From the NCBI GenBank assembly GCA_005798335.1, contig SYJV01000215.1, positions 1-43,352 on the forward strand: DNA of 43,352 nucleotides, given 5' to 3'. The notes under the pieces are model-generated. The model did not search any database. It was not told the origin of the DNA and saw nothing but the letters and a program-made list of their open reading frames with translations. This document shows positions 1-43,352 of the stretch, one piece after another (position 1 is the stretch's first letter; every line of letters begins with the position of its first letter). The stretch comes from Planctomycetaceae bacterium (GTDB lineage: Bacteria > Planctomycetota > Planctomycetia > Pirellulales > Pirellulaceae). The translations under genes were made by a program, and so were the position numbers.

Positions 1-1038
1 GGAGACGAGCACAAAAAACAACGTTAAGTATTTTGGATGAGGTCGGCAATTGACCAACTCGCCATGGCAAGTCATGCAACATGCGAACAAGACTGCGGAG
101 TAAATCCAAATTTGGTCCGAAATCGCTACGTCGACATCTTCCTCCAATACCCAAATTGCAGCCGGTATCGCAACTAGCAGTGCCATGCCGAAAATTCGTC
201 GATCGTACCATTCAGGGTTGTCAAAGCAGATGATGAAGGTCAGCAAATACAGACTGAGCGGCAATACCCACAGGAACGGCACTGTCGCCACATCAATGCA
301 CAGTTGATTCGTGGTTGCCAACAGCATAGCTGAACCAAACGCTGCCAAACCGAGCCACAACAGCATCGCGCCCCAGCTCGGCGGCTTGGCATTTGTGCCG
401 TCAGTTAAATCCGGCGCGCCGACCGATTTTGACGGCTGGTCCGAGCGCTGTGGCTCGCCTTGCATCAGCAATCTCACCCCACACCACGTTGCCAACGCTA
501 CGTACAGCATGTAACCCGATCCCCAATTCGACGCTTGTTGTTTCAGCTTCAGCATGGGTTCAAACACAAACGGATAGCTGAGCAACGCCAACAACGAACC
601 AACGTTGGATAGCGAGTACAAACGATACGGTGACTTACCCGGCTCCGTCCTACTAAACCATCTTTGCATCAGTGGCCCCGTCGAAGCCAGCATGAAATAC
701 GGCCCGCCCACGGTCGCCAACAACAGCAGCAGAATTTGCAGCGATGGCGAGCCATCCGCAACAGGCTTCCATGCATCCGACGGAGCAATCGGCAAGCAAA
801 ACAGCGAACCGGCTAGCAACACAACATGCGTCAGCACTTGCGTTCTAACGCTCAACCCAACGCTGATCAAATGTGCATACAGATAACCACCTAACAACAA
901 CACCTGAAAGAACAGCATGCACGTCGTCCAGATCGATGGCCCACCTCCAAACCAAGGAAGAATGAACCGGCCAATCAACGGTTGGACTTGAAATAGCAGG
1001 AAGGCACTAACAAAAATGGTCAAAGCGTAGCGAAGCAT
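1..1038 (-). CDS. Spermidine-synthase-like membrane protein, N-terminal part (cut by window edge)
   Basis: The reading frame is open from the ATG at 1038 to base 1, giving 346 residues with no stop, so the 3' end lies outside the window. The protein is very hydrophobic and starts with a membrane segment (LRYALTIFVSAFLLFQVQPL). Several further membrane helices follow, and the stretch NVGSLLALLSYPFVFEP is typical of the membrane half of fused MFS/spermidine-synthase-like proteins. The visible part ends in a Cys/His-containing loop (CCMTCHGELVNCRPHPKY), also usual at this point in that family just before the C-terminal Rossmann aminopropyltransferase-like domain, which should lie beyond the edge. 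True polyamine synthesis is not established for such membrane-bound relatives. The substrate is unknown. The start has no strong Shine-Dalgarno sequence. The next gene upstream ends 156 bases away on the same strand. Confidence 0.75.
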   Translation of the reverse strand, partial: MLRYALTIFVSAFLLFQVQPLIGRFILPWFGGGPSIWTTCMLFFQVLLLGGYLYAHLISVGLSVRTQVLTHVVLLAGSLFCLPIAPSDAWKPVADGSPSLQILLLLLATVGGPYFMLASTGPLMQRWFSRTEPGKSPYRLYSLSNVGSLLALLSYPFVFEPMLKLKQQASNWGSGYMLYVALATWCGVRLLMQGEPQRSDQPSKSVGAPDLTDGTNAKPPSWGAMLLWLGLAAFGSAMLLATTNQLCIDVATVPFLWVLPLSLYLLTFIICFDNPEWYDRRIFGMALLVAIPAAIWVLEEDVDVAISDQIWIYSAVLFACCMTCHGELVNCRPHPKYLTLFFVLVS

Positions 1039-1194
1039 TATGTTCCTTTGGGTCGGTCCATTTTCACGGTCCGTGATCGCTAACACTGTATGCTGCGTGT
1101 ACCTTACTTGACCACACCCCGATGTACTTTTTGCCCACGAAAGCACCACATTTTTCTGTTTTCAATTGCGCTGGTTTCAACGGCTGACGCAACG

Positions 1195-2652
1195 CTAGTT
1201 CGCATTGCCTTTGGCAGGAGTGGCAGTTCGCCAAACGAGAAATGTCAATCCTGTAAGACAAATCGTAAAGACGACCGCGTTGGGTGTGCGGCTGGTCCAA
1301 GTTTCCCAAGGCATTGGAAAATTGAAGAAGGCATAGTTCAGCAGAAAATACAGCCACGCGGTGACTAACAAGGTAATGCGCAAATATGCTCGTGCAGGAG
1401 GATTGCGACGACTGGCCAGCGTGAACACAACTGCGCAGATCGTGGTGACCGTTAAGGGAAATATAATGTACAGCGCCCAACCGAGATCCGCCGCGATCGC
1501 GTGTTGTTCATAGACCAATTGGCGCACCGTTTTGCCAGCGAAGGGAATAGCCGTAATTGGCAGCAGCATCAAGTACGGAGCCCAGCGCCCTCCGATGACG
1601 CACACGATGGGGATAAACCCCAGTCCCAAGCCATAACCGTAAATTAACCCAACGCGGATGTATGGGTCGCGCACAAATTCTACGGTAACCAGCAACACAA
1701 CATGCAGAATCATCAGCGGTATTTCCACGCTGGCAGGCATAGTAACGCTAGGTTTAGCCGCAAGGGGTACGCCGATTCGCCGGCGATTGATCCACAGTCC
1801 GCAAGCTAGCGCGGCGCCCATCACCGCACCGAACGTGGTCTCCATGAAGTTCCACCAGTTAATCACAGAGTCCACATCGCGCAGCCACTTCGAGGCAAAC
1901 CATGTGTGATGCCAAGCATGAAAGCTCTGCAAACTCTGACCTAATGGAAATCCGATCGCGCCGCCTAAACATCCCCAACCCGCCATGCGTGGCGCTAAAG
2001 TGTCGCGCTTGATCCAGCCACAGTACGTGGTCAAGCACGCTAGAGCCACTACGTAGCCTCCCCAGACTTCCCGTCGCGGTATTAGCTTGCCCTCGGGTTC
2101 CCAATACCAATCATCTGAAAAATAGATTAACGGCAGGCGCCGATTAACCGGGTCAAATGGCTCGTTGAAATAAACGACTCCCGCGACGAAGGCTAAGATT
2201 GCGCCTAGCATCAGCCAGAGCATCTCTAGCGATCGATAACGCACGCCACTGAGCCCAATACCTAGGAATAAGCCCGCAAAGCCGATCCACAAACCGCCTT
2301 TGATCGCCAGGCCAAGCATGCCCCAACCAAGCGCCGCGTAGTTACCAATTAACGGTGCATCATGAGTCAATCCGACCGTTTGACCGTAAGTCATCGAGCC
2401 ACCAAATCCCATGGCTATCGTACACAGCGCCACAGCCCGCGCGGCACTCAAGGCGTTGATTGTTGGACACAATAGTAACGTGAGTGCTAGACTGACCAGC
2501 AAACCGGCGATCATTGCGCCGGTTTCGTGCCCATACTGTCCGCGAATACCCCAGGCCATTCCACCTGCCATTGTGGCGTACATCATCACGCTCCACAAAG
2601 AGCGCTCCTGTGCCGGATCATCCTGCGCTGGCATTGCAGTTCCGTTGTTCAT
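1195..2652 (-). CDS. Polytopic membrane protein, function unknown
   Basis: This gene encodes 485 residues with roughly a dozen hydrophobic segments spread over the whole length, so it is an integral inner-membrane protein. The N-terminal third contains the Gly-rich stretch GGMAWGIRGQYGHETGAMIAG, which looks like a conserved family signature, and a mid-protein soluble loop rich in aromatic residues (DDWYWEPEG). I do not recognise a transport or enzyme motif. The ATG at 2652 is the only sensible start; the first 20 residues are polar and then the first helix begins. It lies upstream of the spermidine-synthase-like gene on the same strand but with a 156-base gap, so co-transcription is possible and not shown. 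Confidence 0.75.
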   Translation of the reverse strand: MNNGTAMPAQDDPAQERSLWSVMMYATMAGGMAWGIRGQYGHETGAMIAGLLVSLALTLLLCPTINALSAARAVALCTIAMGFGGSMTYGQTVGLTHDAPLIGNYAALGWGMLGLAIKGGLWIGFAGLFLGIGLSGVRYRSLEMLWLMLGAILAFVAGVVYFNEPFDPVNRRLPLIYFSDDWYWEPEGKLIPRREVWGGYVVALACLTTYCGWIKRDTLAPRMAGWGCLGGAIGFPLGQSLQSFHAWHHTWFASKWLRDVDSVINWWNFMETTFGAVMGAALACGLWINRRRIGVPLAAKPSVTMPASVEIPLMILHVVLLVTVEFVRDPYIRVGLIYGYGLGLGFIPIVCVIGGRWAPYLMLLPITAIPFAGKTVRQLVYEQHAIAADLGWALYIIFPLTVTTICAVVFTLASRRNPPARAYLRITLLVTAWLYFLLNYAFFNFPMPWETWTSRTPNAVVFTICLTGLTFLVWRTATPAKGNAN

Positions 2653-2789
2653 ATTACGCGTGCTTCATCTGGGCTGTGTTTTTGGGTTTGGGCGTGGGGT
2701 TGGTTGCTGAATTTGGTGTGAAAATTTGGAACGAGCAAGTGTGGAATAGATAGTGTGGAATAGAAAGTGTGGAAGAAGCAGGGAGGACT

Positions 2790-2818
2790 GAGCAATTGAT
2801 GACAATTGCTCTACTCTC
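2790..2818 (-). repeat. Short hairpin repeat (family C), copy 1
   Basis: A perfect 9-bp inverted repeat, GAGCAATTG and CAATTGCTC, separated by four bases, followed on the plus strand by TACTCTC. Read on the minus strand it is GAGAGTAGAG leading into the hairpin. The same arrangement recurs at 23345-23375 and 23463-23492. It sits between the PKS/NRPS operon end and the membrane-protein gene and could fold as a transcription terminator, although there is no T-run. Confidence 0.7.
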
Positions 2819-2879
2819 GAGCGTTTGACAGTATACTTGCGAGGTGCAACTGTGGCAGCAGGCCTAGATTTTTACGATT

Positions 2880-5800
2880 TCAGGTTGAATACGCCATCAG
2901 GCGCGCGAGTTCGGCGACTTGCGGTGGTTGCACCATGCTGTGATGATGGCCCGGTACGAAGTGAACTTGAACCGCATCAGCGATATTGCGCCAGCCACGA
3001 TCCTCGGAAACTTGGACAACAAAGGGAGTATCACTAGGCCGGAACAAGACAATCTTGCCAGGATATTTCTGGATTCGATACTCGCAGGTTAGCGCGACAT
3101 GGTGGTGAAACAACGTTTGCAAATCGTCCAATACCTGCTTGACGACAGCTTCGGGAGTTTCATTGTCGAGCACTCCCAGGTTGCGTGCATGTTGCCACAG
3201 AAAGGGAAGCTGCTCCGATGCATCGAGTTGACTCAGCTCGTCCAATGTCAATTCGATGCCATATTCCAATCCGGCGTTGACTTGTTCGTCGTCGGGGACT
3301 AGATCCGTCGAGCCTTTCGAGATCGTCGAGTCGAGCAGCAGCAATCGCTGCACAACTTCTCCCTGCTGATACAATTGTTGAGCCATCTCAAAGGCAATGA
3401 TTCCGCCCAGCGACCAACCTCCTAGAACGTAGGGTCCACGCGCTTGGCGAGTCCGCACGGCCGCCACGTATTCACTGGCCATTTCTTCCAAAGTGCTTGG
3501 CAGTCGTTCGCGACCGTGCAGTCCGCGCGAACGAATGCCCATCAGCGGCTGGTCGGCCGGCAAATGTTTCGCCAAATCTCGATAACACACCACGATGCCG
3601 CCCGGAGGATGCACTAAGAAAATTGGCGCTAAACTGCCAGTGGGTTTCAGCGGAGACAGCAACGGATGAAATGGATCGTGGGTATCGCGGCGCAAGCGAT
3701 GATGGGGGATGGAGGACGATTCGGTGGATCCGTAGGCAGTGGTTGATTCGAAACCAAAGCGTTCCACCATTTCCGTTTCATATAATTGCACCAACCGCTG
3801 CGCCACTTGCGAAATATCTGCCAGGTCGAATAGAAGGGCCGTCGGTACATGCAATCCAAGAGTTTCGGTAAGCTGAGCAGTCAACATCGCTGCTTGAAGT
3901 GAACTGCCGCCGAGATCGAAAAAGTTTTGATTGACTCCTACTCGATCCATGCCCAACGTAGACTGCCACGCTGCCGCCAAGAACTTCTCCAATGGTGTGT
4001 TTGGTTGGACCAGTTGATCGTCGTCGATGTCAGCTTGGATATCCGGCAAACGATTGCGATCAATTTTGCCACTAGTGGTCATCGGTAGGTTGTCGATACC
4101 CCGAACCGCCACAGGTACTTTGTACGATGGGAAGCGATCCGCCAGAAATGCGCGCATTTGCTGCGAGAGATTTTGCGGTGCAGTTGCTGGATCGTGCAAA
4201 GTCACAAAGGCAACTAATTGCGCCGCTAGTGAGTGAGCGTGAGATACCTTTACGGCCGCAGAGCGCACCAAAGGATGCGATTGCAGCAGCGCTTCTATCT
4301 CGCCAAGTTCAATGCGGTAGCCCCGGAGCTTTACTTGCTGATCCATGCGTCCCATGAACTCAATATTACCGTTGGGCAACCGCCTGCCGCGATCTCCGGT
4401 CAAGTACATTCTCGTCTGCTGAGTGGGATCAAAGCGGTTGACGACGAATCGCTGGTGCGTCATGCCGGGATGGTTGAGATAGCCGCGAGCCAATCCTGGA
4501 CCAACGATTGCCAATTGGCCTGGAACCGTGTCCGGGACTTGTTCAAGCGATTCGTCCAGTATGTAAACAGTCGTATTGGAAATCTCGCGGCCGATGGGTA
4601 TGGGACGGCGTGCGTCCCAATTGCTTACTTTAAAGGCAGTCGTTTCTACGGCAGCCTCCGTAGGCCCGTAAAAATTCCAGAGCTCAGCCCCCGAGACTTT
4701 GTGCAATAGCCCCGGCAAGTCCGATGGCATCGCTTCACCGCCGGTCCAAATTTGCCGCAGCGAACCGCATTGTTTGAATCGGGTATGATTGACCAGCATG
4801 CGCACTAGACTGGGAACTGCGGGCAATATCGTGATCTGGTCTCGCACAATCTGGTCTATCAATCGATCCAAATCATGGCGGGCGGCTGACTCCGCCCAGA
4901 CCAACGATGCACCTTGAGTAAGCGCCGTTAAACATACTCCGATACACGCATCGAATTGATGGGACAACATAACCAAAACGCGATCACTATTGGACAGCGG
5001 TACCGCTTGGCAACGCCATGCCAGCGTATTACAAATTGCTTGATGTTCGATCATCACGCCTTTGGGAGTTCCCGTCGAACCAGATGTGTAGATCACGTAG
5101 GCAAGCTGTGCAAAGTTAGACTTGACTGCCGAATCGAATTTAACGAGCGTCGGTCGAGGTTCCACCAGCATCCGAGTTTCGCACTGCGCATTTTCAACAT
5201 GGATGATGGGGCAGCGCATTTGGCCAACATAGTCCGCCGAATTCGTATCCACGATTGCTGCGCACGGTAGCGCGTCGTTTTCAAGCTGATCGCGCGCAAT
5301 CGCTGGCTGCTGCGTATCGATGGGAACGAACGCCGCGCCACTTTGTAGCGTGGCCAGCACGCCGACCAACATTCTAGCGCCGCGACGACCGCAAACCGGC
5401 ACCAGCTTTTCCGGTCCAGCTCCCAATCCGACCAGTTGCTCTGCCATGGACAACGACGTTTGTCGAAGTTCGTCGTAGGTGATCGAAAAATCATCATCGC
5501 GAAGCGCAATTTGATTTGGATAATGCCGGGCGATTGAATTGAACCAATCTTGAACAGTCGAGTAGCCACATGCGGGTATTCGAGGTTGTGCGAGCGGAGG
5601 CTTTTTGGTCAAGTCCGGGCGGAGCGCGACCGAGTCCGAGCGAAATGCCGGACGCCAAGCGACCTTCGAGATTGGGACTCGCGGTTGATCAAGCAAACTG
5701 GCGAGCAAATCCTGAAAATTCGTCGCGAATACTCGCATAGAATCTTCGCAAAACAACTCCCTGGCGTACACCATCATTCCGCGTAGCGCGTCGGTCAACT

Positions 5801-7109
5801 CGAAAATGAACTCAACATCGTAGTGGCAGGTGCGCTGCGGAACGTAGAAGCTCTCTTGCACAAGTCCACCAAAATTTCGAACTTCGCGCTTGTTGGGAAA
5901 CAAAAATCCAGCCCGACCAGACTCCTCGCGATCTTGCGCTTTTTCGAATGTACATGAAACTTGAAACATCGGACTGCGACTGGGATCGCGAGTTGGCGCA
6001 ATGTCGCGAACGATCTGCGCGAAGGGATAGCTCTGATGCTCGAGCGCGTCCAGCAACGTCTGCCCAAACTTCGAGACCAAAAGCGAAAACGTAGGGTCAT
6101 GTTCCAAGTCTGCTCGCATCGGCAGCATATTGACAAAAAAGCCAACTGTGTGTTCGAACTTTTGATGTCCGCGTCCGGAAAATGGACTGCCGATTAGAAA
6201 CGATTTCTGACCAGAGTATCGAGCCAGCAATACTTGTAGGCCACTATGGATCACGGCAAAAGGAGTCGCCTGATGCGCCGCGGCGAACTGTACGATACGG
6301 GACGCAATTGCGTCGGGAAAGTCAAGCGGTACCACGTTCGCTTGGCCGGAGAAATTTGCTGGTCGTGCGAAATCCGAGGGCAATTCCAATACGGTCGGCA
6401 CTCCTTCCAAAATCTCACGCCACTTTTTCTGCAGTGATTCACGGTGCGGGCTCTGCAATAGTTGCTCTTGCTCGCGGACAAACTCAGCATAGTTACCCGG
6501 CGCCGTAGGCAACGGCGGAGTGTTTCCGGCAGCGAAACTGGGATAGGCTGCCTGCAACTCACGCAGCAACAATATCAACGACCAGAAATCAACTACGATA
6601 TGATGTGTGGTTGCCAAGACAACGTAATCGTCGCTGCTCAACTTGTATACGCGAATACGCAGCAACGGTCCGTTCTCAAGATCGAACGGGCGCTGCGATT
6701 CGCGCTGAATTCGCTCTTGAATACGGGCCATTTCCCAACTGGCAGCATCTTCGACAATGAACTCCGGCGGCAGTCGAGCATGGACCCGTTGACGCAGTTG
6801 CGCTGCCGAATCAGAAAACGTGGTGCGCAGGCATGGATGGCGCTCCACCAGAAATTCGATCGCGCGCCGTAAGGCATGGACGTCTAGAGGCGATCGAATG
6901 CGCGTTGGCAAGAACACATTGAACGGCGTAAATGAAGGATCTCGGCGATACGCGTACCAAAGTCCCTGCTGGCCTGCCGACAACGGAAACTCACTTTCCT
7001 CTTCCAAACGCTGCTGCAACAACTTCTTCAGCAACTCCCGTTGCTGTTGCAGCGACAATTGCGACAAACTGGTTTCGATGTGTTTGATTTCAGCGCCCTG
7101 TGGTAACAT
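2880..7109 (-). CDS. Non-ribosomal peptide synthetase, C-A-PCP-TE termination module
   Basis: This 1409-residue protein is one complete NRPS module with release domain. Residues 1-37 form a charged helix likely to dock on the PKS. The condensation domain spans about 40-470 with the active site HHIVVDFWS (His169, His170, Asp174); Phe replaces the usual Gly after Asp, as is often seen in C domains that take polyketide donors. The adenylation domain spans about 515-1025: YTSGSTGTPKG (673-683), GPTEAA, YLTGDRGRR and the catalytic Lys1015 in TTSGKIDRNRL. The carrier domain has DLGGSS with Ser1070 as the phosphopantetheine site. The thioesterase (about 1160-1405) has GWSLGG (Ser1233) and a C-terminal GHHHS His. 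By hand alignment to GrsA the A-domain specificity residues read D-A-G-P-W-G-F-V-E-K, which I cannot assign to an amino acid. It overlaps the PKS gene by 20 bases and is surely co-translated with it. Confidence 0.95.
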   Translation of the reverse strand: MLPQGAEIKHIETSLSQLSLQQQRELLKKLLQQRLEEESEFPLSAGQQGLWYAYRRDPSFTPFNVFLPTRIRSPLDVHALRRAIEFLVERHPCLRTTFSDSAAQLRQRVHARLPPEFIVEDAASWEMARIQERIQRESQRPFDLENGPLLRIRVYKLSSDDYVVLATTHHIVVDFWSLILLLRELQAAYPSFAAGNTPPLPTAPGNYAEFVREQEQLLQSPHRESLQKKWREILEGVPTVLELPSDFARPANFSGQANVVPLDFPDAIASRIVQFAAAHQATPFAVIHSGLQVLLARYSGQKSFLIGSPFSGRGHQKFEHTVGFFVNMLPMRADLEHDPTFSLLVSKFGQTLLDALEHQSYPFAQIVRDIAPTRDPSRSPMFQVSCTFEKAQDREESGRAGFLFPNKREVRNFGGLVQESFYVPQRTCHYDVEFIFELTDALRGMMVYARELFCEDSMRVFATNFQDLLASLLDQPRVPISKVAWRPAFRSDSVALRPDLTKKPPLAQPRIPACGYSTVQDWFNSIARHYPNQIALRDDDFSITYDELRQTSLSMAEQLVGLGAGPEKLVPVCGRRGARMLVGVLATLQSGAAFVPIDTQQPAIARDQLENDALPCAAIVDTNSADYVGQMRCPIIHVENAQCETRMLVEPRPTLVKFDSAVKSNFAQLAYVIYTSGSTGTPKGVMIEHQAICNTLAWRCQAVPLSNSDRVLVMLSHQFDACIGVCLTALTQGASLVWAESAARHDLDRLIDQIVRDQITILPAVPSLVRMLVNHTRFKQCGSLRQIWTGGEAMPSDLPGLLHKVSGAELWNFYGPTEAAVETTAFKVSNWDARRPIPIGREISNTTVYILDESLEQVPDTVPGQLAIVGPGLARGYLNHPGMTHQRFVVNRFDPTQQTRMYLTGDRGRRLPNGNIEFMGRMDQQVKLRGYRIELGEIEALLQSHPLVRSAAVKVSHAHSLAAQLVAFVTLHDPATAPQNLSQQMRAFLADRFPSYKVPVAVRGIDNLPMTTSGKIDRNRLPDIQADIDDDQLVQPNTPLEKFLAAAWQSTLGMDRVGVNQNFFDLGGSSLQAAMLTAQLTETLGLHVPTALLFDLADISQVAQRLVQLYETEMVERFGFESTTAYGSTESSSIPHHRLRRDTHDPFHPLLSPLKPTGSLAPIFLVHPPGGIVVCYRDLAKHLPADQPLMGIRSRGLHGRERLPSTLEEMASEYVAAVRTRQARGPYVLGGWSLGGIIAFEMAQQLYQQGEVVQRLLLLDSTISKGSTDLVPDDEQVNAGLEYGIELTLDELSQLDASEQLPFLWQHARNLGVLDNETPEAVVKQVLDDLQTLFHHHVALTCEYRIQKYPGKIVLFRPSDTPFVVQVSEDRGWRNIADAVQVHFVPGHHHSMVQPPQVAELARLMAYST

Positions 7110-10100
7110 TTTCGCGCATCATTTGAGCCAGTAGTTCGCTAACTTGTTGGTCCGGCAAACTGGATAATTGATCAAGTAGAGCACCCGCTTGCAGACCTGT
7201 GATTGGCGAATCTATCGGCACGTCCGAGGTACCCTCATCTTTATCGACGTGCGAATTCTCCCCTGCGCAGGAATCTAGCATGCCGCAAAGTGTATCGGAA
7301 AGGGAACTGAGGCTGGCACCGCGCATCAGCGCCGAGATTTGCAGGTTGGTACCGAACTGGCTCTCGATCCAATTTCGCATTTCGACGGCCATCAGCGAAT
7401 CGAGCCCCAATTCCAACAAGGATACGCTGGCGTCGATTTCACTGGCCGGAATTCCCAACAGCGACGATGATTTGCCGCGCAACAAGCGATCCACCAGTCC
7501 AGATCGATCTGACAACGAGGTCGAGCGCAGTTGATCTACTGATACATGTTGCAAGTCTTCAGCGATCGTCCCAGGATTCTTGTTCCGCAGTAAATGAGCA
7601 AATCGATTCGAAACTCGATCAGTGACTCCCAAACCGCGCCAGATCGACCAATCCATGCGCAGTACGCTAAGCTGCCTGGCTTGAGTTTGCATGGCATACT
7701 CCAAGCAGTCGGTCGCCTGACGTACCGTGAAACTCAGCACCCCTTGTCTCTGCAATCGTTCACCCAGTTGTTGGCGCTCTGCCAAGTAACCAACTTCGCC
7801 GAGATGCCCCCAGTTCACCACCAGCGCCGGCAATGCCTGGTTGCGTCGGTAGTGAGCCAATCCATCCAGCATCGCATTCGCAGCCGAATAATTGGCTTGT
7901 CCGGCATGTCCAAAGATGCTCGACAGGGACGAGAACAACACGAAATGGTCCAGTTCTCTGCCCAAGGTCTCGCGATGCAGATTCCAGCCACCAAGAACCT
8001 TGGGTCTGAGCACACGATCGAGAGTTTCGCGGTCAAGATCGATCAGCAACCGGTCCTCAAGCACCATCGCGGTATGAAATATGCCACGCAGTGGCGGTAA
8101 GTTGGCATCGATCCAGTTCAGCACGAATCGCACATCTTCCGCCGATGAAATGTCGGCCGGAAAGGCGGTCACGCGAGCACCGAGTTTGGCGAGTTCATCC
8201 AACAGAGTTTGGCCACTGGGCGCGATCGATTTGCTACGACCGCTCAGTACCAGATGCCGCGCACCGTGTTCGACCATCCAGCGGGCGATCTCCATGCCAA
8301 AGCCACCCAAGCCGCCAGCGATCCAATAGGTAGCTTGTGAATTAAAAGCAATCGGCAAATAAGAACCAGGAAAGACATCGGTCGGTCGATCGACGAACTC
8401 GACCACGACCTTGCCGATGTGTTTGCCTTGTTGCATAAACCGGAACGCGGCATTGGTGTCCTTGGCGGAATACTTGGTGATCGGTAGAGGGTGCAGGGTT
8501 CCTTGATCAAACAAATTCACCAGTTCGCGCAACATGTGTCCCATCCGGTCGGGCTGTTGCTTGAACAGTTGATCGAGATCGATGGCAAAGAAAGCCAAAT
8601 TATTGCGGAATGGAAATAGGCCCAAGGCCGCGTCGCCATAAATGTCGCGCTTGCCAATTTCCAAGAACCGTCCGCCAAGGGATAGTAGTTCAATCCCCTT
8701 TTGAATCGCCTCGCCCGCGAGCGAATTAAGAACTACGTCGACGCCTGCCCGATGTTTCGAGCGCACTTCATCCACGAAATTCAAACTGCGCGAGTCCATA
8801 CACTTGCTGACACCGAGCTGCTCCACGTAGCTGCGTTTCTCGTCGCTGCCCGCAGTCGCCAGGATCTTCGCACCGGCCAGTTGAGCCAACTGAATGGCCG
8901 CCAGGCCAACGCCTCCACTGGCTGAATGTACGAGCACCGATTCTCCGCGCCGAATTCTTGCACAGTCGTGCAATGCATACTGCGCGGTCAAGAATGCAAT
9001 CGGAATACCGGCGGCCTGCGCATGCGTCAGCGCGCGAGGTTTGCGAGCGACTAATGCGGCGTCGACCGTCACATGACTCGCGAACGCACCTGGAGCAACC
9101 GCGATAACTTCATCGCCAATGCGCCACTTTTCAACCGAACTGCCCAAGCGACTGATGCGCCCTGAACACTCTGCCCCTAACAGCACTTGCCCATCCGGCA
9201 ATCCTGGGTAGAGATCGAGAGACTTCATCACGTCGCTAAAATTCAAACCAGTACAGATGACTTCGATTTCGATTTCATTGGGTTTGAGCGGTAACCGCGG
9301 TTTAGTGCGAAATTGCAATTCCTCGATCGATGCAGTACGGCCCATTTGCAATTGAAACGGCAATCTACCCGCCGCGTCCGCCGTAACTCGCTGTTCGGCT
9401 TGTGGCATGAATCTTTGAGCAAATCGCTTGCCTCCGCGCCATTTGATTTCGTCTTCGTCGTTAGACACCGTGACTTCGGCAACTAGATTGGCGATAGCTT
9501 CGTCGTCGACCACCACTGGAAGATCGATCAATCGAGTTCGCAGGCGAGCGAATTCGCTGACTACGACGCGCCCAAAGCCTATCAATGGAGTCTGTGCGAT
9601 CGACATAGCCGGACAGGAAATATCATCGGTCTGGCCGCCCGATGTAATGATCATCATATCCGCCCGACCTAATTCTGCATTACGGTCCCAAGCTTGCACC
9701 AAGTTCAGTGGAGCCAACGTAGTCAGAAGCGTACTATCACGCAGCGCTTCGGTCGAAATAGTTGGAGGCGCAGGAACATCCAAAGCCCAACAGTACAGCA
9801 ACTTGATTTTCCGGCCGCGGAACTGAGATTGGCAGTGGCGTAGGAACGTATCGAAATCCTCGGGCGACTGGCCGTCGATTTCGAATTCATGCTCGGTTAG
9901 GCGGCGAAAGCCGTTGCCGCGTCGAGCTACCACGAATTCATGCGACTGTTTGCCTAGTTGCGAAATCGTCCGCTTGGCGACATTGCCGTTGTCTCCGAGA
10001 ACAATCCACAAATTACTCTGGTCGATCGACGCGCTGTTTTCGGGATTCAGCTCGCTCGATATCCATTCGTAGTTAAAGACGAGGTCCTGAACAGTTTCGG

Positions 10101-13100
10101 GTGTCTTGCCACTGGTTACTCGCTGGCTTTGAAAGCCGCGAACCTGCAAGCACAATTTCCCAGCGTCATCGTAAATATCTAAGTCAGCGACCATACGTCG
10201 GCGCGTCTTGCTGATCAGTTTGGTATGTACGGTAACGCGGCGCGATGGCGAAGAAAGATAACGAATCTCTTCAATTTCGATCGGTAAGTACAATCCGCTC
10301 AACGTGTGATCAAAATCGGCATCCGCGACGATCATCGAGTGAAAGCAGCCGTCTAAGAGCGCCGGATGAAAACAATAGTCTCGTGATTGGTCCGCCAAGA
10401 ATGGCGGTAATGCGACTTGGACGATGGCTTCCCCATCCCGCCGCGATCCCGCGAGTAAGTTCTTAAACCTCGGCCCATACTCCAGTCCTAGTGCGGCACA
10501 ATAATCGTAGCATCGATTGCCATCAACGCTCTCGGAGCACATGGCCAGATGGTCGGCAAGCGTAGCCGTCGTGCGAGTTGGTGGATCGCCAGCCTTGGAA
10601 ACTCCGACGGTTGCTAGCGAAGTCCACATTTGCCCGTCCGACTCGCGGCTAGCAATTTCCAAGGAACGGCGGTCCGGACGAAAAACGGTTTCCAGCCACT
10701 GCGCACGATTGTCCGTCAGTATGCAAGGATTATGTAATTGCAATCGATTGAGCGTAATCGGCATATGCGGTGTCAAACGCTGCGCGGCCGCCAATCCGAC
10801 TTCAATCAGTGCGGCAGCGGGCAAAACACATTGACCTCGTACACGATGATCTTCCAGGTAGTCTTGCCCGCGCAGTTCGATTCTTCCATGCCAACGGGGA
10901 GTATTTGCGTGCTCGGATTCTCCTAATAGAGGATGGTAATCGGTTTCTAGTCTCGCCAGCTTGGATTCACGTGATTCGGTCCACAAAGATAAAGTTTGAA
11001 ATGGGTAGGTCGGCAGCGGGACCGGGCGTACAGGTTTTGCGTAGAGATTGGACCATTCGATGTCGAAGCCTAGTGAATAAAGCCTGCCCAAGCTGTTGAG
11101 CATTGTTGTAAAATCGTCCTGCTCGCGATGCAACGAGGCGAACGAGCGTACGCTCTTGCGCGATGTTTGGAAACACTCGGTGATGGAATAGGTCAACACC
11201 GGATGCGGTCCTAACTCAACGAGCACACCGAATCCTTGGTTGGCAAGTTCCCCTATGACTTCTGCAAAACGTACCGGTTGGCGAACATTGTCCCACCAAT
11301 ATCGAGCGTTTAACTGATGGCCTTCGATTTCTCGACCATAAACGGTTGAAAACAGTCGCGTGTGAGTTGCGCGTGGAGACAAATTGGCCAGCAGTCGCAA
11401 CAATGGTTCGCATACCGGTTCCATTTGTGGACTATGAAAAGCGTATTCGACCGCCAACCGTTTGCAGAAAATGTCCTCGTTCTCTAGTCGTTTAGCCAGT
11501 TTGTCGATGGCATTTTGGGTACCCGAGATGGTTAACGACGACGGCCCGTTGATGGCTGCGACTGAAACTTCTCGGTCGATCCCGTCAAGCCATTTGCCGA
11601 TCTCGCGTTCGGGCAAACCCACCGCCAACATGCGACCCTGCGACGACGCAAGGTCCATGCAATGGCCTCGAAAGAAGGCAACTTGGCATGCTTCTTCCCA
11701 GGCTAATGCGCCCGATAGATAAGCGGCAGCGATTTCGCCAACACTGTGGCCAACCAACGCAGTGGGAACGATTCCCCAACTTTTCCAGACTGCTGCTAGT
11801 GCAGTTTGGATAGCAAAAATACTTGGTTGTGCAATGGAGGTTTGTTGCATGCGCGAAGTAGTTTGATCACGGTTCAGTTCGGCGACCAACGACCAATCGC
11901 CATAACGCCGAAACTCGCGATCACACTGTTCGATAACTTGTCGAAAAACCGGGCAGTGTTGCAGCAACTGTCGACCCATTGCCCACCACTGTGGTCCTTG
12001 GCCTGAACAAACAAAGGCAATGCCACTGGAGAGTTGGGACGCAGTATTTTCGCGAGACGGTTGCTTTTCTGCATCTGTTTCGTGACCTGCTAAACCATTC
12101 AGCAAGTCCGTGACGTCTTTACCGCACACCGCCGCGCGGTATTCCAAGTGTCCGCGGCGATGAGCGGCGAATGACGCTAGCTCTTCGACAGAAAACTGTG
12201 CCCCGTGCGATTGCAGCCAACCGATCATTCGCTGTTGGACAGCGTTTAGCGACTGTCTGCTGCGAGCCGATAGCGGTAACAAACAAGGTACTATGTTACC
12301 TTCAACGCGGCTGTTGGAAACCGCGTAGCGGACAGGTGAAGTGGAGCTATATACAACCGCGGTCGCGGCATCAATTGGAGCATCTTGCAAAATTACATGT
12401 GCATTTGCCCCGCCATAGCCGAAACCGTTGATACCGGCCAAGCGAACTCCGTTGATCGCCTGCCAGTTCTCCAGTGCTTGAGGCACGCGTAGCTTGAGTC
12501 GATCGAAATCGATCGCCGGATTCGGTTCTTGCAAATGCAGATGGCTGGGAATCTGCTGATGATAGAGCGATAGAGCCACTTTAATCAAACTAGCGATCCC
12601 CGCACCGGCTTCGAGGTGCCCGATGTTGGTCTTGACCGACCCAATGATACATGGTCGCTGTGGATCGCGGGCTTCGCCAAGAACTGTACCCAATGCGTTG
12701 GCCTCGATTGGATCGCCGACCGGCGTTCCGGTGCCATGCGCTTCAATATATTGAATATCGGCAGGGCGAATACCTGCTCGCTGACAGGCAACACGCAGCA
12801 GAGCTTCTTGCGCAACTTGGCTGGGTACCGTCAGGCCGGGCGTACGTCCATCCTGATTCGTTGCCGTCGAACGAATTACTGCATACACTCGATCTTGATC
12901 TCGCACAGCCGCTGAAAGTGGCTTGAGCAATACCATTCCCGCACCCTCGCCACGCACGTAACCGTTAGCGCGCGAGTCGAACGTCTTGCAGCGACCGTCT
13001 GGTGAAAGTACTCCAAGTTGGCTGAAGGCAACATAGAAATCGGGCATCAACAAAGCGTTGACGCCGCCTGCCAACGCCAGTGTACAATCCCCGCGCCAGA

Positions 13101-13761
13101 TGCTCTCGCAAGCCAAATGCACTGCGACCAAAGATGATGAACAGGCTGTATCCACTGCGACGCTAGGACCTTTAAGGTCGAAGCAATAGGAGATTCGATT
13201 CGCGGCAATGCTATGCGAACCGCCCGTATTGCTATAGGCATCGATAACGCCACGATCCTGGTGGCTGAGGTTCGACACGGCATAATCGAAACTGGATATG
13301 CCTACAAACACTGCCGCGGCTTGACCTGCGATGAGTTCCATGGGAACGCCACCATCCTCGATGGCTCGCCAAGCTACTTCCAATAACATGCGTTGCTGTG
13401 GATCCATGCCCGCCGCTTCGCGCGGGGAAATTCCGAATAACTGCGGATCGAATCGATCGATATCAGCGACGTAGCCACCCCATTTACTTTGAGTCTTTCC
13501 AGGTTTGACAATGTCCGGGTAAAAGTACTTCAGTAGGCTCCATCGCTGCTCGGGAGTTTGGCTTACCGCGTCGGTTCCGTTGGCTAGCAAACGCCAAAAG
13601 CTCTCGACGTCGTTCGCATCGCCTGGAAAGCGGCAGCCAATTCCGACAATCGCAATCGGTTCCCCGGCAGAAATTTGCTTTTCAATTTGCACAGGAGATA
13701 CCGCGATCGACGCGGTGCGTTTCTCGCAAGCATCGAGTCCGTTCGAGTGCGAATTCAGCAT
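7090..13761 (-). CDS. Type I polyketide synthase, single fully reducing module (KS-AT-DH-ER-KR-ACP)
   Basis: A 2223-residue module with all domains apparently active. Ketosynthase, about 33-460: Cys207 in DTACSSS, His342 in EAHGTGT, His382 in NIGHLEAG. Acyltransferase, about 580-880: Ser673 in GHSVGE and the YAFHS motif, which points to malonyl-CoA rather than methylmalonyl-CoA. Dehydratase, about 940-1215: HRVRGQCVLP (His972) and Asp1137 in HPALLDGCFH. A structural pseudo-KR region fills about 1225-1470. Enoylreductase, about 1480-1790: NADPH loop HSASGGVGLAAIQ. Ketoreductase, about 1808-2040: GGLGGFG, LED (B-type-like), Lys1921, SSLSS and QANYSAANA. Carrier: LGLDSL, Ser2122. A C-terminal helix (LDQLSSLPDQQVSELLAQMM) looks like a docking element. 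There is no loading domain, so the starter comes from elsewhere or the module works iteratively. The ATG at 13761 has GGAG about 11 bases upstream. Confidence 0.96.
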   Translation of the reverse strand: MLNSHSNGLDACEKRTASIAVSPVQIEKQISAGEPIAIVGIGCRFPGDANDVESFWRLLANGTDAVSQTPEQRWSLLKYFYPDIVKPGKTQSKWGGYVADIDRFDPQLFGISPREAAGMDPQQRMLLEVAWRAIEDGGVPMELIAGQAAAVFVGISSFDYAVSNLSHQDRGVIDAYSNTGGSHSIAANRISYCFDLKGPSVAVDTACSSSLVAVHLACESIWRGDCTLALAGGVNALLMPDFYVAFSQLGVLSPDGRCKTFDSRANGYVRGEGAGMVLLKPLSAAVRDQDRVYAVIRSTATNQDGRTPGLTVPSQVAQEALLRVACQRAGIRPADIQYIEAHGTGTPVGDPIEANALGTVLGEARDPQRPCIIGSVKTNIGHLEAGAGIASLIKVALSLYHQQIPSHLHLQEPNPAIDFDRLKLRVPQALENWQAINGVRLAGINGFGYGGANAHVILQDAPIDAATAVVYSSTSPVRYAVSNSRVEGNIVPCLLPLSARSRQSLNAVQQRMIGWLQSHGAQFSVEELASFAAHRRGHLEYRAAVCGKDVTDLLNGLAGHETDAEKQPSRENTASQLSSGIAFVCSGQGPQWWAMGRQLLQHCPVFRQVIEQCDREFRRYGDWSLVAELNRDQTTSRMQQTSIAQPSIFAIQTALAAVWKSWGIVPTALVGHSVGEIAAAYLSGALAWEEACQVAFFRGHCMDLASSQGRMLAVGLPEREIGKWLDGIDREVSVAAINGPSSLTISGTQNAIDKLAKRLENEDIFCKRLAVEYAFHSPQMEPVCEPLLRLLANLSPRATHTRLFSTVYGREIEGHQLNARYWWDNVRQPVRFAEVIGELANQGFGVLVELGPHPVLTYSITECFQTSRKSVRSFASLHREQDDFTTMLNSLGRLYSLGFDIEWSNLYAKPVRPVPLPTYPFQTLSLWTESRESKLARLETDYHPLLGESEHANTPRWHGRIELRGQDYLEDHRVRGQCVLPAAALIEVGLAAAQRLTPHMPITLNRLQLHNPCILTDNRAQWLETVFRPDRRSLEIASRESDGQMWTSLATVGVSKAGDPPTRTTATLADHLAMCSESVDGNRCYDYCAALGLEYGPRFKNLLAGSRRDGEAIVQVALPPFLADQSRDYCFHPALLDGCFHSMIVADADFDHTLSGLYLPIEIEEIRYLSSPSRRVTVHTKLISKTRRRMVADLDIYDDAGKLCLQVRGFQSQRVTSGKTPETVQDLVFNYEWISSELNPENSASIDQSNLWIVLGDNGNVAKRTISQLGKQSHEFVVARRGNGFRRLTEHEFEIDGQSPEDFDTFLRHCQSQFRGRKIKLLYCWALDVPAPPTISTEALRDSTLLTTLAPLNLVQAWDRNAELGRADMMIITSGGQTDDISCPAMSIAQTPLIGFGRVVVSEFARLRTRLIDLPVVVDDEAIANLVAEVTVSNDEDEIKWRGGKRFAQRFMPQAEQRVTADAAGRLPFQLQMGRTASIEELQFRTKPRLPLKPNEIEIEVICTGLNFSDVMKSLDLYPGLPDGQVLLGAECSGRISRLGSSVEKWRIGDEVIAVAPGAFASHVTVDAALVARKPRALTHAQAAGIPIAFLTAQYALHDCARIRRGESVLVHSASGGVGLAAIQLAQLAGAKILATAGSDEKRSYVEQLGVSKCMDSRSLNFVDEVRSKHRAGVDVVLNSLAGEAIQKGIELLSLGGRFLEIGKRDIYGDAALGLFPFRNNLAFFAIDLDQLFKQQPDRMGHMLRELVNLFDQGTLHPLPITKYSAKDTNAAFRFMQQGKHIGKVVVEFVDRPTDVFPGSYLPIAFNSQATYWIAGGLGGFGMEIARWMVEHGARHLVLSGRSKSIAPSGQTLLDELAKLGARVTAFPADISSAEDVRFVLNWIDANLPPLRGIFHTAMVLEDRLLIDLDRETLDRVLRPKVLGGWNLHRETLGRELDHFVLFSSLSSIFGHAGQANYSAANAMLDGLAHYRRNQALPALVVNWGHLGEVGYLAERQQLGERLQRQGVLSFTVRQATDCLEYAMQTQARQLSVLRMDWSIWRGLGVTDRVSNRFAHLLRNKNPGTIAEDLQHVSVDQLRSTSLSDRSGLVDRLLRGKSSSLLGIPASEIDASVSLLELGLDSLMAVEMRNWIESQFGTNLQISALMRGASLSSLSDTLCGMLDSCAGENSHVDKDEGTSDVPIDSPITGLQAGALLDQLSSLPDQQVSELLAQMMRENVTTGR

Positions 13762-14178
13762 GTTGCGGAAAACTCCAAATTAATAAAACCGGAAACGGAA
13801 GGGTTCTCAATCAACAAAGTGCCCAAAATGACTCCCTCAAATGGGAAAGTGTTTTTCCATGAACCAATCATGCTGTGGAAATCTCCATGACTCGAACAGC
13901 TCCATCTATCGGCAGAGCTTTGTCGCGAAACAACAATATCAACAGTTTGTGCCGCATAGACGCCCAGGGTCGAACGGGTAAATCCGAAAGTTACACCTAA
14001 ATGCGAATCAAACGGTGCAATCGCCGAAACCAACACCGTCAAATTCAGCCAGGCACCAATTAAGCGACCAGCCAAAATGTCATGCACAATCATACGCTCG
14101 GAGATCTCCGGTTATTCGCCCTCAATTTCCACCACAGCTTCTCAGATTGCGCACATCGCGCCGGTTCGCCATTAAACT

Positions 14179-14300
14179 CAATACCATTCAACGAACGTGG
14201 GATAAGCTTACAGCTTGTCAATATCTTGTGCAAGCATTGGTGAAACTCCGCTACAGGTTGACAAGCTGGAAGCTTATCCCACGTTCGTTGAACGGCATTG
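14179..14300. mobile_element. MITE-like palindromic element A, copy 1, with 10-bp target duplication
   Basis: A 122-bp element whose two ends are inverted repeats of about 42 bp: it begins CAATACCATTCAACGAACG and ends CGTTCGTTGAACGGCATTG, with an asymmetric 38-bp centre. It is flanked by the perfect direct repeat CCATTAAACT at 14169-14178 and 14301-14310, the expected mark of transposition. It encodes no protein, so it would be moved by a transposase encoded elsewhere. Copy 2 lies at 14795 with identical length and inverted centre. Confidence 0.88.
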
Positions 14301-14650
14301 CCATTAAACTGGGGGTTTTAGGGCGAGTGTATGTTATCCGATGTCTGCGGTTCAATTTACCCCACTCTTCCAGGTTCAAGTCGCAAGATTCGCGGGAACA
14401 TGTAAGGTAGAGCGAGAATGAACCGAAAAAAGTGCCAGCATTAGCGTAGAAAATTTCTGGCTCTAAAGAATCGCATGTGCGTTGACAGTCACAGATTGAA
14501 CGCCGCAATTGGCGAGACAGGAGAATTGCTTAGATTTTTTAGAATAACGATTTGGCACAATGTCTGAAAAATCCAACCGACGTTGGTCGAATGCCTGGAG
14601 CCTCGATTTTTCTCGAAGCTCCGCGCATTTGAGTATTGCAGCTTTAGTAC

Positions 14651-14791
14651 TTAGGCGAGCGGCAGATGGGAATTTACCAATACAAGCCCGAAGCGCAAGC
14701 GAGTGAGAGCCTGGATTGACTCGTGCGTGGTTTCGGCACTCGCTTGCGCTTCGGGCTCGTATTGGTACGAGTCAATCTGCCGCCCGCCTAA
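14651..14791. repeat. Palindromic repeat B, copy 1
   Basis: A 141-bp inverted repeat with ends TTAGGCGAGCGGCAGA and TCTGCCGCCCGCCTAA and a strong inner stem built from CCCGAAGCGCAAGCGAGTG and its complement. A second copy, with its centre in the opposite orientation, lies at 18852-18993. I find no clear target duplication. The right end overlaps the left target duplication of element A copy 2, so A inserted at the edge of an already present B. Confidence 0.85.
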
Positions 14792-14794
14792 TCG

Positions 14795-14916
14795 CAATAC
14801 CGTTCAACGAACGTGGGATAAGCTTCCAGCTTGTCAACCTGTAGCGGAGTTTCACCATTGCTTGCACAAGATATTGACAAGCTGGAAGCTTATCCCACGT
14901 TCGTCGAACGGTATTG
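14795..14916. mobile_element. MITE-like palindromic element A, copy 2, with 10-bp target duplication
   Basis: 122 bp, the same length as copy 1, with ends CAATACCGTTCAACGAACG and CGTTCGTCGAACGGTATTG. The central 38 bp are the reverse complement of the centre of copy 1 with a single visible difference, so the copy is inserted in the other orientation. It is flanked by perfect 10-bp repeats CGCCTAATCG at 14785-14794 and 14917-14926. The left duplication includes the last seven bases of palindrome B. Confidence 0.9.
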
Positions 14917-14956
14917 CGCCTAATCGGGAATGCTCTAGAATTGAGTACCTGCTCCG

Positions 14957-16501
14957 TTAGTAGCGATAGTGCTCTGGCTTGTACGGGCCATCGACAGGGA
15001 CACCAAGATAATCAGCTTGGTCTTGCGTGAGCTCGGTCAACTTGACGCCGAGCTTGGCTAAGTGCAAGCGAGCAACTTCTTCGTCCAACTTCTTGGGCAA
15101 TACATAAACCTTCCTGGCATATTTGCCCGATTCGCGCTCGGTCCAGAGTTCCAATTGAGCGAGCATCTGATTCGTAAAGCTGCTGCTCATAACAAAGCTT
15201 GGATGTCCTGTGGCACAGCCAAGGTTCAGGAGACGGCCTTCTGCAAGAATGAGCACTCCGCGGCCGGTCTCTTTGAAGCTGAACAAGTCGTACTGCGGTT
15301 TGATGTTGGTTCGAGCTACCTGGCCTGCCTTTTCGGCTTTATACAATCCAGCCATATCGATTTCGTTGTCGAAATGACCGATATTGCCGATCAGCGCTCG
15401 GTCCTTCATCCGCGTCATATGCTCGACCGTGATGATATTCTTGTTACCGGTCGCGGTTACAAAAATATCTGCTTGTCCGACTACATCATCCAGGACCTTG
15501 ATTTCGTAGCCTTCCATAACCGCTTGCAGCGCACAAATGGGATCAATTTCCGTGACGATAACTCGGCAGCCCTGTCCGCGCAGCGATTGGCAGCAACCTT
15601 TGCCAACTTCGCCGAAACCGCAAACCACGGCGACTTTGCCTCCCAACATTACGTCGCTGGCACGATTCAGGCCGTCGACCAATGAGTGTCGGCAACCGTA
15701 GTTGTTGTCGAATTTGGACTTAGTTACCGAATCATTGACGTTAATCGCTGGGAACAGCAATTCGCCTTTGCGTTCCATTTCGTACAGCCTAGCCACGCCA
15801 GTGGTCGTCTCCTCGCTGACGCCGCGAATCGCTTTGGCCATCTTGGTCCACTTGCTAGGGTTTACTTTCAGCTCTGCGCGAAGCAAATCTAGGATCACTC
15901 CCCATTCTTCAGGTTCGGTTTCCACGTTGAATGCCGGTACTTTCCCATCCGCCTCATATTGCACGCCTTTGTGAATCAGCAGCGTAGCATCGCCTCCATC
16001 ATCCACGATCATGTCGGGGCCAGAGCCATCGGGCCAGACTAGAGCTTCGTTAGTGCACCACCAATATTCGGGCAATGTCTCACCCTTCCAAGCAAAGACA
16101 ACCGTGCCTTTGGGATGGTCCAGCGTGCCTCCTCGGCCAACCACAACTGCGCCCGCCGCAGAATCCTGCGTCGAGAAGATATTGCAGCTTACCCAGCGAA
16201 CGTCTGCTCCCAGGTCCACGAGAGTTTCAATCAACACGGCGGTCTGGACCGTCATGTGCAATGAACCCATCACTTTCACTCCAGCCAATGGCTGAGATTT
16301 CGCATACCGCGCACGAATTGCCATCAACCCCGGCATTTCGTCTTCGGCCAACATGATCTCCTTGCGACCAAGATCGACCAACTCTTGGGCTTCGGCTCGT
16401 TTACCTGTAGCCAACAAGTCAAAGGCCTTGACCTTGAACTTCAATCTCTCCGGCGCGCTTTTTTCGGTTCTCACGGACTTTGGACTCGCAACTGCACTCA
16501 T
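14957..16501 (-). CDS. ahcY: S-adenosyl-L-homocysteine hydrolase (adenosylhomocysteinase)
   Basis: This cytosolic NAD-dependent enzyme splits S-adenosylhomocysteine into homocysteine and adenosine and so relieves product inhibition of methyltransferases. Family marks are clear: [17 protein letters not shown] near the N-terminus, the NAD loop [21 protein letters not shown], and the canonical C-terminus PYKPEHYRY. With 514 residues it is the long bacterial form, with a Lys/Arg-rich N-terminal extension of about 20 residues. I choose the ATG at 16501 because GGGAG lies eight bases upstream on the minus strand. A TTG five codons further upstream would put that site inside the gene. The regulator gene ends 120 bases upstream on the same strand, and a hairpin lies in the gap. 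Together they look like one SAM-cycle unit. Confidence 0.97.
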
Positions 16502-16583
16502 ATTCTTTACTCCCAAGTTTGAAAAAGGTCTGCATTAAAATTAGGCTTGCTCTAACTCAAAAAACGATCGTCAAATCATTCAT

Positions 16584-16617
16584 CGATAAACTCTGTCTAC
16601 ACTTATCGAGTTCATCG
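16584..16617 (-). promoter_or_regulatory. Inverted repeat in the ahcY leader (candidate operator or attenuator)
   Basis: In the 120-base leader of ahcY the sequences CGATAAACTC (16584-16593) and GAGTTCATCG (16608-16617) form a 10-bp inverted repeat with one mismatch and a 14-base spacer. An overlapping pair, TCGATAA and TTATCGA, gives an alternative pairing. It could be the binding site of the ArsR-type regulator encoded just upstream, or an mRNA hairpin. I see no match to the known SAH riboswitch core. Confidence 0.4.
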
Positions 16618-16621
16618 TTTC

Positions 16622-17563
16622 TCAATTTCGAACGGCACTGGCGGCAAACAAGCCTGGTCCTTTGGCAACAGGTTCGGGTGGCAGCAATTGATACTTGGCC
16701 AACCGTAAACCCGCTGTATGGCACCACTGTTCCAGTTCCTCTCGGTCAGTTCCCAATCTCAGATGCCCCATTTCGAATCGATAGGCCTGTCGATCATGAG
16801 GCAACAAATCAATGATTACTAACGAAGCGTCCGACTTCAGCACGCGAGCCGCTTCCGTCAGCACTTCGGCCGGGTTCGGCAGATACGGCAATACCAACAC
16901 CAACCACGCTGCATCCAAAGCGCTATCGCTGATCGGCATCCGGTGCAACTCCGCACTCTCTAGATGCACATTGGCCAACCCAGCTAGACGTGTCTTGGCT
17001 GCCGCCAACATGGCCGACGAACTATCAACCGCAATTACTTGTCGTACAAACGGACTTAGCAGGTGAGCCAACGGCGCCGATCCGCATCCCAATTCACCGA
17101 CAATCCAGGTCGATGGCAAAACTGAGGACAATGCAAACGCATCCAGCTTTTGACCAAATAAGTCGACTCTCATCCGGTCCCATTCTTCAGCGGCTGCAGA
17201 AAAAAACTGCTCACTGCGCGACTTTCGTTGCGCGACGACTTGCCGCATCCGCTGCAAGTCATAATCCAGCGCTTGTTCAGGCAACGCCTGGTCACTCACC
17301 CAATCCCAAAGCGAATTGCGAGATTTCGACCAAACCTCCTTGTTCGTTCGGTATAAATGGATCGTGCCATCTTTACGGCCAGCAATCCAGTCGCCGTCCG
17401 CCAGCAATTTTAGATGCCGACTGACGGTACTCTGAGGAAGCTGGATCGCAGAACATAGCTCCGTTACCGACAGCTCCTCAACGGCCAACAAACGCAACAA
17501 CCTAACTCGGGTTGCGTCGGCCAGCGTCTGCAGCCAATCTAAGGAACCAATGTTCGTTACCAT
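16622..17563 (-). CDS. ArsR-family regulator fused to a SAM-dependent methyltransferase domain
   Basis: 313 residues in two parts. Residues 8-75 are an ArsR winged helix (recognition helix near LPQSTVSRHLKLL). Residues about 125-300 are a class I Rossmann methyltransferase, with motif I GELGCGSAPL at 156-165 and AVDSSSAML as the acidic second strand. ArsR proteins with such a fused domain are known near methionine-cycle genes (the SahR group), where the domain is thought to sense SAM or SAH. Its position 120 bases upstream of ahcY on the same strand fits that role here. The ATG at 17563 is preferred because AAGGTGG lies just upstream; the TTG at 17566 would sit too close to it. Metal-binding cysteines of classical ArsR are absent. 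Confidence 0.88.
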   Translation of the reverse strand: MVTNIGSLDWLQTLADATRVRLLRLLAVEELSVTELCSAIQLPQSTVSRHLKLLADGDWIAGRKDGTIHLYRTNKEVWSKSRNSLWDWVSDQALPEQALDYDLQRMRQVVAQRKSRSEQFFSAAAEEWDRMRVDLFGQKLDAFALSSVLPSTWIVGELGCGSAPLAHLLSPFVRQVIAVDSSSAMLAAAKTRLAGLANVHLESAELHRMPISDSALDAAWLVLVLPYLPNPAEVLTEAARVLKSDASLVIIDLLPHDRQAYRFEMGHLRLGTDREELEQWCHTAGLRLAKYQLLPPEPVAKGPGLFAASAVRN

Positions 17564-17774
17564 CAAACCACCTTATATCTATCTATCCGGATGCTCAATT
17601 ATTTTGCACTTGGATGGCTTGTCAAGTTAGATTTGAGGTTTTGTCAGTAAGAAACCTAAAAAAACTTATGGCGAAGAGTTTTGGCAAGGAGTTGTCTACC
17701 GGATTATCCGTCGTAAATGGTGTCCTTAGCAACTCGTTTGTGCTTGCTTTTCATGAGCCCATTGTTATTCTCGA

Positions 17775-18638
17775 TCATGTTTTGCGAGGCTGATAGATAT
17801 AGTGTTTCTGTCGCTTAGGATCGGATTCGTCTTTCGAGGTGGGTGTTGCAGGCGCTAGTTGAGGGGCAGCCACCAACGGAGGCGCCGGTAAGTTTTGCGG
17901 AACTGATTGCGAAACGTCGCGAATCGGTGGCACATTTCGCGGTAAGTTCTCGGCAACGGCCGTTGGTTGGTGCAGTCTCGCGGACGGCTGAAAAATCGAT
18001 GCGATGTCCATCGCGGCCGACTGTTGATCCGGCCACAAGGGTTCGCGAATGCGGCGTGGAGAACTCAGTGTTACCGGACCATTGTGAATCGGCGATGGTG
18101 TACGCGACGACTCCTCTTGCAACGCATGGCCCACGCGGTCGGTCGTGAGCGGATTCATGGCTGGCTGCTGAACCCATGGAGAATGGTAGGCAGCGACTGG
18201 CGTGCTGGTGCCATTCCTGTTTTGATTTGGAATTTCGTTCGACGTTTCGCTCGCCTCGGTCGCATGATTGTTCAGCCATGGTCGCAGAGGCTGAATTGGC
18301 AGGCGTTTGGTTGCATCGCTGTCCGGGCGATTCCCTCCAACGCCGGCTGAAAACTTCGCCAGATCAGCCAGCGACGATGATTTATTTTCGATCCAAGTTG
18401 GTGTGACTTGAGGTCGAACTGGAGTCGGAGTATCCATTGGCAGCGGCGCAAACTGAGCCTTGGCACCGTGCTGCAACGAGACTTCAAAATCTACTGGCCA
18501 ATGGTCGTTGAGCGCTGGCGGTTGCTCATAGGGAACTTGTTTTCGAGAGCGTAGAAATGGTAGAGCAAGAACTCCGCCGATAGTCATCACCAGGACCGCG
18601 CGCCTGCGTGGACCTGCGTCGAGGAAGAGTCGATACAT
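17775..18638 (-). CDS. Proline/glutamine-rich membrane-anchored protein, function unknown
   Basis: 287 residues with one N-terminal hydrophobic stretch (AVLVMTIGGVLALPFL, about 15-30) preceded by Arg residues, so it is likely an anchored protein with the rest outside the cytoplasm. The remainder is low in structure, rich in Pro, Gln, Ser, Thr and Asn, with no enzyme motif. The C-terminal end is basic (KRQKHYIYQPRKT). Such proteins are common and poorly conserved in planctomycetes. The ATG at 18638 fits the signal anchor. It has no obvious operon partner. Confidence 0.6.
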   Translation of the reverse strand: MYRLFLDAGPRRRAVLVMTIGGVLALPFLRSRKQVPYEQPPALNDHWPVDFEVSLQHGAKAQFAPLPMDTPTPVRPQVTPTWIENKSSSLADLAKFSAGVGGNRPDSDATKRLPIQPLRPWLNNHATEASETSNEIPNQNRNGTSTPVAAYHSPWVQQPAMNPLTTDRVGHALQEESSRTPSPIHNGPVTLSSPRRIREPLWPDQQSAAMDIASIFQPSARLHQPTAVAENLPRNVPPIRDVSQSVPQNLPAPPLVAAPQLAPATPTSKDESDPKRQKHYIYQPRKT

Positions 18639-18851
18639 GGCACAACCTTATCGGTAAACACCGAAGATTCCTACCGCGCGTGCCACGTCCATGCGTTCTT
18701 TGCGGCAATTCGTAAAGTAAACGCTATCATGCATTCACGTTCGCTTGCACGATATCGGTTGTGTTGAAGTTGCAAATGAGCAAATACTGCGACTTTCCAC
18801 GAATGTCAATTATGGAAATTTGCGCGAGTAAAAAGCCCTTGCCGATTGCGG

Positions 18852-18993
18852 TTAGGCGAGCGGCAGAAGGGAATATACCAATACAAGCCCGAAGCGCAAG
18901 CGAGTGCGTCCATCCAGGCGTATGTCAATCCAGGCTCTCACTCGCTTGCGCTTCGGGCTTGTACTGGTATATTCCCATCTGCCGCTCGCCTAA
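18852..18993. repeat. Palindromic repeat B, copy 2
   Basis: A 142-bp palindrome with ends TTAGGCGAGCGGCAGA and TCTGCCGCTCGCCTAA and the inner stem CCCGAAGCGCAAGCGAGTG. Its centre contains the complement of AGAGCCTGGATTGAC, which is in direct orientation in copy 1, so the two copies lie in opposite orientations. Nothing else recognisable fills the gene-free stretch 18639-19009. Transcribed, it would form a very stable hairpin, possibly acting as a terminator between the flanking minus-strand genes. Confidence 0.87.
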
Positions 18994-19009
18994 GTGCGAG
19001 TCGACGAGT

Positions 19010-19492
19010 TCATCGGTCTTGTGGGAGGCTAGCCAAATCTTCTTGGTCTTTGGATCGGTTTGAGGCTTGTTTCATTGCTCGCAGCCACCGCAGCGATGAA
19101 AAACGCACTCCGTCATATTCGTCGGCCGTGTCATACAACTCCTGAACGCTTGCTTGCGCAAGCCCCGGGATAAAATCGAAGATATCGAGAAAGCCGAATT
19201 CGGTAACCAACATCATGAGGCTGCTGGCACGAACGAATTCCAATGTCACCGGAAATGTTTGCTCGATGCCCGTGGCGAGATCGATTTCATTACTGATCCA
19301 ACTAGCATTGATGGATGACAATACAGCAGCGAGTCGGACTTCATTTTCCTCAGTGCGCAGGAATACAATATCTGTATCTTCCGTTGCACGAACGTATCCG
19401 TGGTAATTGACGGCCAAACCACCAATGACGACAAAGTCAACTCGATGTTTGCACAGCGCGTCGATCAGGCGATTCGGGAACGTAACGTCCAT
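19010..19492 (-). CDS. Nucleotidyltransferase-fold protein (candidate toxin or modifying enzyme)
   Basis: 160 residues. The N-terminal half carries the minimal nucleotidyltransferase signature: GG at 24-25 in VVIGGLAVNYHG, followed by RATEDTDI with the paired acidic residues Asp39 and Asp41. This layout matches small stand-alone nucleotidyltransferases, including AbiEii/DUF6036-like proteins that often pair with a small partner in toxin-antitoxin loci. The ATG at 19492 has GGAGA six bases upstream; the TTG before it would not use that site. The gene starts inside the 3' end of the preceding small gene (56-base overlap in another frame), which suggests coupled translation. Target and activity are unknown. 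Confidence 0.8.
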   Translation of the reverse strand: MDVTFPNRLIDALCKHRVDFVVIGGLAVNYHGYVRATEDTDIVFLRTEENEVRLAAVLSSINASWISNEIDLATGIEQTFPVTLEFVRASSLMMLVTEFGFLDIFDFIPGLAQASVQELYDTADEYDGVRFSSLRWLRAMKQASNRSKDQEDLASLPQDR

Positions 19493-19694
19493 CAACTATC
19501 TCCGTTCGACGCGAAGCATAATTTCTGCGCAGAAAATGCTGATAGCCTTCATCAGATGCGTGCAGCAAGGCAGATGCGGTTTGCTGTAGTTCATAAAATG
19601 CGGCTAGGCGCTCGCCGGGTGATCGCCGCTGCTCAAATCTTCGGCGATAACGATCACGGCATTCAATCGCGTCCTGAATTTCCTGCGGAGTCAT
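19437..19694 (-). CDS. Small charged helical protein, partner of the nucleotidyltransferase
   Basis: 85 residues from the ATG at 19694, beginning MTPQEIQDAIECRDRYRRRF. It is highly charged, predicted mostly helical, and has no signal or membrane segment. Its last 56 bases overlap the start of the nucleotidyltransferase gene, a layout typical of a first gene in a two-gene module. I do not recognise a family. The frame stays open further upstream to 19829, but that extension has no good start and looks non-coding. Antitoxin is a guess from context only. Confidence 0.6.
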   Translation of the reverse strand: MTPQEIQDAIECRDRYRRRFEQRRSPGERLAAFYELQQTASALLHASDEGYQHFLRRNYASRRTEIVDGRYVPESPDRRAVQTSS

Positions 19695-19791
19695 CGAACA
19701 CCCTATGACAGAGACAGTTGGGTTTTTGTGTAGTCTGAACTCCAATCCAGTGTACCGAAAATGCCATCGCGGGACCACCGTTTCAGCGATG

Positions 19792-20112
19792 TCACTCCCC
19801 GAGCACGACCTTGCAACAACCAAAATCAAGAGAGCCTCCGGTCGTTCGCTTTAGAGCCAACTCCTTGTTGAGTTGGTAATAAATGAACTTGCCATCTCGA
19901 TAGGTAGTGACAATGGCTGCGTGGTACAGGACTCGCAAGTGATGCGAGATCTTAGCCAAATCCACTTCCAGCAGGTCGGCCAAATCCGATACGCTCAATT
20001 CGCCGTAGCCGAGAGCGCGAATAATCCTCAGCCGATTAGGATCGGCCATGGCTCTGAGATACGAAGCACAACGCTCGCTGCTTTCCGACTCTCGATCTTC
20101 AGTCGCTACCAC
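19792..20112 (-). CDS. ArsR-family transcriptional regulator
   Basis: A short winged-helix protein (106 residues from the GTG at 20112). The core reads YLRAMADPNRLRIIRALGYG, then the helix-turn-helix DLADLLEVDLAKISHHLRVL and the wing YRDGKFIYYQL, all standard ArsR. The usual metal site ELCVC is replaced by ELSVSD, so the alpha-3 metal site is missing. However, a Cys pair near the end (FGCC) could bind metal or sense redox state. The start is uncertain: the frame continues to a GTG at 20160, but the first conserved part begins around the residue after 20112. It faces the DUF1559 gene, with a long dyad between them that it may bind. Confidence 0.85.
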   Translation of the reverse strand: MVATEDRESESSERCASYLRAMADPNRLRIIRALGYGELSVSDLADLLEVDLAKISHHLRVLYHAAIVTTYRDGKFIYYQLNKELALKRTTGGSLDFGCCKVVLGE

Positions 20113-20209
20113 TATACACCATAGATTCGAAGATAAATCCAATGGCCGCCACTGGACCACCTGCTACATTGTAATAAAAACCGACTATCTTGTGTCGATA
20201 ACTTGCCGA

Positions 20210-20241
20210 ACAATCTTACATGCGTCAGAATGTCAGATTGT
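20210..20241. promoter_or_regulatory. 32-bp dyad between the ArsR gene and the DUF1559 gene (candidate operator)
   Basis: The halves ACAATCT-T-ACAT (20210-20221) and ATGT-C-AGATTGT (20230-20241) are reverse complements with one mismatch, around an eight-base centre. ArsR-type dimers bind such interrupted palindromes. The site lies in the shared upstream region of the two divergent genes, so it could control both. Confidence 0.55.
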
Positions 20242-20282
20242 CTAGTTAGTAGATTACACGGTTCCAACTGAAAGTGTAGAAC

Positions 20283-21215
20283 ATGGGACCTTTGCATCGT
20301 CGGGGCGCATTTACGCTCGTGGAGTTGCTGGTAGTAATCGCAATTATTGGCGCGTTGGTTGGTTTGCTGTTGCCAGCGGTTCAGGCCGCTCGCGAGGCTG
20401 CGCGGCGCATGGCCTGCGGCAACAATCTAAAACAACTGGGGCTGGCGGTCCACAACTACGAGAATTCTCACCGACGATTGCCTGCGGCTGGTCAGGGTAC
20501 GAATTACGCCTCCAATCCGCCATCGACAACTTTCAATCAACATTCCGCCTTTACTTCACTGCTCCCGTTCATCGAGCAGTCGAACATATTTCAGCAGTTT
20601 GATTTCAATAGTTTCTATAATCAAACTGTCGTCAACATCGCTGCATCCAAACAAGCGATTCCCATCCTGGTTTGTCCATCCAATTCCATCCGCCCATCCA
20701 ATCGAGACCGAGATGGATTCGGGTGCGTGGACTATCCTCCAATTTATTACATCGATATCGATCCCAATACCGGTTTGCGAAATCAAAATCTGCGAGCCGA
20801 CGCAGGATTAAATGGGACGTACAGCAAGATCGGTGAGATTACCGATGGACTCTCAAATACCGCCTTTTTTGGCGAAGATGCCGGTCGCGATGAACGCATG
20901 CACGCCAAACACATTTACCCTGATCCCGTGGATGGGCAGAAGCGAAGAATCTGGCGCTGGGCCGATCCGGACAACGCAATCGGGATCTCGAAACCCATAA
21001 ACAACAATCGCACTCCGGTCGGTGGTCCGCCAGCGTGTCCTTGGACTGAGAACAACTGCGGGCCCTTCGACGAGCTTTTCAGCCAACATGCAGGAGGCGT
21101 TCAACTACTTTTTGGAGATGGCTCGGTTCATTTCATTTCAGAGTCTATTCAGGTCGCGGCGCTCCGCGCGTCGATCACACGCAGTGGCGGCGAGGTCGCT
21201 GCCGTCGATCGATAG
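20283..21215 (+). CDS. DUF1559 prepilin-like protein
   Basis: 310 residues with a textbook type II secretion pseudopilin N-terminus: a short basic leader, then [35 protein letters not shown], written here only to name the cleavage region, with processing expected before Phe10 and methylation of the new N-terminus. The leader is followed by [14 protein letters not shown] and, near the C-terminus, the His-x-Gly-Gly...Asp-Gly pattern [14 protein letters not shown]. That combination defines the planctomycete family DUF1559 (SBP_bac_10), present in dozens of copies per genome. The protein is expected to sit in the membrane as a pseudopilin-like surface component; its role is not known. It is divergent from the ArsR gene. 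Confidence 0.93.
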
Positions 21216-21365
21216 TCGAAGGTCTAGCCGCTATAGTAGAGACAATCCTTGAAGGTCCCAGGATTGGTGCGGGAGTCGTTTGGATAAACTGGCAACTCGG
21301 TCGCGAGATCGTGAATTGCTCACGTCGCGCTTTAGCGACAGAAACCTTCGGAGCATACAGCGAAG

Positions 21366-21385
21366 TTTCTGGTGCTTTCCAGAAA
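21366..21385. terminator. Weak hairpin between two convergent genes
   Basis: TTTCTGG and CCAGAAA pair around a six-base loop, followed by TTTCTCTT. It sits in the 245-base gap between the convergent DUF1559 and isomerase genes. The stem is short and the T-run broken, so it is only a possible terminator. Nothing else is visible in this gap. Confidence 0.3.
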
Positions 21386-21460
21386 TTTCTCTTCGTACAC
21401 TTGCCCAGCCGGCGCCGGTGAGACCGCACCAGCTCAAGTCCTGGCTTGGTCCAATTTGTT

Positions 21461-22336
21461 TTAGAGCAAGAACACTTGATTCATTTGCTCGGCGATATCC
21501 GTCAAGCGTTGTCGATCACCACCGCGAACTTCCGCAGTTGCCCAGCCGCGATAATCGATGTTAATTAATTCGCGGCGGACTTTGTCCCATTCGATGCTTC
21601 CTTTGCCCATCGGCACATCGAAAGCTTTGCGCATTCCAGAGTCCATAGCAATTGCGAGACTATATTCCTTGACGTCCAGCTTGCGTACACGCTTTCCGAG
21701 CACTTCGATCCAGTGCTGCGGCCAACCCCAGCGGACGACATTGCCGATATCAAAGTAGGCTTGCACATACTCACTGCCGATTTCATCAATGAACCGCGCC
21801 ATTCCAAGCGGCTCGATCAGGTAGCTAGCCCACACGTTTTCCAGCAAGATCGAGATCTTCTTTTGCTCCGCGTGGTCCACCGCGCGTCGCAGGATCTCTT
21901 GGGTTTCGCGGTAGTTTTGTAGGTATGATAGTTGAGTGTCATATCGAACAACGTGCAGCACCGAATTGCCACCGTAAAATTCCGCTTGCTCGATGGCACC
22001 AATCAGGTCGGGATTGCTGGAATTGAGAACTCCGTGAATTGGAAGACCCACTTTGTCGCCGGCTGCTCGAATGGCGCGCACTTCGTCTGCTTCGCTGGCC
22101 TGCAACAACGCCCTGACTTCGACGCCGTCGTAGCCAATGTCCCTGAGCATCTTGAACTTGTCGGCATGCGAGGCATTGCCAGCAACCATGCTGTACTTCA
22201 CTGCTTTGCGAATTCGTCCACGCATCGCGTGGGTCGCATCCTGCGCATCGCATCGAGGCGTCCTGGCAACCGCTGCAACAGTCGTCGCGGTCATCGTCAA
22301 CAAAAAATCACGTCGCTCTCGATTCACTGCCGACAT
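21461..22336 (-). CDS. Exported sugar phosphate isomerase/epimerase-like TIM-barrel protein
   Basis: From the ATG at 22336 the protein has 291 residues and begins with a Tat-type signal: NRERRDFLLTMTATTVAAVA. The rest is an AP-endonuclease-2-type TIM barrel: KFKMLRDIGYDGVEVRAL, ILLENVW (metal-ligand Glu), AYFDIGNVVRWGWPQHWIEVLGKRV, and ATAEVRGGD with the last acidic ligand. Such proteins isomerise or epimerise sugars, or degrade inositols, and in planctomycetes are often exported. The substrate cannot be read from sequence. The frame is open to 22576, but the extra 80 residues lack any coding look and would bury the signal peptide. It diverges from the cupin gene 257 bases away. Confidence 0.88.
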   Translation of the reverse strand: MSAVNRERRDFLLTMTATTVAAVARTPRCDAQDATHAMRGRIRKAVKYSMVAGNASHADKFKMLRDIGYDGVEVRALLQASEADEVRAIRAAGDKVGLPIHGVLNSSNPDLIGAIEQAEFYGGNSVLHVVRYDTQLSYLQNYRETQEILRRAVDHAEQKKISILLENVWASYLIEPLGMARFIDEIGSEYVQAYFDIGNVVRWGWPQHWIEVLGKRVRKLDVKEYSLAIAMDSGMRKAFDVPMGKGSIEWDKVRRELINIDYRGWATAEVRGGDRQRLTDIAEQMNQVFLL

Positions 22337-22593
22337 GAATTGAACTCTTGTACACATATTTTCGAGTAATACTGGTACTGGATTTCGATCTGAATGGCCA
22401 AGAGTGGCCGTCTTACCGTTATTGAATAGTCGCTCTTGACCGCCATCGCTAAAAAACACGCTTGTCAGCTCTAGCCCCTGGCGAGTCGAAATCTCAGTAT
22501 AATGTGCTGCAGGGCCTGTACCAATGTACCATGAGGCATCAGGCATACGCAGCTTTATCGCCAACCAATTGAGCAACTACGAAAGGTCTGACC

Positions 22594-23343
22594 ATGTTAC
22601 CTGCGCTTACTCGACGCGATTTTCATCAGCATACGCTCGGTTCATTGCTGACCTGGTCATTGCTGGAAACGCTGTTCTCGGGCGAGGCGTTTTCGAAAGA
22701 AGTCAAAGCCATCGCTGCCAAGTGGCTCGCAGAACTGAACGCGATGAGCCAGGATTTGAAAGCGAAAAAGCTCGACCAGATTCAATGGCAAAAGCAAGTC
22801 GAGCAACTGTATGCCACTGTCGATTTGCCGGAACTGCTCAAGTTTATCGATTTCGAAAAACTGACTAGCAATATAAAGACCAAAGATCGTGGAGAACTAA
22901 GCTTGCGCGCCAAGCTGCCGAGCGTGGAAGGCTTGCCCACAAATCTCGTGTTTGGGCACCAAGTGTTCGCGCTTGACAAGGAGCGCTCGGTTGTACCCCA
23001 CGGACACGACAATATGGCCACAGCGTTTATCATCCTGCAAGGTGATTTTCGAGGTCGACACTATGATCGATTGGAAGATGAACCAGCGCACATGATCATC
23101 ACGCCAACGATCGATCGCAATTTCGGACCGGGCGAGTATTCCACAATATCCGATATGAAAGATAACGTACATTGGTTCCAAGCCAACTGCGATCGTGCGT
23201 TTATCTTTAACATTCATGTGATGAGCGTCAAACCAGGTCGCACGGGCCGAATTTACATTGACCCCAACGGCGAAAAGATCTCCGGCGGCCGAGTTCGCGC
23301 TCGTAAGATCGATCACACCGAAGCCAATAAACTATACGGGTAA
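22594..23343 (+). CDS. Exported cupin-fold protein, function unknown
   Basis: 249 residues beginning with a twin-arginine-like signal (LTRRDFHQHTLGSLLTWSLL). Residues about 25-100 are helical and charged. The second half is a beta-rich cupin-like fold with HGHDNMATAFIILQGDFRGRHYDR (about 133-156), whose His residues would bind a metal, and a later HVMSVKPGRTGR. The gene follows a divergent promoter region shared with the isomerase gene. A hairpin lies 10 bases after the stop. I do not recognise an enzymatic family. Confidence 0.75.
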   Translation: MLPALTRRDFHQHTLGSLLTWSLLETLFSGEAFSKEVKAIAAKWLAELNAMSQDLKAKKLDQIQWQKQVEQLYATVDLPELLKFIDFEKLTSNIKTKDRGELSLRAKLPSVEGLPTNLVFGHQVFALDKERSVVPHGHDNMATAFIILQGDFRGRHYDRLEDEPAHMIITPTIDRNFGPGEYSTISDMKDNVHWFQANCDRAFIFNIHVMSVKPGRTGRIYIDPNGEKISGGRVRARKIDHTEANKLYG

Positions 23344-23344
23344 G

Positions 23345-23375
23345 GTAGAGTTGAACGATTGTCTTCAATCGTTTT
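23345..23375 (+). terminator. Hairpin after the cupin gene (repeat family C, copy 2)
   Basis: AACGATTG and CAATCGTT form a perfect 8-bp stem with a TCTT loop at 23354-23373, followed by TT. It lies directly after the cupin stop codon and probably ends its transcript. The preceding GGTAGAG and the ATTGTC motif relate it to the hairpins at 2790 and 23463. Confidence 0.6.
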
Positions 23376-23462
23376 AGCCCATTAGTATGCACTCGTATTT
23401 TTTTTTCGCATGTGTCCCCAATCGCCTGTCCAGGATACTCGCCTGTGCAAATGGATCGATTA

Positions 23463-23492
23463 TGAGCAATCGGGGACAATTGCTCTACTCTC
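23463..23492 (-). terminator. Hairpin at the 3' end of cinA (repeat family C, copy 3)
   Basis: GAGCAAT and ATTGCTC form a 7-bp stem around an eight-base loop. On the minus strand it reads GAGAGTAGAGCAATTGTC into the stem and follows the cinA stop codon immediately. It shares GACAATTGCTCTACTCTC with copy 1. Confidence 0.6.
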
Positions 23493-24741
23493 ACAGGATT
23501 GCCAAACGAACGAAATCTAAGGCAGCTTTGGATATGCGATGGTGGATGACATCGGGATGGCCGCCGAGCGGGCGAGTTTCGGCTGTGGTTGGAACGCCGC
23601 GTTGATATAGTGCCAAGGTGACATCGCTCGCAGCCATCGGTAAGCCTTGTTCAACACTGGAAATATCAGGATAGGGCCCGCAGGCTAGGCCGATGTCCGC
23701 TGAAAAACGCTGTGCAGCGGCTTCGGCCAAACGCGAATACAGTTCATTCGGTGAGCTATCCTGCCGGTCGAGTCCCAGGACACGCTGCGCAGTGCCGACA
23801 TCGGGTAATGCCAAGCCGCCCAAGTACAGTTGAGATTGAGTTGAATTGGTTTCCAGCATCCAATTACTGATCCAACTCGCAGGGCCAATTTCAATCGTTG
23901 CAAGCGTCAGATTTCGCTGGTCCAACAGACATTGCACGGCGTCCTGAAGTTCGTCGTCACCGGCGCCGAAGATCAAGTTACCGAGCGCGGATTCTATTTC
24001 GTGTACCGTGGGTTGAATTTTACGAGCGTATTCGTCTGTGTTGGCAGCAATGTCGGCAATGCGCAGTGAAATTGTCGCTTGGCTGACTGTGATACCAACT
24101 CGTGGAATGCGGTCGCGTCGAATGAGGTCGGGCAATTTCGCTTCGACGTCACTCTCGCCGATGCCGAAGACTTTGATTGTGTGGTACCGGAGCGATTGTC
24201 CGGCGAAACCGAAATGATCGGAGATGGCCGGCAGTACGGACTCGTGCCACATCTGTTTCATTTCTGCTGGGACCCCCGGCAGCGCGAAAATTCGGCAACG
24301 GCCACCTCCTTCTTGGCCGACCGTCATATCGATGCCAGGTGCCGTTCCGTGGGGATTGTGGATCGCCTGGCTGCCACGCGGTAGCATAGCTTGCGCGCGA
24401 TTACGTTCGGGCATCGGTCGGCTGCGGCGCGAAAAAATGCCGATGATATGTTCGAGCGAAGCGGGATCGAGCAACAATTCTTGACCAAAAGCACTCGCCA
24501 GTGCGTCGCGCGTGAGATCATCCAGCGTTGGACCCAGACCGCCGGTCGATATGATCACATCGGCTCGCTGACTGGCCGAGCGAAAGACTTCGATGTTATC
24601 GTTCAATTCGTCAGCTACGGTAGTATGGCGCGCTGTCGCGATACCGATATCTGCTAACTGCTGGCTAAGCCACTGGCTGTTCGTGTCCAGACGCTGGCCG
24701 CTGGTCATTTCGTCGCCGATGGAAACGATTTCAGCTTTCAT
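23491..24741 (-). CDS. cinA: CinA-like protein with degenerate amidohydrolase domain
   Basis: 416 residues. The N-terminal domain (1-170) is a good COG1058/CinA molybdopterin-binding-like domain: MKAEIVSIGDEMTSGQRLDTNSQWL and STGGLGPTLDDLTRDAL at 65-81. In the family this domain hydrolyses ADP-ribose and CoA-type pyrophosphates. The C-terminal part aligns in position with PncC nicotinamide-nucleotide amidase, but the key motif is lost: where ESCTGG is expected the sequence reads ATIEIGPASW (281-290), and the later TGIAGP is replaced by ACGPYPDIS. So deamidation of NMN is unlikely. The ATG at 24741 overlaps the upstream stop codon (TGATG), showing translational coupling. Confidence 0.9.
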   Translation of the reverse strand: MKAEIVSIGDEMTSGQRLDTNSQWLSQQLADIGIATARHTTVADELNDNIEVFRSASQRADVIISTGGLGPTLDDLTRDALASAFGQELLLDPASLEHIIGIFSRRSRPMPERNRAQAMLPRGSQAIHNPHGTAPGIDMTVGQEGGGRCRIFALPGVPAEMKQMWHESVLPAISDHFGFAGQSLRYHTIKVFGIGESDVEAKLPDLIRRDRIPRVGITVSQATISLRIADIAANTDEYARKIQPTVHEIESALGNLIFGAGDDELQDAVQCLLDQRNLTLATIEIGPASWISNWMLETNSTQSQLYLGGLALPDVGTAQRVLGLDRQDSSPNELYSRLAEAAAQRFSADIGLACGPYPDISSVEQGLPMAASDVTLALYQRGVPTTAETRPLGGHPDVIHHRISKAALDFVRLAIL

Positions 24742-25175
24742 CACACACGTTTTTCTTTGCGAGCCGTCTCGATCTTCTCAATGTTATGCAGCTTCCCTTT
24801 TCCGGCTCCTGGACATGACTGGCAGGTATCTTCCCAATCTTCTTCAGTTCGCAGATTGGAGTCCCAGAATGGCCAAGTGCGACATTGGATTGGACGGGCT
24901 GAATAAACCATGCAATGACGAGTTTGAGGATCAAGGAAAATGCAATCACCATCGGGGTACTCGGTCAAACTGCGCCGGTTGCCGACTTGGCGCACAAATT
25001 TATGGCAAAAGGTCTCGTCGTCCATGTCCATCGCTCGAGCCATGGCGGAAATTTCTTTGGCGTTCACCCAGACGAATCCGGGCGCACCGCCACAACATCG
25101 TCCGCACTGTGTGCAAGTGAATCGCAGGCCGTCTTTGTACCAAAGCTGGTCGATATCCTTTGCTTTTGCAGTCAC
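24741..25175 (-). CDS. YkgJ-family CxxCxxCC cysteine cluster protein
   Basis: 144 residues with Cys21, Cys24, Cys27 and Cys28 in FTCTQCGRCCGG, then CIFLDPQTRHCMVY and RPIQCRTWPF, the full Cys set of the YkgJ family, thought to bind zinc or an iron-sulfur cluster. The function is not defined for most members. The start is a GTG (25175) with GGAG about 11 bases upstream, inside the end of the M3 peptidase gene; only two bases separate the two genes. Its own stop overlaps the cinA start by one base. The three genes form one operon. Confidence 0.9.
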   Translation of the reverse strand: MTAKAKDIDQLWYKDGLRFTCTQCGRCCGGAPGFVWVNAKEISAMARAMDMDDETFCHKFVRQVGNRRSLTEYPDGDCIFLDPQTRHCMVYSARPIQCRTWPFWDSNLRTEEDWEDTCQSCPGAGKGKLHNIEKIETARKEKRV

Positions 25176-25177
25176 AA

Positions 25178-27409
25178 TCAGTTGTTCTCCGCCAATCCTC
25201 GGCGCACGAGCAACGCGCGAACTTGAGGTTTTTCGCCGCGAAAGTCAGTATACAAACTCATCGGTTCTTGGCTGCCACCGCGCGACAGGATTTTGTCGCG
25301 GAACAGCTTTCCTCGCTTGTCAGTCAAACCACCGGTGGTTCTCAGAAAATCGAACGCGTCCGCGGCCAGGACTTCGCTCCACAAATACGCGTAGTAACTG
25401 GCCGAGTAACCTCCTGCCCAGATATGCTGAAAGTAAGCGGTTCGATAGCGCGGAGGCACGGGTTGGAAATCCACTCCGAACTTGGCCAGCGATTGCGCTT
25501 CGAATTGCTCCAAATCTTCCGGAATGGAATTCGCCGCGAGAGTGTGCCATTGCAGGTCGAGCAGAGCGGCTGCAACGTACTCGAGTGTATCAAAGCCCTG
25601 ATTGAATTTTGCGGCCGCGAGGATCTTGTCCAGCAACTGCTTGGGCATCGGCTGGCCTGTTTTGTGATGTTTGGCAAAGTTTGCTAATACCTCAGGATGA
25701 ATTGCCCAGTCTTCGTGAAATGTCGATGGGAACTCGACAAAGTCGCGCGGCACTGAAGTTCCTGAAAGCGTGGGATAGGTCACTTCCGAAAACAATCCAT
25801 GCAGCGCATGCCCCATTTCATGAAACATCGTCGTTGCTTGATCAAATGTGATTAACGCAGGCTCACCGGTCGCTGGTTTGGGAATGTTCATGACGTTCAT
25901 CACCACTGCTTTTTCTTTGAGCAAATGGGATTGATCGACAAAAGAACTCATCCAAGCACCACCCCGCTTGGATTCTCTTTGAAAGTAGTCTGCATAAAAC
26001 AAACCAAGCTGTTGGCCATTGCGATCGATTACGTCAAAGACGCGGACATCTGGCAAGTAAACTGGCAAATCTTTGCGCTCGCGGAATTCGACTCCGTACA
26101 GTCGTCTCATCGTGTAGAAGACGCCATTTCGTAGTACGCTGTCCAATTCCAAGTACGGGCGAACTTCGTTTTCATCCACGGAGTATTTCGCTTTGCGAAC
26201 TTTTTCTGCGTAGTATTCCCAGTCCCACGGCATCAGTTCGAAAGCGGCTCCCTCGGACTTCATCAGCGATCGGATGTCGTCCGCTTCGGCGCGGACTTTT
26301 TTCATCAGCGTTGGCAATAGGTCGGTCAACATGGCCAGCGCCGCCGCAGGCTCTTTGGCCATTTGGTTCTCAAGAGCAAATGCGGCGTGGTTTGCGTATC
26401 CCAGCAAAGTGGCTCGTTCGGCGCGGCGCTTGGCGATATCGCGGATCAACGGGCGCAGGTCGATCGCACCATTTCGCCCCAAACCACGATTGGCCGAGGC
26501 TTCCCACACTCGCTGGCGTAGAGCTCTATTCTTTAGCGAAGTCAGCACGGGTTGCCGAGTCGTATTTGTGATGGCCAGCAGATATTTACCGGCAGCGCCT
26601 CGCGATTTGGCAGCTTCTGCGGCCGCAGCGATATCGGCAGCGTCCATGCCCTCCAAATGTGCTGCGTCTTCGACGATTACTGCAATTTCTTTCGTTACCG
26701 CCAACAAGCTCTCCTGATACTTGGTGGTCAACGACGAAAGTTGTTCGTTGAGCTCACGAATTTTCTTTTGCGCAGCATCGTCCAATTTGGCACCGGCGCG
26801 AACGCAACGTTCAAATTGCTTTTTCAGAAGCTCGCGCTGCTCGACGCTCAGGCCCAGTTGATCGCGCTGTAGGTAGAGCGTTTCGATCCGCTTAAACAAC
26901 GCCTTGTTCAGGAATATATTGTCGGCATGTGCTGCTAACTTTGGCGCCATGTCGGCTTGAATCTTCTGAATTGTCTCATCGGTATGTGCTGCAGCCATGT
27001 TGGAGAAAATGTTCTCGACGCGCGACAGCAGCGTACCGGTCTTATCGAGTGCAGCGATGGTATTGTCGAACGTCGGCGGGGCAGTGCTGGACGATATCAG
27101 TTCGACCTCTTTGATTTGTCCAGCCATGCCAGCTTCATAAGCTGGTTGATAGTGTGCATGCCGAATCGCGCCAAAGTCGGGCGCTTGAAATGGCAATTGA
27201 CTAGAACTCAACAACGGATTGCCGTTGGTACTGATCAAGTGGACAAGTGGCTGAGGAGTAGATTTCTCACCGGACAAAGTTCTGAGTTCCTTCTGAGTGC
27301 TAGAGTCGGTCGAAACTGGATACTGCGCGCCACATTGCGAGGCTCCAACAGCCAGGACGGCGGACAACTGGGCGACTAATCCGAGACGAATGCGGGTAAT
27401 TCGATACAT
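25178..27409 (-). CDS. M3-family zinc oligopeptidase (Dcp/OpdA type), exported
   Basis: From the ATG at 27409 the protein has 743 residues: a signal peptide (MYRITRIRLGLVAQLSAVLA), a linker of about 50 residues, then an M3A peptidase. The zinc site is HEMGHALHG (His530, Glu531, His534 counted from this start) with the third ligand Glu559 in DFVEFPSTFHEDW. Late M3 landmarks are also present (RYRTAYFQHIWAGGYSASYYAYLW and FRDKILSRGGS, the latter near the C-terminus). The enzyme cleaves short peptides, releasing dipeptides or acting as an oligopeptidase, probably in the periplasm here. An upstream open frame to 27493 adds 28 residues with no signal character and is rejected. It is the first gene of an operon with the YkgJ-like gene and cinA. 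Confidence 0.94.
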   Translation of the reverse strand: MYRITRIRLGLVAQLSAVLAVGASQCGAQYPVSTDSSTQKELRTLSGEKSTPQPLVHLISTNGNPLLSSSQLPFQAPDFGAIRHAHYQPAYEAGMAGQIKEVELISSSTAPPTFDNTIAALDKTGTLLSRVENIFSNMAAAHTDETIQKIQADMAPKLAAHADNIFLNKALFKRIETLYLQRDQLGLSVEQRELLKKQFERCVRAGAKLDDAAQKKIRELNEQLSSLTTKYQESLLAVTKEIAVIVEDAAHLEGMDAADIAAAAEAAKSRGAAGKYLLAITNTTRQPVLTSLKNRALRQRVWEASANRGLGRNGAIDLRPLIRDIAKRRAERATLLGYANHAAFALENQMAKEPAAALAMLTDLLPTLMKKVRAEADDIRSLMKSEGAAFELMPWDWEYYAEKVRKAKYSVDENEVRPYLELDSVLRNGVFYTMRRLYGVEFRERKDLPVYLPDVRVFDVIDRNGQQLGLFYADYFQRESKRGGAWMSSFVDQSHLLKEKAVVMNVMNIPKPATGEPALITFDQATTMFHEMGHALHGLFSEVTYPTLSGTSVPRDFVEFPSTFHEDWAIHPEVLANFAKHHKTGQPMPKQLLDKILAAAKFNQGFDTLEYVAAALLDLQWHTLAANSIPEDLEQFEAQSLAKFGVDFQPVPPRYRTAYFQHIWAGGYSASYYAYLWSEVLAADAFDFLRTTGGLTDKRGKLFRDKILSRGGSQEPMSLYTDFRGEKPQVRALLVRRGLAENN

Positions 27410-27872
27410 AGTGTTTATTCGCGGATAAACGGATTGAAAGCGACTAGTGACACCAGCTACGCCCGACGTGCCAGCGCGAATTTGCTCGATCATGCCGTGA
27501 CTCGCCAGCCATCAAAGGCCAAACGATCGTTACAGTCGAGCGTCGGCCATCGCTTCCGCGAATGCTTGTGCATGAATTTGGACGGTATTTTGCCACAATC
27601 GCATGAGTTCGGCGAGCTCTGACCGGCTTTTCGACCTAGGTTTCAGGGAACATTCTCGCTGGGAGTCAATGCGTGAGTACGTTCACGTAGTGTGAGTTAC
27701 GGCAGATTAACTGCACCAAACAAAGCCTTCGATCACCCCCTCAAGCTTGGCCCCGCGAACCTGAAGTGGCTTCCGCGCGTTCCAAAGCTGATCGAGCGCT
27801 TTGCGTTGAATCGGCAACTTGGTCCAACGAGGAAGTAAGTCCTCGATCAAAACACTAGAATGGGCTGTTGTA
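27410..27872. other. Non-coding stretch, likely left margin of the genomic island
   Basis: No gene is supported in these 463 bases. The part near 27410 should hold the promoter of the peptidase operon. To the right of it the sequence passes from core genes to the degraded defence genes, so the island boundary probably lies here. I looked for a copy of the tRNA-Arg 3' end, which would mark it, and did not see one. Confidence 0.5.
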
Positions 27873-28208
27873 ATGGAGCTTTGCGAACTGCTTGGCCGGA
27901 TTTCAGAGTTGCGTGGCGACGCGGAGCCCACTGAGCTGTGCCGCATGGCTTTGCTGATCTGCAATCGGAATCCCGATCTCGGCAAGCTGGACGCGCCTGG
28001 GGCGCTCGAACACATGTATCGCGAAGTAACGTTACAGCTTCAGTCGGCAACCGATCAACACGGTGCTGTGGCCGAAGAACTCGATTCTCTGGCCAGTACC
28101 GAGCCATGCCAATTCTCCCCGAACCATCTCTGGACCTTGATCCGCGCGATCAAAGTACAAAGCCACATCTTGCACATGTACCTGGGTCCTGTCGAAGCTA
28201 TTGCCTGA
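27873..28208 (+). CDS. Hypothetical helical protein
   Basis: 111 residues from the ATG at 27873, beginning MELCELLGRISELRG. It is mostly amphipathic helix with several Cys residues and ends in LWTLIRAIKVQSHILHMYLG. No signal peptide and no known motif. There is no clear Shine-Dalgarno sequence, and a TTG at 27819 could extend it by 18 residues. It lies 119 bases before the truncated AbiEii gene on the same strand. It does not resemble the winged-helix AbiEi antitoxin. Composition looks coding, but I am not sure it is a real gene. Confidence 0.45.
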   Translation: MELCELLGRISELRGDAEPTELCRMALLICNRNPDLGKLDAPGALEHMYREVTLQLQSATDQHGAVAEELDSLASTEPCQFSPNHLWTLIRAIKVQSHILHMYLGPVEAIA

Positions 28209-28327
28209 GCACGGCTACTGTATTGACAGGTTCGCATTCGTCGCGATTCCCACCCATCTTCCGAAGTTGGGATAGTTTTTGAGGGCAAATAGGTGCGAGT
28301 TCAAGAGAAGCGGAATCGGCCAGATAA

Positions 28328-28987
28328 GTGAAAGGGAAATTTTTGAGCGATTCTCAATCACACTCGCCGGTGTTGCTGTTCCATTATCCGTCCTCACAGT
28401 CGGCGGGATTTGATTACTTGAAGCGAAGTGTCAAATTGCAATTTGGCTCGTTAACAGACCAACAGCCCGTAGGCCAGCATCCGATCCGCCCCTGGATCGC
28501 TGAAGAATTGCCACAAGCCTTCAGCGATTGGAAGTGCGAAGTGGTGGCGTTAGAGCTTGCACGCAGCTTCCGGGAGAAGGTCACAATTCTGCACGCAGAA
28601 TTTCACCGTCCAGTTACCAGTTCTACACCCGATCGATTCTCCCGTCACTACGCCGATGCCGCGGCGCTTGCGACTCATCCGATTGCCAGCCTGGCAATTA
28701 ACCAAAACGCATTGCGGGACCGCGTTGTCGACTGGAAAAGCCGGTTCTTTGGCAGTACATGGGCGAGTTACGCAACAGCGAAACCAGGCACGTTTCGTTT
28801 GGTGCCACCTGAGAGTCGGCAAGATGCATTGAGGCGTGACAATCAGGCAATGCAGATCATGTACCTGTCAAAGGCTCCATCGTTTGACGTCATAATTGAG
28901 GCACTTGCGGAATTGGAAGCGTGGAGAGGCAATCCTCTATTTAGTCAACTGGAAGATCTATTTTTAAAAATCCAACCTGAGGAATAG
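28328..28987 (+). pseudogene. AbiEii/AbiGii-type nucleotidyltransferase toxin, N-terminus missing
   Basis: The 219-residue frame opens at a GTG and matches only the second half of AbiEii-type toxins: VKLQFGSLTDQQPVGQHPIRPWI, then the family stretch ELARSFREKVTILHAEFHRP, RFSRHYADAAALA, and a C-terminal helical part ending ALAELEAWRG. Full-length members have about 100-130 further residues before this point, containing the GG-T-L-S and S-D-D catalytic acids that bind the nucleotide. None of these is found in the preceding 120 bases in any forward frame I checked, so the enzyme cannot be active. The remaining frame is undamaged, which suggests a fairly recent truncation. Confidence 0.78.
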
Positions 28988-29040
28988 GAGGAAACAACGG
29001 CTATCTTGCCACTGTACTTATTAAGAAGGTGATTGACGGG

Positions 29041-29075
29041 AGGTAGTTACCGAGGTCATCATCTACCTGTTTTTT
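29041..29075 (+). terminator. Possible terminator after the AbiEii remnant
   Basis: AGGTAG and CTACCT pair around a 16-base loop, followed by GTTTTTTC. The stem is short, but the T-run is good. It lies about 55 bases after the AbiEii stop and just upstream of the small gene at 29096. Confidence 0.4.
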
Positions 29076-29095
29076 CTTAGGAAAAGGAGGTAGCC

Positions 29096-29245
29096 ATGAC
29101 CGTTGCACAGGTTCCTCAAGAGAAATCTCAAGACCGTCTGCCGCGGCATTCATTGAAAGTTCAGTCGGAGATTGGTTACCATCAAGCTGTGGCCCGCCAC
29201 CAGGCCAATCGCAGTTCTTCACTCGTCTTCAAACCCGAAATCTGA
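29096..29245 (+). CDS. Small 49-residue ORF with a strong ribosome binding site
   Basis: An ATG at 29096 preceded by AAAAGGAGG with optimal spacing opens a 49-codon frame (MTVAQVPQEKSQDRLPRHSL and so on, ending SSLVFKPEI). The protein is basic and polar with no membrane segment. Its last 27 bases overlap the 3' end of the DUF1156-DUF499 gene on the other strand. The ribosome binding site is the best in this part of the window, which argues for a real gene, but it could be the leftover 5' end of a gene cut off by the insertion of the defence genes. Confidence 0.45.
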   Translation: MTVAQVPQEKSQDRLPRHSLKVQSEIGYHQAVARHQANRSSSLVFKPEI

Positions 29246-31794
29246 GAACTTCAACGTCCGGCAGTTCTCTGTCACATCACGAACGAGTTTGTCACTGGCA
29301 CCGTCCGGGAGCCGAACTTGGATTTCGAGAGTGATCTCGACTTCTGCCCCAACCAATCCGCTCAGGTGTTGGATCACCTCCTCTGCGATCCGCGATGCGT
29401 CGCGACCCATGCGGAGCGGGTCTAAACGAGTAGAACCGTGGAATCGAGTCAACTTGGGAACTGCCGGATGCGTTTTCCCTTGTCCGGTTTTTTGCAAAGG
29501 CACGGCTAACGCGCTGGTTGGAGAAGAGCCTACGGCGTTACTTGACACGAATGTCGCAGTGCCTGGCTCGCTGCTGATTTGATCTACCGAAGCAGTGGCG
29601 ACTTCCTGGTCATTCGCAATCTGGGAGGCAGCCGCTTCGGGTTTCACAAGGAGCGATTTGTTGTCAACAACGACACGAATCGACGTTCCAAATTTCAGAC
29701 CCTGGTAACGACCTCGGGCTTCGTCCCAACTTTCGGCATAAGCGAATCCTTCGTCCTGCCAGATAAGGCTGGAAACACCATCCTGGATGGCGGCGATCAA
29801 GACCTGCTCGTCGCGGAGTCGCGGCAGGTACAGGTAACGTGCCATGTACTCGCAAAGCTGTTTGATGCTGACATGGTTTCCGGTCCATAGCGGGATGCGG
29901 TCCAATTCCGTCCGCAGTCGAACGGCCCCCATCTGGACCAGCAAAGACTCTTCGTTTTTGAGCTTCTTTGCCGCCCGGGTTGCAAGACTGTCATGCCCCT
30001 GGAGCTTCAGGTCGGTCCAGTCCAGGTCACCCTTCGGATCGGGCTGGCCGGGAACGAGCAGCCATTGATACGCCTCGGCAATACGCAAATCGACGGCCTC
30101 GTTGGCACTTTTCCTCTTGGTTTCCGCCTGACGAGATTGGAACTGGTCGAGGTTCAAAGTGACCTTGTCGTCCCAGATGGTGGACCATGCCAGAAACTGG
30201 CGGACCGCCTGCTCCAGTTCGCGAAGACGGTTCGCATCACCTGCCAGGAAGACCAGCGTGTTCTTGTAGTTTCGCGGCGACGATCCTCGCGAATCGAGGA
30301 TGGATGCCGCTTCGCGGCGCGCTAGGCTGTTGGGGTCCTTATTGGAATGCGGGAACTCCGGCGAGAGGATGACGAGTCGGACTTCTTTCTCGTCCGGTAC
30401 GTCGCTGCTTTGCACGCAGGCATGAACCTTTGAGAAATCAGCCCTTGTCCGAGCTTCTTCTCGGAGCCGTTTGACGATCTCGTCGGTCACCTGGTCATCG
30501 GAAAGCTCACCGGCCCGGTCGTCTGCCAGTCGGGCAAACGTCGGCTGTGTCGAATACCAGTAGCGTTTACCATCAACATAGAGATAGGTCGCGCTGTCCG
30601 TGAGACGCCGTAAGGCATCGCCGAAGGTCGCGACCGACTCACCGGGCTGGACGCAACCGAGTTTGACCTGCCGTTCGTCGATCCCTCGGTATGCGGCTCG
30701 CAGAGTCACTCGCTGACTGTGCTTGTCTGTTACGGGTTTGACATACGCTCGATTTGAAGTTCGCGACGAAAGATTGAACGAGCAGATTAGCGGTGTTATC
30801 GCACCGCACGCCGGGTTAGGGCATTTGACGGTTCTGGCCCAGAGCCAGGCGATGACGGTGAGTTGCTGTCCGACGTAGGGGAGCAAGTCGGGGCGGTCTT
30901 GGGCCATCTCGGCGGTGACTTCGACCTTGGGATACAGGTGGCCGATCCGCTTCTCAGCTTCGTCGCGCATCCACTGCCCGTAGTACCGCACGTCCTCTGC
31001 TAGCCCCTGCGCTCCCGTCCACGTCGCCGTCTTGAGCTTCCCCTTCCGCGACTCCGGATTGACCGGCGGGCGGCCGGCGAACTTCGGTGGAATCTCGATG
31101 AGCGCTTTGTTGATCAGCACCGGTACCGGATTCAAGTCGCTGGCATACGCCCGCAACCCCAGCCGCTGAGCTTCCAAGGGAATTGAGCCGCCTCCAGCAA
31201 ACGGATCAAGCACCGGCGGCGCATACTCGGCCAAGAATGCTTGACCACTTCAGCAGGTGGCAAACGACTGACATCAAACGAGAATCGCACTCGTCCAACT
31301 TTCTTGCCAGGTCCCAGCGATTGTGAACGACTATGGCATCGCGTGACCAAATCCCAAGCCGTCCAAGGTCGCTTCGCATTTTCGTTCGTCAGTTTTGAAA
31401 TCTCGGATTGTTTGCTCAGTTTCCCTGTCTCGATCAGCCGCGAGGCCACGCAGCGCGCGATCTCGGCACGTGCTGTCCGAATCACCTGTGGATTGTTGGA
31501 ATTCTCCCACATCACCAATTCTTCGATGAGGTTGCATAACTCAGCCCGTTTGAGTCCGGCGGCTTCTTCATCGACCGATCCGTCCAACTTTCGATATTGC
31601 GGATCGCTGTCCGGGTCATCCACTAGTGACGCGAACGATACAGCTCTACAAGCTGCCAACGGACGCCGTGCCCACCACAGATGCAAAGTACTGGGATGTC
31701 CATGCCGAATGGACTTCTCCCGCGCCGACTCCGCATTGATGGCTGCAAGCGGCAACGCGACTTCAATCAGTTTCTTGCGATAAGTTTCTGTCAT
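29219..31794 (-). pseudogene. DUF1156 DNA methylase frameshifted and deletion-fused to the C-terminal half of a DUF499 ATPase
   Basis: Bases 31794 to about 31240 encode the DUF1156 start: [20 protein letters not shown], then [20 protein letters not shown]. Around 31237-31240 the frame slips by one; the next frame resumes with [20 protein letters not shown], the SAM-binding motif DPFAGGG. Intact relatives would read through, so one base is probably missing. The methylase sequence continues to about AYVKPV and then, near 30,700-30,730, turns without interruption into the C-terminal part of a DUF499 protein (KLGCVQPGESVATFGDAL, ATYLYVDGKRYWYSTQPT, RNTLVFLAG, ending VTENCRTL). The methylase catalytic DPPY region and the DUF499 Walker motifs are both gone. 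The 5' ATG overlaps the nuclease stop (ATGA). Confidence 0.85.
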
Positions 31795-32981
31795 CGGTTC
31801 CCGCTTGTTTTCCGTTTGGTTTTCGGCGCCTGCCGCCGCATGTCAGCCTTGTGATCGTTACTGTCCCCGGCCGCTTCTGCGGCGGCCATCGCGTAGAACT
31901 CGTGCAGTTTCGACTGCAACAGTTTCTTATCTGGCAGAGCAGTCTGATACTGGGCAACGAGCGCCGGGGAAGCAGACCGGCTCAGTGCGTACTTGACGAC
32001 TTCGTGATCCTGCGTCGCACACAGCAGCACTCCGATGGAGGGTTGCTCGTGCGGCTTCTTCACATCTCGGTCGAGGGCTTCCAGAGTGAATTCGAGCTTG
32101 CCGAGGTACTCAGGCTCAAACTCGCCGATCTTTAGTTCGAAGACCACCAGGCAGTTTAGTTGCCGGTTGAAGAACAGCAGATCGAGAAAGAAGTCGCGGT
32201 TGCCAACTTGAATCTGGTATTCGCTGCCGACAAAGCAGAAATCGCAGCCAAGTTCGATGAGGAACTCCTTGAGATGCTCGACCAGCCCGCTGTGCAGATC
32301 GGCTTCCGAATGCCCGACGGAAAGCTGCAGGAACTCGACAAGGTAAGTGTCGCGGAAGATGGTGGCCGCTACTGGATGAATTTCTCTCACCACTGGTGAG
32401 AGATTTGGCGGCGAGAGCACGACCCGCTCGAACAGGGCGCTATTGATCTGCCGTTGAAGGTCTCTCTTTCCCCACTTCTCGCGGATTGCAGCGCGGAGAT
32501 AGAACTCGCGTTCTTCGTCTCGCTTGCATCCACTCAGAATGGCCAGATTGTGAGTCCAGCTTAAATCTCTCACCAGTGGTGAGAGATTTGGTTTGTTTCG
32601 ATAAGTCTCGTAAAACTGCCGCATTCGCCACAGATTCTGGGCCGAAAACCCTCGTGGATCCGGGCGTCGCAGGCGGACATATTCGGCGAGTTGCTCGACG
32701 GTTCCCTTGCCCCAGCCATCGGCTTCAATCTTCCGAACGATGAATTCGCCGATGCTCCAGTAAAGGTCGATCAGCACCGTGTTGACCGCTGCGACGGCTA
32801 GCGTTCGGGCGGAATCGATCAGGCCCAGCACTGCATCGAAATCCGCCTGAGGCTCGGATGCGACGGACAAGGCGCGAATCAATCCGACGGACGGTCTCGC
32901 CTTCTTCTTCGCGGCAGGCCGTTTCGAGTTCATGGCCTCCTTTGGCGCGGATTTCTTCTTTGGTGCTGACTTCTTTTTCAT
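31791..32981 (-). CDS. PDDEXK nuclease of the DUF1016/YhcG family
   Basis: 396 residues with a Lys-rich N-terminal tail (1-30), an N-terminal DUF1016 domain (about 45-190: [28 protein letters not shown]) and a C-terminal PD-(D/E)xK nuclease domain (about 205-370) with Asp267 in DFFLDLLFF and Glu282-x-Lys284 in [13 protein letters not shown]1016 proteins are Holliday-junction-resolvase-like nucleases common in restriction and defence loci. The gene appears complete. Its ATG overlaps the helicase stop and its stop overlaps the DUF1156 start, both as ATGA, so it was built into one translationally coupled operon with them. Two DNA palindromes inside the gene encode NLSPLVRD and NLSPVVRE. Confidence 0.92.
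32380..32406. repeat. In-gene palindrome copy 2 (encodes NLSPVVRE)
   Basis: Ten-base arms TCTCTCACCA and TGGTGAGAGA flank a single central base. It is nearly the same as the palindrome at 32563, about 182 bases away, and is read in the same frame of the nuclease gene. Confidence 0.8.
32563..32589. repeat. In-gene palindrome copy 1 (encodes NLSPLVRD)
   Basis: A perfect 27-bp palindrome with 13-base arms (AAATCTCTCACCA and its complement) and one central base, lying inside the YhcG-family gene. Confidence 0.85.
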
Positions 32982-34707
32982 GCGGGCTCCCCGGAATGAG
33001 CCAGCAGGCTACTTATACTGTAATTGACGCTGGTTGCCTTGAAGTCCGGTTCCTGGTCGAAGGGACTACGGAGGTACCGCACCTCGAATTGATCTGGATC
33101 AAGCAGAACAATGGCAAGGATGAATTCGTCCGGCTTGTTGAGTCCAGTGAGAATCTCGTTCTTCGTGATTGTGACGGTGTCTGCTCCGCGAACGCGGCCC
33201 TTGACCTCAAGGAATCGCAGCAGTCCGGTGTCGGGAATGGATGACTCGATGTCGTAGCCGAGTTTTTGTTCGCTCACGTCTTTCGGCTTGAATCCGAGAC
33301 GACGTTCCGTCTCCATAACAGCTTCCATCGCCCTTCGCTCTGACTCTTCCGTGCTGAGCGCAAAGGTCGGCGGGGCGGAGGCGGCCTTACCCTGCGCCTT
33401 CCGAAGCATGCCAATCGGGACGATCATGGCCCCGCCGAACACAACCGGAGGAAGCGGAGAGAGCTTGCGTTCCTGGTCGAGTTCGGCCAACCGCTTCTGC
33501 AATCGGCCTGTGAGTTCGTCTGCGCGTTCCCTCGCCTTGCCCGAATTGAGCTTGGCATTGACCTTGCCGGCAAGTTCTTGGTCTTTCAGTGTTGCGGACC
33601 GGTGATCCCAGAAATTGATCTCCTTAGTCAGCCGTTCTTTAACGGCAGCCTTGGTCTTGTCGATCAGTTCTTCCTTCCGGGCACGGACTTCCTGCAAGTG
33701 TTCGGGGACAAGGTGGACGGCCGCGTGTTCCTGTGCCTGGGTTTCGAGATTGCCACGAAGCCAGTCCGGGGAAACCTGCGCTCTGCTCGCCTCTGATTCG
33801 TCCGCTGTCGGCGGACGGTAATCCAGATATGGAGCCGGTCCTGCATTGCGGGTATTTCCTGACTCGTCCACTTCCACGAACTGGAGCCGTTTTGAGACGA
33901 CCCGACGATTGCCGTTGCGGTCAATGCGGGCGTCTTGAATTGAGTGTTCCAGGAACAATAAGGCCCTCGGCTTGTTGCCATCGTCAGTCTCGTCAATCAG
34001 CACGGCTCCGCGCTTGAGCAGATCGCGGTGTCGCTCGATGACGAGATCGAGCGTCGCATCCAGCAAGGGGTGGCCGGGACAGACGAACGCAGCCATTGCC
34101 TTGCCCGGAAGGTTGATGAGGTCCTTGTGGAAGGTGATGCGTTCGTATCGTGGCAGGACCGGCGATCCGCGCCCGATCTCGCGATCGCGGTTGCGAATGA
34201 CCGCCGGAACATGCTTGACCTCATAGCGATTGGATTCGCGTTCGTGGATCGTACCCCCGAGCAGCTTGAAGGCCTCGATGAAGAAGGATGCAATAAAATG
34301 CGGTTGGAGCCTGCGGGCCTCGGCCCGTTCCATCTCTTCACGGATTTCGCGGACACGACTGACATCCATTGAATCGTGTGTCAGCGCCCTGCCTTCGATG
34401 AGTTCTTTCAGGTGACTTCGTTCGGCTGCGTTTTTGTCCACAACGCGGAAGAGTTCCGCCTTGCGTTCGGGACTGTCCCCATAGCGAATCGCCTCGATCA
34501 TCAACTGTCGCAGCGGTCGATCATCGAATGTGAGTTGCCCTAGCACGTCAAACACCTGGCCGCCAAGTGCCGACCTGGCTTCTTCCAGCTTCTCCAGCAG
34601 CCGGTGATAGACCTCGCCTTCGCGCGTGTCACGGGCCACGAGATTCCATAGATGGCAGACTTCGGTCTGGCCGATACGGTGAATTCGGCCGAACCGTTGC
34701 TCGAATG
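32978..34707 (-). pseudogene. Snf2-type helicase with DUF3883 tail, 5' end deleted
   Basis: The remaining frame (about 575 codons) starts in the middle of helicase motif VI: EQRFGRIHRIGQTEVCHLWNLVA. The rest of lobe 2 and the linker follow, then a coiled-coil-rich stretch (HLVPEHLQEVRARKEELIDK), and a C-terminal DUF3883 domain (LGYDIESSI, LRFLEVKGR, FILAIVLLD). This is the tail of a DrmD-like Snf2 helicase. Motifs I to V, with the ATP-binding lysine and DEAH box, are absent. Upstream of about 34,704 the frame stays open only by chance, running antisense through the ParB-like gene, where no helicase similarity remains. Its stop overlaps the nuclease start (ATGA). Confidence 0.85.
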
Positions 34708-35147
34708 ACGACGTGGCAAAGGCGTTGCACATCAGCAAAGCCTCGGTGACGCAGTGCTTGTCGTTGTTGAAGCTCGAAGCTGACGTACAGCAAGAGTTAA
34801 ATGACGGCAGAATTGCGGCCAGCACGGCCTACGCGATTGCCCGTGCATCGGAAGAGCAAACTAAACAGAAGTTGCTCGAAGCGGCTCGCAATGGGCAGTT
34901 ATCACGCGACGATGCTTCCGAAGCAGTCCGCAAGCGAGCACCAGGCGGCGGGAAAGCCTGCAAGATCGCCTGCCGGCTTCCGGGCAAGCTGGTCACGACT
35001 ACCTGCCAAGGACGGTTGACGTTGCAGGATATCGAAGGGATCTGTCAGCAGTTGTTGCGTGAGAGCCGCCGTGCCATCAAGCAAGGTTTGGATGTTTCCA
35101 CATTTGAGCGAGTCCTTGCAGATTTGAGCCGTCAAGCGAGCGTTTAG
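34707..35147 (+). pseudogene. ParB/KorB-like DNA-binding protein, N-terminus missing
   Basis: About 145 codons beginning at the helix-turn-helix core of a ParB-type protein: DVAKALHISKASVTQCLSLL, KLEADVQQELNDGRIAASTA, YAIARASEE, then a C-terminal domain ending FERVLADLSRQASV. The ParB CTPase/nuclease domain that normally precedes the helix-turn-helix is missing, because the sequence before 34,707 belongs to the opposite-strand helicase. A GTG at 34713 could start a 144-residue product, but without a visible ribosome binding site. Such genes are found near integrases in planctomycete mobile elements, in line with this position. Confidence 0.75.
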
Positions 35148-35201
35148 TGGGACCACGTTGGTCCCTTATTTTCTAGGTCGAGTTTTGTAAAGGAGAGAGA
35201 T

Positions 35202-35429
35202 GTGTCGAGCGTACAAAAACCGAAAATAGGCGCTGGCCATGGCATGGCAATGCTTAGGTCCGGATTCAAAGAAATCGGACAAGTTTTACCTGCGTTTCCT
35301 GACAGCATGAAAGTGGTTGAGGAATATGGCTTGTTTGGGAACACTTTGCCCCAGGAGGTTTACGACCAAAAGCAATCGATGTTGCAAGAGCTTGAACTGA
35401 ACGAGCCCGAAATGGAAATGGGCCTTTAA
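35202..35429 (+). CDS. Small hypothetical protein of the mobile element
   Basis: 75 residues from a GTG at 35202 that has AAAGGAGAG about seven bases upstream, a strong site that decides the start. The sequence (SSVQKPKIGAGHGMAMLRSG, then FKEIGQVLPAFPDSMKVVEE) has no membrane segment and no motif I know. It follows the ParB-like gene by 54 bases and is followed by a good terminator, so it is the last gene of that transcript. Confidence 0.7.
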   Translation: MSSVQKPKIGAGHGMAMLRSGFKEIGQVLPAFPDSMKVVEEYGLFGNTLPQEVYDQKQSMLQELELNEPEMEMGL

Positions 35430-35471
35430 CACCGCACACCGCTGGTCGCAATTCGATCGGCGGTGTTTTTT
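35428..35471 (+). terminator. Rho-independent terminator
   Basis: AACACCGC (35428-35435) and GCGGTGTT (35460-35467) form a perfect 8-bp stem running into a T-run at 35466-35471. It overlaps the stop codon of the small gene by two bases. Confidence 0.75.
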
Positions 35472-35494
35472 CTTTCACCTGTAGGTTGATCGCG

Positions 35495-35749
35495 ATGATT
35501 GAGATTGCAACACCGCTGCTGACGGTAAAAGAGCTAGCGCAGCGTCTTCGAGTCTCGGAGGCGACAGCCTACATCCTTGTAAAGCAAGGAAAGATCGCGT
35601 CGTATCGAATCGGCGGCAATCGGGGTGCGATTCGCATTCGTCCCGAGGATGTTGTGGCTTATTTGGCATCAGCTATGCAACCTGCATCCAATGCCATGCC
35701 CTTGACGAAACCTGTCAGGATTCAGCTTAAACACATGAAGCTGAAATAG
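35495..35749 (+). CDS. Excisionase-family helix-turn-helix protein
   Basis: 84 residues from the ATG at 35495. The core LTVKELAQRLRVSEATAYIL, then VKQGKIASYRIGGNRGAIRI and RPEDVVAYL, is the MerR-like winged helix of the excisionase family: helix-turn-helix, wing with the Gly-rich loop, and the closing EDVVAYL helix. Such proteins direct integrase-mediated excision or act as small regulators. It is transcribed towards the integrase, which is on the other strand 173 bases further on. Confidence 0.87.
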   Translation: MIEIATPLLTVKELAQRLRVSEATAYILVKQGKIASYRIGGNRGAIRIRPEDVVAYLASAMQPASNAMPLTKPVRIQLKHMKLK

Positions 35750-35812
35750 TCGTTTCGTTCCCGCAGCTACAGCCAGGGCATCGAACTTTCCTTGCAGTGT
35801 TCGATTAATAAA

Positions 35813-35838
35813 CCCCGACACTGCGTTCAGTGCCGGGG
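35813..35838. terminator. Strong hairpin between the excisionase and integrase genes
   Basis: CCCCGACACTG and CAGTGCCGGGG pair with one mismatch around a CGTT loop. It lies between two convergent genes and could end transcription of the excisionase gene, though no T-run follows. Confidence 0.5.
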
Positions 35839-35851
35839 ATGTGTTGGTTGT

Positions 35852-35918
35852 GTCCCGTCCAGGTCAAGCCTGAGCACAAGCCGTAGTTTGTGAAATAGCC
35901 TACGGCATTTGACGGGAC
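35852..35918. repeat. Nested palindrome next to the integrase 3' end
   Basis: Outer arms GTCCCGTC (35852-35859) and GACGGGAC (35911-35918) enclose inner arms GCCGTAG (35880-35886) and CTACGGC (35900-35906). The structure ends four bases before the integrase stop codon. It may be a terminator for the integrase transcript or a structured recombination-related site. Confidence 0.6.
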
Positions 35919-35922
35919 GAGT

Positions 35923-36950
35923 TCATTCGCCGATAGCTTTCTTCGCCTGAGCCCGCATATGCTCTGGATTGTGAGCAAGGTGTTGGTAGACTCGCGACAA
36001 AGTGCTGGGATCGTTATGCCCCATCAATATCGCAACCGTCAGCGCATCGACACCCGATTGTAGAGCTCGCGTTGCCCACGAATGCCGCAGCGCGTAGAGG
36101 GAATACCTGGTCGCATACTTGGATGCGATGGCATTGCCGACTTTAACCCGCAGAGATTGGTTGACGGGAATCGTGCCATCCGGCAGTTTGATTTGGTAGT
36201 TGACCATTTGCTTCAGATCGAGTCCCTGCCGTTGCATTTCGGCCTTACCCATCCGAGCGCGGAGCCGGTCGACAGCACAATTGACCGATACCGTTGTCCA
36301 TGCTTTGCCCCGAGTGTTCCTGAACAGTTTTCCTTCGGGAAACTGTGCCACCAGCTTGCGGGTGACGTCTAACGCAAAAGCCGTCAGGTACACGATCCTT
36401 GGTCTTTTCTTTCCTTTGGCTTCGCTAACAGGCATTACCCAACGAGCATTGCGCTCATCGAAATGACGTGCTTCGACCCGCAGAATTTCTTGGGGTCGAC
36501 AACCAGATTCAAAGGTAACGCGACAAAGTTGGAGAAAGGTCTCGTCACGAATATACGAGCTGAGCACCGCAAACTCGTCTGCAGAAATACATATTTCGCG
36601 ACTCTCGGCACCTGGGACAGCCATGTCCGCAATCGGATCGTCTGGCGTGTAGCCAAGCTGTCTGGCCCATTTGGTACACCGTTTGACCGAACGTAGTTGC
36701 GACGCGACGTCTTTGAAAGATCAGGATAGGAATCGACCCATTCTTGTACGTGAAAGGGCCGGATCTGATCTGCCGGCAGGTCTGCATACCGTTGGCAGAA
36801 GCGTTCTAGTCGGTAGCGATACCATTCGAACGTATCGGGTGCCCGATTGGATTTGACCCAATCCAGAAACGAGTCCGCGATGGCCGCAAACGATTTGGAT
36901 GAAACTTTGGCGGCATTTGGGGATCGCATGAGTTCGTAGTAGCGTTTCAT
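35923..36950 (-). pseudogene. Tyrosine recombinase (integrase), frameshifted
   Basis: Two frames together make one integrase. The N-terminal, SAM-like DNA-binding domain is read from the ATG at 36950 (FLDWVKSNRAPDTFEWYRYR, ending near SKTSRRNYVRS). Near 36,685-36,690 the frame is lost; homology resumes in another frame with KRCTKWARQLGY and the catalytic domain: Arg in GCRPQEI, LYALRHSWATRA (Tyr in place of the first His of HxxR), MGHNDPSTL and the nucleophile Tyr in SRVYQHL. The slip fits the loss of one or four bases. Upstream of 36950 similarity continues (KPWYRKDRNAWFVTIGG) for 40 codons to an in-frame stop at 37071 without any normal start codon, so the 5' end is damaged too. Confidence 0.85.
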
Positions 36951-37210
36951 GGCGGCTTTCTTGTCGCCACCTAGGTTGTGTCGAACTCCCCCAATTGTGA
37001 CGAACCACGCGTTGCGATCTTTACGGTACCAGGGTTTTGGCTGGCGAGATATCTTGGACTTCCTTCGGCGTTAGAGACACGAAATTAACGTGCAAGCCTG
37101 AGGATGCGATGAAAGCAGTTAAGCAGGCTGCCTAACTACCTAACGCGAGAAAGGGTTCGATTGTGTACCGAATTCAGTACCCGACCATTTTGGAATCGAC
37201 GTAAGTCTAA

Positions 37211-37284
37211 TACACCCGGCAGGATTCGAACCTGCAACCCTCGGTTCCGAAGACCGATGCGCTGTCCAGTTGCGCCACGGGTGC
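37211..37284 (-). tRNA. tRNA-Arg (anticodon UCG)
   Basis: A full cloverleaf on the minus strand starting GCACCCG at 37284. D arm GCGC-AACTGGACA-GCGC, anticodon stem TCGGT/ACCGA with loop CTTCGGA (anticodon TCG), and T arm GCAGG-TTCGAAT-CCTGC. The acceptor closes with CGGGTGT, so the first pair is G-U rather than G-C. CCA is not encoded. Its 3' end faces the integrase gene, the usual arrangement when the tRNA is the attachment site of an element. Confidence 0.93.
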
Positions 37285-37881
37285 TTGCTTGTTTCTTGTG
37301 CAGAATATCCAATTTCCGCCTACGTTGGGTTGCTTTCTCCGCAGTGTTTAGAATCTATTGCTCGCCACGGCTCTAGAATCAGGTTATGTTCACTGGTTTC
37401 GCTCAACCTCACTGTGCGGGTTTGGTAGCCTTGAGGCTGTTCATTGTGGGTTGGTTTTCCAAACATTCAATCAAAACAATTTAACAGCCAAGCTGTGAAC
37501 TGACAATATCCTCAATGTGTATTCTGATTGCTTATAACGAGTGTGTTGATGGTTGGAAGACGATAACGCAACGAGACTGGAAATACTTGCGTTCTTGTTG
37601 CTGGACGAATTGCTGGCTTACTCAGCAGTCCAGGAGTATTGCGATTCTTGCGAATGACAGACCATGTGAAGTGCATCTCAAGTGCCGACCCGCTTGTCGA
37701 TAATCGCAGTGCGAGGCCTGCGGCTAGTTCCAGTCGCTTTGGTTACTATAGAGATGCCATCGAGTACGATCAGCACGAGTATGGAAATTGCCGTCGAATT
37801 CGACTTCGACATTTTTATGCGCTGGCTCGTTTGTACCTGCGTCCGTCTTCAATGCTTGCCCACTAGTGGACTTATTCGCAA
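37285..37881. other. Non-coding stretch between tRNA-Arg and the cytochrome gene
   Basis: No gene is supported in these 597 bases. Two short open frames (about 62 and 75 codons) overlap here, but both lack a ribosome binding site and protein-like composition. The promoters of the tRNA and of the DUF1549/1553 gene should lie here; I see no clear boxes. Confidence 0.6.
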
Positions 37882-40800
37882 ATGCGATTTCGAGCACTCC
37901 ATCTACTGTTTAGCCTTAGAACGTTTGCCGCGCTGATACTCGTTACAGGTCTGATCTGTTTTTTTAGGGCGAATACAGGGCGGGCACAGTTGATCGAGGC
38001 AGCGCGTGCGGATCATCCGGCTCAGATGCGACAGTCGATGGATTTGTTCAAGCAACATGTACGAGCGATCCTACGTGACAAATGCCTGAAGTGCCATGGC
38101 GGCGAGTCGATCAAGGGTGAGTTCAATTTGGCCACGCGCCAGTCGTTGGCAAATAGTGGGATGGTGGATCTCAAGGATGTCTCATCTAGCCACCTGATGC
38201 AATTGATTACTCATCAGGCCGAACCTCACATGCCCAAAGACGCTGAAAAATTGTCGACGACCGAGCTAAATCACATTCGCCGGTGGCTTGAATTGGGCGC
38301 CGCGTACGACGCCGACCTCGCGTCGCCAGCGCTGGAGAGTAGCGTCAAGAACAGTTTTATTACGCCTGAGGATCGGCGGTACTGGGCGTTTCGTCCGCTG
38401 GCGCCGGTCGCGCCGCCGCTGTTCCCTAATGAGTCTTGGATGCGCACGCCGATCGATTATTTTATTGCTCGAGGACTAAACGAGCATGGGCTTCGGCCAA
38501 ACGACTTGGCCGATAGGCGACGGCTCTTGAGGCGAGCTTACTTCGATTTGATTGGGTTGCCGCCTCCGGTTGACAAAGCCGAGCAGTTCTTGAACGACCC
38601 CGATCCACTGGCCTACGAAAAACTGCTGGACGAATTGCTGCAGTCGCCACATTACGGCAAACGCTGGGCTCGGCATTGGATGGATATCGCTCGGTTTGGC
38701 GAATCGCACGGTTACGAACAGGATTACGATCGGCCCCACGCGTACCACTATCGCGATTTTCTGATCAAGGCGCTCAATCAAGACATGCCCTACGACCAAT
38801 TCTTGCGATGGCAACTAGCAGGCGATGAGTTGGCGCCGGAAGATCCATTGGCTTTGATGGCAACTGGTTTTTTGGGAGCGGGCGTCTTTCCGACTCAGTT
38901 GACGGAAAAGGAATTTGAATCCAGCCGCTACGACGAACTGGACGACATGGTTTCGACAATCGGTTCGTCGATGCTGGGCCTATCGATCGGTTGCGCTCGC
39001 TGTCATGCGCATAAGTTCGATCCGATTTCGTCCAGCGACTATTATCGCATGGCAGCGAACTTTGCAACCGCCATTCGCAGCGAGATTGAACTCGATCTAC
39101 ATGCCGAGGAAAACCAGCGCTCGCGTCGAACGCACGAGGAGCGATTGGCGGCGGCCGTGGCGGAATACCAGTCCGATCGATTGGAGAGCGATCTGAAGGA
39201 AGCGATCGCACGATTCGATACGCGGCAGGTGATCAACGACTGGACACTGATGAACGTGGAGCAGGTCCAATCCAACGCCAAGACCAAATTCGTGCGCCAG
39301 TCGGACGATTCATGGTTGGCCGAAGGTTCGGCGCCAGGCAAGGAGATTATCAGTTGCACGATGCGCACCGATGTCGCCGCGATTGCCGCGATTCGACTTG
39401 AAACCCTGACGGATGCATCGTTACCCAAACTGGGACCGGGACGAGCCGATAACGGTAACTTCGTTCTCGGTCACTTTCGGGTTTCGTGGCGGGCGAAAGA
39501 TGGCCGGTCGTACGAGCCTGTCAAGCTGATTGCCGCTCGCGCGACCCATCAACAAGATGAGTCAGCTTTGTCGGTCGCTGCATCGTTGGATCGAGACGCC
39601 GCGACGGGCTGGGCCGTGGATGGAGGCGGAATCGGCGCGGATCAAGCGGCCGTTTTTGAACTTGAGAAACCGCTGGCTACGAGCGCGGGAGGCAGTCTCA
39701 AGATTGAGTTGGTGTGCCAACATCCCAATGGCAAGCATACGCCGGGACGCGTTCGGCTGTCGAGTGCTAGTGCGAGCGGACTGGTGCCCAGCGTTGGTCT
39801 GTCAGGCGTGAGTGAGCCTTTATACGCCGCGCTGTCGCGATTGAAGATGAAATGGGAATCGAACGGTCCCGACCATGCACTGGCAAACGTCTGGTTCGCC
39901 AAGTCGCACGCGCCATATCGCCAGTTATTGGATGTCGTTGCGCAGTTGGAGAGTGCTTGTCCGTCGGCGCGGATGACCAAAGTAATGGTGACAACCGAGG
40001 GACTTGCACCGATGTCGCATCACGCCGATGGACGAGGGTTTCCCCACTTCTATCCCAATGTGCATCATTTGTCACGCGGCGACGTAGCGCAGAAGAAAGA
40101 CGTGGCGCAGCCTGGATTTGTCGAGGTCCTACAGGCGCCGGATCGTGACACGTTGGCTTGGGCGATCAAACCGCCGCCAGGCTGGACGCGAACGAGTTTT
40201 CGTCGCGCGGGATTGGCCAACTGGTTAACCGATGTAGATGGTGGGGCCGGAGCGCTTGCGGCTCGGGTGATTGTCAATCGCTTATGGCAGCATCATTTTG
40301 GACGCGGAATCGTGGCCACTCCCAACGATTTTGGGTCGCAAGGCGATCGGCCATCGCATCCAGAATTGCTCGAGTGGCTGGCAGTGGATTTGGTGCAACA
40401 TGGATGGAAACTGAAGCGATTGCACAAAATAATCATGACCAGCGCGGCTTACATGCAATCGAGCGCCGAGGATGATGCTCGCTCCAAGACGGATCGCGAG
40501 AATCGATGGCTATGGCGGTTTCCACCTCGACGATTGGAAGCCGAGGCGGTGCGCGATACCTTGCTGGCCGTGTCGGGCGAATTGGATCCAACCATGTTTG
40601 GGCCCGGAGCGTTGGATTCGAACATGCGTCGGCGCAGCGTGTACTTCTTTATTAAGCGCAGCCAACTGATTCCCATGATGGTCCTGTTTGATTGGCCCGA
40701 ACATCAAGTAGCGATTGGCCAACGCGTCACGACCACTGTGGCTCCGCAAGCGCTGGCGCTGATGAACAGTCCACAGTGCCGTCAATACGCGGAAGCATTT

Positions 40801-41031
40801 GCCAAACGCGTTTTTGTTACGGATAGGCCCACGATTGTACGAAGAGCGTACGAATTGGCGCTCGCGCGCAAGCCTACGCTTGCCGAAGCCGAATTGGCGG
40901 AACGATTTCTTGAGGAGCAAGCCAAGGTTTGGCGTTCGCTGGGCCACTTTGCCGACCAAGCTAGTGAAAAGGCGGCGGTTGACTTCTGTCATACGCTCTT
41001 GGCCATGAACGAATTAATCTACGTGGATTGA
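37882..41031 (+). CDS. Planctomycete cytochrome C / DUF1549 / DUF1553 protein
   Basis: 1049 residues. An N-terminal hydrophobic signal (about 10-28) exports it. The PSCyt1 domain follows with CLKCHGG (Cys68, Cys71, His72) and a later PHMP methionine as likely heme ligands. DUF1549 covers about 190-380 ([39 protein letters not shown]) and holds a second CARCH site at 371-375. A middle region of about 350 residues looks beta-rich. DUF1553 closes the protein (about 780-1010: [34 protein letters not shown], ending near NSPQC). Such proteins are a planctomycete hallmark and pair with DUF1501 proteins, possibly in exported redox or polymer-degrading complexes; the activity is not established. The stop is 12 bases before the DUF1501 start. 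Confidence 0.95.
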
Positions 41032-41043
41032 AGGGCGAATCGC

Positions 41044-42564
41044 ATGAGCCACCCAGATCGAAGGAGTCCTTTGCAACCGATGCCGACGATCGGGACGGAT
41101 GAGCCGAGAAATTGGAGCCGTCGCGATTGGTTGAGCCGCGCGGGATGCGGATTCGGCTTGTTGGGATTGGCAGGCATGTTGGTTGCGCGCGGCGATCGGC
41201 TGGCGATTGGCGACGAACTAGAGTCGGTACGTTCGCTCAATCCACTGGCGCCTCGTGCCAGCCATTTTCCGGCGCGAGCGAAGAAAGTAATTTGGATCTT
41301 TGTCAACGGAGGTCCCAGCCAAGTCGACACCTGGGACTATAAGCCTGGCTTGACGAAATGGAACGGCAAGTCGATGCGCGAGTTCGATGGTGGTTTTGAG
41401 GACACGACTGGGTTCTTCAAGAATTCGGTCGGCAACCTGATGCAATCGCCTTTCAAATTTGCGCCGCGTGGCCAATGTGGCAAGATGGTCTCGGAGATCT
41501 TTCCGCACTTGGGAGAGCATGTCGACAAGATGGCTTTTGTTCACTCGGGTTTCAGCGAATCGAACAACCATTCTCCTGCTCTGTTTATGATGAACTGTGG
41601 TTTTCCACGCATGGGATTTCCTTGTTTGGGATCGTGGGTCACTTATGGATTGGGCAGCGAGAGCGACAACCTTCCTGGGTTCGTAGTGATGAGCGATCCG
41701 AAAGGACGCGGCCTACCGAAAGGGCACGCGGCCAATTGGAGTTCAGGTTTTCTGCCCGGTGTTTACCAAGGGACGCACGCCAAGCCGTCTGGGCCGCCCA
41801 TCGAGAACTTGGCCCGGCCGGCTGGGATGTCCGATCGCGCTCAACGCGATCAGCTCGACTTGCTGAAGCAGCTTAATCAGCTCGGATTGGCGGAACGGCC
41901 CGGCGAAGCAGAATTGACTGCGAGGATCGAGAGCTTTGAATTAGCGTACCGCATGCAGATGGCCGCGCCAGAAGCGCTGAGTTTGGACGACGAGCCAGAA
42001 ACGCTGCGCAGTTTGTACGGCGTCGATCGATCTGAGTGCGATCATTTTGCGCGGCAATGCATGATCGCGCGGCGATTGGTGGAGCGCGGCGTGCGGTTCG
42101 TACAGATCTATTCCGGTGGTATGGAGAACCAACGTTCGTGGGATGGTCACTCGGATATTCAAGGGAACCATTCTCAGTTCGCTGGAGAAACGGATCGTCC
42201 TGTAGCGGGATTGCTGACAGATCTGGAACAACGCGGCCTGCTCGACGAGACTCTAGTGATTTGGTGCGGCGAGTTTGGTCGATTGCCGATCGCTCAAACA
42301 GGAGAAAAACCGGGTCGCGATCATAATCCGCATTGCTTCACCGCCTGGCTGGCGGGAGGCGGTATCAGGGGTGGTGTCAGCTACGGTGCGTCCGACGAAG
42401 TCGGTTACAAGGCTGCGGTTGATCGAGTCCATGTCAACGACTTGCACGCTACGATCCTTCATTTGTTAGGCATGGATCACAAGCGTTTGACCTACAAATA
42501 TAACGGACGTCAATTCCGCTTGACCGACGTCGGCGGACAAGTGATTCAAGCGATCGTCGCGTGA
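41044..42564 (+). CDS. DUF1501 protein with Tat signal
   Basis: 506 residues. The leader has a twin-arginine motif (NWSRRDWLSRAGCGFGLLGL), so it is exported folded. The body is DUF1501, an alkaline-phosphatase-superfamily-like fold: VIWIFVNGGPSQVDTWDYKP near residue 85, then HSGFSESNNHSPALFMMNCG, RFVQIYSGG, WDGHSDIQGNH and WCGEFGRLP. These conserved Asp/His residues would bind metal ions. The gene lies 12 bases after the cytochrome/DUF1549/1553 gene and is certainly in the same operon; the two families are almost always adjacent in planctomycetes. Confidence 0.95.
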   Translation: MSHPDRRSPLQPMPTIGTDEPRNWSRRDWLSRAGCGFGLLGLAGMLVARGDRLAIGDELESVRSLNPLAPRASHFPARAKKVIWIFVNGGPSQVDTWDYKPGLTKWNGKSMREFDGGFEDTTGFFKNSVGNLMQSPFKFAPRGQCGKMVSEIFPHLGEHVDKMAFVHSGFSESNNHSPALFMMNCGFPRMGFPCLGSWVTYGLGSESDNLPGFVVMSDPKGRGLPKGHAANWSSGFLPGVYQGTHAKPSGPPIENLARPAGMSDRAQRDQLDLLKQLNQLGLAERPGEAELTARIESFELAYRMQMAAPEALSLDDEPETLRSLYGVDRSECDHFARQCMIARRLVERGVRFVQIYSGGMENQRSWDGHSDIQGNHSQFAGETDRPVAGLLTDLEQRGLLDETLVIWCGEFGRLPIAQTGEKPGRDHNPHCFTAWLAGGGIRGGVSYGASDEVGYKAAVDRVHVNDLHATILHLLGMDHKRLTYKYNGRQFRLTDVGGQVIQAIVA

Positions 42565-42717
42565 GGTCGATGAATCGCGCTGCGAAGTCATTACGCCAAC
42601 CTCAATTTTTTAGTTCCAGTTCAGGGCGCTATGTTTGACGATTGGTCAAGAATTTTCCCAGATTTAGATTCACGAATTAAGAATCTGAACACCTATCGTA
42701 CTCGCGGAATTAATGAT

Positions 42718-43209
42718 TCATGCGATGGGCAGCTCGCTGCATGCTCGGCACAGATCGTCGTGCAATGATTTGACGGGGAGAACATCTTTGTGAACTGAAT
42801 TTGGGCCAAGATCGCGCAACAAACGACACGCTGCGAACGATAACGAACGATGATCGTAGCGCTCAATCCAAGCTCGACGCGCGGGCATTTTCTCCGGAGC
42901 AATTGGCCATATGCCAGGCCTGGGTTTGAGATGATCGTGGATGCCAATACGCCATGGCTTGGGACTCACTCGCGCTCTAAAGCACCGTTGATTCTTGCAC
43001 ATCTTTCGAAAAATCGGATCAACTTTGAGAGCGGCAAAGAACTGTTCGACTTCGGGTGCCAGTGGATCAAATGTCTGGTGAGTCGCCAGTACGCGCAGCC
43101 CGCCAGGTGTTCGATATACCGTCACACTCCAACCAGCGTGAGCATCCACGAACCGCGCGACCTTAGATTCATAATACTCCTGTGGGTCCCCCGCAAATGA
43201 GTTCCGCAA
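42718..43209 (-). CDS. Conserved hypothetical protein, 5' end uncertain
   Basis: At least 163 residues (TTG at 43209). Notable stretches are SVTVYRTPGGLRVLATHQTF, FDPLAPEVEQFFAALKVDP and FRKMCKNQRCFRARVSPKPW, the last a conserved signature I associate with a widespread bacterial hypothetical family, followed by a Cys/His-containing tail. The frame is open a further 31 codons upstream, to a stop at 43303, and encodes a convincing membrane helix (LLSFAVANISLFAILIIANA), yet contains no ATG, GTG or TTG there. Either translation starts at the TTG or a CTG, or the start has been lost. The protein is probably anchored in the membrane. Confidence 0.65.
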   Translation of the reverse strand: MRNSFAGDPQEYYESKVARFVDAHAGWSVTVYRTPGGLRVLATHQTFDPLAPEVEQFFAALKVDPIFRKMCKNQRCFRARVSPKPWRIGIHDHLKPRPGIWPIAPEKMPARRAWIERYDHRSLSFAACRLLRDLGPNSVHKDVLPVKSLHDDLCRACSELPIA

Positions 43210-43310
43210 AGCGTTAGCGATGATCAGTATTGCGAATAGGGAGATGTTTGCTACAGCAAAACTCAGTAGTCCAGATACTAAGGGCCTGTGAACAAATAAC
43301 TTTTACAACT

Positions 43311-43352
43311 TTCGGACTCGAGGCGTGAGCGAGTAGTTCCACTCGCCGTGGA
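43311..43352. repeat. Possible palindromic repeat cut by the window end
   Basis: The last bases contain CGAGT-AGTTCC-ACTCG inside a GC-rich context (GGCGTGAG before, CCGTGGA after). It resembles the palindromic intergenic repeats elsewhere in the window in style, but not in sequence, and is truncated, so it cannot be confirmed. Confidence 0.3.

Follow-up and report, generated by a model that had tools for sequence, protein, structure and literature searches.

The open frame at positions 29219-31234 of the window, the whole stretch of 43,352 nucleotides of planctomycete DNA that was analysed, is very probably the scar of a single deletion of about 3.8 kb through the hmaB and hmaC genes of an Hma operon. 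It stands in a locus of the known Hma kind that has decayed, and because the rest of the system there is broken too, it is most likely a recent wreck rather than a new working protein. In the course of events proposed here, one deletion of about this length would have begun within hmaB and ended within hmaC in an anti-phage operon of the Hma (Type-1 BREX-related) system, keeping the reading frame by chance, and the operon itself would probably have been carried on an element integrated beside a tRNA-Arg gene. The closest intact cluster found, in an Acidobacteriota MAG (L021; HmaA 79%, HmaC 75% and the mid part of HmaB 71% identical), serves as reference, and further intact clusters come from planctomycete genomes related at the level of family, order, class or phylum. 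The features, from high to low coordinates, are:

37211-37284, minus strand: tRNA-Arg(tcg), adjoining the integrase (ARAGORN)
35923-36950, minus strand: tyrosine recombinase in two frames, N part 36435-36950 and C part 35923-36624 (Pfam)
34713-35147, plus strand: ParB-like gene without a start (Pfam HTH_ParB, E 6.9e-08)
34702-34741, strand not assigned: second junction, truncated hmaA against the truncated ParB-like gene (ends of homology)
32978-34711, minus strand: C-terminal half of HmaA (SNF2 helicase), residues ~573-1148 (79% identity to L021; PADLOC)
31791-32981, minus strand: DUF1016/YhcG-like PD-(D/E)XK nuclease gene, apparently intact (Pfam DUF1016_N and YhcG_C; PDC-S02)
31132-31794, minus strand: 5' part of hmaB with the DUF1156 domain, in a separate frame (Pfam DUF1156, E 3.3e-27; tblastn in two frames)
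30706-31243, minus strand: HmaB (DUF1156-family adenine methylase), residues ~167-348 of 993 in L021 numbering (tblastn, PADLOC, motif scan)
30697-30713, minus strand: in-frame deletion junction hmaB'/hmaC' (where HmaB and HmaC homology end)
29219-30706, minus strand: HmaC (DUF499 ATPase), residues ~629-1116 of 1116 (75% identity to L021; PADLOC)
28328-28987, plus strand: remnant of an AbiEii nucleotidyltransferase toxin, profile positions 82-237 of 238 (Pfam, E 4.6e-13)

The order on the minus strand is HmaA', the DUF1016 nuclease gene, HmaB' and HmaC' (PADLOC, tblastn); the helicase, DUF1156 methylase and DUF499 ATPase genes lie in one operon, on one strand and in Hma / Type-1 BR order, and their pieces carry the PADLOC labels HmaA, HmaB and HmaC.

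The fusion frame is free of stops over all of its 671 codons, as the preliminary description had said, and both of its parts are assigned by PADLOC profiles: positions 140-323 of the HmaB profile match fusion residues 6-182 (E 5e-83), and positions 454-940 of the HmaC profile match residues 178-669 (E 3.5e-123), a join of two families that is far beyond chance. Alignment to intact relatives has residues 1 to about 175 following HmaB (71% identical to residues 167-348 in L021) and residues ~177-671 following HmaC 629-1116 (75% identical), the C-terminal 44% of the DUF499 ATPase. With the L021 proteins, tblastn ends the HmaB match at 30710 and begins the HmaC match at 30706 (30712 in another run); for L114 the HmaB match stops at 30713, and for two other relatives it extends loosely beyond the join, to 30680 and 30653. 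By blastn against HmaC genes of viral contigs the match begins at 30700 or 30697. The alignment to intact clusters, planctomycete ones included, that had been called for thus places the breakpoint at ~30,697-30,713, overlapping the 30,700-30,730 first proposed. When two coding frames are joined by deletion, one case in three should stay free of stops.

In L021, where hmaB occupies 5120-8101 and hmaC 8117-11467, the lost stretch measures 3,837 bases and contains the DPPY motif of HmaB (residue 592) together with GGGKT (249) and LILIDE (358) of HmaC; the GGGKT is a loose P-loop, the strict P-loop pattern having matched none. This bears out the earlier proposal that a single large deletion took the catalytic end of the methylase and the motor of the ATPase. 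To the parts then listed as removed can be added the Swt1-like HEPN domain, found by Pfam at HmaC 11-123 in L021 and also within the lost stretch. What is left of HmaB retains motif I, DPFAGGG, and part of the sequence that follows, with the DPPY motif IV absent from the motif scan, and the HmaC remnant, beginning at residue ~629, is without HEPN, P-loop-like and Walker B-like motifs. The window has neither an HmaB that unites DUF1156, motif I and DPPY in a single frame nor the AAA+ ATPase core of HmaC (P-loop, Walker B). The spacing of the two parts elsewhere agrees with the deletion. In 81 other loci, some counted twice (e.g. L093 and L115), the HmaB and HmaC parts lie on the same strand and in the same order, 1,817-8,733 bases apart (median 3,927). 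The minimum comes from L045, which is a deletion fusion too, and the value after it is 3,380; the parts are thus at least 3,380 bases apart in 80 of the 81 loci and touch here.

Upstream of the join hmaB is broken a second time. It switches frame between about 31,345 and 31,237 (tblastn in two frames), and DUF1156 with the first ~157-180 HmaB residues is read in the ORF at 31132-31794, in another frame than the fusion. The frame had been described as a DUF1156 methylase fused to a DUF499 ATPase; methylase and DUF499 sequence are indeed joined in frame, but the DUF1156 domain itself stands outside it. With hmaB switching frame ahead of the join, the 671 codons do not begin at a gene start: the TTG that opens them, at 31234, is mid-hmaB. 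Intact copies of hmaB are present in relatives. Translation from the hmaB start would yield at most the 220-residue DUF1156 ORF, and a consensus scan of 31100-31400, with a consensus not suited to all bacteria, found no promoter-like site.

Residue drift was assessed over four segments, each with 57-83 aligned sequences including the window, leaving out sequences below 38% identity or 85% coverage and counting as near-invariant the positions at which 95% of the others are alike. None of the 228 such residues tested had changed (HmaA C-terminal half 0/98, DUF1156 0/26, HmaB mid part 0/46, HmaC C-terminal part 0/58), which is likewise so in a good number of intact relatives, among which the window ranks 41st of 57, 17th of 76, 30th of 77 and 50th of 83. 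As there is no residue drift, decay is shown by the lesions only, and the sequences are consistent with damage that is recent, or partly assembly error, or with pieces that are still constrained. The fusion was modelled with AlphaFold from an alignment of 40 rows. In the model the HmaB part, residues 1-180, has a mean pLDDT of 49, almost all residues from 174 to 231, in the region of the join, are below 50, and residues 231-430 of the HmaC part have block values of 71-96, with some later blocks low again; Foldseek against the PDB gave no match for this model at E <= 0.001. The same part of intact HmaB reaches a mean of 67, in a poor control of 18 sequences with an overall mean pLDDT of 61.9. 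The models thus mildly favour two unrelated pieces over one integrated protein, an argument that is weak because the control is shallow and poor.

These observations bear on the reading in which the DUF499 C-terminal half is still made, with the methylase piece as its N-terminus, and binds DNA or partners, for example as a dominant-negative brake. The stop-free, in-frame join, the near-invariant sites without drift, the predicted fold of much of the HmaC part and the in-frame joins in other broken Hma loci (below) would all suit such a protein. However, the frame break leaves it without a gene start, the scan offers it no promoter-like site, it holds half of a methylase core, lacking DPPY, hmaA is damaged too, and the join occurs in no other genome examined; a working chimera is accordingly judged very improbable. 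The preliminary description had left the choice between a simple wreck and a new chimeric protein, and the wreck is favoured over the chimera by the broken frame of hmaB, by an hmaA without its core and by a join unshared in the genomes examined.

The preliminary description had also considered that other genomes might carry the same fusion as a conserved gene; this was searched for and not found in the genomes examined. A single match spanning both parts occurred only in the genome of origin, both in a set of 98 genomes (21 with a match) and in one of 392 (24 with a match; threshold 1e-40, best three candidates per genome scored), two sets that overlap and both include that genome. A few HmaB matches in the 98-genome set also extend beyond residue 177 (for example 6-194 in G021, 77-204 in G045 and 127-238 in G092), and there the HmaC part is separate. 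The join was not seen among the best 80 of 446 relatives, nor among 40 listed of 89 matching plasmid records, nor in phages, five of which match on the HmaB side only. In a viral collection the join query matched two loci, on the HmaC side only, and an HmaB query matched six, five of them unbroken where covered and the sixth (L168) holding the start of HmaB only; of the five, L167 is without the HEPN part and L165 is cut by the contig end.

Several matches that run across the join (from query residue 136, 142 or 147 to 670-671) looked like shared fusions and were rejected; they are taken to be alignments that extend into HmaC sequence of weak similarity. Among the loci concerned of at least 6 kb, the deletion survey described below finds no large join except L045; L050 and L090 were too short for it, L090 having normal spacing and L050 showing the HmaC part only. 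A match to residues 106-665 on Rhodobacter plasmid H8 was rejected as a fusion, the DUF1156 and DUF499 genes being separate, and so was that of L029, which has separate full genes. No new conserved HmaB-HmaC fusion family, with the same join and conserved residues in other genomes, appeared in the searches made, and such a family was rejected on the grounds that no second copy of the join exists in them and that two other hmaB-hmaC joins break elsewhere.

Those two joins belong to broken Hma operons of a similar kind. In Nostoc flagelliforme FACHB-838 (L045), HmaB 5-286 is followed by a frame change, HmaB 294-483 and then HmaC 221-1116, the last two sharing an open frame of 1081 residues. On plasmid pRlX4 of Rhizobium johnstonii TP60 (L161), whose record is of a complete sequence, hmaB changes frame ahead of a join of HmaB ~826 to HmaC ~719 that is annotated as one hypothetical gene; HmaA has an internal gap there (391/600), which rests on one 32-residue match. 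Both resemble the window in having an hmaB frame break and then an in-frame HmaB-HmaC join, yet L045 keeps the whole of HmaA and the GGGKT of HmaC, whereas in L161 the DPPY motif survives and part of HmaA is missing. A Candidatus Tectomicrobia locus (L098) is alike in its large in-frame deletions within an Hma operon, which differ in joining HmaA 126 to HmaB 89 and, within HmaC, 153 to 1056. The HmaB/HmaC join points are 348/629 in the window, 483/221 in L045 and roughly 826/719 in L161, and since the breakpoints differ between loci, the deletions are independent. The fusion frames of L045 and L161 are also what might be expected of a natural subtype of Hma that carries a short fusion of methylase and ATPase, but each of the three hmaB genes is frame-broken upstream, and the subtype is largely refuted because the join points differ in all three loci and a family would share its join; it is hardly credible.

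The deletion survey covered 86 loci, the window included, and listed jumps of more than 80 residues, L161 coming from the plasmid search outside it. All five large deletion joins outside the window (L045, L161 and L098) are in frame, against one third predicted for plain decay; by chance this has a probability of 1/243 if the joins are independent, a figure that is post hoc, comes from three loci and sets five smaller jumps aside. These five, of 110-175 residues (L055 and L087 out of frame, L074 and two in L094 in frame), were read as natural length variation and not as deletions, a choice made after seeing them; one falls within a divergent HmaB and the other four at the boundary between hmaB and hmaC, where in two cases the HmaC match starts past the HEPN domain. 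The in-frame excess is a lead only. Three independent hmaB-hmaC joins, with all five large joins outside the window in frame, raise the hypothesis that such joins are a recurrent and selected first step rather than random wreckage, in which one in-frame event would take away the catalytic end of the methylase with part of the ATPase and make a harmless stub, perhaps a dominant-negative subunit, which would disarm a system that otherwise poisons the cell on losing methylation, the frame breaks coming later; little credence is given to it here.

The damage extends beyond hmaB and hmaC. Residues 1-572 of HmaA are lost at the second junction, at ~34,711, and with them the SNF2 helicase core, which is absent from the window; only residues ~573-1148 are kept (79% identity), and positions 598-1170 of the PADLOC HmaA profile match the remnant (E 6e-219). 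On the other side of this junction the HTH_ParB profile starts at position 26 of 102, in a gene on the opposite strand from hmaA. The AbiEii toxin-like gene at 28328-28987 has neither a start nor its N-terminal third by Pfam profile coverage. The recombinase is split between two ORFs, one matching Phage_integrase (E 5.8e-12) and the other Phage_int_SAM_1 (E 8.7e-4, slightly below the cut-off at 20 vs 22.3 bits); standing frame-broken next to the tRNA-Arg it probably marks the edge of an integrated element, for which the tRNA beside the integrase is the likely insertion site. The tRNA region (37151-37300) has no exact repeat of at least 12 bases elsewhere in the window. An exact repeat of 14 bases, with copies at 27598-27611 and 36923-36936, sits close to the two ends of the island, its second copy inside the integrase gene, and may be due to chance. 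For a comparison with an empty site the flanking genes have diverged too far within the genus, the best peptidase match being 61% and the PSD1/PSCyt gene belonging to a large family.

It is unlikely, though less so than a working chimera, that reads were wrongly joined or collapsed in assembly and that the operon of the organism is intact or differently arranged. The assembly is fragmented, with 558 contigs, several kinds of lesion fall within one 9-kb stretch, and none of the four segments shows residue drift, all of which would fit an artefact. Against it, the missing HmaB and HmaA parts were found on no other contig of a genome that is 97.5% complete, both halves of the fusion stand in natural order and strand and match L021 at 71-75%, and a like lesion exists on the L161 plasmid, whose sequence is recorded as complete. 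Searches of the same genome with L021 HmaB found only the two stretches in the window, those with HmaA 1-572 only distant helicases (25-36% identical), and those with HmaC 1-626 nothing beyond a stop-containing fragment on another contig, 40% identical. That the missing parts lie elsewhere in the genome, mis-binned or in a split operon, was rejected, these searches having found no close copy. The HmaC-like fragment (G000:C193:1159-2253) is a DUF499-like ATPase fragment with an internal stop, 40% identical to HmaC 166-545.

The apparently intact DUF1016 nuclease, encoded between hmaA and hmaB, may act alone. Its gene contains TCTCTCACCASTGGTGAGAGA, a palindrome with a one-base centre, twice (32383-32403 and 32566-32586, 183 bases apart), and at up to two mismatches these are the only copies in the genome. 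Among eight relatives, two (L172 and L179) have palindromes at a spacing of 183-184 bases with matching changes on both arms (CTCGCACC..GGTGCGAG; GTCTCACC..GGTGAGAC), L174 has a similar palindrome (CTCGCACC..GGTGCGAG), L177 has unrelated ones, and four (L173, L175, L176 and L178) have no palindrome with at least nine perfect pairs. The in-gene pair is possibly conserved; among the papers listed by a literature search, nothing bore on DUF1016 with palindromes.

On the favoured reading, of a deletion through hmaB and hmaC accompanied by other lesions, the damage is recent on an evolutionary scale. To judge from the encoded proteins, the operon would no longer defend its host, because the methylase is without DPPY, the ATPase without HEPN, P-loop-like and Walker B-like motifs, and the helicase without its motor. 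As a single locus, a planctomycete Hma operon that broke recently is of little weight. It illustrates that Hma operons can die by hmaB-hmaC deletions that leave a long open frame, for which automatic annotation can then report a gene without a complete ATPase or methylase, as in the hypothetical protein of L161, and counts of defence systems from single markers could be inflated by such remnants.

Payne is reportedly the first author of the NAR paper of 2021 on Hma. That paper (PMC8565338) names Hma for helicase, methylase and ATPase and has HmaB as an m5C methylase, whereas PADLOC-DB and PMC12839542 have it as an adenine methylase. Public genomes hold 1,638 Hma instances according to PMC8565338, and PMC12839542 counts 2,446 taxa. 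In 2026 the system was recast, in PMC12839542, as a Type-1 DUF499-centred BREX-related (BR) system, whose members are a DUF499 ATPase, in many cases with an N-terminal HEPN domain, a DUF1156 N6-methylase and a Swi2/Snf2 helicase; the same paper proposes a model of self-DNA methylation, an ATPase scanning complex and restriction by helicase and nuclease, reports further nucleases, PD-(D/E)XK among them, near some Type-1 BR loci, and assigns wHTH and RRM-like domains to the C-terminal half of the DUF499 family. Word searches of the open PMC literature found no description of such hmaB-hmaC fusions, which does not prove their absence. Compared with Hma as given in PMC8565338, the window has the same three genes in the same order, and the PADLOC Hma profiles match all of the pieces, but each of the three is cut short or has a broken frame, a deletion has joined hmaB to hmaC, and a DUF1016 nuclease gene stands between hmaA and hmaB. 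With Type-1 BR systems, as PMC12839542 describes them, it shares the set of DUF499, DUF1156 and helicase genes, from which the HEPN domain, the ATPase motifs and the methylase motif IV have been deleted.
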